Positions 1 through 64,000 of a stretch of 64,000 nt of DNA are shown piece after piece (position 1 is the first letter of the stretch; each line of letters opens with the position of its first letter). The notes beneath the pieces were generated by a model. The model did no database searches, was not told the DNA's origin, and saw only the letters and a program-made list of their open reading frames with translations. The DNA comes from Planctomycetia bacterium (GTDB lineage Bacteria; Planctomycetota; Planctomycetia; Gemmatales; Gemmataceae). The position numbers were made by a program, and so were the translations under genes. The stretch is from contig SXID01000216.1 in assembly GCA_005772955.1 (NCBI GenBank), positions 1-64,000 on the forward strand, written 5' to 3'.

Positions 1-20
1 AGGCAACAGGAGAAGCCATC

Positions 21-983
21 ATGCAGACGCGACAACTCGGGAACTCGGACTTGAACATCACCGCGATTGGTTTCGGTGCGTGGGCCATCGGCGGCGGCGG
101 GTGGGCGTTCGGTTGGGGCACGCAGGACGACGCGGAGAGCGTCGCGACGATTCGCGAGGCGCTCGACCTCGGCATCAACTGGATCGACACCGCGGCGGTG
201 TACGGCCTGGGTCACTCGGAAGAGGTGGTCGCGAAAGCGCTCGAAGGCGTCGCGAAGCGCCCCTACGTGTTCACGAAGTGCGCTCGCGTGTGGAACGAGA
301 ATCGCGAGATCGGGAAGTGCCTTAAGGCCGCGAGTATCCGCGCCGAGTGTGAAGCCAGTCTCAAACGACTGAAGGTCGATGTGATCGACCTCTACCAGGT
401 TCACTGGCCAGAGCCAGCGGAGGACATCGACGAGGGCTGGCAGACGGTGGTGAAGCTCAAGGAAGAAGGCAAGATCCGCTGGGCTAGCGTGTCGAACTTC
501 AGCGCGGAACAGATGGCGCAAGTGGCGAAGTTCGGGCCGATCACTTCCCTTCAACCGCCGTACTCGATGATTCGGCCGGAAGTCGAAGAGAGCATCCTTC
601 CGTACTGCCTCGCGAACAACGTCGGCGTGATCGCGTATTCGCCGATGGCGAGCGGGTTGCTGACCGGCGCGATGACCCGCGAACGAGTCGCCACGATGCC
701 GGCCGACGACTGGCGCAAGGAGAAGAACCGCCTCTATCAGGAACCGCAACTGACGCGGAACCTGAACCTCGTGGAGTTGCTCAAGAGCGTGGGCACGCCA
801 CACGGGCGCACACCGGGCGAAGTCGCAATCGCGTGGGTGCTGCGACACCCGGCTGTCACTGCGGCGATCGTGGGCGCCCGCAGGCCGGGCCAACTGAAGG
901 AACTGCTCGGCGCGGCCGACTGGCGGTTGACGCCGACCGAAGTGAATGCGATAGATGGATTCCTGAAAGCGAACCCGGCGTAA
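21..983 (+). CDS. Aldo/keto reductase
   Basis: A 320-residue protein of normal length for the aldo/keto reductase superfamily, which reduces aldehydes or ketones with NAD(P)H in the cytoplasm. The catalytic tetrad is visible: Asp56 and Tyr61 in WIDTAAVYG, Lys86 in VFTKCARV and His128 in LYQVHWPEP. The C-terminal AIVGARRPGQL is the usual cofactor-phosphate-binding stretch of the family. The ATG is preceded by GGAGAA at a normal distance. The substrate cannot be told from sequence. The PIN-like gene follows after 16 bp, but nothing suggests a shared function. Confidence 0.93.
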   Translation: MQTRQLGNSDLNITAIGFGAWAIGGGGWAFGWGTQDDAESVATIREALDLGINWIDTAAVYGLGHSEEVVAKALEGVAKRPYVFTKCARVWNENREIGKCLKAASIRAECEASLKRLKVDVIDLYQVHWPEPAEDIDEGWQTVVKLKEEGKIRWASVSNFSAEQMAQVAKFGPITSLQPPYSMIRPEVEESILPYCLANNVGVIAYSPMASGLLTGAMTRERVATMPADDWRKEKNRLYQEPQLTRNLNLVELLKSVGTPHGRTPGEVAIAWVLRHPAVTAAIVGARRPGQLKELLGAADWRLTPTEVNAIDGFLKANPA

Positions 984-999
984 CCGCGGGAGGCGACCC

Positions 1000-1326
1000 A
1001 TGTTCGGTGTGGCTGCGGTTATTGCAACGAATTGGCCGCTCGACTTGGCCGACGAACTGCGTGTGGCCAAGGCCCGCGGTGACATCACTCGGCAGCGCGT
1101 CGATATATTCCTCGCGAATTTGGCAACGTACCGCATCTACCTCGACGACCGCGCCCCGCGTCTGGCGTGGCCGGAAATCCTCGACTTGGCCCGCGCTGAT
1201 AACGTCTCGGTTCGCGACGCGGCGTATCTCGAACTCGCTCTGCGAACCCATCTCCCGCTGGCTACAATCGACGCCACTCTCCTTCGCGCCGCGCCGGCCG
1301 CAGGCGTTTCGGTCTTCACTCCTTGA
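1000..1326 (+). CDS. PIN-domain (VapC-like) protein lacking the N-terminal strand
   Basis: A 108-residue protein that resembles the C-terminal three quarters of VapC-type PIN ribonucleases. WPLDLADEL, SVRDAAYLELALR and LPLATIDATL match the second, third and fourth acidic-residue regions. The first beta strand with the first metal-binding Asp (usually within residues 1-10 of about 130) is absent. The frame cannot be extended upstream: it is closed by TGA at 964-966 inside the aldo/keto reductase gene. GGGAGG lies just before the ATG, so it may still be translated. No antitoxin gene is adjacent. Probably a decayed toxin gene and catalytically impaired. Confidence 0.6.
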   Translation: MFGVAAVIATNWPLDLADELRVAKARGDITRQRVDIFLANLATYRIYLDDRAPRLAWPEILDLARADNVSVRDAAYLELALRTHLPLATIDATLLRAAPAAGVSVFTP

Positions 1327-1347
1327 CCTCACTCCGAAGGTGCCCTC

Positions 1348-3285
1348 ATGCTCCGCTGGTTGATGCCCGTTGCGTTCGGGCTGACGCTATTCGCTCCAAC
1401 TCCGCTGTTCGCGCAGCAGTTGCCCGCGACCCCGCCGAAGCCGCTCGCGGGCGCGGAACTCAAAGAGTACATCCGCGCGAACTACACCAAGTACGAGTAT
1501 CAGATTCCGATGCGCGACGGCGCGAAGTTGTTCACCGCCGTGTACGTGCCGAAGGACGATTCACAGACGTACCCGATGATGCTGATTCGCACGCCATATA
1601 GCGTCGCGCCCTACGGTGCGGACAAGTACCCCGACGCGCTGCGGCCCAGCGCGCAGTTCGTACGAAGTGGTTACATCTTCGTTAACCAGGACGTACGCGG
1701 GCGGTGGATGTCGGAGGGCGATTTCGCGAACGTGCGCCCCCACAACCCCGCGAAGAAAGCGAAGGAGATCGACGAGTCGAGCGACACCTACGATACCATC
1801 GAGTGGCTCATCAAGAACGTGAAGGGGCATAACGGGAAGGTCGGCATCACCGGCATCTCGTACCCGGGGTTCTACACCGTCGCCGGGATGATCGACGCAC
1901 ACCCCACGGTGAAAGCCGTGTCGCCGCAGGCGCCGGTTACCGAGTGGTTCATCGGGGACGACTTCCACCACAACGGCTGTTTGTTCCTGCCACACTGCTT
2001 CAACTTCATGTACGGGTTCGGCAAGAACCGCCCGGAGCCGACCAAGAAGTTCGGTCGCGTCGGGTTCGAGCACGACACGCCGGACGGCTACAAGTTCTTC
2101 CTCGATATGGGACCGCTCAAGAACGCGGACGCCAAATACTACAAGGGTGAAATTGCGTTCTGGAAAGAGATGATGCAGCACGGCAACTACGACGAGTTCT
2201 GGAAGGCCCGCAACATCCGCGCGCACGTGAAGAACATCAAACCGGCGATTCTTACCGTGGGCGGGTGGTTCGACGCGGAGAACCTGTTCGGCGCGCTGGA
2301 AGTCTACAAGCACGCGGAGGCGAACACGCCACCGAAGCACAACCACCTCGTGATGGGACCGTGGGACCACGGCGGTTGGAGCCGGCCTGGTGGCGACCAC
2401 CACGGCGACGTGCAGTTCAACGCGAAGACGGCCGACTTCTTCCGCGAGAAGATCGAGTTCCCGTTCTTCGAGTCGCACCTGAAGGGCGAAGGCACCGACT
2501 CGCGACCGAAAGCGTGGGTGTTCGAGACCGGCACGAACCTGTGGCGCAAGCACGACGCGTGGCCACCGAAGGCCGCGAAGCCGACCAAGTTCCACCTCCA
2601 CAACGGTGGGAAGTTGTCCGAGTTTCCCGATGCGAGTCGAGATTTCGGGGTGAATCCAGGAACTCCACCGCCCCCCCCGTTCGACGAATACGTGTCCGAC
2701 CCCGCGAAACCGGTGCCGTTCATCAACAAGACGGCCATCGGCATGGTCGCGGAGTACATGACCGCGGATCAGCGGTTCGCGTCCACGCGCCCGGACGTAC
2801 TCGTGTATCAGGGATCTGTGTTGAAAGAGGATATGACCATCGCGGGGCCGATCGAGGTGGAGCTATACGTCTCTACCACCGGCACCGACGCGGACTGGGT
2901 CGTGAAATTAATCGATGTGTACCCAGACGATTTCCCGGACCTCGACCCGAACCCGACCGGCGTGAAGATGGGCGGCTACCAGCAGCTCGTTCGCGGCGAG
3001 CCGTTCCGCGGCAAATTCCGCAACAGCTTCGAGAAGCCGGAGCCGTTCAAGCCGGGCGAAGTCACAAAAGTGAAGTTCGTGATGCCGGACGTGTATCACA
3101 CGCTGCGCCCGGGTCACCGGTTGATGGTGCAAGTGCAATCAACATGGTTCCCGCTGGTGGACCGCAACCCGCAGACGTTCTGCGACATCTACAAGGCAGA
3201 CGAGAAAGACTTCAAGAAGCAGACGCACAAGGTGTATCGCGACGCGGAGCACCCGTCGCGCATTACAGTTGGCGTGTTGAAGTAA
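1348..3285 (+). CDS. Secreted CocE/NonD (peptidase S15-like) alpha/beta hydrolase
   Basis: A 645-residue hydrolase of the X-Pro dipeptidyl-peptidase S15 / CocE family, which cleaves esters or acyl-peptide bonds. Residues 1-23 form a signal peptide ending LFAQQ, so it acts outside the cytoplasm. The nucleophile is Ser171 in GITGISYPG. Asp309 in VGGWFDAEN and His341 in MGPWDHGG fit the other triad positions. The C-terminal third (from about residue 420) has the family's jelly-roll domain, with MTIAGPIEVELYVST and the RPGHRLMVQV motif near its end. The gene starts 21 bp after the PIN-like gene and may be co-transcribed. Substrate unknown. Confidence 0.9.
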   Translation: MLRWLMPVAFGLTLFAPTPLFAQQLPATPPKPLAGAELKEYIRANYTKYEYQIPMRDGAKLFTAVYVPKDDSQTYPMMLIRTPYSVAPYGADKYPDALRPSAQFVRSGYIFVNQDVRGRWMSEGDFANVRPHNPAKKAKEIDESSDTYDTIEWLIKNVKGHNGKVGITGISYPGFYTVAGMIDAHPTVKAVSPQAPVTEWFIGDDFHHNGCLFLPHCFNFMYGFGKNRPEPTKKFGRVGFEHDTPDGYKFFLDMGPLKNADAKYYKGEIAFWKEMMQHGNYDEFWKARNIRAHVKNIKPAILTVGGWFDAENLFGALEVYKHAEANTPPKHNHLVMGPWDHGGWSRPGGDHHGDVQFNAKTADFFREKIEFPFFESHLKGEGTDSRPKAWVFETGTNLWRKHDAWPPKAAKPTKFHLHNGGKLSEFPDASRDFGVNPGTPPPPPFDEYVSDPAKPVPFINKTAIGMVAEYMTADQRFASTRPDVLVYQGSVLKEDMTIAGPIEVELYVSTTGTDADWVVKLIDVYPDDFPDLDPNPTGVKMGGYQQLVRGEPFRGKFRNSFEKPEPFKPGEVTKVKFVMPDVYHTLRPGHRLMVQVQSTWFPLVDRNPQTFCDIYKADEKDFKKQTHKVYRDAEHPSRITVGVLK

Positions 3286-3319
3286 AGTGAGCGTCTTGTG
3301 GGGGTGGGTACTGCCCACC

Positions 3320-4705
3320 CTACGAAAGAACACCCTTCACCACCTCGCCGTGAACGTTCGTCAGCCGGCGTTTGATACCGTTGTGGTAGTACGTCAGTTT
3401 CTCGTGGTCGATGCCGAGCAGGTGAAGCACGGTCGCGTGGAAGTCGTACCACGCGACCGGGTGTTCCGCGACCTTCCAGCCGATCTCGTCCGTTGCGCCG
3501 AACGCAACGCCGGGCTTGCAACCGGCACCCGCGAGCCAGCATGAGAAGCCGTACTTGTTGTGGTCGCGACCGGTGCCGACCACGTTCCCGGCACTCTGCG
3601 CGAACGGCGTCCGCCCGAACTCCGTCGTGAAGATCACCAACGTGTCCTTCAGCATGTCCTTTTGCTTCAAGTCTTGAAGGAGCGCCGCGATCGGTTGATC
3701 GATCCGGGCGGCTTCGGCACCGTGGTTCTCCTTCACGTTCTCGTGCGCGTCCCAACTCATTCGCGGTGAACCGGCAATTGGCCCGCCCGAGTACACCTGC
3801 ACGAACCTTACGCCCTTCTCCAGTAGGCGCCGCGCGAGCAAACACCGCTTGCCGCAATCCGCGGTCTTCGGGTCGTCGAAGCCATACTGCGTCTTCAACT
3901 TCGCCGGTTCTTTGCTCAGGTCTGCGACCGCCGGTACCGCGAGTTGCATCTTCGCCGCGAGCGCGTAGCTCTGCATGCGCGCCGCGAGCGCGCCCTCACT
4001 TCCACTGCGTTCCAGGTGCATCTGGTTGAGCTTTTCCAGTGTCGCGCGCGAATCCTTCTCTTCGCCTGCGGGAATCGCCTTCTCAGGGAACAGATCGCGC
4101 ACGGGCGAGTCGCCGCCGCGAAACACAACGCCCTGATGCTGCGCCGGCAGAAACCCATTCGACCAGTTCGACGCGGCCCCGTTCGCTTCGCCGCGCCCGT
4201 CCGGCAGCACCACGAACGCGGGCAGGTCGTCGGCCTCGCTGCCCAGTCCGTAGCTGAGCCACGAGCCGAGGGCCGGGTAGCCGTTGAACTGGAACCCGCT
4301 GTTCTGCACGAACAGCGCCGGCGTGTGGTTCGCGCTGTCCGCAGTCATCGAGTTGATGACGGTGAGTTCGTCCGCGACCGTCGCGATACGTGGAAACAAC
4401 TCCGACACCCACAAGCCGCTCTTGCCTCGCTGCTTGAACTCCCAATCCGGTTTTCGCAACAGCCCGACTTGCCCGAAGAACACGTCGGGCTTGGTGTCGT
4501 TACCGAGCGGCTTGCCGTGGCGCTTCGTGAGTTCTGGGCGGTGGTCGAACGAGTCGATGTGGCTCATCCCGCCGACGAGCGAAATCTGAATCGCGCGCTT
4601 CGCCTTCGGCGCGTGGTCGGGCTTCGCACCGGCGAATTGGTGTAGCGCCGCCATCGCACCGAGCGGGAGAGTGGAACGTAAGACGTCGCGCCGAGTGGGG
4701 AGCAT
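3320..4705 (-). CDS. DUF1501 domain-containing exported protein
   Basis: A 461-residue DUF1501 protein, a family of the alkaline-phosphatase/sulfatase superfamily greatly expanded in planctomycetes. The N terminus TRRDVLRSTLPLGAMAALH is a Tat-type twin-arginine signal, so export in folded form is likely. Conserved DUF1501 features include LVGGMSHIDSFDHRPEL near the start, HTPALFVQNSG, FVQVYSGG, WDAHENVKENHG and the C-terminal FTTEFGRTPFAQ followed by GRDHN. It lies 90 bp downstream of the DUF1549/DUF1553 gene on the same strand. This pairing is standard in planctomycetes, and the two products are presumed to act together on an unknown extracellular substrate. Confidence 0.92.
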   Translation of the reverse strand: MLPTRRDVLRSTLPLGAMAALHQFAGAKPDHAPKAKRAIQISLVGGMSHIDSFDHRPELTKRHGKPLGNDTKPDVFFGQVGLLRKPDWEFKQRGKSGLWVSELFPRIATVADELTVINSMTADSANHTPALFVQNSGFQFNGYPALGSWLSYGLGSEADDLPAFVVLPDGRGEANGAASNWSNGFLPAQHQGVVFRGGDSPVRDLFPEKAIPAGEEKDSRATLEKLNQMHLERSGSEGALAARMQSYALAAKMQLAVPAVADLSKEPAKLKTQYGFDDPKTADCGKRCLLARRLLEKGVRFVQVYSGGPIAGSPRMSWDAHENVKENHGAEAARIDQPIAALLQDLKQKDMLKDTLVIFTTEFGRTPFAQSAGNVVGTGRDHNKYGFSCWLAGAGCKPGVAFGATDEIGWKVAEHPVAWYDFHATVLHLLGIDHEKLTYYHNGIKRRLTNVHGEVVKGVLS

Positions 4706-4725
4706 GTTGGTCCTCAGGTACTCGC

Positions 4726-4784
4726 GTAGCCGCGACTCGAAGAGGAGCGCGGAAGTGACACGCTCCGCTGCGCGTCGCGGCTAC
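4726..4784. repeat. Inverted repeat between DUF1501 and DUF1549/1553 genes
   Basis: Ten-base perfect arms GTAGCCGCGA (4726-4735) and TCGCGGCTAC (4775-4784), with inner GAGCG/CGCTC pairing. Together with GACACGCTCCGCT at 4757-4769 it matches a second copy near 62576-62620, so this is a dispersed repeat and not a simple hairpin. No T-tract follows. Confidence 0.6.
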
Positions 4785-4795
4785 AGGTCTGCGAC

Positions 4796-7771
4796 TCATT
4801 CAACCGTGACGAATTCGTTGCTGTTGAATAGCACGCGGCACAGCGCCTTCAGGCCGTGATCGGTCACCAGCTTCGTCGTGAGCTTCGCCTCGTCCGCGGT
4901 CGGGTCGCGTTGATACGCGAGCTGCCACGCACGGCGCACCTGGTTCCCCGCGCCCTCCGCGTCCTTTGCAACACGCACCGCGAACGCATCCGCCGCGCGC
5001 AGTGCGAAGCCATTGTTCCACAGACTGAGCGCCTGAAGCGGGGTGGTGGTGGTCGCGCGGCGCGGGGCCGCCGCCGCCGGGTCGGGGCAGTCGAGCGTGT
5101 CGAGCAACCCCTGATTCGCACCGCGCGGCGTGAACCGATAAACACTCCGCCGGTGGAACTCCGGGCCGATCGGGTCGAACGGATCGAAGTACGCGGTGCC
5201 GTTGAAGTCGCGAATCTTGTAGTCGCTGAACCCCTTCCCACCGACCTCCACGTTGAGCAAGCCGCTCACGGAAAGCATCGCGTCGCGGACCGCTTCGCCT
5301 TCGAGCCGGTGCGGTTTGTACCGCCACAGCAGCCGGTTGTCCGCATCGATCGCGCTCGCCTCCTTGCGCGGCGCCGAGGCTTGGCGATACGTCGCTGAAG
5401 TGACGATCAGTTTGTGTAACGCCTTCAGACTGTACTTGCAGCTCGCGAACTCGCTGGCGAGCCAGTCGAGCAATTCCGGGTGCGAAGGGCGACCGCCGTT
5501 GAAACCGAGATCGTTCGGCGTTTCGACGATGCCGACACCGAAGTGATAGTGCCACACGCGGTTCACGATGACGCGGCTAAACAGCGGATTGTTCGGTGCA
5601 GCGATCCACTTTGCAAGCTCACGGCGGCGGTCCACGTCCGGTGCGTCCGGCTTCAGCTCGAAGTCCGCTTTCGGGCCGGTCACCGCGGCGAGGCCCGCGG
5701 GCGCGATCACCGCGCCGGGGGTCGCGAGGTCGCCGCGCGCGAGGAAGCGTGTGACACCCGGCGGCAGCGGCACGTTCGCGTAGGCCTTCGTGCTGGTCGT
5801 GCGTTGGGTCAGTGTTCCCAGTTGCCTCGCGATCGCGTCGTGTTGTTTACGGATCGCCGTGCGTGTCGTACGCTGTTCGGCTGTGAGCTTCGCAGTGAGT
5901 TCCACGTCGGTGACGAACCCGCCGCTGGACTTGAACGATGCTCGTACCTCCTCGAGTGACAGCGCCTTGTCATAGAGGCGCGCGATGCTCACGGTCCCGG
6001 CGAGCATCTTGTTCCCGCCGGCTGGTTCGTGTCGGCACCCGAACACGACCACCGCTTTTTCGGCCTTGAACGCGACCAGACCCTTCGATGCGTAGCCCTT
6101 GCCGTATGGCTCGCCGTTGCGGTAGCCGGTGATGGTGCCGTCGGCGCTGTAGGTGATCGCGAAGTGAGTGTGTTCCTTCGCCGCGTCTTTCTCCTCGGTG
6201 CCGCCGAACGACTTGTACCGCACGAAGCCGTTGCTGCCGGCCATCCACCGGGCTGGTTCGTTTTCGCCAAACACGATCGCGTCGAACGTCGCGCCGTCGG
6301 GCGTTTGCACGGAGATGACACCGCCGCCGCGCTGCGTGAGGGTGTCGAGCTTCACCCAGGCTTCGAGCGTCTTCGTGTTCAGGTCGAAGGACATCGCCGG
6401 TGTGCGGAACAATCCGGTCTTGCCGTCGAGTGTCGCGCCGTCGGCTGTGAACTTCGCACCACCCACCGCGCGAGTGTGCAACTTGCCGATGAGGTCGTCA
6501 CCGCTCTTGCGGAAGTCCCACGCGGCCACCGGTGAAGGCGTGTCGGCCGCGACCTTCCCCATGCCCTTCTCCGCGAGTACCGCCTTGCGTGCGGGTTCTT
6601 CCAGTGCCGCGAGTTCCTTCGCGACCGCTTCCAGTTCCTTCGCCAACTTCGCGATCTCAACGGACGCCTTCGCTTCGGGAATCGCGCGCTCGCCAAACCC
6701 GACCCCGCCGAGCGCGGACGCGAGCCGGTAGAAGTCGGTTTGCGAGATGGGGTCGAACTTGTGGTCGTGACAGCGGGCGCAGTTCGCGGTGAGGCCGAGG
6801 AAGGTCTGACCCACACCGCCGACGATGTCTTCCAGTTCGTCCTGGCGCGCGACCGCGCGCATCTGGTCGTTGCCGAGCACCGTGTTGTGAACACCCGCGA
6901 CGAGGAAGCCGGTCGCCTTCACCGCGTCCGGGTCGTTCGGTTTCAGCACATCGCCCGCGAGTTGCAGCCTCGCGAACTCGTCGTACGGCATGTCCGCGTT
7001 GATCGCGCGAATCACCCAGTCGCGGTAGTGCCAGGAGTTCTGGCGAGGCGTGTTGCGCTCGAAGCCATCGGTTTCGCCGTAGCGTACCACGTCGAGCCAG
7101 TGGCGCGCCCAACGCTCGCCGTGATGCGGCGATGCGAGCAGTTTATCGACCACCGTTTCGTAAGCGTCCGGCGCCTTGTCCTTCACGAACGCGTCCACTT
7201 CGTTCGGCGTCGGCGGAAGTCCGATCAGGTCAAAGTAGACACGGCGGATCAGCGTGCGCCGGTCCGCTTCGGGCGACAGTGACAATCCCTTGTCACTCAA
7301 CTTCGCGACCACGAACTTGTCGATGGGGTTCGCTGGATCGCTCGCCTTCGGCTCGCGGCTAACGGGAACAGGAGGACGTTTGATGGGCTGGAGTGCCCAC
7401 CAGTCGTAGCCGGCGCGCGTCGAGGTGGTGAAGCGGAACGGGTCGATGGGGTCGCTGCCCCACTTCGCACCGCTCTCGATCCACTCCTTGAGAAGTTTCC
7501 GCTCCGCCTCTGAGAGCGGCTTCTTGGGCGGCATCTCGCCGGCCGCGACGCGTTCCCAGAGCGCGCTGTTCGCGGGCTTGCCCGCCACGATGGCGGCAGA
7601 AGCGCCGGCCTTGTGCGACAGGTCGAGTTTGCCCTTCGGCTTCGACCCGCTGTGGCAGTCGAGGCAGCGCGACGCGAGCACCGGGGCGATTTGCTTGTCG
7701 AAGTCCGGCGGTGCAGCGACGAGAGGCGAAACGAGAAGGACAAGGGCTGCGCAGGCAACGGAACGAATCAT
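4796..7771 (-). CDS. DUF1549/DUF1553 protein with cytochrome-c-like (PSCyt1) and LamG domains
   Basis: A 991-residue secreted protein with a typical planctomycete architecture. A signal peptide (residues 1-20) is followed by a PSCyt1 region with a heme-binding CLDCH (Cys36, Cys39, His40). DUF1549 (about residues 140-340) carries a second CARCHDHKFDPIS motif. A LamG/concanavalin-like domain (about 410-600) has SFDLNTKTLEAWVKLD. DUF1553 runs from about 710 to the end with DRRRELAKWIAAPNNPLFSR and the terminal LFNSNEFVTVE. It precedes DUF1501 on the same strand. The pair is thought to act on extracellular polymers, possibly with electron transfer, but no reaction is established. Confidence 0.92.
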   Translation of the reverse strand: MIRSVACAALVLLVSPLVAAPPDFDKQIAPVLASRCLDCHSGSKPKGKLDLSHKAGASAAIVAGKPANSALWERVAAGEMPPKKPLSEAERKLLKEWIESGAKWGSDPIDPFRFTTSTRAGYDWWALQPIKRPPVPVSREPKASDPANPIDKFVVAKLSDKGLSLSPEADRRTLIRRVYFDLIGLPPTPNEVDAFVKDKAPDAYETVVDKLLASPHHGERWARHWLDVVRYGETDGFERNTPRQNSWHYRDWVIRAINADMPYDEFARLQLAGDVLKPNDPDAVKATGFLVAGVHNTVLGNDQMRAVARQDELEDIVGGVGQTFLGLTANCARCHDHKFDPISQTDFYRLASALGGVGFGERAIPEAKASVEIAKLAKELEAVAKELAALEEPARKAVLAEKGMGKVAADTPSPVAAWDFRKSGDDLIGKLHTRAVGGAKFTADGATLDGKTGLFRTPAMSFDLNTKTLEAWVKLDTLTQRGGGVISVQTPDGATFDAIVFGENEPARWMAGSNGFVRYKSFGGTEEKDAAKEHTHFAITYSADGTITGYRNGEPYGKGYASKGLVAFKAEKAVVVFGCRHEPAGGNKMLAGTVSIARLYDKALSLEEVRASFKSSGGFVTDVELTAKLTAEQRTTRTAIRKQHDAIARQLGTLTQRTTSTKAYANVPLPPGVTRFLARGDLATPGAVIAPAGLAAVTGPKADFELKPDAPDVDRRRELAKWIAAPNNPLFSRVIVNRVWHYHFGVGIVETPNDLGFNGGRPSHPELLDWLASEFASCKYSLKALHKLIVTSATYRQASAPRKEASAIDADNRLLWRYKPHRLEGEAVRDAMLSVSGLLNVEVGGKGFSDYKIRDFNGTAYFDPFDPIGPEFHRRSVYRFTPRGANQGLLDTLDCPDPAAAAPRRATTTTPLQALSLWNNGFALRAADAFAVRVAKDAEGAGNQVRRAWQLAYQRDPTADEAKLTTKLVTDHGLKALCRVLFNSNEFVTVE

Positions 7772-7848
7772 AACGACCTCTGCTGTTCAGCGGCGACCCC
7801 ACCGGGGTCGTGCGCTAAACAGCCATTGTCGTCTATCGGCGCGGTGAT

Positions 7849-8712
7849 TCAAGGAACAGTCGCCCAACTCGTCCACCGTGCCGGCGGATCCCACGCCGGC
7901 GCCAGTTTCAGGTGCCTGTTGAGATAAGGATTCAGCGAGTGGTCCATGAAGATGTCGCGCGGGTAGGTCGCGCTCGGGCGCGTCGTCCGCGGGTCCATCA
8001 GCCCCGCGTACACGCAGGCTTCGACCACCAGTTCGCTGCAGTAGTAGCCTTCGCGGTCCAGGCCGTGGGGCTTGCCGACGAACGCGGTGCGGATCGGCCC
8101 GCGCGTGCGAAACGGCGTCAGTTGCAGGGCCAGTCGGCCAACGGCGAACTGCCGCTCGTTGGTCGCCAGAGCGAACTCAGTGAGCCTCGCGGACTGCTCT
8201 GAAGTGAGCGGACACACACGCCGGCGCACCCACACACGCCCTTCCGCTTCGTAAGTGAACATGTGCGGCAGCGCCTCCAGCACGCGACACTTCAGCGTGT
8301 CGTGCGGGCCGCCTTCGAGGATGCCCATCTTCCCGTCGGGCATCGCGAATACGATCATCGAATGTGTTGGGTGGCTGGTGCCCGCGAGGTTGTGCATCAG
8401 TTTCCAGAACACCGACCCGTCGGCGCTCATCACGATGTCGCCCGGTTGCAGTGTGTAGGGCTGCGCCGGGACGCGCAGGATGTGATCTTCCTTGTAGGCC
8501 GGTTGCCAGAGGTACGAGCCGCACGGGGCTGACTTGCCCGCGCCCGGAAACGCGAGGTTCGCGACCTTCTCGCGAAGGCGCTTCTCAGCCGGTTTCAGAA
8601 AGAACGGCACCCGTCGCTCCGCGACGACCGGCGGCGTGAGCGGCGCGGTGTTCGGGTATGGGTACGGGTCGCCACCGATCGCGCACAGGGCTACCAGACA
8701 GAGCGGCGTCAT
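7849..8712 (-). CDS. YiiX-like NlpC/P60-superfamily cysteine hydrolase
   Basis: A 287-residue protein with a short hydrophobic leader (MTPLCLVALCAIGG). LQPGDIVMSADG, then TSHPTHSMIVF and GILEGGP, then YYCSELVVEACVYAG near residue 220, give the permuted papain-like (YiiX/YaeF) pattern. The candidate catalytic His is in SHPTHSM and the candidate Cys in YYCSELV. The family includes amidases and thioesterases acting on acylated or peptide substrates, often in the envelope. The real substrate is unknown. It stands alone, transcribed away from the metalloprotease gene at 9021. Confidence 0.7.
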   Translation of the reverse strand: MTPLCLVALCAIGGDPYPYPNTAPLTPPVVAERRVPFFLKPAEKRLREKVANLAFPGAGKSAPCGSYLWQPAYKEDHILRVPAQPYTLQPGDIVMSADGSVFWKLMHNLAGTSHPTHSMIVFAMPDGKMGILEGGPHDTLKCRVLEALPHMFTYEAEGRVWVRRRVCPLTSEQSARLTEFALATNERQFAVGRLALQLTPFRTRGPIRTAFVGKPHGLDREGYYCSELVVEACVYAGLMDPRTTRPSATYPRDIFMDHSLNPYLNRHLKLAPAWDPPARWTSWATVP

Positions 8713-9020
8713 GCCAGGGAACTCCGAAGTATGATGTCTCTTCCGCTCGGGTCTTCGCGGGCACCACGCCTGTAGCCCCTGGGCGAGGTGCCCGCGAAGA
8801 CGCGAGCGGCGGAAGACAGCAGTTCGTTATCGAACCGCGGCACACACGCCGTCCCGCACGGTTCGGTTCCCGGCTGGTTCTGTGATTCGCGCTGGACCTG
8901 TGGTTCCGGTTGTAACGGTGTGACGCAGCAGACTTTTCCACCGTCGCGGCCCCTCTTTCTTACCCAGACGGTAAGATATCCCCAGTCATCCCAACCTGAA
9001 CCGCCTCGTTTGAGGTAACC
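8713..9020. other. Divergent intergenic region (about 308 bp)
   Basis: Separates the minus-strand cysteine hydrolase from the plus-strand metalloprotease. It holds the 23-bp inverted repeat at 8743-8809 and a small CTTAC/GTAAG dyad near 8960-8975 next to an AAGATAT stretch that could be part of a promoter. GAGGTAACC just before 9021 is a plausible ribosome binding site for the metalloprotease. No small gene was recognised. Confidence 0.5.
8743..8809. repeat. Inverted repeat, 23-bp arms
   Basis: Arms 8743-8765 and 8787-8809 match at 22 of 23 positions, with a 21-bp spacer. The arm carries TCTTCGCGGGCACC. It lies between divergently transcribed genes, so it is not a terminator for either. The flanks (CTCTTCC and CGGAAGACA) extend the symmetry imperfectly. 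Confidence 0.75.
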
Positions 9021-11504
9021 ATGCGTACCCGCTTGCTGCTGGGCGGCGGCCTGATCGCCGCGCTCGCAGTCCTTTCGTCACACGCCACGCCGGTCGATGC
9101 GAAGCAACCGATCCCGCCCCCGAAGACCGTGCCGAAGGCCGGCGACCTCAAGAAATACGACGACGTCATCACGAAGGACTTCACCACGTCGCCGGGCGTG
9201 TTCGCGGTCCACCGGCAGGACGACAAACTGTACTTCGAGATTCCGCAGGACAAACAGGGCCGGTTGTTCCTCTGGCAGGCGGAGGTCGCGAAGGGGCCGG
9301 GTGGCGGCATGGGCGGCAGTTGGGGCGGCGCGGGCCTCGGCAGCGCGGTGCTGAAGTTCGAGCGCCGCGCCAACAAGCTCTACCTGTGGAAGGTCGGGTT
9401 CGCGAAGCGGTCCGACGGCAAGGCGCAAGCGTCCATCGACGCCAGCGCAACCGACTCCATCATCGCGGTGTTCAACGTCGAGTGCGAAGGCAAAGACCGG
9501 TCTGCAGTCATCAATGTGTCGGACACGTTCATCTTCGGGCTGAACGATCTGCCCATCACCCGCGCCGCGGGCGTCAGCGGTGCGAGTGTGGACTCGTCGC
9601 GGTCGTACCTGTCTGAGGTGAAGGCGTTCCCAGGCAACATCGAAGTGCGGGCACTGCTCACGTTCCGCGCAAGCGGTGGCGGCTCGCCGTTCGGCCCTCC
9701 GGGCGGTGGTGGCGCGAAGAGCGTGACGGCGCTGGTTCACCACAGCCTCGCAATTCTGCCGGAAGTGCCGATGCAGGGACGGCTCGCGGACCCACGCGTG
9801 GGCTACTTCACCGAAGAGTTCGTGGACTACTCGCACGCGAAGCAGTGGGCCGTTCCTCGCGAATTTATCACCCGGTTTCGGCTGGAGAAGAAGAACCCCG
9901 CGGACGCGGTGAGCGAAGTCGTGAAACCAATCACGTTCTACCTCTCGAAGGAAATCCCGGAGAAGTGGCGGTCGTACATGAAGCAGGGCGTGGAGGACTG
10001 GGCGCCCGCGTTCGAGAAAGCCGGGTTCAAGAACGCGATCATCTGCAAGGACGTGCCGACACGCGCCGAAGACCCGAACTTCGACCCGGAAGATGCGCGG
10101 TATTCTGTTATCCGGTGGATCGCGGAGCCGGTGCAAAACGCGATGGGTCCGCACGTCCACGACCCGCGTTCGGGCGAAGTCATCTCCGCGCACATCATCT
10201 TCTGGCATGACATCGTGAAGACGTCTCAGCAGTGGTACTTCGTTCAGTGTTCGGCGGTCGATCCGAAGGCGCGGAAGTTTCCGCTGCCGGACACGACCAC
10301 CGGCGCGATGATCCGCTACGTGTGCGCCCACGAGGTCGGGCACACGCTCGGACTGCGTCACAATCACCGCGCGAGCCAGGCGTACTCCGTGAGCCAGCTC
10401 CGCGACCCGAAGTTCTGCGCCGAGTACGGCAGCGTCGCGTCGATCATGTCCTACGGCCGGTGCAACTACGTCGCGCAGCCGGAAGACAAGGTGGACCCGA
10501 AGCACCTGCTGCCGAAGATCGCGCCCTACGACAACTTCGCCATCGAATGGGGTTACAAAGCGATTCCGACCGCGAAGTCGCCGGACGAGGAGCGCAAGAC
10601 GCTCGACGAGTGGGCCGCGAAGCAACTCACGAACCCGTTCCTGCGGTTCGGCGGTGAAGACGGTCCATCCATCGTGGACCCGACCGTACTCACCGAGAAC
10701 ATCGGCAGCGACCCGATTCAGGTAACCGCGTACGGGCTGAAGAACCTCGACCGCGTCCTCGAGTACATGCTCGCGGCGACCACCGAGAAGGGCGAAGACT
10801 TCGCGCTTCTCGAAGAGGTGTACGGGGAACTGCTCAACGCACGTATGGGCTGGTTCATGGCGGTGACGAAGCAGGTGGGCGGGGTGGTCGAAAACCGAAC
10901 GCTCGGCGGGCGCGGCGGCGAGGCGTTCGTGCGCGTGCCGAAGGAGAAGCAGAAAGAAGCGGTGAAATTCTTGCTGGAGAACGCCTTCACCACGCCGACG
11001 AAGTTGCTCACCCCGGGTCTGATCAATCAGTTCAAGTTCACCGGTGCGTCAGCGGAACTCTCAGGGCAGCAGCGATTGATGCTCCGCAGCCTTCTCAGCA
11101 CCGCGAGGCTGTCCAGGCTGGCCGACGCGGAACTGCTCTCGCCAGACAAGGCCTACACCGCGGTGGAACTCGTGGCTGACATCCAGGACGGGCTGTTCTC
11201 GGAACTGAAGACCGACGCACCGAAGATCGACCCGCTGCGCCGGCAACTTCAGCGCGCGTACATCGACTTGCTAAAGGCGGAGTTCCAGCCGGCCGCGGCT
11301 CCGACCGGGCCGCCCGGCCTCGGTGGTGCGGGCAGTCCGCGACCCGCGAGCGAGCTTCGCGCCGTCGGCCGGCAGTCGCTGGGCACGCTGTCCACGCAAC
11401 TCGAAGCCGCGAAGAAGAAGGCGAAAGACCCGCTGACGGTTGCCCACATCGACGACCTGCACAGCGAGATCGCGGCGATCCTGGCCGCGGACAAGAAGAA
11501 GTAA
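9021..11504 (+). CDS. Secreted zinc-dependent metalloprotease (DUF5117/DUF4953 type)
   Basis: An 827-residue protein with a signal peptide (residues 1-27, ending VDA). The central metzincin-like zinc site HEVGHTLGLRHNH is unmistakable, and ASIMSYGRCNYV downstream resembles the Met-turn. The N-terminal region (about 40-230) looks like DUF5117, with DKLYFEIPQDKQGRLFLWQ. The C-terminal region fits DUF4953. Such proteins are secreted peptidases of unknown substrate, common in Planctomycetes and Bacteroidetes. A glycine-rich insert GGGSPFGPPGGGGAKSV sits near residue 215. Its 3' end abuts the 43-bp palindrome at 11512. Confidence 0.88.
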   Translation: MRTRLLLGGGLIAALAVLSSHATPVDAKQPIPPPKTVPKAGDLKKYDDVITKDFTTSPGVFAVHRQDDKLYFEIPQDKQGRLFLWQAEVAKGPGGGMGGSWGGAGLGSAVLKFERRANKLYLWKVGFAKRSDGKAQASIDASATDSIIAVFNVECEGKDRSAVINVSDTFIFGLNDLPITRAAGVSGASVDSSRSYLSEVKAFPGNIEVRALLTFRASGGGSPFGPPGGGGAKSVTALVHHSLAILPEVPMQGRLADPRVGYFTEEFVDYSHAKQWAVPREFITRFRLEKKNPADAVSEVVKPITFYLSKEIPEKWRSYMKQGVEDWAPAFEKAGFKNAIICKDVPTRAEDPNFDPEDARYSVIRWIAEPVQNAMGPHVHDPRSGEVISAHIIFWHDIVKTSQQWYFVQCSAVDPKARKFPLPDTTTGAMIRYVCAHEVGHTLGLRHNHRASQAYSVSQLRDPKFCAEYGSVASIMSYGRCNYVAQPEDKVDPKHLLPKIAPYDNFAIEWGYKAIPTAKSPDEERKTLDEWAAKQLTNPFLRFGGEDGPSIVDPTVLTENIGSDPIQVTAYGLKNLDRVLEYMLAATTEKGEDFALLEEVYGELLNARMGWFMAVTKQVGGVVENRTLGGRGGEAFVRVPKEKQKEAVKFLLENAFTTPTKLLTPGLINQFKFTGASAELSGQQRLMLRSLLSTARLSRLADAELLSPDKAYTAVELVADIQDGLFSELKTDAPKIDPLRRQLQRAYIDLLKAEFQPAAAPTGPPGLGGAGSPRPASELRAVGRQSLGTLSTQLEAAKKKAKDPLTVAHIDDLHSEIAAILAADKKK

Positions 11505-11511
11505 AGCGGGA

Positions 11512-11653
11512 GAAAGACAGAAGAGTTTGATCCGCAGATTACGCAGATAGACGCCGATTCGAAAACCGAAGAAGTGAGTTGAAATCACTCTTTCTTCTGT
11601 CTTCAACTCTGCGTCTATCTGCGTAATCTGCGGATCAAACTCTTCTGTCTTTC
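11512..11653. repeat. Perfect 43-bp inverted repeat between convergent genes
   Basis: Arms 11512-11554 and 11611-11653 are perfect reverse complements over 43 bp, with a 56-bp spacer containing a smaller AGTGA/TCACT hairpin. The arm contains ATCCGCAGATTACGCAGAT, a motif seen in intergenic repeats of several bacterial phyla. It fills the gap between the metalloprotease stop (11504) and the serpin-fragment stop (11656). It could be a bidirectional terminator, but there is no T-tract and the length is excessive for one. Confidence 0.9.
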
Positions 11654-11655
11654 GG

Positions 11656-12255
11656 TCACTTCGCCGGTTCGCTGAGCCGGCCCATGAACAGCACGCTGCC
11701 CGTCTTGTGGTCGCGGATCAGGTACAGGAACGGCCGGTCGGCGCGGAAGTGCCGGATCACCGGCGGTGGGGCGACGCTCGTCGTGCCGACCACGACACCG
11801 GTCGCGGCGGCGGCCTCGGTGCCTTCTTCGTTCACATCCACGAACGCCTTATGAATCACCGCGGAGATGCTCAGCGATTCGGCGGTGGCCATGCGGCTGA
11901 AGTCGGCCGCGCCGAACGCAGCCCGCATCCCCAACGCCTGAAGCAGCGTGTTCAGGAGGAACGACTTCGTCACCTTGAATTTCGGCAGGTGAACGTGAAC
12001 GATCTTCTCGTAGCGCAGGCGCTTCAGCATCTCGCCGAGCTTGTCACCGGTCCGTTCCTTTTCGACCGCCGCAAGGCCGTCCGGCTTCTTCGGTAGGATC
12101 ACGGTCATGCTCACACGCTTGCCGGTGTACGGCATGTCGAGCACCTGATAACCGTATGGCCCGTGCCCGGTGCCACAGGGGGACACCGGGTACAAGGCGC
12201 CGTGCAGCACGGCGCTCGGTGGGCCAAACCGGCCGCCCGGACAGCACAACAACAA
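11656..12255 (-). pseudogene. Serpin C-terminal fragment (5'-truncated)
   Basis: The last ~165 codons match the C-terminal half of a serpin: LDMPYTGKRVSMTVILP, HLPKFKVTKSFLLNTLLQAL, HKAFVDVNEEGTEAAAATG (the reactive-centre-loop hinge), RADRPFLYLIRDHKTGSVLF and the final strand. The N-terminal ~250 residues of the fold are absent. Upstream of about 12160 the frame runs into plus-strand DUF1559-like sequence, so the first ~30 codons of the open frame are not serpin. It is related to the intact serpin at 62639-63904. A partial serpin should not form the inhibitory metastable fold, so it is called a pseudogene. Confidence 0.8.
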
Positions 12256-12418
12256 CCAGCGACTGGCCCACGCCGCGGCCCGCAGCGCTCACAGTGGTGG
12301 CGTGAGTGTCGCGATGGGCGACGCGAGCGTCCGGTTCGTCAACAACTCAGTTTCGCTCAACACGTGGAGGGCGATCGGAACGATAAGCGCGGGGGAAGTA
12401 CTCGCCAACGACTACTGA
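12170..12418 (+). pseudogene. DUF1559 (H-X9-DG) pilin-like C-terminal remnant
   Basis: The last ~50 codons match the C terminus of planctomycete DUF1559 type IV-pilin-like proteins: HSGGVSVAMGDASVRFVNN, then WRAIGTISAGEVLANDY. This is the H-X9-D[GA] signature and the terminal GGEVL.xD motif. The N-terminal methylation site, helix and body (normally ~250 more residues) are missing. The fragment meets the truncated serpin head to head near 12160-12200, which suggests one deletion or rearrangement removed the 5' part of both genes. Probably not functional. Confidence 0.7.
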
Positions 12419-12447
12419 TCGTCGCTTCGCATTCGCTGACACGCGGT

Positions 12448-13485
12448 TCACCCAACCTCGCGCCACCTTGCTCGCACTAACTCCGGGGTCGCGGTGCCAG
12501 TCACGCCGATCTGCTGAATTGTGATCGACGCCACCAGGTTCCCGAACGCCGCGGCTTGTTCGTGCGTTGCGCCGCTGACCATCGCGGAGGCGATTCCCGC
12601 AGAGCAACTGTCGCCCGCCCCGCAGATGTCGATCGGCCCGGACACGGGGTAGGTAGGAATTGACAATCCGCCTGCCCCGGTTGCTAATGACGCCATCGGA
12701 AGAGCCAGGAAGATTCCCTTCGCACCGCGAGTGCAGTAAACCGGCCGACGACTCGACCGCCGCGCGAATGTCATCGCCTTATCAACGGCCTCCGTGTCTT
12801 CGTCTTCAAAGTGCCCCGGATCAACCGCTTCGCATATCTCGCGCTCGTTCGGCTTCACGCACACGTTCCGAAACAGCCCAATCTGCTCGCGGCTGTCGGC
12901 CAGCACGAACTTCGTGGGGTCGTTCGCGCCGAGTTCCGCCAGGTGTTCGCGCACGCGAGCCGTGACCACGCCGCAATCCGCTTCGCTCACCTGATCGAGG
13001 ACGAGCAGCGCGTCCAACCGCGGCCATGCCTCATCCAACAGTTCGATGATGTGTTCCTGAATACCGTCCGGGGTCGGCGTGCGGTTCTTGATGTCGAGCC
13101 GGTTCAGTTCTTCCTTGCCCAACATCGGCTTCGTGTACGTGGGCGTGCGGCGGCTCTCCGACTGGATGATCCCGCCCTGCTCGACCGCGGACAGCGCGCG
13201 AAGCGCCTGTCGAAGCTCGTAGCCTTCGCCGTCGTCGCCGATGCAAGCGATGGGGTAGATGCGGCCCACGCCCAGCGCCGCGAGGTTGTTAATCACTGTG
13301 CCCGCGGCGCCAGGATAGCTCCGCACCTTCACCACCTGGTACGCGGTGAGGCCGGTTTCCACCGACGGTTCGTTTAGTGTGGGGTCGATGTCGAGGTAGC
13401 GGTCGAGGAACAAATCGCCGAGCACGCCCACCGTGCGGTTCGGGATCGTAGCGAGGACGTGATCGACGAGTTGGGTCGTGAGCAT
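12448..13485 (-). CDS. PfkB-family carbohydrate kinase
   Basis: A 345-residue ribokinase/PfkB-family sugar kinase. The second PfkB signature with the catalytic base is present as DICGAGDSCSAGIASAM near residue 290. The first signature appears around SYPGAAGTVINNLAALGVG at residues 56-75. RfaE/HldE-type ADP-heptose kinases share this layout (VLGDLFLDRYL at the start), so heptose kinase is one possibility, but no adenylyltransferase domain is attached and the substrate is not established. It lies downstream of the DUF1559/serpin wreck and is transcribed alone. Confidence 0.85.
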   Translation of the reverse strand: MLTTQLVDHVLATIPNRTVGVLGDLFLDRYLDIDPTLNEPSVETGLTAYQVVKVRSYPGAAGTVINNLAALGVGRIYPIACIGDDGEGYELRQALRALSAVEQGGIIQSESRRTPTYTKPMLGKEELNRLDIKNRTPTPDGIQEHIIELLDEAWPRLDALLVLDQVSEADCGVVTARVREHLAELGANDPTKFVLADSREQIGLFRNVCVKPNEREICEAVDPGHFEDEDTEAVDKAMTFARRSSRRPVYCTRGAKGIFLALPMASLATGAGGLSIPTYPVSGPIDICGAGDSCSAGIASAMVSGATHEQAAAFGNLVASITIQQIGVTGTATPELVRARWREVG

Positions 13486-13687
13486 TGGAGATTCCCGCCG
13501 ATGGCGATTTCTGCTTTACTTTTCGTCCAATCTTCATTATCTACGCCAACTCACGAAATCTGTGCCGTTTGTCCGCGAATGAGGGTTGCAGCAACCGCGT
13601 TGCTTCGGCTTCTGAGTGATTGCGCTTGCCCCGTGCGGTCCGACTCACCTAGAATTACCGCGTTGCTCCTCGACCGTGAAAGGGTTC

Positions 13688-14035
13688 ATGATCCGATTCG
13701 GTGCGATAATTCGAGCCTTGATGCTTGTCGCATGTCTGGTGCCGTTCACCAGCGTGCAACAAGCTTCGGGGGCCGTCGCGCCGTTCCTACCCGTCGCACC
13801 GGTGTCCGAGAGCGAAGCGCCCTTCTCCCCAGGCGAAGAAGACGACGAGCGCGAAAACGACGGAAAAGAGCGGCACGCCTCGGCGTGCCGCCACCGCCAG
13901 CCGGTTCGCGAACTGGCCGAGAAACTCCCGCCAACACACGCCTCGCACCAGACTCACCTCACCCGCCCACGCACCACCCCACCTGTCGCCGCCGACCCGT
14001 TTTGCAACGGTCTCGGCACGCCATACCGCTGCTAA
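13688..14035 (+). CDS. Small secreted hypothetical protein
   Basis: A 115-residue open frame starting ATG at 13688. Residues 1-27 (IIRALMLVACLVPFTSVQQ) form a signal peptide. The rest is low-complexity, rich in Pro, Glu, Asp and His, with EAPFSPGEEDDE and a C-terminal DPFCNGLGTPYRC. No domain was recognised. It lies 115 bp upstream of the carbonic anhydrase on the same strand and could be a leader gene of that module. A longer frame from 13616 is possible, but the signal peptide supports the later start. Confidence 0.45.
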   Translation: MIRFGAIIRALMLVACLVPFTSVQQASGAVAPFLPVAPVSESEAPFSPGEEDDERENDGKERHASACRHRQPVRELAEKLPPTHASHQTHLTRPRTTPPVAADPFCNGLGTPYRC

Positions 14036-14150
14036 CTTCCGTCCGTCTATCGGCGCGCTCTCGCGCCCCAATCAACGACCGGTATTCCGGCCGCGACGCC
14101 GTTGCGTTTCGCCGCCGTCCTTACCCGTTCAACGATCTGGAGACGGCGTC

Positions 14151-14831
14151 TTGGAAAAGCTTATCAACGGTATTCACCGATTTCAGGCGGACGTGTTCGC
14201 GCCGAACCGGGCCTTCTTCCGCAAACTCGCGGACGGGCAAAGCCCACAAACGATGTTCATCACGTGCTCGGACTCGCGCATGGTGCCCGATTTGATTTGC
14301 CAGAGTGATCCCGGCGACCTGTTCGTGTTGCGAAACGCGGGTAACATCGTCCCGCCATATGCGCCGGGCGCGCCCAGCGGCGAGGCTGCGACGATCGAGT
14401 ACGCGATCCGCGGGCTGGGTGTCCGCGACGTCATCATTTGCGGTCACACCCGGTGTGGCGCGATGCAGGCCGTGGCCGAACCGCAATGTACCGTGGCCAT
14501 GCCGCGCGTGCGTCAGTGGCTCGAACACGCGCAAGCGAGTCAGGAAATCGTCTGCACCTGCTACTCGAACCTGACCGGCGAGGCCCGCGCGAAGGTGCTG
14601 GTTCAGGAGAACGTGTTGACGCAACTTGAACACCTGCGCACGCACCCAGCCGTGGCTGCCGCGCTCGCCTCGGGCGAGTTGAAGTTGCACGCCTGGGTTT
14701 ACAAAATGGAAACGGGCGAAGTGTTCGCGTACCACCCGGAGAACGGGCAGTTCGCGCTGCTCGAAATCGGGGACGACGTTACCCCGGCCTACCCGCTGAT
14801 CCGCCGCGGTGGCGCGGCGGAAGCGATGTGA
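14151..14831 (+). CDS. can: Beta-class carbonic anhydrase
   Basis: Interconverts CO2 and bicarbonate using zinc. With a TTG start at 14151 (GGAG eight bases upstream) the protein has 226 residues, the usual size. The zinc ligands and the catalytic dyad are in place: Cys39, Asp41 and Arg43 in ITCSDSRMV, then His99 and Cys102 in CGHTRCGAM. The spacing is almost identical to E. coli Can. In-frame sequence upstream of the TTG does not resemble the family. The SulP transporter follows on the same strand after one palindrome, which points to bicarbonate supply as the shared job. Confidence 0.93.
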   Translation: MEKLINGIHRFQADVFAPNRAFFRKLADGQSPQTMFITCSDSRMVPDLICQSDPGDLFVLRNAGNIVPPYAPGAPSGEAATIEYAIRGLGVRDVIICGHTRCGAMQAVAEPQCTVAMPRVRQWLEHAQASQEIVCTCYSNLTGEARAKVLVQENVLTQLEHLRTHPAVAAALASGELKLHAWVYKMETGEVFAYHPENGQFALLEIGDDVTPAYPLIRRGGAAEAM

Positions 14832-14860
14832 GTCCCATTCGGAAAGTGCGTAGTCCCTCA

Positions 14861-14920
14861 ACGATCCGCGACCGCGAGGGAGCGGTTGACGTTGGCCACT
14901 CCCTTGCGGTCGCGGCTCGT
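14861..14920. repeat. Inverted repeat, family with 19024-19084
   Basis: Arms 14861-14884 and 14897-14920 match at 21 of 24 positions. The whole element is homologous, in the opposite orientation, to the palindrome at 19024-19084: both contain CCGCGACCGC and GGGAGCGGTT-like centres. It lies between carbonic anhydrase and SulP, which are co-directional. Confidence 0.75.
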
Positions 14921-14950
14921 TTGTCCTCTGCAATCCAGGACGGTTGATTC

Positions 14951-16597
14951 ATGGACGCGGCTCCCGCACCCAAACCCCCGGCGCCGCCCGCCACGGGCGG
15001 CACCCTCGTCGCCGACTTCCTTGCGTCGCTCGTCGTGTTCATGGTGGCGCTGCCGCTGTGCATCGGCATCGCACAGGCGTGTGGCCTCCCGCCGGAAGCG
15101 GGGATCATCACCGGCGTGGTCGGCGGGTTAGTGGTTGGGTTTCTGGCCGGTAGCCCGCTCCAGGTGTCCGGCCCGGCTGCGGGCCTGATCGTTCTCGTCA
15201 TCCAGTTCCTCGACGATGCGAAGGCACAAGTACCTGGCACCAGCCCGGTTGTGCTGCTTGGCCTTGCGATCGGCATCGCGGGGCTGATCCAGATCACCGC
15301 CGGGGTGCTGAAGTTCGGTCCGTGGTTCCGTGCCGTCTCACCCGCAGTCGTGGAAGGGATGCTCGCGGGGATCGGCGTCACCATCATCGCCAAGCAGTTC
15401 CACGAGTTGGTGGACAGCACCGCGCCGAAGAAGGTCCTCGACGGGCTGCTCGCGATTCCACATGCACTTGGGAAGGCGTTTGACCCGCCGTCGGGCGCGA
15501 GCGCGAACCACACCGAAGCCGCCGTCATCGGGCTGCTCGCGGTCCTGATCCTCATGCTGTGGAAACCGATCGTACCGAAGCGATTGAAGATCGTGCCGGC
15601 TGCGGTCGTCGCAGTACTGGTCGCGGTGCTGGTGAACGAATTCGGGCGGCCCGTCTTTGAGGCGTTCGGGATGCGCATCGGTCCGGCGGCGGACATCCAC
15701 GGCGGAATCGGTGTCGAGCGCGTGCAAATCTCCGCCAGCCTCGCGGACTCGGTCCAGCCAATCGGGTGGCCCAGTTGGGAGATTCTCGCGCTGGGTTTGG
15801 TGTGGAAGGGGGCGCTCACGTTCGCGCTGATCGCCAGCGCCGAAACGCTCCTGTGTGCCGTCGCGGTGGACAGTAAGCACAACGGACCGCGCACGAATTT
15901 CGACCGCGAACTCCTGGCGCAGGGCGTCGGGAACACGATCTGCGGGGTCGTCGGCGCGTTGCCCATGACGGGTGTAATCGTCCGCAGCAGCGCGAACCTC
16001 GAAGCCGGCGCGAAGACGCGGCTCTCCGCGATTCTGCACGGCCTCTGGCTGCTCTTGTTCGTCACACTACTGCCGGAGTTGCTCGCGCGCATCCCGTCCG
16101 CGGCGCTCGCGGCCATCCTGGTGTACACCGGATGGAAGTTGCTCAACCTGCCGGGGTTGCGGCAACTGTGGAAGGAGAGCAAGAGCGAGGCGCTGATCTT
16201 CGTCGCGACGGCCGTGACCATTGTGAGTGCCGACCTGCTCGCGGGCGTTGTGATGGGGGTGGTGCTGGCCGCACTTAAGCTCCTCGTCCAGTTCTCACAC
16301 CTCCGGGTGACGCGGACCGATGAACCCGAACACAATCGCGTGCATTTGCACCTGGAAGGGGCAGCGACGTTCCTCCGGCTGCCGGTGCTGGCGAAGGCGA
16401 TCGAAGAGGTACCACCGGGACTGGAGTTGCACGTCCACCTCGACGAACTTCAGTTCGTGGATCACGCGATCCTGCACCTGCTGCTCACGTTTCAGAAGCG
16501 ATACGAGGGGACCGGCGGGCAGTTGTTCATCGACTGGGAGCGACTCCACGCGCACTTCAACGGCGACGCTCCGCCTTCGGGCGAACGGAAGGCGTAA
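14951..16597 (+). CDS. SulP-family anion transporter, probably bicarbonate
   Basis: A 548-residue integral membrane protein of the SulP/SLC26 family. Multiple hydrophobic helices begin at LVADFLASLVVFMVALPLC. SPLQVSGPAAGLIVLV is the conserved helix 3 region and ASAETLLCAVAVD is the helix 8 region. The C-terminal tail from about residue 450 (LEGAATFLRLPVLAKA, then FVDHAILHLLL) reads as a STAS domain. SulP proteins exchange sulfate, bicarbonate or organic anions across the inner membrane. The adjacent carbonic anhydrase makes bicarbonate the best guess, by analogy with BicA and the CA-SulP fusions of other bacteria. Confidence 0.88.
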   Translation: MDAAPAPKPPAPPATGGTLVADFLASLVVFMVALPLCIGIAQACGLPPEAGIITGVVGGLVVGFLAGSPLQVSGPAAGLIVLVIQFLDDAKAQVPGTSPVVLLGLAIGIAGLIQITAGVLKFGPWFRAVSPAVVEGMLAGIGVTIIAKQFHELVDSTAPKKVLDGLLAIPHALGKAFDPPSGASANHTEAAVIGLLAVLILMLWKPIVPKRLKIVPAAVVAVLVAVLVNEFGRPVFEAFGMRIGPAADIHGGIGVERVQISASLADSVQPIGWPSWEILALGLVWKGALTFALIASAETLLCAVAVDSKHNGPRTNFDRELLAQGVGNTICGVVGALPMTGVIVRSSANLEAGAKTRLSAILHGLWLLLFVTLLPELLARIPSAALAAILVYTGWKLLNLPGLRQLWKESKSEALIFVATAVTIVSADLLAGVVMGVVLAALKLLVQFSHLRVTRTDEPEHNRVHLHLEGAATFLRLPVLAKAIEEVPPGLELHVHLDELQFVDHAILHLLLTFQKRYEGTGGQLFIDWERLHAHFNGDAPPSGERKA

Positions 16598-16654
16598 GAC
16601 AATCAACAGTCAGGGCCGTTGCGTATTTCGCGGTTGGCAATTTGGGCTGGGAAG

Positions 16655-16728
16655 CACCCCGCCTGCTGACGCAGGCGGTTCGACCGAAAGCCCTTCCCGG
16701 CGAACCGCCTGCGTCAGCAGGCGGGGTG
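16655..16728. repeat. Perfect 28-bp inverted repeat
   Basis: Arms 16655-16682 and 16701-16728 are perfect reverse complements (28 bp) with an 18-bp spacer. The arm itself contains GCCTGCTGACGCAGGC, a nested smaller hairpin. It lies downstream of sulP and upstream of the XPB helicase, co-directional with both. No T-tract. Confidence 0.9.
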
Positions 16729-16801
16729 TTCCAACAATACGACTCCGCAATGTGAAACATGGAACGGTCCTGAATCAACAGCGACCATTTTACACTTCGC
16801 C

Positions 16802-16831
16802 TTGTCGCGCGCTCGCGTGCGCCGTTACTAT
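16802..16831 (+). promoter_or_regulatory. Candidate sigma-70-type promoter for the XPB helicase gene
   Basis: TTGTCG (16802-16807) and TACTAT (16826-16831) are separated by 18 bp and resemble -35 and -10 boxes. Transcription would begin near 16838, which would rule out the TTG at 16802 as the start codon of the helicase. Prediction by eye only. Confidence 0.35.
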
Positions 16832-16918
16832 GGGATGTTCGCCCCTGACGGAGTTCAGGGACACCAAAACCCGACGGTGACCATGCCGCCGAAGACCGCG
16901 AAGTTGCCGGGAGCCGCC

Positions 16919-18655
16919 ATGCCCGGTCCGACCGCACACGCTCTGACCTTCGACCCGACCAACCCGTTCTTCGTCCAGCCGGACCGAACGGTGATGGTCG
17001 AGGTGGATAACCCGAAGTACACGGAAGCACGCGACGCGCTCGCGCCATTCGCGGAGCTGGAAAAAAGCCCCGAACACATCCACACGTACCGCATCTCGAA
17101 CCTCTCGCTCTGGAACGCCGCCGCCGCGGGGTTCAGCGCGGATGAGGTCGTGGCTGTGCTCCAGCGGTACACGAAGTTCCCGATCCCGCAGAACATCCCG
17201 ACCGATATCGCGGAGACGGTCGCGCGTTACGGCCGCGTCAAACTCGAACGCATCGACGCCGACCACCTGAAGCTCGTGTGTTCCGATAAACCGCTGCTTG
17301 CTGAACTCGCCCGCAACAAGAAGGTGAAAGAGTACCTCGGCGAAAAGCTCGACAACACGAGTTTCGCGGTCACCCCGGCGTTCCGCGGCGTGCTGAAACA
17401 GGTGCTCATCACGGTCGGCTACCCGGCGGAGGACATCGCCGGTTACACCGAGGGCGCGCTGCTGCCGATCGCACTTCGCGACACGCTGGCAACGGGCGGG
17501 CAGCCCTTCCACATTCGCGACTACCAGCGCGAAGCGGCAGACGTGTTCCACGCGGGCGGCGACGTGCGCGGCGGCAGCGGCGTGATCGTGTTGCCGTGCG
17601 GCGCGGGCAAGACCATCGTCGGCATCGTGGCCATGTCGCTCCTACAGAAGAACACGCTGATTCTCACCACCAGCATCACCGCCGTGAAACAGTGGCGGCG
17701 CGAGATCATCGACAAATCGACGCTGACCGAAACTGAGGTGAAAGAATACACCGGCGAGACGAAGGAAATCGGCCCGGTGACGATCGCGACCTACCAGATT
17801 CTCACGTATCGCCCGGACAAGACCGAAGACTTCCCGCACTTCGGGCTGTTCGAGCAGCGCGATTGGGGCCTGATCATCTACGACGAAGTTCACTTGCTGC
17901 CGGCCCCAGTGTTCCGCGTAACGGCACAGATTCAGGCACGCCGACGCTTGGGGCTCACCGCCACGCTCATCCGCGAAGACGGGCGCGAAGGCGACGTGTT
18001 CTCGCTGATCGGTCCGAAGAAGTACGACGTGCCGTGGCGCGAGTTGGAAACGAAGGGCTGGATCGCGAGCGCGAGTTGCAGCGAAATTCGCGTGGCACTG
18101 CCGACCGACGCGACCCGCATGGAGTACGCGGTCGCCGATCACCGTGCGAAGTACCGTATCGCGAGCGAGAACGTCGCGAAGGACGACGTGGTTGCTGAAT
18201 TACTGTCGCGCTACAAGGATCAGCGAGTCATCGTGATCGGGCAGTATCTGTCGCAACTGCACCGGCTCGCGGAGCGGTTCGACTTGCCGCTCATCACCGG
18301 CAGCACCGTGACTTCGGAGCGTGAAGACCTTTACAACAAGTTCCGCGCCGGAGAGGTTCGCCATCTCGTGCTATCGAAAGTCGGGAACTTCGCGATCGAC
18401 CTACCGGACGCGAACGTGCTGATCCAGGTGAGCGGCACCTTCGGTTCGCGTCAGGAAGAAGCGCAGCGGTTGGGCCGCATCTTGCGCCCGAAGAGCAGCG
18501 GCGACGGAGACGCGCACTTCTTCACGCTGGTGTCGCGCGACACGCGCGAACTCGACTTCGCGCACCACCGCCAGATGTTCCTGACGGAGCAGGGCTACAG
18601 CTACGAGATCCTCGACGAGCGCGACGTGCTCCCGCCGAAGTCCGCCGCGGGGTGA
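16919..18655 (+). CDS. XPB/Ssl2-type DNA repair helicase (SF2)
   Basis: An SF2 DNA helicase of the XPB family. From the ATG at 16919 (GGGAG five bases upstream) it has 578 residues; ATG at 16883 is the alternative start. Walker A GAGKT is at 228-232 and Walker B DEVH at 322-325. LGLTATLIREDGR carries the RED motif (Arg352-Glu353-Asp354) diagnostic of XPB. Motif VI QRLGRILRPK begins at Gln516. The N-terminal ~180 residues match the damage-recognition/N-terminal part of XPB. In eukaryotes XPB opens DNA in nucleotide excision repair and transcription; bacterial members are biochemically DNA helicases or translocases. A helicase-associated partner lies 0.5 kb downstream. Confidence 0.92.
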   Translation: MPGPTAHALTFDPTNPFFVQPDRTVMVEVDNPKYTEARDALAPFAELEKSPEHIHTYRISNLSLWNAAAAGFSADEVVAVLQRYTKFPIPQNIPTDIAETVARYGRVKLERIDADHLKLVCSDKPLLAELARNKKVKEYLGEKLDNTSFAVTPAFRGVLKQVLITVGYPAEDIAGYTEGALLPIALRDTLATGGQPFHIRDYQREAADVFHAGGDVRGGSGVIVLPCGAGKTIVGIVAMSLLQKNTLILTTSITAVKQWRREIIDKSTLTETEVKEYTGETKEIGPVTIATYQILTYRPDKTEDFPHFGLFEQRDWGLIIYDEVHLLPAPVFRVTAQIQARRRLGLTATLIREDGREGDVFSLIGPKKYDVPWRELETKGWIASASCSEIRVALPTDATRMEYAVADHRAKYRIASENVAKDDVVAELLSRYKDQRVIVIGQYLSQLHRLAERFDLPLITGSTVTSEREDLYNKFRAGEVRHLVLSKVGNFAIDLPDANVLIQVSGTFGSRQEEAQRLGRILRPKSSGDGDAHFFTLVSRDTRELDFAHHRQMFLTEQGYSYEILDERDVLPPKSAAG

Positions 18656-18665
18656 GCGATGTCTT

Positions 18666-18785
18666 GCGGCCTGAAGGCCACGCTCCCTCAGCCCAGACCA
18701 CTGGCCTGCGACGAGTGTTTCCGAATCCATCGAACCGTATACCCAGGCCGGTGCCTGGGCTGAGGGAGCGCGGCCTTCAGGCCGC
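18666..18785. repeat. Inverted repeat, 30-bp arms
   Basis: Arms 18666-18695 and 18756-18785 match at 29 of 30 positions with a 60-bp spacer, and an inner CCCAGGC/GCCTGGG hairpin sits at about 18742-18759. The right arm ends one base before the ATG of the 77-residue gene at 18787, so any ribosome binding site for it is inside the palindrome. Confidence 0.85.
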
Positions 18786-18786
18786 A

Positions 18787-19020
18787 ATGAACGTGACCAA
18801 CCCCACCGCTCGCCTTCCGGCCAAGTTGCACCGCCGCGTGTGCCTCGTTCTCACGGAGGACGCGGTGCTCGCGGAAGAACTACTCGCGCGCAAGAAGCTC
18901 GCGTCGGAGGTCGCCGGGCGGCTGTCCGAGAAGGTGCTGCTCATCCGCCCCGGACGGCTCGACGCGGTCCTCGACGAACTCCGCAAGATGGGCCACACGC
19001 CGCAAGTGGTCGGGAAGTAG
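18787..19020 (+). CDS. Small conserved protein between XPB and its partner
   Basis: A 77-residue basic protein with no recognised domain. The middle (LTEDAVLAEELLARKKLASE) is predicted helical, and RPGRLDAVLDELRKMGHTP suggests a compact helix-strand-helix fold. The ATG at 18787 is chosen because upstream in-frame codons lie in the palindrome at 18666-18785. It sits between the XPB helicase and the XPB/Ssl2-like protein on the same strand, so a role with them is plausible but unproven. Its last 26 bases are duplicated at 19089-19114 beyond another palindrome. Confidence 0.55.
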   Translation: MNVTNPTARLPAKLHRRVCLVLTEDAVLAEELLARKKLASEVAGRLSEKVLLIRPGRLDAVLDELRKMGHTPQVVGK

Positions 19021-19114
19021 ACCAACGAGCCGCGACCGCAAGGGAGCGGCCACGCTAACCGCTCCCTTGCGGTCACGGCTCGTTAGAAACACGCCGCAAG
19101 TGGTCGGGAAATAG
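18995..19114. repeat. 26-bp direct repeat flanking a palindrome
   Basis: 18995-19020 (the end of the 77-aa gene, including its TAG) recurs at 19089-19114 with 25 of 26 identical bases (G to A at the 23rd). The copies bracket the palindrome at 19024-19084. This looks like a target-site duplication made when the palindrome arrived, although a local tandem duplication is also possible. Confidence 0.85.
19024..19084. repeat. Inverted repeat bracketed by direct repeats
   Basis: Arms 19024-19049 and 19059-19084 match at 25 of 26 positions with a 9-bp loop. It belongs to the same family as 14861-14920 but in opposite orientation. It lies between the 77-aa gene and the helicase-associated gene. Confidence 0.85.
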
Positions 19115-19139
19115 CCGCGCGGAACACTACAACACCTCG

Positions 19140-21224
19140 ATGCCCGCGACCCCCGAAACAGACTGGTCTTCCCGCTGCCGCGACGCGCTCGCGCGCTACG
19201 CCGAACCGCTCCTGCGATCGGTCGGCGATAAGCTCGTGCGCCCGCGCTCGAAGCAACCCACCGACGAGTTGCTCGACAAGGCCGCCGCGATGATCACCAA
19301 CGCGCCGGTCATCGACCGGCGCATCAAGGAGCAACCGCCCGCGTCGCGGAAGTTGCTCGCGTTCATGGGCGTCAGCCGGCAACCGCGGTGGAAGGTCGGA
19401 CACCTCCTCACGCTGCTCGCGGCGCTCGACCACAACGACGGCTTCAGCCCGGTTCAAACGCTTCTCGAAACCGGATTGCTGTTCCCCGAACTCGACCCGC
19501 AACACCCGCCCATCGACAGCTTCGCAAGTTGGTTCGGCCTCGCGGGGACGCACAACGCGGTGGTCTTTGCGCACCCCGGCGTCGCGGCCCGCGCTCGCGG
19601 CGAAGATTTCGGTCTGCCGAACTTGGCGAGCGATGACACACACGCGACACCGCGAGCGGCGGATGGCTTCGAGTGGCCGCTGCGCCTCGCGGCCGTGTGG
19701 CAGCAGGTTCACGCAGACACGATGCGGCTCACACAGGGGAACACGCTATTCAAGCGCGACCTCGTCAGGCTTCAGTCGGACGCGGTGCTAGCCGCGCCAC
19801 CGGTCGATCAGCTCGCGTCCATTGCCGATGCCGGTGTGTTGGCGCTCTTGTGGGCGCGTGCCGTTGGCTTGCTCGGCGAACGCGACGGCACGCTCGAAGC
19901 CAGCACGTTCCCGACTGCGTGGGACGGCCCGCTGTTCGCGCTACTCGCGGAACTATTCGCCGCGATGCCGCTCGTGGAACCGTGGGATCCGCTCGCGGGG
20001 TACTCGCCTCCCGAGAACGGGCTGTCGCCCACGCCCACCGCGGGCTTGCTCGCGCTGCTGCTCGCGCGAGACTTCGTGCATCCCACTGCGGTCGCGGAGT
20101 GGCTGTGGTCGCATCACCCGTCGTGGGCCGGCGTGATTCCGACGACCGCGACCGACAAGGGCGCCGGCTGGGTTCGCGGGTACTTGCTCGGCGTCGCGTA
20201 CCCGCTCGGCGTGCTGGAAGTGTCTGGCGAACTGGTTCGGCTATCCACGTTCGGGCGGCACGTGCTGTTCGGTGAGAAAGAACCGCCCGCGCCGCCCGCG
20301 TTCCCGCAAACGCTGCTCGTTCAGCCGAACGCCGAAGTGCTCGCGTATCGACAAGGACTGACGCCCGCGCTGATTGCCGCGCTGTCGCGGTTCGCGGCGT
20401 GGAAAGGCATCGGCCCGGCGTGTACGCTCGAACTCACCCCGGAACAGACTTACCGCGGGCTTGAATCGGGTCTCACGCTGCCGATGATCGTGCAGACGCT
20501 CAACCGCCACGGTACGCGCCCGGTTCCGCCCGGCGTCGCCGATCTGCTTCAACGGTGGGCGAGCAAGCGCGAGCGCATCACCATCTTCTCGTCCGCGGTG
20601 CTGGTCGAGTTTCAAACGCCGGCCGAACTGGACCTGGCCGTCTCAAGGGGCGTGGTCGCGTTGCGGCTCACCGACCGCATTGGGATGACCGCGGACGGCG
20701 GCGAACCGTCGCTGTCGCACCTCCGGTTAATCGGTAACCGCGACTACGAATCGAAACCGCAACGGTGCCTCACGACCTCCGACGACGGCGTCACGCTCAC
20801 CGTCGATACGCCGCAAGCCGACCTGCTGTTGGAAGCGGAGATCGGGCTGTTCGCGGAACCGCTGCCCATCGACCAGAACGGCGGGCGGAAGTTCCGGCTC
20901 ACGCCAACTTCCCTTCGGCGAGCGATCGACAGCGGCAGACCGCTCGCGGACATCGACGGATGGTTTGCGGAGCGCAGCGGCGCACCGCTCTCGTCCGCTG
21001 GGCGTCTCCTGCTGCTCGGCGCGCAGATGCCACCGCCCCTAGCCGTGCGGTTGCTCGTCGTGAAGTTACCGACGGTGGAAATCGCGGATGGCGTGGCGCA
21101 GTGGCCGGGTACGCGTGCGCTCGTCGCGGAACGCCTCGGCCCGCTCGCGGTGAGCGTGAACGAAGAGCACTTTGAAGCGTTCCGCGACGCGCTGCGGGAA
21201 TTGGGTGTGAATGTAGTGGGGTAG
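19140..21224 (+). CDS. Helicase-associated protein (XPB/Ssl2-like, Helicase_C_3 domain)
   Basis: A 694-residue protein without helicase motifs. A segment at about residues 390-530 (FPQTLLVQPNAEVLAYRQ, LELTPEQTYRGLESGL, ITIFSSAVLVEFQT) matches the Helicase_C_3 / XPB-Ssl2-like N-terminal domain. In actinobacteria the same kind of protein is encoded beside the XPB helicase, and here too it follows XPB on the same strand. The N-terminal half is alpha-helical and leucine-rich. It is inferred to be the partner or loader of the helicase; no activity is known. The ATG at 19140 has no strong Shine-Dalgarno sequence. Confidence 0.78.
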   Translation: MPATPETDWSSRCRDALARYAEPLLRSVGDKLVRPRSKQPTDELLDKAAAMITNAPVIDRRIKEQPPASRKLLAFMGVSRQPRWKVGHLLTLLAALDHNDGFSPVQTLLETGLLFPELDPQHPPIDSFASWFGLAGTHNAVVFAHPGVAARARGEDFGLPNLASDDTHATPRAADGFEWPLRLAAVWQQVHADTMRLTQGNTLFKRDLVRLQSDAVLAAPPVDQLASIADAGVLALLWARAVGLLGERDGTLEASTFPTAWDGPLFALLAELFAAMPLVEPWDPLAGYSPPENGLSPTPTAGLLALLLARDFVHPTAVAEWLWSHHPSWAGVIPTTATDKGAGWVRGYLLGVAYPLGVLEVSGELVRLSTFGRHVLFGEKEPPAPPAFPQTLLVQPNAEVLAYRQGLTPALIAALSRFAAWKGIGPACTLELTPEQTYRGLESGLTLPMIVQTLNRHGTRPVPPGVADLLQRWASKRERITIFSSAVLVEFQTPAELDLAVSRGVVALRLTDRIGMTADGGEPSLSHLRLIGNRDYESKPQRCLTTSDDGVTLTVDTPQADLLLEAEIGLFAEPLPIDQNGGRKFRLTPTSLRRAIDSGRPLADIDGWFAERSGAPLSSAGRLLLLGAQMPPPLAVRLLVVKLPTVEIADGVAQWPGTRALVAERLGPLAVSVNEEHFEAFRDALRELGVNVVG

Positions 21225-21238
21225 GGTGATTCGTCTTT

Positions 21239-21263
21239 GCCCTCTCCCCTTGCGGGAGAGGGC
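21239..21263. terminator. Short hairpin between convergent genes (partial copy of the 60472 repeat)
   Basis: Ten-base perfect arms 21239-21248 and 21254-21263 around CTTGC, between the stops of convergent genes. The sequence matches one arm of the large palindrome at 60472-60606. A bidirectional terminator is plausible, but there is no U-tract. Confidence 0.45.
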
Positions 21264-21277
21264 GAGAGAAAAGCGAC

Positions 21278-21529
21278 TCACGCCGCGATGCCGCTCTCGT
21301 TTGCGTAGCCCGCGATGGTCGTGGCGAGGCTCTTGCCAATGCCCGGCACGCGCTCGAGTTCGCGCGTACCGCCGCTCGCGAGAAGTTCCGTCACGTCGGC
21401 TGGCAACCCGAGTACGGCCATCGCCGCGGAGCGAAACGCACGCACGCGGTACAGGTTGTTCCCCGACCGCGCGAGTTCATTCGCGTGTTCGCGCAGCCGC
21501 CGGGCGATATCTTGGTTGGTCAGAGTCAT
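21278..21529 (-). CDS. Stand-alone helix-hairpin-helix protein, PolX N-terminal-like
   Basis: An 83-residue protein starting at the ATG at 21529, preceded by a strong AAGGAGGT. It matches the N-terminal 8-kDa/HhH domain of family X DNA polymerases: NQDIARRLREHANELARS, NLYRVRAFRSAAMAV, then the HhH motif ERVPGIGKSLATTIAGY. The polymerase and PHP domains are absent. Such a domain binds DNA ends or gaps without sequence specificity. It is convergent with the helicase-associated gene, so proximity to the XPB locus may or may not be meaningful. Confidence 0.75.
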   Translation of the reverse strand: MTLTNQDIARRLREHANELARSGNNLYRVRAFRSAAMAVLGLPADVTELLASGGTRELERVPGIGKSLATTIAGYANESGIAA

Positions 21530-21621
21530 GTCGCACCTCCTTCTGTAATATGTTCCACGTGGAACGTATGTACACAAGGTCGGTTGGCGATTAACCGCGG
21601 CCTGGCGGAGCGATTCACCAC

Positions 21622-22269
21622 ATGGCTGGCTTTCGCACGCACATCACAGTGTCCGGGGTGCTGGGCGTCGCCTATGGCGGGATCGCCGTGCAACCGCTGG
21701 GGTTCAGCCCAGAAGCCGGTATCCTCGCGGCTGGCGTGACCGCCGTGGGCGGGATGCTCCCGGACCTCGACAGCGATTCCGGCATCCCGGTACGCGAACT
21801 GTTTGGGCTGATGGCCGCTGTCGTGCCGCTCATGCTCATCCCACGACTTCACCACGCGGGCGTGTCGCTCGAAGGCATCCTCGCGGCGTTGCTGTTCGGC
21901 TACGTGTTCATCCGTTACTTCGTGGCGAGCGTGTTCCGGCAACTCACGGTGCATCGCGGGATGTATCACAGCATCCCGGCCATGCTCATCGCCGGGTTGT
22001 GCGTGTACCTCGCGTACCCGGAGCGCGGCGTGCGCATCCTCTTGGGCGTCGGTGTGATGGTCGGGTTCCTGTCGCACCTGGTTCTGGACGAGGTCTATTC
22101 GGTGGACTGGCGCGGCTTGAAGCCGAAGTTGAAGGCGTCGGCTGGTAGCGCGGTGAAGTTCGCGTCGTCGTCGGTCCCCGCGACCGTGACGTGCTACCTG
22201 ACCCTCGGTGGGTTGCTTTACCTTGCGTACCTGAACGTCAAGCAGTCTGGCGGCGAGTTGGGATGGTAA
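21622..22269 (+). CDS. DUF457/YdjM-type membrane-bound metal-dependent hydrolase
   Basis: A 215-residue integral membrane protein with about five hydrophobic segments. It has the family's metal-ligand motifs: His7 in GFRTHITVS, MLPDLDSDSG, LTVHRGMYHSIP and LSHLVLDEVYS. These His/Asp clusters are characteristic of the DUF457 (YdjM, LexA-regulated in E. coli) family, annotated as metal-dependent hydrolases of unknown substrate. It precedes nusA on the same strand but is separated by 321 bp including a palindrome. Confidence 0.82.
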   Translation: MAGFRTHITVSGVLGVAYGGIAVQPLGFSPEAGILAAGVTAVGGMLPDLDSDSGIPVRELFGLMAAVVPLMLIPRLHHAGVSLEGILAALLFGYVFIRYFVASVFRQLTVHRGMYHSIPAMLIAGLCVYLAYPERGVRILLGVGVMVGFLSHLVLDEVYSVDWRGLKPKLKASAGSAVKFASSSVPATVTCYLTLGGLLYLAYLNVKQSGGELGW

Positions 22270-22590
22270 ATGTTTAAAGACGAGCGAGGGGCGTAAGCCC
22301 CCTGATACGGTCGCACGCCGTTGCTGTGATGGTGCATCTATCCGGGGCTTACGCCCCGCGCTCGCCCAAGAATTCCCTTTTGTCCCTCTTGCATCCACGC
22401 CCGGTGGGCGCAACAATACTAGCGAACAACCACACCAACGATGCACCGGCTTCGGGCCGCTCGCGTCGGGGTGTCGGGCGTCGGTTTTCGCGGCTCACGG
22501 CTGCGGACCGCACCCGGCAACCGCGGCGTGGAGCGTAATCCCAAGCCGGTGCTGGCGTTTACCGTCGGCCGTTAGTCGAGGGCCATCAAC
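22270..22590. other. Intergenic leader region upstream of nusA (321 bp)
   Basis: Holds the palindrome 22281-22364 and then about 220 bp with no gene that I recognise. GCCCGGTGGGC near 22400 forms a small hairpin, followed by ACAATACTAG that could include a -10 element. The usual rimP gene does not precede nusA here. Confidence 0.45.
22281..22364. repeat. Inverted repeat, 21-bp arms
   Basis: Arms 22281-22301 and 22344-22364 match at 20 of 21 positions; the arm contains GGGGCGTAAGCCCC, itself a small dyad. It lies just after the DUF457 gene. Confidence 0.8.
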
Positions 22591-24018
22591 ATGGCGATCA
22601 AGAAAGAGAAAGAGAAAGAAAAGCCCAAGGACATGGGGTCCGCGATCATCGAACTCGTGGACAAACTCCACGAGGAACGGAAGATCGGCAAGGACGTGAT
22701 CTTCAAGGGCATCGCCTCCGCAATCCAGGTCGCCGCCGAGCGCCACTTCCAGGTGGAAGAAGGCGTACACGTCAGCATCGACGAGGCCACCGGCCACATC
22801 ATCGCCAAGTATGGCGAGCAGGAACTCGACCCCGGCTTGCTCGGGCGCATCGCGGCGCAGTCAGCCAAGCAGATGATCATCCAGAAGATCCGCGAGGCCG
22901 AATCGGACACGGTGTTCAACGAGTTCACCGGCAAGAAGTACGAACTGCTCGTCGGCACCGTGACCCGCGTGGACGCAGGCACCGCGATCGTGTCGCTGGG
23001 CAAGTCGGAGGCACTGCTGCCACGCAGCGAGCAGATCCCAGGCGAAACGCACCACGTCGGCGAGCGTGTGAAGGCGATTATTCTGGAGGTCCGCAAGCAA
23101 GGTAACCGCGTCAAGATCGTGCTGAGCCGCGCGCACCCTGAGTTCGTGAAAGCGCTCTTCGAGGAAGAAATCCCCGAAATCGACGAGCGCATCATCGACA
23201 TCCGGGCTGTGGCTCGTGAAGCCGGTTACCGGTCGAAGGTCGCGGTCACTTCCATCGACATGAAGGTGGACGCGGTCGGCGCGTGTGTGGGTGTTCGCGG
23301 GAGCCGCATCAAGAACGTGATCGAGGAACTCAACGGCGAGCGCATCGACATCGTCCGCTGGAACGACGCATTGCAAGTGTTGATTCCGAACGCGTTGCAG
23401 CCGGCGCAGATTTCCGATGTCTTCACCTACCCCAGGCTCGGTCGGGCCATCGTACTCGTCACCGACGACCAGTTGTCACTCGCCATCGGGCGGCGCGGCC
23501 AGAACGTGCGGCTCGCGTCCAAGCTCGTTGGCTGGGACATCGAGATCATGACGCACGACGAACTCGCGGAATCGCTCGAACGCGCGGAACGCTGGTTCGG
23601 CCAACTTCCGAACGCCTCGCTCGAACTGACCAACGTGCTCATCGAGGAAGGGTTCCTGTCTTACAACGACATCACGATGATCGACGCGGCCGGACTGACC
23701 GAGTTCTCGGGGCTTCCCGAAAACCAGGCCGACGAAGTCGTGATGTACGCAGAAGAGTACGCGGATGTGATGGAGCAGAGCGTCGAGGAGGAGCGCCGTC
23801 AGGCGGAAGAAGCCGCTGCGGAGCAAGCCCGCCAGGAAGCCGCCGAAGCCGCCGAAGCCGCCGCGACCGCCTTATCAGAAGAGGGAGTCGCACCTGCGGA
23901 GACCGCGGAAACTTCCGCTGCCTCCGAACCTGAACAGCCCACCATCGTCTCTACCAAGGAGACGACCGAGACGCCGGCCCCCGCGACATCCGACGCGGAT
24001 GAGTCGGCGGCCGAATGA
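22591..24018 (+). CDS. nusA: Transcription termination/antitermination factor NusA
   Basis: A 475-residue NusA that binds RNA polymerase and nascent RNA to control pausing, termination and antitermination. The N-terminal domain covers about residues 1-110 and has a Lys/Glu-rich extension (KKEKEKEKPKDMG). The S1 domain is at about 115-185 (LVGTVTRVDAGTAIVSLGKS). The two KH domains lie at about 200-345, with GACVGVRGSRIKNVIEELNG and LAIGRRGQNVRLASKLVGW. A short helix-hairpin-helix-like region is followed by an Ala/Glu-rich tail from about 390. It starts the translation-factor run nusA-infB-ylxP-rbfA. Confidence 0.97.
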   Translation: MAIKKEKEKEKPKDMGSAIIELVDKLHEERKIGKDVIFKGIASAIQVAAERHFQVEEGVHVSIDEATGHIIAKYGEQELDPGLLGRIAAQSAKQMIIQKIREAESDTVFNEFTGKKYELLVGTVTRVDAGTAIVSLGKSEALLPRSEQIPGETHHVGERVKAIILEVRKQGNRVKIVLSRAHPEFVKALFEEEIPEIDERIIDIRAVAREAGYRSKVAVTSIDMKVDAVGACVGVRGSRIKNVIEELNGERIDIVRWNDALQVLIPNALQPAQISDVFTYPRLGRAIVLVTDDQLSLAIGRRGQNVRLASKLVGWDIEIMTHDELAESLERAERWFGQLPNASLELTNVLIEEGFLSYNDITMIDAAGLTEFSGLPENQADEVVMYAEEYADVMEQSVEEERRQAEEAAAEQARQEAAEAAEAAATALSEEGVAPAETAETSAASEPEQPTIVSTKETTETPAPATSDADESAAE

Positions 24019-24024
24019 CTGAAA

Positions 24025-24132
24025 AGTGACGAGTAACGAGTTGCGAGTGACGAGTCGAGAAAAAGCCCGGCAGCCACCGAAACCGTGCGGTTTGCTGCTT
24101 CGCTCGTCACTCGCAACTCGTTACTCATTACT
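24025..24132. repeat. Inverted repeat, 30-bp arms, nusA-infB junction
   Basis: Arms 24025-24054 and 24103-24132 match at 28 of 30 positions. They are built from GAGTAACGAGTTGCGAGTGA-type repeats shared with the elements at 27599-27675 and 30946-31042. An inner AAACCG/CGGTTT hairpin sits near 24080-24093. Confidence 0.85.
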
Positions 24133-24271
24133 TCCGCCGCAGGAGTCCCCTTTTCAGCGGACGCGGCTTGATTAGAATATAACTCATTCGGGGCGCGATC
24201 GGTCGATCCGGTACGCCCGTTGCGCGGGCCGGTTCGGGGGTTGTTCGGAGCACCCCTGAGAGGAGTTTTGC

Positions 24272-27200
24272 TTGTCGAACACGACGTCGAAAGACACGAA
24301 AGACACAAAAGAGAAGAAGGTCCGGGTCTTCACCCTGGCCAAGGAGTTGAACGTCGAGAGCAAATTGCTCCTCGACTACTGCAAGGAACTCGGATTCGCT
24401 GAGATCACCAACCAGCTTAGTGGTTTGATCCCGGAGCAGGCCGACGCGCTGAAGGAACGGGCCAAGAAGGTTTCGAAACCCGGTGCCGGTCACGCTCCAG
24501 CGCCCGTGTCTGGCGTTCCCCCGAAGAACATTATTCCCCCACTCGCGAAATCCATTCACGCGATCCCCAAAGCACTCCCGAAGCCGGCACCCAAGCCCGC
24601 CGAACCTGTCGCGCAGCCCGTGGTCGAAGTCACGCCGGTGGAAGTTCCTGAACCGCCCGCTCCCACGCCGACCGTTGTGGCCGAATCGCTCGCGACTGTT
24701 CTCACGCCGGTCGTTCGCCCCGCGACCCCGCCCGCGCCGCCGAAGAATGTTATTCCCGCGCTCGGCGGTAGCGGAATGCGGAACCTGAGCGGTCGTCCCG
24801 CGGCCACTCCCCAGCGCACCGCCACACCGGTGGCTTCGCCTCCCCCGGTTGCGACTCCTGCCGCGACGACCCCGGAGGTGACTGTTGCCCCGACGCCCGT
24901 GGTGACACCCGCCGCGGTCGAAGCACCGGCCCCGCTCGCGCCGACTCCGGTCGCTCACGCTCCCAGTTCGTCTTTGCCCGCTGCGCCGCCCGCGTCGGCC
25001 GCAGTTCCGACGCCGACCGTGCAGGCCCCGCCGGCGCCGCCGAAGAATTTCATCCCCGCGACCACGGGACAGCAGACCTCACGCCCGAACGTGTTGAGTC
25101 GTGCACCGGCCCCACCACCGCCACGGCATATCGCGGCCCCGCGAACCGGCGGTGGCGCGCCGCCTCCCGGTTCGCAAGGCCCGCGGTCCGGCACGACCAG
25201 CGCGCCTGGTCAGCGCCCTGGCGGTCAGGGTGGTCCTTCGGGGCCAGGCGCTCCGCGAACGGGCAGCGCGCCTGGCGCGCCCAACCGCCCAGCCGTCGGT
25301 GGTCCGCCCAAGTCGGCACAAGGTCAGTCGGTCAAGCTCACGCCCGAAATGATTGAGCGACTCCGCGCGGCCAGCGCCCGCGGTCAGCGTATGTCGATCA
25401 ACGAAATCGCGCGTACCCCGATCCCGGCCCCTGGCGCGCCGCCCAAGCCGGGCGACCCGCCGCGCCCCGGCACCCCGCCGCGCCCCGGCGCCGCACCGGG
25501 CCTCCCGCCGCGCCCCGGCGAGATCATTGACGACGAGGAAGAGAAGAAGAAGGCCGGCGTCATTGGCCGCGACTCTCGGCACAAGGGTCGCGCTGGCGGC
25601 GGTCGCGCCGGCGGCGCGGGTGGGGCGCGTGTCGATCGCGGGTCGATCGTCATTGGGTCCGGCGGGGTCGAGATGGTCGAACAGCAGTGGGGTTCGCGGC
25701 GCGGGCCGCGTCAGGCGCTGCTCCGCAAGGCGCTTCGCGGCAAGATCGCGCCGATCATCAAGGAAGGTATGATCGAGATTGGGCTGCCAATCACGGTTCG
25801 TAGCCTGTCCGACGCCATCGGCATGAAGGTGGCGGAACTGTCCAAGCGGCTGATGAAGGAGACGAACCAGCTTTACGGCAACAACTCGCCGGTGGACTTC
25901 GACACCGCCGCGCTCATCGCCGTCGAGAAGAACATCGAACTGGTCATCAAGCGGCAGAAGACCGCCGAAGAGATTCTGATCCAGGAGTTCGAGGAACGCG
26001 AGAAGAGCGTCGATCCAGAGAAGCTCCGGCCGCGCCCCCCAGTCGTCACGATCATGGGTCACGTGGACCACGGCAAGACTTCGCTGCTCGACAAGATTCG
26101 GCGGTCGAACATCGCGGCCGGCGAGGTCGGCGGCATCACGCAGGTGATCCGCGCCTGGTCCGTCACGCACAAGATCGAAGACCCGGAGACCGGCGAAAAA
26201 GTCATCGAGCGGCCAATCACGTTCCTCGATACACCCGGCCACGAGGCATTCACGAAGATGCGCGCCCGCGGTGCCAACGTCACCGACATTGCCATCATCG
26301 TGGTTGCCGCGACTGACGGCGTCATGCCGCAGACACAGGAGGCCATCGCTCACGCCCGCGCCGCGGACGTGCGAATCGTCGTCGCCATCAACAAGGTGGA
26401 CGCGCCGAATGCGAACATCGATCGCACCCGACGCCAGCTCTACCAAGAGAACCTGCTCCCCGACGACATGGGCGGCGACATCCAGTTCGTCGAGACCTCG
26501 GCCATCACTGGCCAGGGCATCGACGACCTGCTGAACGCGATCCTGATCGAGGCGGAAATCAACCTCGCTGACGACCTCCAGGCCGACCCGGACCGACCCG
26601 CGAATGGCACCTGCCTCGAAGCCTACATGACCGCCGACGAGGGCGTGATGGCAACCGTGCTCGTGCAGCAGGGTACGCTCAAGACGGGCGACATCGTGCT
26701 GTGCGGTGCGAACTACGGCCGCGTCCGTTCCATGCAGAACGACATGGGCTTGGAGATCGAGGAGGCTGGCCCGAGTACGCCGGTGCGGATCACCGGGTTG
26801 GGCGGCGTGCCCAACGCCGATGACCCGTTCTACGCGGTCGAGGAACTGACCACCGCGGCCAAGATCGCCGAGGCCCGCGAGAAGAAAGACCGCGAGGAGA
26901 AACTCAACCGGTTCACGACGGTGACCCTCGATAACTTCGCCGCGACCAAGAGCCGGCAGAAGATCACTGAGTTGAAGATCATTCTGAAGGCCGAGGCTCG
27001 TGGCTCGGTCGAGGCGATCAAGAAGGAGTTGGAGAAACTGACGCACGAAGAGGTGACCACTCGCGTGCTGCACGCCGGCATCGGGGCGATCACCGAGTCC
27101 GATGTGCAACTGGCGCTCATCAGCCCAAACGACACGCTCGTCATCGGGTTCAACGTGACCTCCGACGACGCGGCCCTGAAGTTGGCCGAGGGCCGCGCGA

Positions 27201-27598
27201 TCAGCCTCCGCGAGTACCAGATCATCTACAACCTCGTGGACGACGTGAAGGCCCAACTGGAAGGCAGGCTCAAGCCGATCGAGGAAGTGGTTCACCTGGG
27301 CCGCGCGGTCATCCGGCAGACGTTCAAGCACGGCAAGGTGGGCACGATCGCCGGGTGCTACGTCACCAGCGGCGTGCTGGAACGCTCGGCCCGCGTCCGC
27401 GTCATCCGTGGCGGCGTGGTGGTGTTCCCGCCGGCCGACCGCGTGGTCGGTCTGGACTCGCTCAAGCGATTCAAGGACGACGCAAAGGAAGTCCGCGAGG
27501 GCTTCGAGTGTGGTCTGAAGATCACCGGTTACGACGACATCAAGGTGGACGACGTGATCGAAGCATTCAAGATCGAGATACGGGCACGAACCCTCTAA
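24272..27598 (+). CDS. infB: Translation initiation factor IF-2
   Basis: A 1108-residue IF-2, longer than the ~890 of E. coli because of a Pro/Ala/Gly-rich linker at about residues 75-430. It delivers fMet-tRNA to the 30S subunit using GTP. The TTG start at 24272 follows GAGAGGAG. The IF2_N module is at about 17-70 ([19 protein letters not shown]). The GTPase motifs are GHVDHGKTS (596-604), DTPGH (653-657) and NKVD (707-710). EF-Tu-like domain 2, domain 3 and the C-terminal tRNA-binding domain ([18 protein letters not shown]) are all present. Confidence 0.97.
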
Positions 27599-27675
27599 CA
27601 GTTGCGAGTTGCGAGCAACGAGTTCAGACAGGAATTCTTTCTTACTCGCAACTCGCAACTCGTAACTCGCAACTG
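27599..27675. repeat. Inverted repeat at the infB-ylxP junction
   Basis: Outer arms 27599-27615 and 27659-27675 match at 16 of 17 positions and consist of TTGCGAGT-type units. Same family as 24025-24132 and 30946-31042. It occupies practically the whole 82-bp gap between infB and ylxP. Confidence 0.75.
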
Positions 27676-27680
27676 ACGAT

Positions 27681-27974
27681 ATGGTTATCGGTTCCCTGAC
27701 AGTCCGGTTGCTGGTTCGCGAGAGCCGCACGTTGAAAGACAAGCGGCAGGTCGTGCGGAGCATACTGGACCGCGTTCGCAACGAGTTCAACGTGTCCACT
27801 GCGGAAGTGGACACACACGACGACGTAAAATTGGTAACGCTCGGCTTCGCTGCGGTCGGCTTCGAGAACGCGGGCGTTCAGGGCGTGCTGCAGAAGATCC
27901 AAGAGGCGCTTCGCGTTCACCCGGTCGCGGAGTACCTCGGTGGCGAAGTGACCGTCGGGAGCGAGGTCGTTTAA
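27681..27974 (+). CDS. ylxP: DUF503 family protein YlxP
   Basis: A 97-residue YlxP/DUF503 protein: MVIGSLTVRLLVRESRTLKD at the start, KRQVVRSILDRVRNEFNVS and the alternating strand VKLVTLGFAAVGF. The family is widely conserved between infB and rbfA, as here, and is thought to help ribosome assembly or translation, though its exact function is not settled. The ATG comes only five bases after the palindrome 27599-27675, so no independent ribosome binding site is evident outside it. Confidence 0.88.
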   Translation: MVIGSLTVRLLVRESRTLKDKRQVVRSILDRVRNEFNVSTAEVDTHDDVKLVTLGFAAVGFENAGVQGVLQKIQEALRVHPVAEYLGGEVTVGSEVV

Positions 27975-27979
27975 GGCGT

Positions 27980-28081
27980 GTTTGGTGTTTAGTGTTTGGT
28001 GTTTCGTCTCGACCCCAGCAGGTGTTGCGAACTCCAACGGCTAAACGCGCGGCACCAAACACCAAACACTAAACACCAAAC
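27980..28081. repeat. Perfect 25-bp inverted repeat at the ylxP-rbfA junction
   Basis: Arms 27980-28004 and 28057-28081 are perfect reverse complements (25 bp), built from GTTTGGTGTTTAGT units, with a 52-bp spacer. The right arm ends eight bases before the rbfA ATG. Confidence 0.88.
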
Positions 28082-28088
28082 AAGGCAA

Positions 28089-28538
28089 ATGAAATCTCAC
28101 CGGATAGCGCGCGTGTCGGAAGTGATCCGCGAAACTGCGGCCAACGCCATTTTGTTCGAGCTGAAAGACCCGCGAGTCAAGAACGTTACGGTCACACGCG
28201 CCGAAGTCTCCGGCGACCTCCAACACGCGAAGGTGTTCGTCTCGATCATGGGTACCGAGAAGGAACAGGCGCTCACGATGCACGGGCTGAAGAGCGCGGC
28301 CGGGTTCGTTCAGACGAAGCTCGCGGACCGGCTCACGTCGCGCTACATTCCGCACGTCACGTTCGTCATCGACGAGGGCGTGAAGAAGAGCATCGAGATC
28401 GGTCGCCTCATCCGCGAAGAGAATGAACGGCTCGCGGCCGACAAGCAACAGGACGAAGCCGCCACGGACGTTGAGCAGGACGAAGCAGAGACCGATGAGC
28501 CAGAAGCCGCCGAAGGAACGACGGACCGCCCTCAGTAA
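28089..28538 (+). CDS. rbfA: Ribosome-binding factor A
   Basis: A 149-residue RbfA, a KH-fold protein that binds the 30S subunit and helps 16S rRNA 5'-end maturation, also needed in the cold. ATG at 28089 begins MKSHRIARVSEVIRE. ELKDPRVKNVTVTRAEVSGD and AKVFVSIMG are the family core, and LADRLTSRYIPHVTFVIDEG is the C-terminal strand-helix. An acidic tail (EQDEAETDEPEAAEG) extends beyond the usual end. The position after ylxP is canonical; truB, the usual next gene, is not present. Confidence 0.95.
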   Translation: MKSHRIARVSEVIRETAANAILFELKDPRVKNVTVTRAEVSGDLQHAKVFVSIMGTEKEQALTMHGLKSAAGFVQTKLADRLTSRYIPHVTFVIDEGVKKSIEIGRLIREENERLAADKQQDEAATDVEQDEAETDEPEAAEGTTDRPQ

Positions 28539-28617
28539 GTTTTCGTGAGACATCGCCCCTCCGGGGCAAACGCTAAACGACGACTGGGCGAACGCCACGG
28601 AACCGGAGTCCCACCGA

Positions 28618-29415
28618 ATGCCGGCCATCACGAACAAACAGCAACTCCTGACCCAGGCGCACGCGGTCCTCAAGAAGAGGTTCCCGCTACCCGCCCTGGA
28701 GCCGGAAACGCCGCGCCCGCTCCTCGAAGAACTGCTCTTCGCGATCTGTCGCGAGGGCAGCACCACCGCCGACGCGGAGGCCGCTTACACGCGCCTCCAC
28801 AAAGTGTTCGTGGACTGGAACGAAGTTCGCGTCAGCACCGTGCAAGAAGTGGCCGACGCACTGAAACCGCTGCCGAACTCCGGCCCGCGAGCCGGGTGGA
28901 TCATCGGTGTTCTTCATGCCGTTTTCGAGATGAACTACTCGTACGACCTCGGTGACATGGAGAAGAAGGGGCTGAAGCAGGCCGCCAAGCAGGTGTCGCG
29001 TTACTTCAACGAGAAAGACCTGAAGAGCATCGGCTTGAAGCAGGCCGCGAAGCAGATCGCACGATTCAAGCAGGTGAACGATTTCGCAGTGGCGTGGGTG
29101 GTGCAGCGGAACCTCGGCGGGCACGCGATCCCGCTCGATGGCCCCACGTTCCGCGTGCTGCGTCGGTTGAACGTCATCGAGGAAACCGACGCCGACGACA
29201 TGGAATCGGTCCGCGGTGGCATCGAGCACGTGATCCCGAAGACCCGAGGCCCCGAGTTCACCGAACTGATGAGCATCCACGCGAAGGAACTGTGCACCGA
29301 CAAGACGCCGCTGTGTGCGCAGTGCCCACTGAAAAACGACTGCCCTACCGGGATCGAAAACCTGAAGAAGCCAGAGAAGGAAAAGCCCGACTCGAAGCCA
29401 AAGAAGTCGCGGTAA
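28618..29415 (+). CDS. HhH-GPD DNA glycosylase with 4Fe-4S cluster, no catalytic lysine
   Basis: A 265-residue member of the endonuclease III superfamily of base-excision DNA glycosylases. The C-terminal iron-sulfur loop is intact: Cys226-X6-Cys233-X2-Cys236-X5-Cys242. The conserved catalytic Asp is Asp174 in HAIPLDGPTFRVLRRLN. The Nth lysine, expected 18 residues before it, is Phe156, and the HhH hairpin GVGRK has degenerated to QVNDF. It is therefore likely monofunctional, or not a classical Nth. Residues ~119-150 contain two GLKQAAKQ copies, a local duplication. The C terminus is Lys-rich. It follows rbfA, where truB is usually found. Confidence 0.75.
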   Translation: MPAITNKQQLLTQAHAVLKKRFPLPALEPETPRPLLEELLFAICREGSTTADAEAAYTRLHKVFVDWNEVRVSTVQEVADALKPLPNSGPRAGWIIGVLHAVFEMNYSYDLGDMEKKGLKQAAKQVSRYFNEKDLKSIGLKQAAKQIARFKQVNDFAVAWVVQRNLGGHAIPLDGPTFRVLRRLNVIEETDADDMESVRGGIEHVIPKTRGPEFTELMSIHAKELCTDKTPLCAQCPLKNDCPTGIENLKKPEKEKPDSKPKKSR

Positions 29416-29681
29416 GACTCGCGATATACAACCAGGGGCTCACGACCCTGGGCAGAGGAGAGGGTGGGCGCCGCCCATACCTTCGTTACAGGTCGATCCT
29501 TTCAGACTTTGGACCCGATTTATTCGTCCCAAATTACCCAGATAACCGGCGCAAGGTCGCGCCTTTTGCCCATCACATTAGTGGCCCACATCGCCCGCGG
29601 AATCCGCCCATATCGGTCAACCTCCCCGGCTCGCGCGTCCGATACACGGACAGCCTGCCGCTTTGACGCCGAGGCTTTGTG

Positions 29682-30941
29682 ATGCCTGCACCGCTGGACC
29701 GGCTGATCGACGCGCTCGCGGATACCGGAATGACCCGGTTCTTCCGGCGCATGTTCGACGACTACCCCCACCTGCTGATGAAAGACCAGACCGTCGAAGC
29801 CGTGAGGCCCGATCGCACGTTCAAGCTCGGCGGCCGGTGGGTCACCAACTTCGGCTCCGACAGTTTCCTCGGCCTCGATCAAGACCCGCGAGTGATCGCC
29901 GCTATCGAGCGCGGCGTGCACGCGTGGGGATCGCACAACGGCAGTTCGCGCGCGTTCGCGTCGGTCGAACCGAACGTGCGAGCCGAACACAAGATCGCCG
30001 AGTGGCTCGGCACCGAGGCCGCGCTCATCTATCCCTCCGTCACGCTCGCCAACGTCGGCGCCTTGCCGGGCCTCGTCACTCGGCGCGACGTACTCGTCGC
30101 GGATCAGTTCGCACATAACTCAATCGACGAGGGCCTGAAGCTCGCGCGAGCGCGCGGCGTCCGTACCGCGAAGTTCGCGCACAACCGCCCCGACGCGCTC
30201 GAACAGACGCTCCGCGGGCTGCAACCGTTTCGACACACGGTGATCGCGGTGGACGGCGTGTACAGCATGAGCGGAGAACTGCCGCCGCTGGCGGAGTTCC
30301 AACGCGTCGCCAGGCGGCACAACGGCTGCCTCTACGTCGATGACGCGCACGCAAGCGGGGTACTGGGCGAACAGGGGCGCGGGACCGTGCGCGAGACGCT
30401 CGGCGGCTACGACAACGTGCTGACCATCGGCTCGCTCTCGAAAGGCTTCTCGTGCTTGGGCGGGTTCGTCGCTGGCTCGCAAAATGCCGTCGATGTGCTG
30501 AAATTGCGGTCAAACTCGCTCATCTTCGGCGGGCCGGTTCCGCCCCCGTACCTCGAAGCGGTGTGTACGGTGGTGGACATCCTGATGTCCGCCGAGTACC
30601 CGGCAATGCGGGCGAAACTCGACCTGAACGTGCGGCGTCTAATCGACGGCGCTTCCCGGTTGGGGTTGGCCGTGATGGGCGGGCTCGTGCCGATTGTATC
30701 CGTACTGGTCGGAACGGAAGAAGCCACGCTGAAGGCCGGGAAGTTCCTGTACGAGAGCGGCTATTACGTGCAGTCGGTGGTGTTCCCCGCAGTGCCGCAC
30801 GGCGCCGGCGTGCTGCGAATGCAGGTGAACGCGAACCACGCACCCGAACAGATCGACGGCTTGCTCGACGCGCTGGCCACGCTCAAGGACGCGACCCCAA
30901 TGCCGGAACCCGCGGTGCTCGCGGCTCTGGTGGCAGCCTGA
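29682..30941 (+). CDS. PLP-dependent aminotransferase, BioF/KBL/SPT (alpha-oxoamine synthase) family
   Basis: A 419-residue fold-type I PLP enzyme of the alpha-oxoamine synthase family, which condenses an amino acid with an acyl-CoA (AONS, KBL, serine palmitoyltransferase). Visible features are the SHNGSSRAFASV substrate region, VDGVYSMSGELPPL, the PLP-binding YVDDAHASGVLGEQG and the Schiff-base lysine in TIGSLSKGFSCLGGF. The ATG at 29682 is used; GTG three bases upstream is possible. No biotin or sphingolipid genes are adjacent, so the exact reaction is not assigned. The 266-bp upstream gap holds a small CCAGGG/CCCTGG hairpin. Confidence 0.85.
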   Translation: MPAPLDRLIDALADTGMTRFFRRMFDDYPHLLMKDQTVEAVRPDRTFKLGGRWVTNFGSDSFLGLDQDPRVIAAIERGVHAWGSHNGSSRAFASVEPNVRAEHKIAEWLGTEAALIYPSVTLANVGALPGLVTRRDVLVADQFAHNSIDEGLKLARARGVRTAKFAHNRPDALEQTLRGLQPFRHTVIAVDGVYSMSGELPPLAEFQRVARRHNGCLYVDDAHASGVLGEQGRGTVRETLGGYDNVLTIGSLSKGFSCLGGFVAGSQNAVDVLKLRSNSLIFGGPVPPPYLEAVCTVVDILMSAEYPAMRAKLDLNVRRLIDGASRLGLAVMGGLVPIVSVLVGTEEATLKAGKFLYESGYYVQSVVFPAVPHGAGVLRMQVNANHAPEQIDGLLDALATLKDATPMPEPAVLAALVAA

Positions 30942-30945
30942 CACT

Positions 30946-31042
30946 CCGTGACGAGTAACGAGTGACGAGTCGCGAGCCAAGGCAGAAGACAAACTGCCTC
31001 TCCTGACTTGGCTCGTAACTCGTCACTCGTTACTCGTCACGG
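30946..31042. repeat. Inverted repeat, 35-bp arms
   Basis: Arms 30946-30980 and 31008-31042 match at 33 of 35 positions, built from GTGACGAGTAACGAGTGACG units, of the same family as 24025-24132. It ends six bases before the ATG of the SMR gene at 31049. Confidence 0.88.
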
Positions 31043-31048
31043 ACGCAA

Positions 31049-31378
31049 ATGCACTGGCTCTACCTCATCGCCGCTGGCTTCTTCGAGTGCGGGTTCACCA
31101 CCTGCCTGAAGCTCTCTGACGGGCTGACCCGGATCGGCTGGGCGGTGGCGTTCGTACTGCTGTCGATGGTCAGCTTCGGGCTGCTCACGCTCGCGGCACA
31201 GAAGATCTCACTGGGCACCGCATACGCGGTGTGGACCGGCATCGGCGCGGCCGGCACCGCGCTCATCGGAATCATCTGGTTCAAAGACCCGGCGACGTTC
31301 TGGCGACTCTTCTTCCTGACGGGTTTGATCGGCTGCCTGATCGGGCTGAAACTCGCCTCGCCGGAAAAGGCCAAGTGA
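31049..31378 (+). CDS. Small multidrug resistance (SMR) transporter, SugE/Gdx-like
   Basis: A 109-residue protein with four transmembrane helices, the size of the SMR family. The essential membrane glutamate is in AAGFFECGFTTCLKLSDG. This version (Phe-Glu-Cys-Gly-Phe, then Thr/Lys) and AYAVWTGIGAAGTALIG with IWFKDPATFWR resemble the SugE/Gdx subgroup, which exports guanidinium, more than EmrE. SMR proteins work as antiparallel dimers in the inner membrane with proton antiport. No guanidine riboswitch was recognised upstream; the upstream space is the palindrome 30946-31042. Confidence 0.9.
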   Translation: MHWLYLIAAGFFECGFTTCLKLSDGLTRIGWAVAFVLLSMVSFGLLTLAAQKISLGTAYAVWTGIGAAGTALIGIIWFKDPATFWRLFFLTGLIGCLIGLKLASPEKAK

Positions 31379-31411
31379 TTTGGAGGGTGGGCACTGCCCA
31401 TCTCTTCAAAA

Positions 31412-32074
31412 CTACATCTCGTCGCTGAACACGCGGTCGAAGTCGCCGACCCCGGCGCGCATCGCGAGTTGGCGGAAGGCGTCCGCGAAGTCGTCGGTCG
31501 TGTGGTGCAGGTGTTCGGCCTCGGAGATGAGCGGCAGAATCGCCCTTCTCTGAACGCCCTGATCGCGTAACACGCGGCGGAACGGCTTCAAGTTCGGCGC
31601 GTAGATGTGGAACAGTTTGTGTTCGTCGAACTGTACTTCGATCGGCTTGCGGTCGGCCAGCACCGCGACCCCGGTGCAGCCGTCGTGCGTGAGCAACTCC
31701 TCGAAGTCGCAGAAGTAGCTCGCGAGAACCGCCCGGTCGATGTGTTCGCGGCGCAGGTCGGTGTGGCCGTCCGCAAGCGAGCCGTGGCTGCTCTCCAGAA
31801 CGACGTGAACCACCTCACCCAGCGGTTCGAGCAGCGCCAAGAACGTCTCGAACAGCCGCTCCGCGGTGACGGCTGCCGAAAGCATCGGCAGGCGCAACTT
31901 CGCGCGGCGGTCACGGAAGACCTCCACGCGGTAGCCCTGACGCGGGCGAACGGGCAGCCCGGACCCAGGACGGATTGCGTCCGTGAGGGTGAAATCGCCG
32001 TAGGAATTAACGGACAGGTGTGCGGCAAACCGGTCAGGAGTCACGGGGACACCTCGCTGCGACATCGGTTCCAA
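31412..32074 (-). CDS. Conserved hypothetical protein
   Basis: A 220-residue protein without a domain I recognise. No signal peptide or membrane segment is visible. It looks like a soluble alpha/beta protein: FTLTDAIRPGSGLPV, AAVTAERLFETFLALLEPLG, VVHVVLESSHGS, GCTGVAVLADRKPIEVQFDE. The start may be the ATG at 32074 or the one at 32065. It is convergent with the SMR gene (33-bp gap) and transcribed away from the transglutaminase-like gene. Function unknown. Confidence 0.6.
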   Translation of the reverse strand: MEPMSQRGVPVTPDRFAAHLSVNSYGDFTLTDAIRPGSGLPVRPRQGYRVEVFRDRRAKLRLPMLSAAVTAERLFETFLALLEPLGEVVHVVLESSHGSLADGHTDLRREHIDRAVLASYFCDFEELLTHDGCTGVAVLADRKPIEVQFDEHKLFHIYAPNLKPFRRVLRDQGVQRRAILPLISEAEHLHHTTDDFADAFRQLAMRAGVGDFDRVFSDEM

Positions 32075-32422
32075 AGAACCCAGGGTCGAGACGTTTATCA
32101 GTGGTGTCGCGTCATGGCGTGCGGCGTCTGGTTTGGGTTACCCCAGACACAGGAGCATAGCTCCTGTTTGGCGTCGTGGCGTCCTTGCCGGCGGAATTGT
32201 AGCGAGCCAGGAGTCCAGAGCACGCGAAACTGGCGCGAACTCCGGGTGTTCTGATTAGAGGACTGGTGTATGATCGGGGACAATGGGGCGGCAGGAGCGG
32301 CCCGTTACCAACAGGCTGGGAGCGGATTCCGTTAAACCGGTCAAGCTCGGGCCAGCGGAACGTGAATAGGTAACCAGGGGTTGAAACCCTTGGCTCTAGC
32401 AGACGGCACCCGGAGAGCGGTC
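32075..32422. other. Divergent intergenic region (348 bp)
   Basis: No gene recognised. It holds an eight-base hairpin ACAGGAGC-ATA-GCTCCTGT (32149-32167) and a near-perfect CCAGGGGTT/AACCCTTGG hairpin (32374-32393) that resembles the element at 40631-40667. TATGAT at 32269-32274 could be a -10 box for the transglutaminase-like gene, but no good -35 is seen. GGAGAG just before 32423 is a likely ribosome binding site. Confidence 0.45.
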
Positions 32423-34156
32423 ATGCGGCAACTCGGCGTTTTTCTTGGCTTCACTGCCTGCTGCCTGCTGCCTGCTGCCCACTCTTTTGCGCAGCCCAAG
32501 CCGGATGACAAGAACATCGTCATCACACCGAAGAAGCCCGGCGACCCGGACCGGTTCGATGAATCAAAGTTCATCATCATCCGGCCCAACGGGAAAACGC
32601 CGTCACTGATTACCCAACCGACAACACCGGTCGCGCCCGCGCAACCCGCGACCAACACGCTCGCGGTCCCGCTACCGGGCACGCCCAAACTCGACGCCGA
32701 TATGGTGTTCGACTACTGGTTCGTGGCCGCCGTGGACGGCCAGCGGATCGGGTACGTTCAGTGGGGCGCGAAGAAGGCCAAGAAGAACGAGCGCGAACTT
32801 CTCGTCGGCGTGAAGTATCAGAACTTCACCGTGTCGCGGTTCGGGCAGATCGTCAGCCAGTGGGGCGAGGAATCCACCGTCGAGAACCTGACCGGAGACA
32901 TCCTCATTACGGGAATGCGGCAGGGCATCGGGAAAGAGCAGGCGCTGGTGCTGAGCGGCGTGGTGGAAGGCAAGACGCTCAAGGTGACCGGCGACGGGGC
33001 CGCGAAGGGCGCCAGCGACACCCCCTGGCCCGAGGGCGTGGTCGGATGCGCCCGCGAACCGGTCCTCTTCAAGGAGAAGCGGCTCAAGGCCGGCGAGTCG
33101 TTCGACTACCCCGCGTACATCGGTGTCCTCAACCGCGTCGTGAAGATGACCGTGACGCTTGAAGCGGAGGAATCGCTCGCGCTTTGGCCGAAAGATCCGG
33201 CCCGTAAGTTGTTACGTTACGTTTCAAAGATGGAGCCAGTAGGGAACTTCCGCCTGCCGCCGGCAACGACGTGGGTGGACGCGGAGACCTTCGAGCCGCT
33301 GAAGATGGAGTTCGATTTCCCCGGCTTCGGCGGGAAAGTCACGTTCCTTCGCACCACGAAAGAGTCCGCGACCGCGGCCGTGATGCGGCCCATCGAGCTG
33401 TTCAACGCTCAGTCGATTCGGTTGGATCGCGAGATTCCGGGAATACATCGGGGTAGTGCCGTCGTCTACAAGGTGTCCGCGCCCAAAGACGAAGACATCG
33501 GTTCGCTGTTCCCGGCCGACTCGCGGCAGTCGATCAAGAACCTCGACGCGAAGGCGAAGACCTTCGAGCTGCATGTCGCGGCGGTTCGCGGGCCGGTGAG
33601 GGGCGCAGGGGCGATGCCCGCGCCGGGCAAGGAGTTCACCGCGAGTAACTACTTCATCAACTGGGACAACGACGGCGTGAAAGGCCACTCCGCTGCCGCT
33701 GTAAAAGGACTGCCCGCGACCGCGAGCGACTGGGACAAGGCCGCCGCCGTCGAGCGGTGGGTGAACCGGAACATGAAGGCCTTCGAGTTCTCGCAGGCGA
33801 TGGCGACAGCCGACAACGTGGCGAAGACACTGACCGGGGATTGCACCGAGTACGCGATGCTCGGGGCTGCGATGTGCCGGTCGGTCGGCGTGCCGTCCCG
33901 CACCGTGCTCGGGTTGGTCTACGCGCCCGCGAAAGATGGCAAACCGTTCCTCGGATACCACATGTGGTTCGAGGTGTTCGCGGAGGGGCAGTGGCTCCCG
34001 CTCGACGCGACTCTGGGTGGCGGTGGCGTCGGTCCCGGCCACCTGAAGATCGCGGACCACAGTTGGCACGACGAGAAGACCTTCGCCCCGCTTTTGCCCG
34101 TGTTGCGAGTACTGTCCGCGAAACCGGCGGTCAGCGTGGGGAAGGTAGAACCTTAG
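32423..34156 (+). CDS. Secreted transglutaminase-like (cysteine protease fold) protein
   Basis: A 577-residue protein starting at the ATG at 32423. The signal peptide MRQLGVFLGFTACCLLPA is cleaved near SFAQ. A Pro-rich segment follows to about residue 75, then a beta-rich region. The transglutaminase core is at about 440-560 with the triad Cys474 in LTGDCTEYAML, His513 in YHMWFEVF and Asp528 in PLDATLGG. The family includes proteases and cross-linking enzymes, here probably extracytoplasmic. A 7-bp tandem repeat (TGCCTGC at 32455-32479) lies in the signal-peptide codons. Substrate unknown. Confidence 0.85.
   Translation: MRQLGVFLGFTACCLLPAAHSFAQPKPDDKNIVITPKKPGDPDRFDESKFIIIRPNGKTPSLITQPTTPVAPAQPATNTLAVPLPGTPKLDADMVFDYWFVAAVDGQRIGYVQWGAKKAKKNERELLVGVKYQNFTVSRFGQIVSQWGEESTVENLTGDILITGMRQGIGKEQALVLSGVVEGKTLKVTGDGAAKGASDTPWPEGVVGCAREPVLFKEKRLKAGESFDYPAYIGVLNRVVKMTVTLEAEESLALWPKDPARKLLRYVSKMEPVGNFRLPPATTWVDAETFEPLKMEFDFPGFGGKVTFLRTTKESATAAVMRPIELFNAQSIRLDREIPGIHRGSAVVYKVSAPKDEDIGSLFPADSRQSIKNLDAKAKTFELHVAAVRGPVRGAGAMPAPGKEFTASNYFINWDNDGVKGHSAAAVKGLPATASDWDKAAAVERWVNRNMKAFEFSQAMATADNVAKTLTGDCTEYAMLGAAMCRSVGVPSRTVLGLVYAPAKDGKPFLGYHMWFEVFAEGQWLPLDATLGGGGVGPGHLKIADHSWHDEKTFAPLLPVLRVLSAKPAVSVGKVEP
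32455..32479 (+). repeat. Heptanucleotide tandem repeat in a signal-peptide coding stretch
   Basis: Three copies of TGCCTGC (32455-32475) followed by TGCC lie in codons 11-19 of the transglutaminase-like gene. A gain or loss of one unit changes the reading frame. Confidence 0.7.
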
Positions 34157-34429
34157 CAGTTGCGAGCGGCGAGTTGGTGAGGGATACCATCCTGGCTGTC
34201 GGGCGGGTGCGTTTGCTCGGATCTCGCCACTCGGAACTCGGAACTTGAATTTTGTGTGTGCGATAGCTTCCCCGTGCTCGGCCGTTTATACTCTTGGAAC
34301 TGCTGCCAAACCCGTTTCTCCCGGTGTCGCGGAGCGCAAGGCGCGACCGGCGCCGTTCTCCCCGCGCGGCGCCTGCTCACAAACTCGCAAGCGAGCGCCG
34401 ATGATTGTGGTGTCAGTCAGGGTGTCGGT

Positions 34430-36535
34430 ATGACGGACCGGAAACCGCACACCCCGCTTACCTCGCCACTGGTCCGGTCGCCCGCGCACACTGCCCCGCA
34501 CCCCGACCACGCTCACGAAGGCAACGGCTTGTTGATGACCGCGACTCTTGTACCACGCACGCCCGCCGGCGCAACCGCCGCGCGGGAAGAGTACGCCGTG
34601 ACCGCCTCCGACCCAGGCGACTGCGGCCGTCAGTGGCTCGCCCGCCTCATCGCGGGCGACTTCCCGCTCCCCGTTATTCACCCCGTCGAACTCCCCACCG
34701 GCGACCGCACGGCGGTCGAGCACAGCGCCGCCAGCCGCGCCGCCGGATGCCGTGATCTGTTCGTGATTCACGCTGATATCGGGGCCGGAGAGAGCGTCAT
34801 CGCCGACGTCGCCCGCGCTTCCGCGGATCGCGTGCTCGTGTTGTCCCCCGACTCGGGCGCGGCCGATCGCGTCACCGAGCGGTTGCTCAAGTGCGGTGTT
34901 TCGGTCCTTCGCGCGCTCGCGGACGACGAGAACCCGGTTCGCCCGTTGCCGGCCGTCAGCAAGGTCACATCCGTGGCGCTGGGCTGCGCCCACGCCGAGC
35001 AAGCCCGGCGCGAAGCTGCTGCCGAGGTCGCGGCGGCCGAGAACCGGCTCGGCGTCTTCGCCGTGGTGTCGAAAGCGCTCGCGCGTTTGGCCGAGGTGAA
35101 CGAATCGCTGGCGCGCCTCGACGCCGATCTCGCGGAGCGAGTTGCCTTACGCGACCGCATCGATGCTGACGGGCGGGCCGAAACGGACACGCCCTTTGCG
35201 CGGGCGCTCGCCAAGTTCCAGACCGATCACACCGACGTGATCGTACGCCTCGTGGCGGAACTTCAGGCCGCGACCTCGGCACACACCGATAAGGACGCCG
35301 CACTGACGCGGGCGCGGCACACGCACGCCGAAGCGGTCCGCAAACCGGGGATCTTGTCTCGCCTGTTTAGCAGCAAGCCAAAGCCCGGCGCCATCGACCC
35401 GGCAGACCTGGAGAAACAGGTTTATTCGATCGAAGCGGAGGTTGCATCGCTCGCCGGTCAGGTTCGCGAGTTACGGGCGAAGTCGGACGCGGCCGCCGCG
35501 GCGCTCGCAACCGGGCGCGACGAGTTGATTACGTCCGAGATCGCCACCCGGTGCGCCGCGAGTGACGCCGCGATTGCCGCGACCGAGGACGAACGGACGC
35601 GGGCACGGGCCGAAGCCGCCGCGCTCAACCGGGCCATCAGCGTGGCTGTGCCGGGCGAGGACCACGCGACCGCGGTTCGGAAACTCGCCGCAGCGCACGA
35701 GAAGGCCGCTGAGGTCGAGCGGTCCGGTCCGCAGACCGTCGCACGCGTGTTCGTCGGCACGCCCGGTAGCCTGAACACCGACCCGGTGTTTGCGTTTCTC
35801 GCAGTCAACCCGCCTTTCGGTGTGCTCGTTCTGGACCGCGCCGAAGAGTTGCCCGAAACAGAGTTCGCTCCGCTCTCGCGCCTCGCCGAACGCTGGGTGC
35901 TGGTTGGTCAGGCCCTTCCGCCCGACGACGCCCGCCCGCCGTTCAACGGTGCTCGTCTTCGTGCTGCGCGCTCGGCCGACGTGCCATTTGTGGCCCGTGT
36001 CGCGAAGTTGCTTGACCACGAGACGTGGGCCGTCGAGGGCGACCGACTCGTCTGCCGGCTCACGCATCTGACCCCCGCACAGCGCCGCGGGATGACGCGA
36101 GAACCGCTTGCCGACCAACCAGAGATCGAACTCCGGTTCCCCGCAACCGACGGTGACCCCCTTCTCGCGGAGATCGCGTTCCCGGGCAACACGCCGGTGC
36201 CGGACGCGAAGAGTTTCCTGTTCCACACGCTCGGCGAGGTGCTGTTGCGGCCGTGTGGTGAACCCGTCTGGAACACCGAGACCAACGCGATTACCGTGGC
36301 GTGGCCCGCAGCCGATGTCGGGACCAACGGTGCGTGGGTCGATCTCGAACTCGGCGTGCGCGAGAAGGTAACCGGGGTCGGCTTGTTCGCATTCACCGCG
36401 GCCGTGAGCTTCGATCCTGCTGCCGGGTGGGACGCGGAGAAGGCTACCGCGTGGCTCGAGACGCACGTTCCGACCGCCTCGACAAGTCGCTTCGCCGCGC
36501 TGCCGCGCACCGTTGGCGCCCCCCCCCCCGGGTGA
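34430..36535 (+). CDS. Coiled-coil protein with a degenerate P-loop ATPase/SF1 helicase-like fold
   Basis: A 701-residue protein starting at the ATG at 34430 (TATACT at 34287-34292 may be the -10 box of its promoter). Residues ~108-160 (DLFVIHADIGAGESVIADVA then VLVLSPDSGAADRV) look like the Walker A strand and next strand of a DNA2/NAM7-type SF1 helicase, but GxxGxGK[ST] has become DIGAGES without Lys. Residues ~185-430 are Ala/Glu/Arg-rich coiled coil. Asp469 in GVLVLDRAEELPETEF resembles Walker B. AAA_12-like motifs follow, but the last ~150 residues are unassigned. It is probably unable to hydrolyse ATP. It ends in a C11 tract. Confidence 0.6.
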   Translation: MTDRKPHTPLTSPLVRSPAHTAPHPDHAHEGNGLLMTATLVPRTPAGATAAREEYAVTASDPGDCGRQWLARLIAGDFPLPVIHPVELPTGDRTAVEHSAASRAAGCRDLFVIHADIGAGESVIADVARASADRVLVLSPDSGAADRVTERLLKCGVSVLRALADDENPVRPLPAVSKVTSVALGCAHAEQARREAAAEVAAAENRLGVFAVVSKALARLAEVNESLARLDADLAERVALRDRIDADGRAETDTPFARALAKFQTDHTDVIVRLVAELQAATSAHTDKDAALTRARHTHAEAVRKPGILSRLFSSKPKPGAIDPADLEKQVYSIEAEVASLAGQVRELRAKSDAAAAALATGRDELITSEIATRCAASDAAIAATEDERTRARAEAAALNRAISVAVPGEDHATAVRKLAAAHEKAAEVERSGPQTVARVFVGTPGSLNTDPVFAFLAVNPPFGVLVLDRAEELPETEFAPLSRLAERWVLVGQALPPDDARPPFNGARLRAARSADVPFVARVAKLLDHETWAVEGDRLVCRLTHLTPAQRRGMTREPLADQPEIELRFPATDGDPLLAEIAFPGNTPVPDAKSFLFHTLGEVLLRPCGEPVWNTETNAITVAWPAADVGTNGAWVDLELGVREKVTGVGLFAFTAAVSFDPAAGWDAEKATAWLETHVPTASTSRFAALPRTVGAPPPG

Positions 36536-36610
36536 ACCCGGTCTGCTCTGTTACAATTCATTACGCCAACTTCCGCTCCTTCTGCTCGCGCACTCTCACC
36601 CGAGGTTGCC

Positions 36611-37255
36611 GTGTCGTTCAAACTCGTCGTATGGGACTTCGACGGCACGCTCGCGGACTCGCTACCGACGGCCGTCGGCATCTTCAACCGGCTTGCCCCG
36701 GAGATGGGCTGCAAGCCGGTCGAAGACCTGAGCGCGGCTCGCGCGATGTCCACGCGACAATTCCTCCGGCAACACGGAATTTCGCTCTGGCGGCTCCCAC
36801 GTCTGGTGCGAAAGTACCAGGCCGCCGCCGCGGAAGAGGCCGACCGAATGAAGCTAGTCGCGGGTCTGCCGGAGGTTCTCGCCGCGCTGGCGAGTGCGGG
36901 CATACGACTGGGTGTGCTGTCATCGAACCGCGAGGACAACATCCGGCGGTGTCTGCGTGCCAACGGCGTGGAACAGCACTTCGCGTTCGTGGTCGGCTAC
37001 CCGCGACTGTTTGGGAAAGGAAAGGCACTAAAACGCATCATCCGTGCCGAGCGGTTGGAGCGTGCGGACGTGCTGTACATTGGGGACGAGGAACGCGACA
37101 TCGAAGCCGCGAAGAAAGCCGGCGTGAAGATCGCAGCAGTCGCGTGGGGCTTCCACACGGCGGAGTTACTGTGGAGTTGTGCGCCGGACTACGTCGTGAG
37201 CGAGGCGAGTGAGGTGATGGGCGTGGTGGAGGAGAACGCGCGGACGGCAGGATAA
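36611..37255 (+). CDS. HAD-superfamily phosphatase (phosphoglycolate phosphatase-like)
   Basis: A 214-residue HAD hydrolase with a GTG start at 36611. Motif I is VVWDFDGTLADS (nucleophile Asp9, acid/base Asp11), motif II is LGVLSSNRED, the motif III lysine lies in FGKGKALKRI and motif IV is IGDEERDIEAAKKAG. The helical cap between residues 20 and 90 is of the type seen in Gph/phosphoglycolate phosphatase and related phosphatases. Substrate not determinable. TACAAT at 36552-36557 might be its -10 box. Confidence 0.88.
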   Translation: MSFKLVVWDFDGTLADSLPTAVGIFNRLAPEMGCKPVEDLSAARAMSTRQFLRQHGISLWRLPRLVRKYQAAAAEEADRMKLVAGLPEVLAALASAGIRLGVLSSNREDNIRRCLRANGVEQHFAFVVGYPRLFGKGKALKRIIRAERLERADVLYIGDEERDIEAAKKAGVKIAAVAWGFHTAELLWSCAPDYVVSEASEVMGVVEENARTAG

Positions 37256-37276
37256 ACACTGCCCACCCTACAAGAA

Positions 37277-38083
37277 TCACTTCGTTTCGAGTACCCGTTG
37301 AATCGCCAGCGCGAAGACGCGGCCCTCGTCGCCCTGGTCACTGAGGCCAAGCGGCTTCGCGCGGAGGCGAGCCACATCGTCGCCGAGCGAATCGACCGTG
37401 CGAAGGTGCAGATACCACATCGCCCCGGCACGGAGGTCGTCTTCGCCGAACACGTAGGCCGGGCGGTTCCGCCTGTCGGCCACCACGCGGTTGAACTCGG
37501 TGCTCGCGTCGGCGAGTGATTCGGGCGTCGTCTCGATGGCGTGGAACGCCAGCCCGCGGGTCGCGGCCATGTCCTTGATGGCGCTCACGTCCGTGCCGGC
37601 GGTGTGCAAGTAAACCACACTGCGGAACCCCGCGTTCTTGAGCGCGTCAAACCCGTCGAGCGTTGGCTTGCGGCCCGCGAACAGACCGTCCTTCACCTTT
37701 GTGTAAGCGGTCTTCGGCGGTTCGGCGGTCTCCGGCTTGACAGGTGCGCCGAGAATGCCCGGCGCGCCCGGTTGCGTGGGGCGCGACGACGAGCCGCCCG
37801 GCAGCGGGTCCGGGAACAGCACTTGGGGGCCATTGCCCTTCGGCGCGGGATTCAGAGGGTCGAGGGTCGCGGGTGGCGTGAAGCCGCTCGGACCCGGTTG
37901 CCCTTCGGGCGCGGGGCTGGTCGGCACACCGGCTGGCGGAAGGAGGAGCGGGTTCCGCGGCGCGTCCGGGAGGAACGGTTGCGGGCGGTTGGCCGGGTGG
38001 TTCAGGTGGCAGCACCGGTGACGGCACCCAACGGCACCGACCAGCAGCGCGGTGACCGCGACGAGTAGTAGTTTACGGATCAT
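37277..38083 (-). CDS. Lipoprotein with a tyrosine-phosphatase-like domain lacking the catalytic cysteine
   Basis: A 268-residue protein. A signal peptide with lipobox ends at Cys20 (LLVGAVGC), so it is probably lipid-anchored. A His/Cys-rich stretch (RHRCCHLNH) and a Pro/Gly-rich linker follow to about residue 125. The rest resembles the dual-specificity phosphatase fold seen in bacterial putative phosphatases: DGLFAGRKPTLDGFDALKN, FRSVVYLHT, HAIETTPESL. The expected HC-X5-R loop reads YVFGEDDLRAG, with Phe212 in place of Cys and Arg218 kept. It is therefore a pseudo-phosphatase, possibly a phospho-ligand-binding protein. Confidence 0.65.
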   Translation of the reverse strand: MIRKLLLVAVTALLVGAVGCRHRCCHLNHPANRPQPFLPDAPRNPLLLPPAGVPTSPAPEGQPGPSGFTPPATLDPLNPAPKGNGPQVLFPDPLPGGSSSRPTQPGAPGILGAPVKPETAEPPKTAYTKVKDGLFAGRKPTLDGFDALKNAGFRSVVYLHTAGTDVSAIKDMAATRGLAFHAIETTPESLADASTEFNRVVADRRNRPAYVFGEDDLRAGAMWYLHLRTVDSLGDDVARLRAKPLGLSDQGDEGRVFALAIQRVLETK

Positions 38084-38389
38084 GAAAGCGGTTCTCCGCG
38101 CAGTCTCAGAAAGCGCACTCCAACATCCGATTCTACGTTGTAAAAGTTACCGCCCCACGGAACTTGGTCGGAACCGTGACGATTCCGGTTGCGGCCCCTA
38201 GCGGAGTTACCGATTGTGCAAGATGTGAGGGCACGGCGACGTGGGCAAGATGAATAGGATGCTGACGAGAACTTGAAGAAGGGGTGAAGGGGGGACAAGG
38301 AGAAGGGGAGAGAGGGCCAATGTGCTTCTGTCTTCTCTCCCTCTCTACCTTCTCCTTGTCCCCCCTTCTCTTCTGATGGGCTTGCAACG
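38084..38389. other. Intergenic region (306 bp)
   Basis: Between two minus-strand genes. It contains the palindrome 38286-38368 and otherwise about 190 bp that should carry the promoter of the lipoprotein gene. TAGAAT on the minus strand near 38135 is a possible -10 box. No small gene recognised. Confidence 0.4.
38286..38368. repeat. Inverted repeat with purine-rich arms
   Basis: A 21-bp perfect core (38286-38306 and 38348-38368) made of GAAGGGGGGACAAGGAGAAG, with AGAGAGGG/CCCTCTCT pairs inside. Each arm is almost entirely purine on one strand, unlike the other palindromes. It lies downstream of the GT2 stop region. Confidence 0.8.
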
Positions 38390-39259
38390 TCAGTCCGCGA
38401 GCCAGAAGCGGAAGATGCAGTACAGCGCCTGGAAGCCGTCCTTCATGCCAATCTTTTTGCCTTCTTCGTAGGTGCGTCCCGAGTAACTGATCGGCACCTC
38501 GTAGACGCGCCACGGCGGCTGACCCTTGCGCCGGCGAGCGATCTTCGCGGTTACCTCCGGCTCGAACCCGAATCGGTTGCTCCGTAACTTCATCCCCTGA
38601 ATCACCTCACGCTTGAAGACCTTGTAGCACGTCTCCATGTCGGTCAGGTTGAGGCCGGTAAACCAGTTCGAGAGCGTCGTCAGCACCTTGTTCCCGACCG
38701 AGTGCCAGTAGTACAGCACGCGGTGACTTTCGCCGATGAAACGTGAGCCGATCACTACGTCAGCCCGGCCGTCGAGGATGGGTTGGATCAGCTTCGGGTA
38801 CTCGGCCGGGTCGTACTCGTGGTCGGCGTCTTGCACGATGACGAGGTCGCCGGTGCAGTGCTTGAAGCCTTCCCGTAGCGCCGCGCCCTTACCCATGTTT
38901 TTGGGCTGGTGGAACACCCGCACGTTGTCGTACTGCTTCTCCAGTTGGGCGAGGATCGCGGCCGTGCCATCCTTCGAGAAGTCGTTGACCAGAATGAGTT
39001 CTTTGGGAATCTCGACGGCCTGCACGCGGCGCACGAGTTCGGCGAGCCAGCGTTCCTCGTTGTAGACGGGGATCACCACCGAAAGCTTGAACCCCGGCGG
39101 GATCGGGTAGATGCCGATGTTGCGACACGCGGCCTCGCCGAGCAGTTTGTGAAGGATTTCGACGCGGGCGTTGGGATTGGCCGCGAGTCGCTCCAGGATC
39201 GGGTCGAGGTCGTTGGGTTTGTCCACTGTGCGCGCCTCCGGTGCCAGGACCATACTCAT
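38390..39259 (-). CDS. Family 2 glycosyltransferase (dolichol-phosphate-mannose-synthase-like)
   Basis: A 289-residue GT-A fold glycosyltransferase. An ATG at 39259 is preferred; an in-frame GTG at 39301 is possible. [18 protein letters not shown] starts the nucleotide-binding domain at about residue 60. VNDFSKDGT and the metal-binding [16 protein letters not shown] follow, and the acceptor region is [15 protein letters not shown]. It lacks C-terminal membrane helices, although [15 protein letters not shown] ends hydrophobic. Such enzymes transfer a sugar from a nucleotide donor to polyprenyl phosphate. The divergently transcribed DegT aminotransferase suggests amino-sugar envelope chemistry, but this is inferred. 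Confidence 0.88.
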
Positions 39260-39390
39260 GCGGGCTTTTCTCGCTTGCTGTTGGGCAAGCCGGCTTGACA
39301 CGTTTACCCTTTGTAACGTAGGGATAGGACGCTTTCGTCAACCCCGGATTGCGCTCAGCGCGGACTTTCGCGACGCATGGAGGCGTCTAC

Positions 39391-40575
39391 GTGAAACCAA
39401 CTTCATCCGCTTCTGTTCCCACTGCACCCACCCCTCCCCAGGTTCCGCTCTGCGACATCCAGGCTCAGTATCGCGCCCTCAAGGAAGAGATAGATAGTGC
39501 CGTGCTGCGTGTGCTCGGTTCAGGTCAGGCGATCCTGGGGCCGGAAGTGGCGGCGTTCGAGCAGGAAACCGCTCGGTTCTGCGGGGCGCAGTTCGGCATC
39601 GGGTGCGGGTCCGGGACGGACGCGCTCGTACTCGCGTTGCGTGCACTCGACATTGGGCCTGGCGATGAAGTGATCGTGCCGCCGTTCACGTTCTTCGCGA
39701 GCGCCAGCGCGGTGGCCCGCGTCGGCGCGAAACCGGTGTTCGTGGATATCGACCCGGTTACTTTCAATCTCGACCCGAACCAGATCGAAGCGAAGATCAC
39801 CGCGAACACGCGGGCGATCATGCCGGTTCACCTGTTCGGTCAATGCTGCGACATGAACGCGATCTGGGAGATCGCGCAGGACCGGCAGTTGTACGTGGTG
39901 GAAGACGCGGCGCAGTCGTTTGGCAGCGAGTACAAGGGGAAGCGGTGCGGCGCGCTCGGTAGCGTGACGTGCCTCAGTTTCTACCCCACAAAGAACCTCG
40001 GCGCGATCGGTGACGCCGGACTCGTGACCACCAACGACCCCAGCATCGACAAGAAGCTCCGCGCACTGCGAGTGCACGGTTCGGAAGTAAAATACTACCA
40101 TAAGTACATCGGCTACAACATGCGGCTCGACGCGATCCACGCGGCGGTGCTACGCGTGAAGTTGCCGCACGTCGCGACCTGGCTAACTGCACGCGTAACC
40201 GCGGCCAAGAGGTACGATTCGCTCATCGAGAGTACGAACTTGCACGGGTTCATGCGACGCCCGGTCGCGCAACCGGACCGCCGGCACACGTACAACCAGT
40301 ACGTCGTTCGCGTGCCGGCGAACCACCGCGACTCGCTCGTGAAGCACCTGAAGGACAGCGGCGTCGGCGTGGAGGTGTACTACCCGTTAAGCCTACACCA
40401 GCAGGAATGCTTCAGGTACCTGGGCTACCGCACTGGCGACTTCCCGACCAGCGAGCAGGCGGCCAGCGAGGTAGTGGCGCTGCCGATATTCCCGGAGATC
40501 ACCGAGTCGCAACAGCAGCGTGTGGTCGAGGTGTGTGCCGGCTACCTACGCCAAACTATCCGACGCGCCGCGTGA
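39391..40575 (+). CDS. DegT/DnrJ/EryC1/StrS-family sugar aminotransferase
   Basis: A 394-residue PLP-dependent sugar aminotransferase. The GTG at 39391 is chosen for the GGAGG six bases before it; a TTG at 39349 is possible. Conserved features are PLCDIQAQYRALKEEID, GCGSGTDALVLALRAL, EVIVPPFTFFASASAV, VVEDAAQSFGSEYKG and the Schiff-base lysine in SFYPTKNLGAIGDAGLV. NMRLDAIHAAVLRVKL completes the family. These enzymes transaminate a keto-sugar nucleotide, for instance in lipopolysaccharide or glycan building. The exact sugar is unknown. It is divergent from the GT2 gene. Confidence 0.92.
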   Translation: MKPTSSASVPTAPTPPQVPLCDIQAQYRALKEEIDSAVLRVLGSGQAILGPEVAAFEQETARFCGAQFGIGCGSGTDALVLALRALDIGPGDEVIVPPFTFFASASAVARVGAKPVFVDIDPVTFNLDPNQIEAKITANTRAIMPVHLFGQCCDMNAIWEIAQDRQLYVVEDAAQSFGSEYKGKRCGALGSVTCLSFYPTKNLGAIGDAGLVTTNDPSIDKKLRALRVHGSEVKYYHKYIGYNMRLDAIHAAVLRVKLPHVATWLTARVTAAKRYDSLIESTNLHGFMRRPVAQPDRRHTYNQYVVRVPANHRDSLVKHLKDSGVGVEVYYPLSLHQQECFRYLGYRTGDFPTSEQAASEVVALPIFPEITESQQQRVVEVCAGYLRQTIRRAA

Positions 40576-40630
40576 TTTTCGCCCCGAGGTTCCGGCGACT
40601 CCGGGGCCTCATTCATTTCTCGCAGCGGTT

Positions 40631-40667
40631 CCAGGGGTGAAGCTCGCAACGCGACCTTCACCCCTGG
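40631..40667. repeat. Small inverted repeat, 12-bp arms
   Basis: CCAGGGGTGAAG (40631-40642) and CTTCACCCCTGG (40656-40667), perfect, with a 13-base loop. It lies after the DegT gene; termination is possible, but no T-run follows. It resembles the hairpin at 32374-32393. Confidence 0.65.
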
Positions 40668-40864
40668 CTACCGTCCACCTCCAGTTCCAGGTCGTTCATC
40701 CTTCCCGGGATGAAACCATCGTCCAAAATCTCGAATGCCACTTGTTCGCCTCCGTGGGGAAGCACGGAGGTTAAGGCGTACCCACTTGGCGCCCGGTTCT
40801 GGCGCTGATCCAATACCCGCTCGCCCCAACCGAATACCGGTCAGGGGAAGAGCGGAGAAACATC

Positions 40865-41197
40865 ATGCGCCGGCTTCTGTTGCCGGTCGTCGTGCTCGTG
40901 CCCGCCGGGTGTTCGGCCCCAACGCACTACGATTTCGCAGCGAAGTTGAAGCAGAAGGGGATCCATGTCGAGGTGGAGACACACAACGAACGCCGCGCCA
41001 CGTTCACTGAGCGCAAGACCGGTCAGAAACTCATCGTCGCGATCGCCGCGTCGGACGCGGCGGCCCGGAAACAGTACGAGGGTCTGGACTTCGCGCCGAA
41101 GCACGGTGGCGTATTCGTGAGCGGCCGGTATGTGGTCACGGTCCCGCGCGACGAGGACGGCGATCTGCTCACCCGCGCTCGGGCAGCGATCAAGTAG
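40865..41197 (+). CDS. Small putative lipoprotein
   Basis: A 110-residue protein with an N-terminal signal and lipobox VLVPAGCSAP (Cys16), suggesting lipid anchoring outside the cytoplasm. The mature part (HYDFAAKLKQKGIHVEVE, KTGQKLIVAIAASDAAARK) is a small alpha/beta unit with no named family. It begins 290 bp after the DegT gene. A CCTCCGTG/CACGGAGG hairpin lies about 100 bp upstream. Function unknown. Confidence 0.6.
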   Translation: MRRLLLPVVVLVPAGCSAPTHYDFAAKLKQKGIHVEVETHNERRATFTERKTGQKLIVAIAASDAAARKQYEGLDFAPKHGGVFVSGRYVVTVPRDEDGDLLTRARAAIK

Positions 41198-41212
41198 CCT
41201 CACGCAAGGTAA

Positions 41213-41425
41213 CTGTTCGGTGGAACCGGGATCGGTCCCGTTGGCACGCCCGCGTTCGGCTCGCCGTCATCCACGAACGCATACGTCAACGACCAGTCGG
41301 CCCGAACAACGGGCACGAACGCGTTGCCCGCGAACTTCTCGGGTCAGTACCGACCGCGCCCGCTGTTCAAGCAGTCCGAACTCGCGATCAACGGCTTCCA
41401 GTTCGGTCTGGATTGGCGGTGGTAG
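41213..41425 (+). pseudogene. Remnant of a larger secreted or outer-membrane protein (C-terminal codons)
   Basis: A 70-codon open stretch after an in-frame TAA at 41210, without an ATG/GTG/TTG in a good context. Translation gives a Gly/Pro/Ser/Thr-rich segment with GTNALPANFSGQYRPRPLF and then SELAINGFQFGLDWRW at the stop. The ending alternates hydrophobic and polar residues and finishes in Trp, as in the C-terminal beta-signal of outer-membrane barrels. The rest of the gene is missing; upstream is the lipoprotein gene. A tentative call. Confidence 0.35.
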
Positions 41426-41473
41426 TTGGTCGCACGTGGCAACGAATTGGGCGGGGGTTCTGCTGCCTGTCTC

Positions 41474-42229
41474 TCAACCCTCGTTCGCGAACACACTGCG
41501 CCCGCCATCGACCTGGAGACACGTCCCGGTCACGAAGTCGTTGTCGAGGAAGTGCAGCACCGCCGCCGCAACGTGAGCCGGACTACCCTCTCGCTTTACC
41601 AGCGTGCCCGCGATCACCTCTTCGCGTTCCGCGGCGCCCACTTCGGGCGGCAGCATCACCGGCCCCGGCAGCACCGCGTTGACGCGCACGTTCGGGTTGC
41701 GCGTGCCCAGTTCCACCGCGAACACTCGCGTTAAGCCCGGTATCGCGGCCTTACTGGGAAAGTACGCGGCGTAGTCCTTGTACGGTCGCGCGTCGGCCCA
41801 GTCGCCGATGTTCACGATGCAGCCGCCCGTTGGTTGCTTCACCATCGCCAGACCCGCGTGCTGACACGTCAGGAATGTACCGAGCAGGTTCGCGTCGAAA
41901 TGTTCGCGCACATCGGCCGCGGTCACGTCCTCAAGTGCCTTGCGGTTCCAGATTGCAGCGCAGTTGATGAGCGCGTCGATGTGGCCGAAGAAGTCGAGCG
42001 TCGCGTTCACCAGTTCGCGCACGGCGGCTTCATCCGCGAGGTCCGCTTGCAGGGGAACCGCCATGACACCGAACCGCGCTTCCAGACTGGTAGCGGTTTC
42101 GTTCGCTTCGTTCTCCGACGTGTTGTAATGCACCGCGATGGCGTACCCGCGGGCCGCGAGCGCCTCCGCGACGTGCAAACCCACCCGCCGCTTCCCGCTG
42201 CCGGTCACCAACGCGACCTTCGCACTCAT
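41474..42229 (-). CDS. SDR-family oxidoreductase, pteridine reductase-like
   Basis: A 251-residue short-chain dehydrogenase/reductase. The dinucleotide site is LVTGSGKRRVGLHVAEAL, whose Arg-containing TGxxxRxG form is typical of pteridine-reductase-like SDRs (PTR1/FolM). INCAAIWNRKAL follows the NAG position, and the active site is AAYFPSKAAIPGL (Tyr-X3-Lys). The usual catalytic Ser position reads VNIGDWAD, as in PTR1-like proteins with Asp. C-terminal TGTCLQVDGGRSV is standard. The upstream DUF1802 gene overlaps it by 4 bp (ATGA), so the two are translationally coupled. Confidence 0.85.
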   Translation of the reverse strand: MSAKVALVTGSGKRRVGLHVAEALAARGYAIAVHYNTSENEANETATSLEARFGVMAVPLQADLADEAAVRELVNATLDFFGHIDALINCAAIWNRKALEDVTAADVREHFDANLLGTFLTCQHAGLAMVKQPTGGCIVNIGDWADARPYKDYAAYFPSKAAIPGLTRVFAVELGTRNPNVRVNAVLPGPVMLPPEVGAAEREEVIAGTLVKREGSPAHVAAAVLHFLDNDFVTGTCLQVDGGRSVFANEG

Positions 42230-42735
42230 CGCTTCACCTCCGTTGCGCCTTCGGTGTCAACTGGGGTGTCGAGCGTCACCCACGTCTTGCACCCGGCGTA
42301 CTCTGGGCGATCGACCGCGTCCACCGGGCGCGCGAGCCGGAACACACGCACGTTCAGGACGAACAGCCCCGGCGTGCGGTAGTGGAACCGCTGCTTCACC
42401 ACATCCGGCGTCCACGCGTGCCGGGCATCGAGGGCGAGCGCATCTTCCAGTTGCGTGGCCTGCGTGACGGATTCGACGCGAACGAAGTGTGTGAAGCGGA
42501 CCACTCCGGCCGCGGGCTTCGCGACTTCCGCGCGTTCTAGCAAGGGCAAGAACTCCGGCTTGACCCCGGCGTGGTGTTCGTGAAAGTACGTTGGGTACAA
42601 CAGGAACTCCGCGTGCTCCGGCCGGAACACACTGCCTTCTTCGGAGATGCCGCCTTTGCGCAGAATCAGCGACTGGCGGCCCTCGGAGAGCGCCTCGCAG
42701 ATCACTGCCCACTCTTTGAATGCGATCGACAGCAT
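42226..42735 (-). CDS. DUF1802 family protein
   Basis: A 169-residue protein starting at the ATG at 42735, preceded by GAGGAG. It matches DUF1802: AFKEWAVICEALSEGRQSLI, LRKGGISEEGSVFRPEHAEF, LYPTYFHEHHAGVKPEF and the C-terminal HAWTPDVVKQRFHYR with LNVRVFRLARP. The function of DUF1802 is unknown. A 4-bp overlap with the following pteridine-reductase-like SDR suggests joint expression. A longer frame reaching into the palindrome 42752-42827 is rejected. Confidence 0.85.
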   Translation of the reverse strand: MLSIAFKEWAVICEALSEGRQSLILRKGGISEEGSVFRPEHAEFLLYPTYFHEHHAGVKPEFLPLLERAEVAKPAAGVVRFTHFVRVESVTQATQLEDALALDARHAWTPDVVKQRFHYRTPGLFVLNVRVFRLARPVDAVDRPEYAGCKTWVTLDTPVDTEGATEVKR

Positions 42736-42751
42736 GGTTTTCTCCTCGTCA

Positions 42752-42827
42752 TTCTTGTGGCGCAGACATTCCTGTCTGTGTGCCTTTAACTCAACGCACA
42801 CAGACAGGAATGTCTGTGCCACAAGAA
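42752..42827. repeat. Inverted repeat, 32-bp arms
   Basis: Arms 42752-42783 and 42796-42827 match at 31 of 32 positions with a 12-bp spacer. The arm contains CAGACATTCCTGTCTG, a nested smaller dyad. It fills the space between the gpsA stop (42833) and the DUF1802 start. Confidence 0.9.
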
Positions 42828-42832
42828 CACGG

Positions 42833-43831
42833 TCACACTCTCTCGTGTTTCGGGCTGCGGGTCATGAGGTCTTGCACCGCCTCGCGCGGCAACTTGTTGT
42901 TGTGGATCACCTCATACACACCCGTCATGATCGGCGCTTCGATACCACTGCGCGTCGTGCGCTCGAACACGCTCTTGCTCGTGAACACGCCCTCCGCAAT
43001 CTGCGGACCCGCGAGCACGTCGCTCAGCGGTTCACCTTTGCCCAGGCGGTAACCCACGCGCCGGTTCCGCCCGTGCGGACTGAAGCACGTTGTAATCAGG
43101 TCGCCGGTCCCCGCGAGTCCGGTGAAGGTCGAAGGTTCCGCGCCGTGCGCGACGCCGAATCGCGTCATCTCGACGAGTCCACGCGTGAGCAGCGCGGCCT
43201 TCGCGTTGTCACCGAAGCCGAGGCCATCGCACACGCCGGCCGCGATCCCGATCACGTTCTTCAGCGCGCCCGCGAGTTCCACGCCGATCAGGTCGCCATT
43301 CGTGTAGACGCGAAACCGGTCGGTGCCGAAGCGCTGTTGCACCCACGCCGCGAGAGCGCCGTCGCTTGCTGCGACGACCACAGAAGTCGGCATCCCTCGC
43401 GCGACTTCTTCCGCGTGACTCGGCCCGCTCAGCACCGCGACGTTCTCCGTTTTCAGCACCTCGCCGATGATTTCGGAGGGCCGGCGGAATGTCGCGATCT
43501 CCAGCCCCTTCGTGAGGCTGACCACCGGCGTGTCGGTTGCGCGAATCAAAGCGAATGGTGCGAGCGTTGCGCGCAGGTATGTGGTAGGGATCGCGCTCAC
43601 CCAACAGTCGACGCCGCTCACCGCTTCGGCCGGATCGCTCGTGATGTGCAACGAATCCGGGAATTTCACGCCGGGGAGTAGGCGTGCGTTCTCGCGTGAC
43701 TCGCGCAGTCGCACCGCGTTCTCGGCGTGAACGCTCCAGAGCCGGACATTGTGTCTCGGGTTCTGCGCGAGCAGGTGCGCAACGGCAGTTCCCCACCCAC
43801 CGCTACCTAGCACCGCAAACGTGATCGGCAT
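42833..43831 (-). CDS. gpsA: NAD(P)-dependent glycerol-3-phosphate dehydrogenase
   Basis: A 332-residue GpsA that reduces dihydroxyacetone phosphate to sn-glycerol-3-phosphate, the backbone of phospholipids. The start is the ATG at 43831 (MPITFAVLG). The cofactor loop is VLGSGGWGTAVAHLLA. VVSLTKGLE and AVLSGPSHAEEVARGMPT are conserved, and the catalytic lysine is in ELAGALKNVIGIAAGVCDG. LAGTGDLITTCFSPHGRNR completes the family signature. Complete and of normal length. Confidence 0.96.
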   Translation of the reverse strand: MPITFAVLGSGGWGTAVAHLLAQNPRHNVRLWSVHAENAVRLRESRENARLLPGVKFPDSLHITSDPAEAVSGVDCWVSAIPTTYLRATLAPFALIRATDTPVVSLTKGLEIATFRRPSEIIGEVLKTENVAVLSGPSHAEEVARGMPTSVVVAASDGALAAWVQQRFGTDRFRVYTNGDLIGVELAGALKNVIGIAAGVCDGLGFGDNAKAALLTRGLVEMTRFGVAHGAEPSTFTGLAGTGDLITTCFSPHGRNRRVGYRLGKGEPLSDVLAGPQIAEGVFTSKSVFERTTRSGIEAPIMTGVYEVIHNNKLPREAVQDLMTRSPKHERV

Positions 43832-44059
43832 GGTACATATTTCCACCTACGGAGATGACGCGGCTTCGCGCCCTGGTACATCTTATCCAGCCGTGTACTC
43901 AATCCGCCGGTGTTCCCGGCTCGCATTGAAGTGCCACCCTTTAACTCGCCGATTAATCAGATGAGAGTCGGCACTGGATTACCGGTGTGGTTGCACGGGT
44001 TGGGGAGCCTGTGCCGCCTTGGGGACCGGAACCACGACGCTCTCGCCACGGAGGATGAC

Positions 44060-44284
44060 ATGGCAACGCGACTGAAACTCTTCACTCCCGAAATCGAAGA
44101 AGCCGAACCGAGCACCGAACCGGATGTCCGCGTGCGTCTCGGTGACCTGCTTCCGCTCGTTGCGATGGCACAGCGAATGAACTTCATCTGGCTGAAGGAT
44201 TTCCTCGACGACGAAGTGGGTGTCAGCACCGACCTGTACGAAGTGCTGCAAGCCTTCCGCAGCAGCCGCCCCACGTCCGCCTGA
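44060..44284 (+). CDS. Small acidic hypothetical protein
   Basis: A 74-residue protein starting at the ATG at 44060 with GGAGG nearby. It is acidic at the N terminus (FTPEIEEAEPSTEPDV) and helical at the C terminus (PLVAMAQRMNFIWLKDFLDD, STDLYEVLQAFRSS). No family recognised. It lies alone between gpsA (divergent) and the cyclase gene (convergent, separated by the palindrome 44288-44348). The strong ribosome binding site and good frame support a real gene. Confidence 0.6.
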   Translation: MATRLKLFTPEIEEAEPSTEPDVRVRLGDLLPLVAMAQRMNFIWLKDFLDDEVGVSTDLYEVLQAFRSSRPTSA

Positions 44285-44287
44285 ATA

Positions 44288-44348
44288 GTGGGCAGCACCA
44301 GTTGTTGTTCGGGGCTGAAAACCAAGAACTACAACTGGTGCTGCCCAC
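44288..44348. repeat. Perfect 18-bp inverted repeat between convergent genes
   Basis: Arms 44288-44305 and 44331-44348 are perfect reverse complements (GTGGGCAGCACCAGTTGT) with a 25-bp spacer that pairs partially. It lies between the small acidic protein gene and the cyclase gene, where it could serve as a bidirectional terminator. The GTGGGCAG motif recurs near 3300, 31385 and 37255. Confidence 0.85.
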
Positions 44349-44358
44349 CGCTCGCTGC

Positions 44359-46170
44359 TCACCCCTTGCTCCCCAGCGGGATCACGCCATCCCAGTTTGG
44401 TGGCGGGGTGCGGTTGTTCTTCAAGATGAACTCCGTCAGCACGTCCTTACCGCGATCGTCAGGCGGTACGCGGTGCAAGTGTTTGTACGCAGCGGTCCAG
44501 TCCCCCGCCAGGAACGCATCGAGAGCATTGTCGTATGCGATCAGGTCCGCGTCGGACAGCGCACCCTCGTCTGGTTCGGCGCCGGGCAGCGTCGCGGGCG
44601 GAATCAGTTCCGCAACCACCAGCGGCGTATCCAAACCATAGGGCCGAACCTTCGCCATCCGGCGCACGCGGCCCACGTCGCGCGGAAGTTTCTCTCTCAC
44701 CGCGTCGGCCGTTAGTTCGTCGATGAGAATCGGTACGCGAAGCAACTTGGTCATATCCTGAAGGCGCGACGAGAGATTCACCACCGGGCCGAACACGGTC
44801 ACCTTCGCCTGCTCCGGCGTGCCGATACTACCAGCCACGGCGCGACCGCTCGCGATGCCGATGCCCACGCGAAAGCCGTACAGCGGGTGCGCCGAATCGC
44901 GTCCGACCGCCTCGAACGCGGCGCGAATGCCCAGCGCCGCGCGGCACGCGTGTTCCACCTTCCCCGGCTGTTCGAGCGGCCAACCCCAGAAGCCCATCGC
45001 CGCGTCGCCGAGGAAGTCCGCGATCGCCCCGCGGTTGCTAAGGATGTTTTGCGTCATCAAGCCGAGCGCAGCGCTGACGCGGTTCAGCACTTCGAGCAAG
45101 CGGTCGCCGGCTTCTTCGACCTTGCGTGAGAAACCGCGAAGGTCGCAGAAGAGAACCGTCACGTCGGCCTCGCGCGGTTCGAGCGCGCGGGGCGCGTCGC
45201 CGCCGGACAGCACGTTCATCACGCCAGGCGAGAAGAACCGGCGGAACACGCCCTGCCGCTCGCGCATCACCTGCACCTGGCGCAGCGAACCGAGGATGTT
45301 CCCCACCAGTTCGGTGAACTTCACATCGTCGCGGAGTTCGTTCGACTCCCAGGGCGCGAGCAGTGTAGAAGCCGCGGCCCCGTTGAACCGGCCCGCGACG
45401 TACAGTCCCCAACCTGGGCACGCGTCGCCCGAAACCGGCGTGCAGAACGCCCAGTCGAACCGGCCCTGTAGCGTGAACGGGTCTTCGATTGAAGCGCCTT
45501 GTGGTGTCGCGCCCCAGACGTGAAGCACGGTTTGGTTTTGTTCCGCGACCGCGGCGCGCACGAGTCGCTTGCTCGGCTCAAAGTCGCCTTCGCCGGAGAG
45601 CCGCCGGTCCCAGTGCAACAGCTTCATGCGTGTGTCCGCGTCGGGCGGCAGCGAGACAATCGCGACCGCGTCGGCGCGGCGGATGCCGGCCAGGAGCATA
45701 TCCACCAGCCGGTTGAACAGGTCGTTATCGTCCGTGGCGCTGGAGATCACTTCCGGTAGTTTGCTGAGTACGTCGAGCCGGTGCGGGGCGTCGCGGAACG
45801 CGAGCCGATCGAGTTCGTGGTGCGCGACGGTTCGCATATCGAGAAGCGGCCGGTCATCGCTCGGTGACACTGGGGTGCGCGCGTCGGCGAACGTGAAGGT
45901 GGTGCGCCCGATGACGAACGAGCCGCCGGGGACGAGTTCAAAGTGGTCGGTGGGGCGACCCGCGTGGAACACCGGGTTGGCCGCGCCCGCGAGCTTTCGC
46001 ACTTTCAGTTTCCCGCCGCGAGCGGTGAGTTCCGCGTGCCTTCTCGCAAGGAACAGCTCCCACGCCGCGGACCACTCCGGCGCGCCGCGCCCGAGCACAA
46101 CGGGCACGTCGTTGGGCAGCACGCGGCGCCAGGAGTCAGCCGGGTTCGGGCCTTGTGCGATGAGAATCAT
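44359..46170 (-). CDS. FHA-GAF-class III adenylate/guanylate cyclase domain protein
   Basis: A 603-residue signalling protein starting at the ATG at 46170; open frame further upstream runs through a palindrome and is not protein-like. The FHA domain at about residues 15-100 has FLARRHAELTARG and GGSFVIGRTTFTFAD. A GAF-like region lies at about 125-300. The class III cyclase catalytic domain at about 335-500 has VLFCDLRGFSRK and ADFLGDAAMGFWG (metal-binding Asp residues) and VFGPVVNLSSRLQ. The lysine usual for adenine recognition is not obvious. It probably makes a cyclic nucleotide in response to phosphothreonine binding or a small ligand. Confidence 0.88.
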   Translation of the reverse strand: MILIAQGPNPADSWRRVLPNDVPVVLGRGAPEWSAAWELFLARRHAELTARGGKLKVRKLAGAANPVFHAGRPTDHFELVPGGSFVIGRTTFTFADARTPVSPSDDRPLLDMRTVAHHELDRLAFRDAPHRLDVLSKLPEVISSATDDNDLFNRLVDMLLAGIRRADAVAIVSLPPDADTRMKLLHWDRRLSGEGDFEPSKRLVRAAVAEQNQTVLHVWGATPQGASIEDPFTLQGRFDWAFCTPVSGDACPGWGLYVAGRFNGAAASTLLAPWESNELRDDVKFTELVGNILGSLRQVQVMRERQGVFRRFFSPGVMNVLSGGDAPRALEPREADVTVLFCDLRGFSRKVEEAGDRLLEVLNRVSAALGLMTQNILSNRGAIADFLGDAAMGFWGWPLEQPGKVEHACRAALGIRAAFEAVGRDSAHPLYGFRVGIGIASGRAVAGSIGTPEQAKVTVFGPVVNLSSRLQDMTKLLRVPILIDELTADAVREKLPRDVGRVRRMAKVRPYGLDTPLVVAELIPPATLPGAEPDEGALSDADLIAYDNALDAFLAGDWTAAYKHLHRVPPDDRGKDVLTEFILKNNRTPPPNWDGVIPLGSKG

Positions 46171-46216
46171 GCGTTGAGTGTACCGCCAGTCTGTAGCGAT
46201 AGAACAGAAGAGAACC

Positions 46217-46362
46217 AAAGGCGGAAGAGGGATTAACCACGAAGGCACAAAGGACACAAAGAAGACCGAAGAGAAGAGTGTTTTCAAGACCGGACTTCTT
46301 TTGCCTGTCTTCGTCTTCTTTGTGTCCTTTGTGCCTTCGTGGTTAATCCCTCTTCCGCCTTT
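46217..46362. repeat. Perfect 49-bp inverted repeat between divergent genes
   Basis: Arms 46217-46265 and 46314-46362 are perfect reverse complements over 49 bp with a 48-bp spacer. The arm contains TTAACCACGAAGGCACAAAG, a motif related to repeats found widely in planctomycete and verrucomicrobial genomes. It fills most of the 220-bp space between two divergently transcribed genes, so it cannot be a terminator for either. Confidence 0.92.
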
Positions 46363-46390
46363 ATCGTCTTCTTTCGTCGAGGTTTCATCA

Positions 46391-47353
46391 ATGCCGTACC
46401 CGCAGTTCAACCGGTCGCAGCTCCGGCTCCAGCCACTCGCGAACCGCAAACACGATCTCACGCTCGACGTGTTGCTGCCGCTCGATGCGGGCACCTTCGC
46501 GCATCCTTCGGTTCCGCTCATCGGGCAGCGCCTCGCGGAAGCCAAAGCTCGCGGCGCGTCTCGCATTCTTATGATGGGCGCGCACGTGTTGCGCGCCGGC
46601 GCACAGCGGCACCTCATCGACCTCATGGAACGCGGCCTCGTGACGCTGATCGCGATGAACGGCGCGGGGCCGATTCACGACTGGGAATTTGCGCTCATCG
46701 GCGCCAGCACCGAAAGCGTGGCCCGATACGTGTCGAGCGGCGAGTTCGGACTGTGGGAAGAAACCGGCAAGATGAACGACGCCATCACGAAGGGCGTGAA
46801 AGACGGCATGGGTCTGGGCGAGAGCGTCGGCAGAGCGATTGCGGAGGGTTTCTTCCCGCACAAGCACGCGAGCGTGCTGGCCGCCGCGTACCGGCTGAAG
46901 ATCCCGGTTACGGTTCACATCGGCATCGGCTACGACATCATTCACGAACACCCCAACGCCGACGGCGGCGTTCTGGGGGGCGCGAGCTACACGGACTTCC
47001 TCGTGTTCGCGGAGCAGATCAAGAAGCTCGAAGGCGGTGTCGTGCTGAACTTCGGCACGGCAGTCATGGGACCGGAAGTGTACCTGAAAGCGCTCGCGAT
47101 GGCGCGCAACGTCACGCATCAGAACAACGAGCGCATCGCGAAGTTCACGACCGCAGTTTTCGACCTGTTACCGCTCGGCGACGACTACCACACGCAGGCG
47201 CCGAAGACCGACCCGCGATACTACTACCGGCCGTGGAAGACGATCCTGGTGCGAACGGTTGCGGACGGCGGCGAGAGCTTCTACGTGCAGGGTGACCACA
47301 AAGACACGGTGCCGGCGGTCTGGGGCGCCGCGGTCGCCGCGAGCACCGGTTGA
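46391..47353 (+). CDS. Conserved hypothetical protein (possible deoxyhypusine-synthase-like fold)
   Basis: A 320-residue protein from the ATG at 46391. RILMMGAHVLRAGAQRHLID, then LVTLIAMNGAGPIHDWEFA, resembles the NAD-binding core of deoxyhypusine-synthase-like proteins. EFGLWEETGKMNDAI, VTVHIGIGYDIIHEHPNADG and LEGGVVLNFGTAVMGPEVYL are strongly patterned and look enzymatic. No eIF5A substrate exists in bacteria, so if the fold is right the reaction is different. The family assignment is my inference from motif shape and is uncertain. It lies downstream of the palindrome 46217-46362 and upstream of a sulfotransferase. Confidence 0.55.
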   Translation: MPYPQFNRSQLRLQPLANRKHDLTLDVLLPLDAGTFAHPSVPLIGQRLAEAKARGASRILMMGAHVLRAGAQRHLIDLMERGLVTLIAMNGAGPIHDWEFALIGASTESVARYVSSGEFGLWEETGKMNDAITKGVKDGMGLGESVGRAIAEGFFPHKHASVLAAAYRLKIPVTVHIGIGYDIIHEHPNADGGVLGGASYTDFLVFAEQIKKLEGGVVLNFGTAVMGPEVYLKALAMARNVTHQNNERIAKFTTAVFDLLPLGDDYHTQAPKTDPRYYYRPWKTILVRTVADGGESFYVQGDHKDTVPAVWGAAVAASTG

Positions 47354-47421
47354 TCTTTTCCGGCACTCCGGGTTCGGTTCTACTCTGCCGAGTTGGAGCC
47401 AGAACCCGCACGGAGTTGCCG

Positions 47422-48366
47422 ATGTCCGTTTCGTCACGCCCGCACGCCGGCTCGGTTTTCCGCCGCACGAAGAACGCTCTGCGAGCCGTCGTCCGTGGCG
47501 CGCGGCGGCTCACCGCGAACGACGACCTGCTCCGAAGCGCGGCTGGGCTTCCGGTGCCGGTTTACCTGACAAGCGACCTCGTTCCGTCCGCGCAACCGAC
47601 GCAGGGCGCGATCCCGCACCGGGTCATGGTGTGTTCCATTCCGAAAGCGGGCACGTACTTGATCGGTGAGGCGCTCAGGCGCCTCGGAACGGTCGCGACC
47701 GACTTCCACTTCTCGCTCGACGGCCAGATGGTCATGGACTCCCGGTTCGCCACCCGCGAGGAGGCCCGCAACGAGTTCCGCCGGTTCTGCCACGCGGTGC
47801 CGCTCGAACGCGTTCTCGCGCTGGTCCGGCCCGGTCAGCACGCGGTCAGCCACCTGGAATGCACCCCCCGCGTGCGGGGGCACCTGTCAGGGTTCAAGGT
47901 GGTGTTCGTCCACCGCGACCTGCGTGACGCGCTCGTCTCGTGGCTCCGGTTCCACCAGGACACCGGGCGCGAGGAGCAGTGGAACTGGATCTGGGCGAAG
48001 CACGCGAGCAAGCAGGAGCGGTTCGCGGTGTTCCTGCGCGAAGCGGGCGAGGTGTTCTTCGGTGTGTGCCACGCGATGCGCCCGTGGTTCGCGGACCCAG
48101 CCGCGTTTCCGGTGAAGTTTGAAACGCTCCATGGCGACGACGGACCGGACCTTCAACAGCGGCTGTGTCGCGAGTTGGCGGAGTTTCTGGACCACGCCGA
48201 TCCGTCGGCCGCGTCCGCGCTCGTTCTGCCCGGCCTCACGACCACAAAGACCCTCACGTCGTCGGGTTCGCGCACGAGGCGTGAGGAGTACTGGAGCGAG
48301 GCGGCGGAAGAACTCTTTCTGCGCTTCGGTGGGGCCGAACTCAACGCCCTGTTCGGCTACGTTTGA
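47422..48366 (+). CDS. PAPS-dependent sulfotransferase
   Basis: A 314-residue sulfotransferase starting at the ATG at 47422, preceded by GGAG. VMVCSIPKAGTYLIGEAL at about residue 70 matches the 5'-phosphosulfate loop (SxPKxGT). VVFVHRDLRDALVSWLRFHQ is the 3'-phosphate loop (Arg...Ser). The enzyme moves sulfate from PAPS to a hydroxyl or amino group of an unknown acceptor, perhaps a glycan or lipid. Its stop codon abuts that of the convergent TylF-type methyltransferase gene with no spacer. Confidence 0.85.
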   Translation: MSVSSRPHAGSVFRRTKNALRAVVRGARRLTANDDLLRSAAGLPVPVYLTSDLVPSAQPTQGAIPHRVMVCSIPKAGTYLIGEALRRLGTVATDFHFSLDGQMVMDSRFATREEARNEFRRFCHAVPLERVLALVRPGQHAVSHLECTPRVRGHLSGFKVVFVHRDLRDALVSWLRFHQDTGREEQWNWIWAKHASKQERFAVFLREAGEVFFGVCHAMRPWFADPAAFPVKFETLHGDDGPDLQQRLCRELAEFLDHADPSAASALVLPGLTTTKTLTSSGSRTRREEYWSEAAEELFLRFGGAELNALFGYV

Positions 48367-49182
48367 TCACTCCTCCGCGAACGCTTTGAACACCACCGCT
48401 TGCCCGTTCGACAGCACCAGCGGGCGCATCACACGCGTTGCGAAGAACTCGTCGACCGCGCGGCGTGCGCCTGGGCAGGTAGACCACGCGTAGTCATCGA
48501 ACACTAACACTCCCCCTACCGCGAGCCGCGGGTACACGAATGCGCACGCGTCGCGAATGGACTGATACACGTCGAGGTCGATGTGCGCGAACGCGAACTT
48601 GAGGTCTTCGCACCCCCTGAAGGTGTCGGGGATTAGCCCCGCGTGGAAGCGCACGAACTCCGCGTGGGCCAGTTTCGCGCGCACCTCTTCCAGCGACGTG
48701 TTCGCGAACTCGCCGCCCTTGTAGTACGCGTCGTGTTCGTGCGTGGGCGGCATGCCGGCGAATGTGTCGAACAGGTGCAACTGGCGCGCGTGCGGCGAGT
48801 GTTCGCGAATGAGCTTTGCGAACAGCGCCGCGGTGCCGCCCTTCCACACGCCGGTTTCGATGAAGTCGCCGGGTAAGTGGAGCGATTGTCGCGCGAGCGT
48901 GAAGAGCGTGTAGAGTCGCTCCGGGCCGACACCGGTGCCGGCTTCGAGCGCGGTGACAAGGTAGTCGTGGAATTCGCCGTGGCCGCGAAGTTCACCGTGC
49001 GCGAGCCACGGGGAGAACAGCCAGTCGCCGTGTTCGCTGGGCCGGTAGAACGCGCGATCGGGAATCGCGTCCTGACCAGGGTATCGTGGCGGATACGGGT
49101 GCGACACGACCTCGCGTGAGGTCGTGTCGCCGTTCAACCGCGACCACACCCGGCGCAACAAGCGGGGAACACGCGCGTCCAT
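48367..49182 (-). CDS. TylF/MycF-family O-methyltransferase
   Basis: A 271-residue S-adenosylmethionine-dependent methyltransferase of the macrocin O-methyltransferase family. The SAM-binding loop is GDFIETGVWKGGTAALFA, followed by QLHLFDTFAGMPPTHEHD. The metal-binding Asp residues are in FAHIDLDVYQSIRDA and GGVLVFDDYAW, as in Mg-dependent TylF and MycF. Substrates of the family are usually sugars on secondary metabolites or glycans. A perfect 30-bp hairpin at 49101-49130 lies inside codons 18-27. Convergent with the sulfotransferase. Confidence 0.88.
   Translation of the reverse strand: MDARVPRLLRRVWSRLNGDTTSREVVSHPYPPRYPGQDAIPDRAFYRPSEHGDWLFSPWLAHGELRGHGEFHDYLVTALEAGTGVGPERLYTLFTLARQSLHLPGDFIETGVWKGGTAALFAKLIREHSPHARQLHLFDTFAGMPPTHEHDAYYKGGEFANTSLEEVRAKLAHAEFVRFHAGLIPDTFRGCEDLKFAFAHIDLDVYQSIRDACAFVYPRLAVGGVLVFDDYAWSTCPGARRAVDEFFATRVMRPLVLSNGQAVVFKAFAEE
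49101..49130. repeat. Perfect 13-bp hairpin inside a coding start
   Basis: GCGACACGACCTC and GAGGTCGTGTCGC around a four-base GCGT loop, within codons 18-27 of the methyltransferase gene. It could slow or regulate translation of that gene, or be a protein-binding dyad. Confidence 0.7.
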
Positions 49183-49218
49183 GCGGGAGACTCCGGTCTT
49201 CTGGGTCCGTCGTTTGCC

Positions 49219-50076
49219 CTACTTCTTCTCCGGCGGCTTTTTGTCTTCGGGCTTCTTCAGTTCTGGTTTCTTCCAGCCGAGTAGCACGATCTTGGGGGCG
49301 TCGAGTTTCAGGTCGGGGGCGAATGCAAGTTCGTTCGTGCCGGGCATCTTCTTGATGTCGTCCTTCTTGACCCCGTCGAGGAACTCTTCCGGCCCGGCGA
49401 GTTCGTCGTAGCCTGGCACGCCATAGTGCATCGGCAGCACGTACAGCCGCGGCTTGAGTTGCTTCAACACGTTTTGGGCCTGCTCGCCGTTGATCGTGTA
49501 GATGCCGCCGATCGGGATCATCAGCACATCAATCTTGCCGATCGCCTTCACCTGTTCGCCGGAGAGTTCGTGGCCCAGGTCGCCGAGGTGGCACAGCACC
49601 AGCCCGTTCATCTCGATGATCCAGATGCTGTTCTTGCCGCGCTGCATCCCGTTCATGGTGTCGTGGTAGGTCGCGATGTTGCGCACGCGGATGTTCCCAC
49701 GTTTCTCGTCGATCACCTTCCATTCCTGCTTGCCGGGCTTCGTCTCGATCACGCCGCGAAGGATGTCCTTCTCGTTGAACTGTTTGGCCCCGGCCGGCAC
49801 CTCGATAATCTCGATGAGCGCGTGGTCGTCGTGCGGGTGGCTGACGAGGATGAACTCGGCCGCGACGGTCTGCCGCCCGAACGCCGGGATCGCGTGCGGG
49901 TCGATCACGATCTTGCGGCCCTCGGTCGATTCGATCTGGAAGTACGACTGCCCGAGCCACCGCACCTTGAGGGTCTGTTCCTTCGGCTCCTGGGCGAGTC
50001 CCGAACTTTGAGTTGCGCGTGACGAGACAACGAAGCACAGGCAGGCGGTCAGCACGAATAACCGGTTCATCTGCAT
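49219..50076 (-). CDS. Secreted metallo-beta-lactamase-fold hydrolase
   Basis: A 285-residue protein with a signal peptide (about residues 1-28), so extracytoplasmic. The MBL fold is of the UlaG-like type: KVRWLGQSYFQIES then KIVIDPHAIPAFG, the metal motif ILVSHPHDDHAL, and VLCHLGDLGHELS. MHYGVPG at about residue 220 supplies a last His. The C-terminal tail is Lys/Pro/Glu-rich. Family members include lactonases and phosphodiesterases, with the real substrate unknown. It follows the ApgM gene on the same strand with a 60-bp gap. Confidence 0.85.
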   Translation of the reverse strand: MQMNRLFVLTACLCFVVSSRATQSSGLAQEPKEQTLKVRWLGQSYFQIESTEGRKIVIDPHAIPAFGRQTVAAEFILVSHPHDDHALIEIIEVPAGAKQFNEKDILRGVIETKPGKQEWKVIDEKRGNIRVRNIATYHDTMNGMQRGKNSIWIIEMNGLVLCHLGDLGHELSGEQVKAIGKIDVLMIPIGGIYTINGEQAQNVLKQLKPRLYVLPMHYGVPGYDELAGPEEFLDGVKKDDIKKMPGTNELAFAPDLKLDAPKIVLLGWKKPELKKPEDKKPPEKK

Positions 50077-50136
50077 CTCCGCGGGGTGAAGTTTTCTCGG
50101 TGTACTTGTTTGCTGTCTTCGGCTCGCAACGTGCGA

Positions 50137-51351
50137 CTACTTCCCCAACCACCACTTCATCAAATGCCAGCCGGGATCGAAGCTCAACCCGGTGGTCGCG
50201 GCGGTCGGTTCGTCGTAGCGGTCGGCGCCGTCGGGCGCGATGCCGCTTCCGCACGCGGCGAACGCGACCGCGCCATATGCGTGTGCACGCGTCGCGAGCG
50301 TGGTGCGGTGATCGGGTTCCACCAGGATACGGTATTCGCCGTATCGCGGGAGCGCGTCGAGCAGCGGCCCAACGATGTACTCGTCAATCCGCTCCAGCGC
50401 CTTCACCTTCTCCGCGGTCTTGCCTTCGTGCGAAGCTTCGTCAGGGGCTTCGACGTGAACACACACCAGGTCGAACGCACCGAGCGATTCAATCGCGAAC
50501 CGGCCCTTGTTCGCGTAGCTCGTATCGAGATAGCCGGTCGCGCCGGGCACGTCGATCCGGTGCCAGCCAAGCAGCACGCCCACCCCGCGAACGAGATCGA
50601 CCGCGGAGATGATCGCTCCGCGCCTGCCGTACACCTGCGCGAACGGGTCCATGCGCGGCGCCTTGCCCTGGCCCCACAGCCATATCTGCGTGGCCGGTTT
50701 CTTGCCCTCCGCGATGCGCCGTGCGTTCACCGGGTGCGCCGCGAGAATCGGCTTGCTCGCCTCCATCAGCGCGTTCAGCATCTCCGCGGCCGGACCCGTT
50801 GGCAAGTAGTCCGCGGTTGGCTTATCCGGGATGTCGTGGGGAGCCTGCGCCCTCGTGCCCTCAAGGATAGACGTTGATGAGTGGCCTCGCCAAACCAAGA
50901 TATTGCGGTACTGCACACCCGCGTGAAACTCCAGCGTGCCGCCCGCGACTTCGCGCCCGCCGAGTTCTTTCTGAAGCGCCAGGATGAGCGGTGCGCCGTC
51001 TTCGCTCGAAATGTGCCCCGCGGTGAAGTCCCTCATGTGGCCGTCGGGCGTGTAAACGAGGTTACAGCGAATCGCCCAATCATTCGGGCCGAGGTGAATG
51101 CCCATCGCGGCGGTTTCGAGCGGCGCGCGGCCGGTGTAGAACTTGAGCGGATCGTAGCCGAACAGCGATAGCGTCGCCACGTCCGACGCCGGCGTGAGCG
51201 ACGGTGGCACGTTGTTGGAAAGCCCAACGACGCCACTCTTGGCGACACGGTCCATGTTCGGGAGTTTCGCGGCTTGAAGCGGAGTGAGGTTGCCAAGTTC
51301 CGCGACCGGTTCGTCGGCACAGCCGTCGGGAATTACGATGACGTACTTCAT
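50137..51351 (-). CDS. apgM: 2,3-bisphosphoglycerate-independent phosphoglycerate mutase, ApgM type
   Basis: A 404-residue phosphoglycerate mutase of the archaeal/bacterial ApgM type within the alkaline phosphatase superfamily. It interconverts 3- and 2-phosphoglycerate in glycolysis. MKYVIVIPDGCADEPVAELG begins the metal-binding domain, and SLTPASDVATLSLFGYDP contains the catalytic Ser region. FDLVCVHVEAPDEASHEG and RILVEPDHRTTLATRAH give further metal ligands. Related proteins were once named homoserine-kinase-like. Normal length and complete. Confidence 0.9.
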   Translation of the reverse strand: MKYVIVIPDGCADEPVAELGNLTPLQAAKLPNMDRVAKSGVVGLSNNVPPSLTPASDVATLSLFGYDPLKFYTGRAPLETAAMGIHLGPNDWAIRCNLVYTPDGHMRDFTAGHISSEDGAPLILALQKELGGREVAGGTLEFHAGVQYRNILVWRGHSSTSILEGTRAQAPHDIPDKPTADYLPTGPAAEMLNALMEASKPILAAHPVNARRIAEGKKPATQIWLWGQGKAPRMDPFAQVYGRRGAIISAVDLVRGVGVLLGWHRIDVPGATGYLDTSYANKGRFAIESLGAFDLVCVHVEAPDEASHEGKTAEKVKALERIDEYIVGPLLDALPRYGEYRILVEPDHRTTLATRAHAYGAVAFAACGSGIAPDGADRYDEPTAATTGLSFDPGWHLMKWWLGK

Positions 51352-51442
51352 GTAGCGGATTCTACCACTTCTCCCGCCCGTTCGGCTATCATCTCAAGTA
51401 CCCGCCGACACAACCCACCTGTCGCTACTCCGAGGAACCGCC

Positions 51443-53410
51443 ATGGCCCGCTACTCGCTGTCGCTGGCGCTCACCTTCGGCTTCTCGCTCGCCGCGAACG
51501 CCGCCCCTCCGGTGACGAAATCCGCGAAGTCAGGTCCGTGGTCCGACGCCGCGACGTGGGCTGATGGCAAGGTTCCCGGAGCAGGCGCGCGCGTTCTCGT
51601 TCGTGAAGGGCACGCCGTTACCTACGACGTGAAATCCGCCGCCGTCATACGCGGGATCAATGTCGCGGGCACCTTCACCTTCGCGCCTGACAAGGACACG
51701 CTCCTGAACGTCGGGCTTATCAAGGTGCAGGCTAGCGACGAGTACAGCGAAGAGGGCTTCGATTGCGACCACGCCGCGCCCGAGAGCAAGGGCGCGCGGC
51801 CGGCATTTTTGGTCGGCACGCCAGACTCGCCCGTCGCGAAGACCGCGACGATCCGCCTTCATTTCGTTGAAGGCATGAACAAGGAGAGTTGCCCCGCAAT
51901 CGTGTGTTGCGGCGGGCGAATGGACTTCCACGGGCAGCCGATGTCGCGCACCTGGCTGAAGCTCGGCAAGCCCACGGTGAAGGGCGATACGGCGGTCACG
52001 CTCGCAGAGGCGCCAACCGGGTGGAGCATCGGCGACAAGGTCGTTCTCACCGCGACCACGCGCCAGATCAAGACAAAGAAAACCTTCCAGCCGAGCGTGC
52101 GAGACAACACGCAGACCGAGGAGCGCACCGTGAAGGCCATCGCGGGGGCGGTCCTCACGCTCACGGAACCGGTGGCGTTCGATCACCGCGTCGAAGACGG
52201 CTACGCCGGCGAGGTCGCGAACCTGTCGCGCAACGTTGTCGTGGAATCTGCCGCACCGGACGGCGTTCGTGGACACACGATGTACCACAAGCACTCGACC
52301 GGCAGCATCGGGTACGCCGAGTTCCGCTACCTCGGCAAGAAAGACACGCTCGGCCGCTACGCGCTGCACTTCCACTTGTGCGGCGACACCATGCGCGGCT
52401 CGTCCGTGATCGGCGCGAGCATTCACGACAGCCACAACCGCTGGCTCACGATCCACGGCACGAACTACCTCGTGGTGCGCGACTGCGTCGGCTACCACAG
52501 CATCGGGCACGGGTTCTTCCTCGAAGATGCCACCGAAGTCTATAACGTGTTTGACCGCAACCTCGCGCTGCAAGCCTGCCTCGGCAAACCGCTGCCAAAA
52601 CAAGTGCTCGCGTTCGACCCGAACGACGGAGCCGGGTTCTGGTGGTCGAACTCGCACAACACGTTCACGCGAAACGTCGCGGCGGAGTGCGACGAGTACG
52701 GGTTCCGGTTCGAGGTCGTCGCGGGGAAAAACTTCGACCCGAAACTCGCCGTGCGCCAACCCGACGGCACGCGAAAGGCCGTGGACGTGCGCACGCTGCC
52801 GTTCGTGCGATTTGAAGACAACGAGGCGCACTGTCACCGCCGCCACGCGTTCAACCTGGGCGGTCTCGGCGCTGGCCTGAAGGGCAGCGTCGAGGGCGTC
52901 GGCCCCGACGAGAAGCACCCATTCGTGGTACAAAACATGAAGGTGTGGAACAGTCACTGGGCATTCCACGCGATGGCACCGTCGCTGCTGGTAGACGGCT
53001 TCACGATGCACGACGTGGAGTACGGGTTGTGGCGTTCGGTCTACACCCGGCACGCCTACAAGGGCGTGGCGATGACGAAAATCTCGGTGACTCCGGAATT
53101 CGCCCCGACCGGGACGCGGCCGAAGGAAACCGACTACCCAAAGCCGCTCGACCCGACGGACGACCTGCCGCCGACCACGGTCATCACGCATGTTCGGAAG
53201 AAGGACGGCAAGTTGCTCGTTCGCGGTACCACAAGCGACAACGGCACCGTGAATCGCGTGGTGGTCAACGGCGTCGAGGCAAAGGCGACGGCCGCGAACT
53301 TCGCGCAGTGGGAAGTCGTGTTGGCCGCGACAATCGAACCGAAAGCGCATGCCGAGGACGCGGCTGGTAACGTCGAGAAGACACCGCACGTCGCCTCGCT
53401 GCGCGAGTAG
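51443..53410 (+). CDS. Secreted G8-domain, parallel beta-helix protein
   Basis: A 655-residue secreted protein. The signal peptide ends near LAANAAP. The G8 domain at about residues 25-140 shows SGPWSDAATWADGKVPGAG and INVAGTFTFAPDKDTLLNVG. A long right-handed beta-helix follows, with SIHDSHNRWLTIHGTNYLVV, YHSIGHGFFLEDATEVYNV and FMTRN-like turns. The last ~90 residues are a small beta domain. G8 with a beta-helix is the arrangement of CEMIP-type and related polysaccharide-binding or -cleaving proteins. The glycan target is unknown; hyaluronan should not be assumed. Confidence 0.82.
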   Translation: MARYSLSLALTFGFSLAANAAPPVTKSAKSGPWSDAATWADGKVPGAGARVLVREGHAVTYDVKSAAVIRGINVAGTFTFAPDKDTLLNVGLIKVQASDEYSEEGFDCDHAAPESKGARPAFLVGTPDSPVAKTATIRLHFVEGMNKESCPAIVCCGGRMDFHGQPMSRTWLKLGKPTVKGDTAVTLAEAPTGWSIGDKVVLTATTRQIKTKKTFQPSVRDNTQTEERTVKAIAGAVLTLTEPVAFDHRVEDGYAGEVANLSRNVVVESAAPDGVRGHTMYHKHSTGSIGYAEFRYLGKKDTLGRYALHFHLCGDTMRGSSVIGASIHDSHNRWLTIHGTNYLVVRDCVGYHSIGHGFFLEDATEVYNVFDRNLALQACLGKPLPKQVLAFDPNDGAGFWWSNSHNTFTRNVAAECDEYGFRFEVVAGKNFDPKLAVRQPDGTRKAVDVRTLPFVRFEDNEAHCHRRHAFNLGGLGAGLKGSVEGVGPDEKHPFVVQNMKVWNSHWAFHAMAPSLLVDGFTMHDVEYGLWRSVYTRHAYKGVAMTKISVTPEFAPTGTRPKETDYPKPLDPTDDLPPTTVITHVRKKDGKLLVRGTTSDNGTVNRVVVNGVEAKATAANFAQWEVVLAATIEPKAHAEDAAGNVEKTPHVASLRE

Positions 53411-53517
53411 CGGCTGACCCAGCCCGTACGACCGACGCGAAGTTGCGAGTTTCGGATTTTCCCGGACTCGGTTCCGCTCCCCGGGGCATTACACATTGAC
53501 GGCTGACGGAGGGCGCA

Positions 53518-55935
53518 ATGGCTCTGGCCCAAATCGATACGGTGCGCAAGGTCTTTGACCGCGTTCGCGATTCCGCGAGCAACGGCGATGGCGACCTACT
53601 CACCCGCTACCGGACGATGCGAGATCAGAACGCGTTCGGCTCGCTCGTGCGACGGCACGGACCGATGGTACTCGGCGTGTGCAACCGCGTCCTGCGCGAT
53701 TCGCACGCGGCCGACGACGCGTTTCAAGCGACGTTCCTTGTACTCGCGAAGAAGGCCGACACGGTGCGCCCACCAGACCGGCTCGCGCCGTGGTTGTACG
53801 GCGTCGCGTACCGCACCGCGATGAAGTCCCGCAGTCGCGCATTCCGGCGGCAGCAGGTCGAACAGCAGTACGCAAACGAGATCGCGGGGCGTGCGCCGAC
53901 CGGCACAAACGAAGACGCCGACTTGCTTCCGGTGATCGACGAACAACTGAACGCGCTCCCGGAAAAGTACCGCACGCCTTTGGTGCTGTGCGCGATGCAA
54001 GGACTGAACAAGACGGAAGCCGCCGAGCGTCTCGGCTTACCCGAAGGCACCGTTTCCAGCCGTCTCGCTCGCGCCCGCGCAATGCTCCGCGAGCGACTCA
54101 CGCGTCGCGGGTTCGTCGTTCCGGCTGTCGCGCTCGGAGCGATTCTCACCGCCGACACGCTCCAGGCGGCCGTTCCGCCCGCACTTGCCGCGGCGGGCAC
54201 CGAGGTCGCGGTCGGGTCCGCGCTCGTTCCCACAACTGTCCTCACTCTCTCTCATGAGGTTTTGCGTTCCATGATCCTGCTCAAACTGAAAACACTGTGC
54301 GCCGTCGCGCTGTCCGTGACGCTCGCGGGCGGCGGGTTCGGGATGTACACCCTGAGCGCCGAAGACAAGAAACCCGTTGTGCAACCGGTGAAGCCGGGCG
54401 AGAAGCCGAACCCGGCCGACCCGGTCAAGCCGGGTGAGAAACCCGTCGTGAAGCCGGATGGCGAGAAGCCGAAGCCCGGCCCGCAATTCGCCGGCAAGGT
54501 CGGCTCGGTCGATGCGAAGGCCAACACGATCACGCTTGTGCTCAAGGGCGATGCCGAAAAGGTCATCCCGGTTCCCGCCGGTGTGAAGGTGTTCATCGAT
54601 AACAAGGAAGCAAAACTCGCGGACATCCCGCAAGGCTCGCTCGCGTCGTTCGTTGCTACCGGCGGCGTAAAGGGGGTTCCGGCCGAAGTGACCGAGGTTC
54701 GCGTCACCGGTTCGACCGGCGGCGGCGTCATCAAGCAGGTGGACGCCACCACCATCACACTCGAAAACGAAAAGAACCCACGCTCGCTCACGATCACCGC
54801 CGATACCAAGGTGACGGTCAACGGCAAGGACGCAAAGGTGGCCGACCTCAAGGCCGGCGACAAGGTGGCTCTGGTGGCGAGCGCGGACGAGAAGACGGTT
54901 CTATCGATCGCCAGCGGTGTGAAGGACAGCGGAAAGCCCACCAAGACCCCGACGTTTGGCGGCAAGATTGCGAGCGTGGACGCGACCGCGAAGACGGTTA
55001 CCGTCAGTATCGGCAAGAACGATGCCATCGAGGAGACGGTGAAACTGACGGCCGACGCGAAGATCGTCGTTGACGGCAAGGACGTGAAGATCGCCGACCT
55101 GCCCAAGGGCATGTTAGCGACGTTCACCCTTGTCGCCACGAAGGAGGGTCAACCGCGCGAGGCTACTGCGGTGGTCGTGGCCGGTCCGACCATCGACGGC
55201 GCTATCAAGCAAGTGGACGCGACCAGCATCACCTTGACGAACGTGAAGGCCGGTGACCGCACAATCAAGTTGCTCGCCACCACGAAAGTGACGATCAACG
55301 GGAAGGACGCGAAGGTGGCCGATCTGAAGGCCGGCGATAACGTCTCGGTCACCATTGCGGCCGACGAGTCGGGCGCAGTGACGATCAGCACCGGCACGAA
55401 GGGCGACAAACCGGGCGAGAAGCCCAGCAAGACCTCGAAGTTCGGCGGCAAGATCGCGAGCGTGGACGCGACCGCCAACACGATCAACATCTTTGTCGGC
55501 AAGGGCGAGGCCATCAAGGAAGTGCCGGTGAAGCTGACGGCCGACGTGAAGATCACCATCGACGGCAAAGCGGCAAAGATCGGCGACCTCGTGAAGGGTA
55601 TGAACGCGACCTTCACCATCGTCGCCGCAAAGGACGGCCAACCCCGCGAGGCCAGCGAAGTGACCGTCTCCGGGACAAACTTCACCGGCGTCATCAAGCA
55701 ACTGGACGCGACCACGATCACCATCGGCGGTGAGAAGAACGACCGCGTGGTGAAGCTCGCGCAGGGCGGTAAGGTGATGGTCGGCGAGAAGGAAGGCAAG
55801 TTGGCCGACCTGAAAGCCGGTGACAAGGTTACCGTGACGCTGAGTTCCGACGAGTCGGCAGCGGTGTTGATCCAGAGCGGCGGTGTGAAGCCGACCGGCG
55901 ACAAGCCGAAGCCCGAGAAGGAAGAAGACTCGTAA
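53518..55935 (+). CDS. Membrane-tethered ECF sigma factor with repeat C-terminal extension
   Basis: An 805-residue fusion. Residues 1-198 are a complete ECF sigma factor: region 2 with RDSHAADDAFQATFLVLAKK, region 4 with LNKTEAAERLGLPEGTVSSR. A hydrophobic stretch follows at about 200-240, and a second (LCAVALSVTLAGGGFGMYTL) at about 257-277. A Lys/Pro/Gly linker (PVKPGEKP units) and three ~155-residue modules follow (about 322-475, 476-637, 638-791), each with two halves of the type GKIASVDATAKTVTV and DGKDVKIADLPKG. The modules are probably exported, leaving sigma tethered to the membrane. An ATG at 54271 could give a separate product. Confidence 0.88.
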   Translation: MALAQIDTVRKVFDRVRDSASNGDGDLLTRYRTMRDQNAFGSLVRRHGPMVLGVCNRVLRDSHAADDAFQATFLVLAKKADTVRPPDRLAPWLYGVAYRTAMKSRSRAFRRQQVEQQYANEIAGRAPTGTNEDADLLPVIDEQLNALPEKYRTPLVLCAMQGLNKTEAAERLGLPEGTVSSRLARARAMLRERLTRRGFVVPAVALGAILTADTLQAAVPPALAAAGTEVAVGSALVPTTVLTLSHEVLRSMILLKLKTLCAVALSVTLAGGGFGMYTLSAEDKKPVVQPVKPGEKPNPADPVKPGEKPVVKPDGEKPKPGPQFAGKVGSVDAKANTITLVLKGDAEKVIPVPAGVKVFIDNKEAKLADIPQGSLASFVATGGVKGVPAEVTEVRVTGSTGGGVIKQVDATTITLENEKNPRSLTITADTKVTVNGKDAKVADLKAGDKVALVASADEKTVLSIASGVKDSGKPTKTPTFGGKIASVDATAKTVTVSIGKNDAIEETVKLTADAKIVVDGKDVKIADLPKGMLATFTLVATKEGQPREATAVVVAGPTIDGAIKQVDATSITLTNVKAGDRTIKLLATTKVTINGKDAKVADLKAGDNVSVTIAADESGAVTISTGTKGDKPGEKPSKTSKFGGKIASVDATANTINIFVGKGEAIKEVPVKLTADVKITIDGKAAKIGDLVKGMNATFTIVAAKDGQPREASEVTVSGTNFTGVIKQLDATTITIGGEKNDRVVKLAQGGKVMVGEKEGKLADLKAGDKVTVTLSSDESAAVLIQSGGVKPTGDKPKPEKEEDS

Positions 55936-56027
55936 CAACACGCAACACGCGAGACACCACCGGCGTGAACCCCGTACACCGAGACGGGGTTCACGCCATT
56001 CTCTTTGTCACCCACCGAGGGGTTCCG

Positions 56028-56618
56028 ATGTTGAAGTTCCGGTTCACCGCGGCGGTGTTTGCGGCGGTGTTTGCGGCGTTGCTCGGCGGTCCTCTCGCCG
56101 CGGAAGACGCGCCGCGGCCCAAGAAGCCGGCCGTTGCCGGCGGAAAAGTCAAAGCGGTGGACGCCAAGGGCGGCACCGTAACAATCACCCGTAGTGTCGA
56201 GAACAAAGATCAGGACGTGATCGTCCGGTTCGCGGCCAACGCACAGATCGCTGTGGACGGCAAAGTGGCCAAGTTCGAAGACGTGCCGGTCGGGGCGCCC
56301 CACGCAAACGTTTACGGCGGGAAGTTAGAGGCATCCCAGGTGGCGGATGCCGAGGGACTTTGGGTCGTCGGCAAGACCGAGTTGGTGATCTTCAGAAAGG
56401 TAAGCGGTGACACCCTCACGTTCAAACCTGACGGCCCGCCAGCCAACAACCCGCCCGACAAAACCGCGAAGCTCGCAGCAGATGCAAAGGCAATGGTTGG
56501 CGGCAAGGAAGGGAAACTCACGGACTTCAAGCCCGGCGACAGGATGACGATTCGCTACACCGCCGATGGCAAGGCCATTCACTCGCTTGCGAGAACGAGT
56601 GCGCCGAAAAAGAAGTAA
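56028..56618 (+). CDS. Secreted paralogue of the sigma-factor extension
   Basis: A 196-residue protein starting at the ATG at 56028 (GAGGGG upstream). Signal peptide MLKFRFTAAVFAAVFAALLG ends at PLAAED. The mature part repeats the module seen at the C terminus of the sigma factor just upstream: GGKVKAVDAKGGTVTITRS, DGKVAKFEDVPVG, GGKEGKLTDFKPGDRMTIRY. It could bind the same ligand or the tethered sigma's exported domain and act as a regulator, but no evidence shows this. The sigma gene ends 92 bp before it. Confidence 0.75.
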   Translation: MLKFRFTAAVFAAVFAALLGGPLAAEDAPRPKKPAVAGGKVKAVDAKGGTVTITRSVENKDQDVIVRFAANAQIAVDGKVAKFEDVPVGAPHANVYGGKLEASQVADAEGLWVVGKTELVIFRKVSGDTLTFKPDGPPANNPPDKTAKLAADAKAMVGGKEGKLTDFKPGDRMTIRYTADGKAIHSLARTSAPKKK

Positions 56619-56844
56619 CGACACGGGGCGAGTTGTCTCGCACGCGCCGCACAACTCGCCCCTCTCTTCCCCACCTTTCCCACGCGATCCGACCAGTGGC
56701 GGCGCGAACTCCCGGTCGTCGTCCCGCCTGTGTTCTTCCGCCGCGCGGCGGAGCAACTGACCGCGCCTGTTGCCCCGTTCCGCCCTCTCGTACAATGCCC
56801 GGTACTACTTGCGGGTTCCGCCCGCGGTCCACCGGTGCCGCGTA

Positions 56845-58050
56845 ATGCCGTTACACCCCCCGAGCGTTCGTCAGCCGCGCCGGGTCGCGGTGCTCGGTTC
56901 CACCGGCTCCGTTGGCACCAGCACGCTCGACGTGGTGCGTCACCTCCCCGAACAGCTCGAAATCGCGGGCCTCGCGGCCCATTCCAAGTGGGAACAGCTC
57001 GCGGATCAGTGCCGCAAGTTTAAGCCGCGGTTCGCAGTGCTCTGCAATCCGGTCGCGTTCAAACAGGCCGACCGTAAATTCTTCCCGAAAGAAACCGAAC
57101 TACTCTGTGGCGAAGCCGGCGTCGCGCGCCTGGTGACGGACGCGGGCACGGACGTGGTGGTGTCCGCAGTGGTCGGCGCCGCGGGGCTTGCCGGGACGTG
57201 GGCCTCGCTCGAAGCCGGTAAGACGGTCGCACTCGCAAACAAGGAAACGCTCGTCGTCGCCGGTCCCCTCGTGACCGAACTCGCGGCGGCGCACGGCGCG
57301 AAGTTGCTCCCGGTCGATAGCGAACACTCCGCGATCTTCCAGGCGCTGACCGGGCACACCGCAGCCGACGTGACGCGAGTGGTGCTCACCGCCAGCGGCG
57401 GGCCGTTCCGTGGCAAGAGCGCCGCTGAGTTGGAAGCCGTCACGCCGGCACAGGCGCTCAAACATCCCACCTGGCAGATGGGGCCGAAGATCACCATCGA
57501 CTCCGCCACGCTGATGAACAAGGCGCTCGAAGTGATCGAGGCGCGCTGGCTGTTCGGGCTAACCGCCGAACAGATCGATGTGATCGTTCACCCGGAGTCG
57601 ATCGTTCACTCGTTCGTCGAGTTCGTAGATGGCTCGGTACTCGCGCAGTTGTCCCCACCCGATATGAAACTGCCGATCCAGCTCGCGCTGTTGCACCCGG
57701 ACCGCGTGAGCGGCCCGACCAAGAGACTCGACTGGCAGAAGCTCTCCGCGCTCACATTCGAGCAGCCGGACCGCGAGACGTTCGCGGCCCTCGATCTCGG
57801 CTTCGAAGTGGCGCGCAAAGGCGGCACCTGCGGGGCAGTCTTGAATGCCGCGAATGAGGCCGCGGTCGGCCGCTTTCTGAATTGTGAGTTCGCTTTTCTG
57901 GACATCGCCCGGTGTTGCCGGGCGGTGCTTAATTCGCACGATTACGAAAACCGACCCACGCTCGAACGGCTCATGGCCCTCGACGCGTGGGCACGGCAGG
58001 AGGTAGCCCGTTGGACCCGAACCCGAACGCCGGTAGCCCCGACACCGTGA
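56845..58050 (+). CDS. dxr: 1-deoxy-D-xylulose 5-phosphate reductoisomerase
   Basis: A 401-residue Dxr, the second step of the methylerythritol phosphate pathway to isoprenoids. ATG at 56845. The NADPH loop is VAVLGSTGSVGTSTLDVV. NKETLVVAG is conserved, the metal ligands are in LLPVDSEHSAIFQALTG, TASGGPFRGK is the flexible-loop region and PTWQMGPKITIDSATLMNKA is the signature. HPESIVHSFVEF completes it. The RseP gene overlaps its 3' end by 40 bp, an operon-like arrangement often found in bacteria (dxr-rseP). Confidence 0.97.
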   Translation: MPLHPPSVRQPRRVAVLGSTGSVGTSTLDVVRHLPEQLEIAGLAAHSKWEQLADQCRKFKPRFAVLCNPVAFKQADRKFFPKETELLCGEAGVARLVTDAGTDVVVSAVVGAAGLAGTWASLEAGKTVALANKETLVVAGPLVTELAAAHGAKLLPVDSEHSAIFQALTGHTAADVTRVVLTASGGPFRGKSAAELEAVTPAQALKHPTWQMGPKITIDSATLMNKALEVIEARWLFGLTAEQIDVIVHPESIVHSFVEFVDGSVLAQLSPPDMKLPIQLALLHPDRVSGPTKRLDWQKLSALTFEQPDRETFAALDLGFEVARKGGTCGAVLNAANEAAVGRFLNCEFAFLDIARCCRAVLNSHDYENRPTLERLMALDAWARQEVARWTRTRTPVAPTP

Positions 58051-60458
58051 ACCCGCCCCCGAGCGGCCCGCCGGCTGACACCGCGCCCGCAACGGCGGGT
58101 GAGGGCGCGCCGGACCACGAAGGCGAGGTCTCCGCGCTCAAGTCGTGGGTGCGCGAGAACGCGTTCTCGCTTGTCACCACGGCCGTCGTGATCGCGCTCG
58201 TGTGCGTCTACCTCGACCCAATCGACACCCTCAAGGTGATGCTCGGGCTGGGGTTCATCATCTTCATCCACGAACTCGGACACTTCGTCGCGGCGAAGTG
58301 GTGCGACGTTCACGTGAACATGTTCAGCATCGGGTTCGGGCCGGCGGTGCCGTTCTGTCAGTACAAGTGGGGCGAGACGACCTACAAGATCGGCATCATC
58401 CCACTCGGCGGGTTCGTTCAGATGGTGGGCGAAGGCGATGGCGCCGACGGCGAAGAAGCGGAAGACGACCCACGGAGTTTCCGCAAGAAAAGCGTCGGCC
58501 AGAGAATGCTCATCATCTCTGCTGGCGTGATCATGAACATCATCCTCGGGATGGCGTGCTTCGTGGCCGTGTACCTGCACGGCGTTCAGGAGAAGCCGGG
58601 CGCGGTGGGTTACGTCGAGAGCGGCGGCGCCGCGTGGCGCGCCGGGATGCGCACCGACGACCGCATCACCAAGATCGACACACGCAACAACCCGTACTTC
58701 GACGACATCCGTCCGATCGTGATGGGCAGTCAGCAGGACGAGAAGGTAGACATCAAGTGGGAGCGGAACGGGAAGGAGTGGGAGCCAGAGAAGGACAAGT
58801 TCGTGTCGCCGCTGCGCGACGAGGGCCAGCGGTTCCCGCAGTTGGGTATCTCGCCGCCATCGCGCCTCGTACTGATGACCGCGCCGAAGCGATCCGGCTT
58901 CACGCCGGTGATGCCTGGCACGCCCGCGGCCGAGGCCGACCCGAAGTTCCAACCGGGCGACCGCATCGTCGCGATGAGCAGCGACCCCGCGAACCCCGCG
59001 ACCGTGACGCCGGTCGAGACGTACACCGAGTACCACAAGCGCCTGGTGCTATTCGCGGGTAAGGACATCACCTTGCACATGCTGCGGGCCGACGCCAAGG
59101 CGGACGCCGAACCCGTGGTCAGCACGCTGAAGCCGACGTACCGGCGCGACCTCGGGATACGGATGCGGATGGGCGAAGTCGTTGCGTTGCGGCGGGGCGG
59201 CAGCGCGGCACTGGCCGGCGTGGTCGAGCGCACCGAAGGCGCGCAGCCGACACGCGGCGACCGCATCAAGGCGGTACTCCTTCCGCCGGACGCAAATGGC
59301 AAGCGCACCTGGTACGTCGCCGGCCCGGTGGACTGGACCTGGACGAAAGAGGCACCGGGGGTGGACCCAAAGAAACTGCAGGAGTCGGTGACCGTGAAGC
59401 CGCTCGACCCGCTGCTGCTGCCGTACCAGTTGAACCAGTGGTCAGACGGCAAGTCCGGGCCGATCGCGGTGGAACTGGTCGTGTCGCGTGCGGCACACCC
59501 CACCGACCAGACCATCACAACGAAGGTGGCCTTCGACCCGTCGTACCGGTTCGACCGCGAAACGCAGTCGCTCCCGAACAGCCCGCAACCGATCAGCGGT
59601 CTGGGGTTGGCCTACTGGGTCGAGGCGATTGTTGACGACGTGACGAAGGGCGGAGCGGCCGACTCCGCGAAGACGACGCCGATCGAACTACCGCCCGGCT
59701 TCTTCCACCGCGTCAAGCGGTCCCTCGGTATCGAAGGTCGAGACGTGGACGCGGGCGGCGCGGACAAGCCGCTGCAACCGGGCGACGTGATCGTCGCGGT
59801 GCGGTTCAAGGCGAAAGGCGCTGGTGAGAAGCCGGTTGCCGGCGAGTGGAAGGACGATCTGAAGCCGCACCAGTGGGCGACCGCAGACGCCGCGTTCCAG
59901 AGTAGCCCGCCGTTCGAGATCGACCTGAAGGTGAATCGTAGCGCGACCAACGAGACGTTCACGGTCACGCTCCAGGGCCGGGAGCATAAAGAGTTCCCGA
60001 CCGACGACCGCGGCTTGATCTTCCAGACCGATAATCAGATTCAGAAGGCGACCGACGTCGGCGACGCGATCGGACTGGGCGCGCGTCGCACGGGGCGCTT
60101 CATCAAGGTCGTGTACATGAACCTGTACGCGATGGCATTCGGGCGTGTGAGCGTGAAGACGATGAGCGGCCCGCTGACGATCGCGACCGTGTCCTACCGG
60201 TTCGCGGGCGAGGACTTCTGGCAGTTCCTGTTGTTCCTGGGAATGATCTCGGTGAACCTGGCGGTGGTGAACTTCCTACCGATCCCGGTGCTGGACGGCG
60301 GGCACATGGTGTTCCTGATCCTGGAGAAGGTGCTGGGCCGTCCGGTGCCGGAACGCATGTTCGCGATCGCGATGTACACCGGGCTGTTCCTGATATTGTC
60401 GCTGATGGTGTTCGTGATCTTTCTCGACGTGACGCGACTGTTCTTCGGCTGGTTCTGA
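58011..60458 (+). CDS. rseP: RseP-type site-2 metalloprotease, unusually long
   Basis: An 815-residue intramembrane zinc protease, about 1.8 times the ~450 of E. coli RseP. The TTG at 58011 is chosen for AGGAGGT seven bases upstream; it overlaps dxr by 40 bp. His87-Glu88-X2-His91 (FIHELGHFVAAKWC) and Asp762 (IPVLDGGHMVF) are the zinc ligands. VMNIILGMACFV is the next helix. Between residues ~190 and ~680 are up to four PDZ-like segments (GAAWRAGMRTDDRITKID, GTPAAEADPKFQPGDRI, TRGDRIKAVLLPP, KPLQPGDVIVAVRF). It cleaves membrane-bound regulators, classically anti-sigma factors. Confidence 0.92.
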   Translation: MDPNPNAGSPDTVNPPPSGPPADTAPATAGEGAPDHEGEVSALKSWVRENAFSLVTTAVVIALVCVYLDPIDTLKVMLGLGFIIFIHELGHFVAAKWCDVHVNMFSIGFGPAVPFCQYKWGETTYKIGIIPLGGFVQMVGEGDGADGEEAEDDPRSFRKKSVGQRMLIISAGVIMNIILGMACFVAVYLHGVQEKPGAVGYVESGGAAWRAGMRTDDRITKIDTRNNPYFDDIRPIVMGSQQDEKVDIKWERNGKEWEPEKDKFVSPLRDEGQRFPQLGISPPSRLVLMTAPKRSGFTPVMPGTPAAEADPKFQPGDRIVAMSSDPANPATVTPVETYTEYHKRLVLFAGKDITLHMLRADAKADAEPVVSTLKPTYRRDLGIRMRMGEVVALRRGGSAALAGVVERTEGAQPTRGDRIKAVLLPPDANGKRTWYVAGPVDWTWTKEAPGVDPKKLQESVTVKPLDPLLLPYQLNQWSDGKSGPIAVELVVSRAAHPTDQTITTKVAFDPSYRFDRETQSLPNSPQPISGLGLAYWVEAIVDDVTKGGAADSAKTTPIELPPGFFHRVKRSLGIEGRDVDAGGADKPLQPGDVIVAVRFKAKGAGEKPVAGEWKDDLKPHQWATADAAFQSSPPFEIDLKVNRSATNETFTVTLQGREHKEFPTDDRGLIFQTDNQIQKATDVGDAIGLGARRTGRFIKVVYMNLYAMAFGRVSVKTMSGPLTIATVSYRFAGEDFWQFLLFLGMISVNLAVVNFLPIPVLDGGHMVFLILEKVLGRPVPERMFAIAMYTGLFLILSLMVFVIFLDVTRLFFGWF

Positions 60459-60471
60459 CACTGTTGCGTTC

Positions 60472-60606
60472 TTGCCCTCTCCCCTTGCGGGAGTGGGTCG
60501 CCGCGCTTCGCGGCGGGGTGAGGGGTGAAACGTTAGCCCACAGAAAGCGCTACCCCTCACCCGGTTTGCTGCGCAAACCACCCTCTCCCGCAAGGGGAGA
60601 GGGCAA
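60472..60606. repeat. Compound inverted repeat, 22-bp arms with two inner hairpins
   Basis: Outer arms 60472-60493 and 60585-60606 are perfect over 22 bp. Inside are CCGCGCTTCGCGG and GGTTTGCTGCGCAAACC hairpins and a GGGTGAGGGGT/ACCCCTCACCC pair, giving a cruciform-like fold. It lies between the convergent rseP and enoyl-CoA hydratase genes. A partial copy is at 21239-21263. Confidence 0.88.
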
Positions 60607-60618
60607 TACCAAGACCGG

Positions 60619-61479
60619 CTACTTCTTGCGGTTGAAGAACTCGGCGATGAGCCGCTTTGACTCGTCCGATCCGGCGAGGCGCATGAACGCCTCGGTTTCG
60701 AGCTTGATCGCGTCGTAAAGCGGAATCGCCGCGCCTTCGACCATCACGCGCACGGCTTCCGCCGCGGCCCCGGTGACCTCTTGGAGAAGTTGGAATCGCT
60801 CCCAATCTCCCTTTGGGATTGCGTTGCGTTTTTGCTCTCGGCGATTCTTCCGATCAACGCGGAGAACGTAGTAAACTGCTTGCTCGACCAAAGTCGAGGA
60901 TTCAACAGCCACATCTGTGATCTCGTGCGCGACCGCCGCGTGGTAGTCCAGGTTCTTTCCCGTTGTGAGCATGTCGCTCGCGCGGTGCATCCGGTTCATG
61001 TCCAGAATGCGCGGCAATCGCTGCGTGCCGCCCCAACCGGGAATCAGCCCCAGTTTCACTTCCGGCAAACCGAGTTGCACCTTCGGGTTCGTGCCGCAGA
61101 TACGCAGGTCGCACGCGAGCGCAACCTCCAACCCACCGCCGAGGGCGGCACCGTCGATCGCGGCGCACGTCGGGAACGGTAGCGATTCTAGTTGCTCCAA
61201 GACGCGCAAACCTTGCTCGATGAACGCCCGCACTTCCGGGTCGTTCGGCGTGGGCGCGTTCGCGAGTAACTTCAGGTCCGCGCCCGCGATGAAGATGCCC
61301 GGCTTCGCGCTCGCCAGCACCAAGCCCTTCAGGTCGGTGCGCGTGGCGAGCGCGGTAAGTGCTTCGCTGAACTCCGTCCAGAGTTCGCGTGTGAGGACGT
61401 TCGCCTTGCTCCCGGGCTGGTCGAACGTGAGCACCGCGACGCCGTCGGGGCGCGTCGTTAATGTGACGGATTGTGACAT
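60619..61479 (-). CDS. Enoyl-CoA hydratase/isomerase family protein
   Basis: A 286-residue crotonase-fold protein starting at the ATG at 61479. The oxyanion hole regions are IFIAGADLKLLAN and CAAIDGAALGGGLEVALACD, and QLGLPEVKLGLIPGWGGTQR carries the glutamate of the FadB/FadJ-type hydratase. It is longer than a typical crotonase and resembles the N-terminal hydratase part of FadB/FadJ, without the 3-hydroxyacyl-CoA dehydrogenase domain. Likely a beta-oxidation hydratase acting in the cytoplasm. No acyl-CoA genes lie nearby. Confidence 0.88.
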   Translation of the reverse strand: MSQSVTLTTRPDGVAVLTFDQPGSKANVLTRELWTEFSEALTALATRTDLKGLVLASAKPGIFIAGADLKLLANAPTPNDPEVRAFIEQGLRVLEQLESLPFPTCAAIDGAALGGGLEVALACDLRICGTNPKVQLGLPEVKLGLIPGWGGTQRLPRILDMNRMHRASDMLTTGKNLDYHAAVAHEITDVAVESSTLVEQAVYYVLRVDRKNRREQKRNAIPKGDWERFQLLQEVTGAAAEAVRVMVEGAAIPLYDAIKLETEAFMRLAGSDESKRLIAEFFNRKK

Positions 61480-61505
61480 GAGGTGATTGTAGTTGGAGCG
61501 TAGCA

Positions 61506-61585
61506 ACTGTTGAGCGCCGGCCCCGCCGGGGCCGCGCCTTCCACACGGAGAAGGCGCGGCCCCGGCGGGGCCGGCGCTCAACAGT
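61506..61585. repeat. Perfect 35-bp inverted repeat
   Basis: Arms 61506-61540 and 61551-61585 are perfect reverse complements over 35 bp with a ten-base loop; the arm is very GC-rich (CGCCGGCCCCGCCGGGGC). It lies between the thioredoxin-like gene's stop and the hydratase start, both on the minus strand. No T-tract. Confidence 0.92.
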
Positions 61586-61595
61586 CTCGAACAAG

Positions 61596-62555
61596 TTACT
61601 TCTCCGGCCGCAGGCGGTTGCCGTTCTTGTCCACCCACGTGAACGGCTTCACCACGTCTACCGGCTTCGTGGAGATCTTCTCGCCCAGAATGTTCTCGAA
61701 CACGCTCCCGTAGACTCGCTCAATCGGAACCATCGAATGCGCGGCCATGATCTGGTGAACGAGGCTCTGGTTCGTGACCACCACGCGCCGCCCCTTACCA
61801 TCCACGGCGACGCGATTGCCGGGCGCGGCAGCGGCGTTCTTCTGCATCGCCTCGAACTTCGCTTCGGTCAGCGTCACGTCCGGGCCGTTGATCGGCGGTG
61901 GCGGCAGTTTCGGCGCAAGCGGACGACCGGTCGGGTCGCGGTAGGTCAGCGCGTCCTTCTCGTCCATCGCTTCCGGCGGATCGTAGGTGACTGCTTCGAC
62001 CACGATGCCGAACTCCTGGCGTAGTTTCTCGGCGTGGGCCTTGCGGAACTGTTCCTTGAACTTGGCCCCGTCCATCTTGCCGTCCTTACCGACACTCTCC
62101 TTCATGCAAGTCTTCGTGGTCTCGACGACCCACTTCGCTTCGCGAAGGAACGTCTGCGCGTCCACCGGACCCGCGACGCAGTGCAGCACACGACCATCCG
62201 GCGCACAGAAGTACGCGGCAACGTTCCCGCCCTGTTTCTGCGCTCCCACGATCTTGAAGGTCGCGACCTTCTGGTACGACGACACGAAGTACTCGTTGCA
62301 GTACTTACCGACTTCCGCGTTGTTCAGGGCGCCCACACGGAGCGCTTCGGCGTTGTTTCAGGTCAGGCCCGGGTCTTCGAAGTGCCCGGATACGTGAAGC
62401 ACAAGCACAAGCTTCTGCTCCTTCTTCGCGAGAGCCGCGGCTTCCTTGGGGCTGTCCACGAAGTCGAGCTTCGTGCCGTGCCCGCAGGTCGTCGGGTTCG
62501 CGCTCAGCGGCGCCGCCATCAGTGCGACCGCCGCACCGAGCATCAGGTAACGCAT
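61596..62555 (-). pseudogene. Secreted thioredoxin-like gene interrupted by an in-frame TGA
   Basis: Starting at the ATG at 62555 (GGAGGTG upstream), the frame encodes a signal peptide (LGAAVALMAAPLSA), GHGTKLDFVDSPKEAAALAK and the Trx-like strand KLVLVLHVSGHFEDPGLT. It then meets TGA at codon 66 (62358-62360). The same frame continues uninterrupted for 253 codons: NNAEALRVGALNNAEVGKYC, VAAYFCAPDGRVLHCVAGP, and a C-terminal region rich in charged residues. The reading frame is unbroken apart from the TGA. It may be a decayed gene, a sequencing error or, less likely, a selenocysteine codon. Confidence 0.7.
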
Positions 62556-62575
62556 GACACACCTCCCGTTGGTAG

Positions 62576-62620
62576 GACACGCTCCGCTCCGCTCCGCTTC
62601 GCGGCTACGCGGCGCGTGTC
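62576..62620. repeat. Dispersed repeat related to 4726-4784
   Basis: GACACGC/GCGTGTC arms (62576-62582 and 62614-62620) enclose CTCCGCT repeats and TCGCGGCTAC, which match the element at 4726-4784. It lies between the Trx-like gene and the serpin gene. Confidence 0.55.
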
Positions 62621-62638
62621 TTCTGTCTTCCACTCACA

Positions 62639-63904
62639 CTACTTCGCAGGCCCGACGTACCGGCCGAGGAACAGCGTCGCGCTGGTCGTGTTGTCGCGAA
62701 TCGCGAACACAAACGGCCGGTCGGCGCGGAACTCGGTCGTCTTCGGGGCGCCCCTCTTGCCGATCACGACCGCAGTCGCGGCAGCGGCCTCCGTGCCTTC
62801 CTCGTTCACGTCCACGAACGCCTTGTGTAGCACGTGCGTGATGAACAGTTCCTTCCCCTTCGGCGACATGCCGGTGAAGTCCGCGGCGCCGTCGGTGAAC
62901 GCCGCCTTCATCCCCATGTCCATTAACGCCGGCTTGAGACTGAACTCAGATTCGGCCTTGAACCGTGGCAGCGACACCTTTACCGCGGTCGGCTTCAGTT
63001 CGGTCTTCGCGAGGATGTCCGCGGAGAGCCACCGTGCGAGCCGGTGAACACCGGTCGGGTCGCCTGGCAGGAACACGAGCATCGAGAGTTCTTTGCCCGC
63101 GTACGGCAGTTCCAGCACCTGCACCGTCTCGCCGCCGCGGTTGACGAACATGGTGAACTCGCCGTAGTTGAGATTGCCCGTCAGCGACATCAGCGGCACG
63201 TCGGCCTTCGTGCCGTCGGCGAGAGTGAATGCCGCGTCCTTCGTGTTCTTCTTGTCGAACTGGTACAGCCAGTTGCTCTTGAAGTAAATGGCGTTCGCCA
63301 GCACCATTCGCGTCAGCGGGGTGATGATGCCCGGCGCGATCAACTCCTTGATCTTCTTCGTCTCTTTCTCCACCCACTCGTTAATGAGCTTGCGGGCGGC
63401 TTCCGATGCAGAAAAATCCACTTCGGTCAACCCGGCCCCGTAGTGCTTGCGGGTGAGGTCGGTGAACGCCTTCTCCCACGGGTAGCCCTGCTGTGCCCAG
63501 ATCGCGTTCGCGACGGAGAGTTCGTAGGAGCGTTTCAAGTCGTCGTGCGGGTGGCTGTTGTGCCTGACGAACAGTGTGCCAAACGCTGCGTGCGGTTCCT
63601 TCGGCAGGTGCAGCACCTTCTCCATCTCTTCGAGCGTCTTGCCGCGTGCGCCGGCACTGGTCATCGCGAGCGCGGTCTCGATGCTGTACGGTGAGAGGAA
63701 GAGATTGCCCTTCTCTTTGCCCTGACCCGCGAGTCGTCTGTACAAGTCCGCGGCGAACCCGTTGATCGCGAGCGAGGCCTCCTTCGCGCCCTTCTGGATA
63801 CCGTCGGACGCGGTGAGCGGAGAACGAAACGGCGCAAACGCGCTCAGCACGCTCGCGCCGGAAAGCGTAAGGAACTTGCGGCGGGAGAGTGGGAGTTGGT
63901 TCAT
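62639..63904 (-). CDS. Serpin (serine protease inhibitor) with a Tat signal
   Basis: A 421-residue full-length serpin. The N terminus LSRRKFLTLSGASVLSAF is a twin-arginine export signal, so it is folded in the cytoplasm and exported. Serpin features follow: GNLFLSPYSIETALAMTSAG, NAIYFKSNWLYQFDKKNTKD, VLELPYAGKELSMLVFLPGD. The reactive-centre-loop hinge is VDVNEEGTEAAAATAVV and the C-terminal strand is ADRPFVFAIRDNTTSATLF. The hinge is rich in small residues, so it can probably insert and inhibit. The scissile residue is uncertain, within the GKRGAPKTT region. It is related to the truncated copy at 11656. Confidence 0.93.
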   Translation of the reverse strand: MNQLPLSRRKFLTLSGASVLSAFAPFRSPLTASDGIQKGAKEASLAINGFAADLYRRLAGQGKEKGNLFLSPYSIETALAMTSAGARGKTLEEMEKVLHLPKEPHAAFGTLFVRHNSHPHDDLKRSYELSVANAIWAQQGYPWEKAFTDLTRKHYGAGLTEVDFSASEAARKLINEWVEKETKKIKELIAPGIITPLTRMVLANAIYFKSNWLYQFDKKNTKDAAFTLADGTKADVPLMSLTGNLNYGEFTMFVNRGGETVQVLELPYAGKELSMLVFLPGDPTGVHRLARWLSADILAKTELKPTAVKVSLPRFKAESEFSLKPALMDMGMKAAFTDGAADFTGMSPKGKELFITHVLHKAFVDVNEEGTEAAAATAVVIGKRGAPKTTEFRADRPFVFAIRDNTTSATLFLGRYVGPAK

Positions 63905-64000
63905 TGGGTTGTCTCCGGTTCGACCGGCGGGCATACCCACACCGGTGATGGTAACAACCAACAGACGCGACAGCACGCGCCAAGGATTGCCGCGTTACAC

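Follow-up and report, generated by a model that had tools for sequence, protein, structure and literature searches.

The window analysed here, a stretch of 64,000 nucleotides, belongs to G000, a Gemmata-type genome available as a draft assembly of 278 contigs. It contains a gene for a 77-aa protein, orthologues of which are found in 87 of the 95 family genomes and which has no match in NCBIfam, followed on the same strand by a 694-aa gene (Table 1). The end of the 77-aa gene is followed by the spacer ACC, a 61-bp palindrome, the spacer AGAA, a second copy of the final 26 nt of the gene including its stop codon, 25 bp and the next start codon. A further palindrome at 18664-18787 (33-nt arms, 58-nt loop) occupies most of the gap between a helicase-like gene and the 77-aa gene.

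Table 1. Positions of the features discussed in the text (window coordinates, except for the transposase gene)
Feature	Position	Strand	Sequence or description	Basis
77-aa gene	18787..19020	+	supplies copy 1	ORF, orthologues
Direct repeat copy 1	18995..19020	+	ACACGCCGCAAGTGGTCGGGAAGTAG	pairwise comparison
REPIN-like palindrome	19024..19084	.	two inverted class-3 REP units, 9-nt loop	
REP unit 1	19025..19049	+	foot ACGA, hairpin GCCGC-GA-CC-GCAA-GG-GA-GCGG	scaffold search, DNA fold
REP unit 2, inverted	19059..19083	-	ACGAGCCGTGACCGCAAGGGAGCGG	scaffold search
Direct repeat copy 2	19089..19114	+	ACACGCCGCAAGTGGTCGGGAAATAG; non-coding, abuts the 25-bp gap before the next gene	
Remainder of the intergenic gap	19115..19139	+	25 bp, the length of the entire empty gap of relative G011	
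Downstream 694-aa gene	19140..21224	+	syntenic in relatives	
Second same-family palindrome in the window	14860..14921	.	without flanking duplication	
172-aa HUH Y1 transposase gene	G000:C89:2393-2911 (L009:970-1491, L157)		palindrome family on both sides	

The two copies of the direct repeat are identical at 25 of 26 positions and lie 94 bp apart from start to start. The sole mismatch, G/A at position 23 (GGGAAGTAG versus GGGAAATAG), falls in the non-coding copy. That the end of the gene recurs in this way and brackets the palindrome had been pointed out in an earlier note on this DNA and was confirmed: no other pair of 26-mers in the window reaches at least 25/26 identity at a spacing of 27-200 bp, and 20 first-order Markov shuffles of the window yielded none. 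The arms of the palindrome are 26 nt long and 96% complementary. In the predicted DNA fold of the unit, the foot AACGA is followed by GCCGC, GA, CC, the loop GCAA, GG, GA and GCGGC. The foot of the window unit is ACGA, unlike the published CnGA; this ACGA is the tag beside the unit hairpin, where GTAG or CGTC is absent.

The palindrome family and its flanks

In sequence searches, from which all family copy numbers in G000 derive, the family gave 88 matches counting both orientations, corresponding to about 44 places and at least 40 dispersed copies; within the genus, 17 of 19 genomes have it. Of 85 distinct copies collected with their flanks, one, the window copy, is bracketed by a direct repeat scoring above chance (score 22). 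The next-best score was 10, chance would bring 0.05 copies to a score of at least 11, and none of the other 84 family copies exceeded chance. The same holds for the 51 other strong palindromes of any family among the 52 compared in six genomic stretches. Since the 26-bp duplication is unique among 85 copies and 52 strong palindromes, it is not the insertion mode of the family. A family-wide target-site duplication was rejected on the grounds that the other 84 copies are without any and that 29 relatives lack the duplication at the gene end. The earlier note had also proposed a genome-wide search for further family members with flanking direct repeats; among the 85 copies collected, none apart from the window copy had them. 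Flanking repeats at most copies would be the mark of a MITE with a long target duplication.

Many family copies sit within other palindromes. A larger inverted-repeat element encloses 13 of 32 copies examined in G000 as its core; several of these are bordered by TA on either side, and in one the larger element is only partial at the left. This larger element, GAGCGC...GCGCTC, is about 125 bp long and surrounds about a dozen G000 cores (L010, L016, L086-L089 and others); some of these elements are organised in tandem arrays (contig C7, period 124). In G019, the core palindrome is nested in the loop of unrelated palindromes at L132, L203, L190 and L212. The tetranucleotide GTAG, present at the end of the 77-aa gene as AAG-TAG, was considered as an insertion target because the palindromes of several relatives start directly after it. 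It was discarded, as other copies seldom have it in their flanks and it is also a plain Lys-stop.

The intergenic gap in related genomes

The sequence following the stop codon of the 77-aa gene was compared in 29 relatives. In none of them is the gene's own last 26 nt repeated (best match 16/26). In G011 the stop codon is followed by just 25 bp up to the next start codon and the site is empty. Copy 2 of G000 together with the next 25 bp has the same layout as the stop plus 25 bp of G011, and therefore the gained part consists of the palindrome and one extra 26-mer. In ten relatives a strong palindrome (score of at least 17) begins 0-22 nt past the stop. One different palindrome is common to G024 and G025, another family occupies the gap of G009, G012 and G013, others are found in G026 and G090, and the gap of G010 holds a short hairpin resembling a REP unit. 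At three further G000 family sites (L007, L085 and L008) the orthologous gap holds a different palindrome. In the tree, G000 and G024 form a clade (support 0.86) with G025 outside. As G025 nevertheless shares the palindrome of G024, the element in G000 may have displaced an earlier palindrome instead of filling an empty site.

According to the earlier note, a relative with a single 26-mer and no palindrome would speak for insertion, and relatives with the palindrome but without the duplication would speak against it. The empty 25-bp gap of G011 agrees with the former, but relatives do bear palindromes without the 26-bp duplication, mostly of other families. Its suggestion that the palindrome is mobile is borne out by the dispersed family and the varying orthologous presence, whereas the 26-bp repeat does not hold up as a sign of mobility. 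Since a given short gap can hold palindromes of one family in one species and of another family in its relatives, palindrome turnover becomes measurable.

The syntenic pair G009/G010 (94% identical) differs in several gaps by whole palindromes. One of these differences is a clean insertion with TA duplication; in the others the entire gap is replaced. The clean insertion, a palindrome of about 45 bp in G010 versus G009 with TA duplication, lies inside GCTCGTTAACGAGC, at about 17449-17522 of the region joined from L069-L072. For the final 10-20 nt of the gap after the 77-aa gene (window 19115-19139 and relatives) there are two versions, ..CGCCATACAAC.. and ..GAACACTACAAC.., whose distribution disagrees with the gene tree. 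An acquisition of copy 2 by recombination with a donor species was considered as well, but a windowed comparison of the neighbouring genes gave no sign of a switch in identity. When the whole window was compared with five relatives, synteny did not extend past this gene group in most of them.

A class-3 transposase gene and its repeat unit

Elsewhere in G000, contig C89 encodes a protein of 172 aa that contains the motif THVHIVV; family palindromes flank its gene at distances of about 25 nt on the upstream and 13 nt on the downstream side. Homologues of the protein in G012 and G019 (70% and 73-74% identical) likewise have a family palindrome on both sides. The protein scores 21.9 bits against Pfam Y1_Tnp (cut-off 23), 24 bits, below the cut-off, against NCBIfam IS200, and 22.2 bits against NCBIfam REP_Tyr_transpos, short of the cut-off of 80. 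H90, H92, W129, Y150 and Q155 are invariant across 17 homologues; the W motif reads WS in the G000 protein and WT in the homologues. For L258, the closest homologue available for folding (73% identical), a structure was predicted with a pLDDT of 81, and its 30 best PDB matches are IS200/IS605-type transposases, including the RAYT 4er8. Judged by its sequence, the 172-aa protein fits class 3 of the TnpA-Y1 proteins with its HVH, W and Y----Q signatures, the class being delimited by an HUH motif, W[TA], Y----Q and a length of about 155-178 aa, and these features were found. In a 2018 survey of TnpA-Y1 systems, class 3 genes are described as REPtron-like and flanked by atypical hairpins of high copy number with the foot CnGA (PMC6006769). 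A class-3 gene flanked by atypical hairpins of high copy number is also what was found here.

The association was surveyed at 80 class-3 loci from named genomes (planctomycetes, acidobacteria and a few proteobacteria including Legionella). The unit GAGCCGCGACCGNNAGGGAG, with up to 2 mismatches, lies within 250 nt of 45 of the 80 class-3 genes, and a broad form near 52; control stretches about 1 kb away were devoid of it (0/71 and 0/62). In a scaffold search, just the G-A and GNNA positions plus the GAGCC and GG ends were fixed and pairing was not demanded. It recovered 132 units near class-3 genes, spread over 56 of 110 loci; farther than 700 nt from such genes there were none. The inner stem is complementary in 125 and the outer stem in 121 of the 132 units. 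The stem pairs also show compensatory changes on both sides, in rows that were picked from complementary matches and whose last base was supplied by hand, unpaired; because of this preselection, the scaffold stem count is the fairer test of pairing. Most units near class-3 genes have the foot CnGA, while G000 and some relatives have ACGA. The palindrome is also present without a close class-3 gene in several genomes (G010, G011, G024). At L101, L104, L105 and L106 in Gemmata relatives, canonical Y1 transposase genes are flanked by other repeat families, among them the GTAG-tagged GTAGCACAGGGC...GCCCTGTGC.

For the class-3 units we propose the hairpin consensus GCCn-GA-NN-GNNA-NN-GA-nGGC, which was not found in the main text of PMC6006769. 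This gives the class-3 DNA unit a testable hairpin definition of foot, tandem G-A mismatch pairs and GNNA loop; matching units recur next to class-3 genes of planctomycetes, acidobacteria and some proteobacteria. Since the units lie near many class-3 genes and are missing at about 1 kb, a putative mobility in trans of a REP/RAYT-like kind is well supported by association. The earlier note had called for movement in trans, either REP/RAYT-like or MITE-like. The former gains from an HUH transposase gene in the same genome that is flanked by the family; the latter, with a long target duplication, loses ground with one duplication in 85 copies.

Origin of the duplication and relation to known systems

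Taken together, we favour, with a probability of about 0.7, the explanation that the palindrome is a REPIN-like pair of class-3 REP units which the 172-aa enzyme probably mobilises in trans, and that the 26-bp repeat arose by one local duplication in this lineage, most likely through a template switch as the element arrived. The palindrome would then be a non-autonomous element whose two inverted REP units belong to a class-3 TnpA-Y1 REPtron. The transposase encoded on contig C89 would recognise the unit in its extruded, single-stranded form, a hairpin with a foot on the 5' side, the predicted single-stranded substrate being ACGAGCCGCGACCGCAAGGGAGCGGC. By analogy to IS200/IS605 and TnpA-REP, we infer that this enzyme moves these palindromes; it would bind the single-stranded hairpin and cut and rejoin at the foot, and the inverted pair would move without target duplication. 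The element would have arrived in the short gap past the 77-aa gene, which in close relatives mostly bears a palindrome of varying family. Because HUH Y1 movement is not expected to make a target duplication, the 26-bp repeat needs a separate cause. It would have arisen if synthesis had departed from the gene end, used the element as template and then resumed on the original template 26 bp further upstream. A hint of such re-entry comes from ACACGC, which 5 of 84 distinct right flanks, that of the window copy among them, contain in their first 14 nt (about 0.3 expected), in copies that may share descent. A donor copy with the tail AGAAACACG was not found in G000 at up to one mismatch, which counts against the template-switch step. 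The duplication is a one-off and rare by-product of minor importance, and not evidence on the mode of movement.

The 26-68-26 layout with its near-identical repeat, the empty gap of G011 and the location of the single mismatch in the non-coding copy would all suit a true target-site duplication, made by a long staggered cut during a MITE-type insertion of the 68-bp segment. A target duplication was one of the readings offered by the earlier note, next to a template switch; we regard it as very unlikely. HUH Y1 transposases (IS200/IS605) leave no target duplication, and it is this type of enzyme that is associated with the family; moreover, the other copies and strong palindromes are without repeats above chance, none of the 29 relatives has the repeat, and the clean palindrome insertion in the relative pair gave just a TA duplication. 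A plain tandem duplication of a 94-bp unit, which the note had named as the main alternative, does not fit, because it predicts 26-68-26-68, whereas 26-68-26 is observed. Unlikely too, if a good deal less so than a target-site duplication, are two unrelated events in either order, a 26-bp tandem duplication and the insertion of the element between its copies. Tandem duplications near family palindromes do occur elsewhere, as arrays at C7 and C139 and as a duplicated half element at C164, but two events are needed and a 26-bp tandem repeat was seen in none of the 29 relatives compared.

Palindromes are hard to assemble, and G000 is a draft genome in 278 contigs. An assembly error at the hairpin is nonetheless hardly to be expected, as the copies differ by one base, a run of N is absent and the other copies examined were assembled without such duplications. 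Finally, the palindromes of class-3 elements, or those of Gemmataceae generally, might spread and swap by template-switch copying at fixed intergenic slots, with the 26-68-26 arrangement as a rare by-product; we consider this broader version improbable. A single local template switch as the element arrived, with probable movement in trans, remains our preferred explanation of the locus.

Among known systems, MITEs with TA duplications (IS630-like) are likewise short, palindromic and non-coding, and about a dozen G000 copies lie within the larger inverted-repeat element, several of them TA-edged, but the core copies are without TA or any other duplication. IS200/IS605 elements share the predicted transposase fold and the hairpin ends; in contrast to them, the present 61-bp element is gene-free and the transposase gene lies outside the repeated unit. 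Closer are the REP/RAYT systems and REPINs of E. coli and Pseudomonas (PMC3116915, PMC8266576), which resemble the present family in their short hairpins, arranged as inverted pairs and scattered over extragenic sites, in elements inserted in or beside other palindromes, in an HUH Y1 gene flanked by its own repeats and, by analogy, in action in trans. They differ from it as class 2 systems, since the present unit is without a GTAG/CGTC tag and the enzyme reaches 22 bits against REP_Tyr_transpos at a cut-off of 80. The window palindrome is thus linked with a class of HUH enzymes that has been named but hardly studied, and it adds a new member to a kind of element that is already known but little studied. 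Compared with class 3 TnpA-Y1 as described in PMC6006769, the present foot is mostly ACGA, although most of the units found near class-3 genes carry CnGA, and the units are mainly inverted pairs. Shared are an HUH protein about 175 aa long that carries HVH, W[TSA] and Y----Q, the planctomycete and acidobacterial distribution, and the gene flanked by high-copy atypical hairpins.
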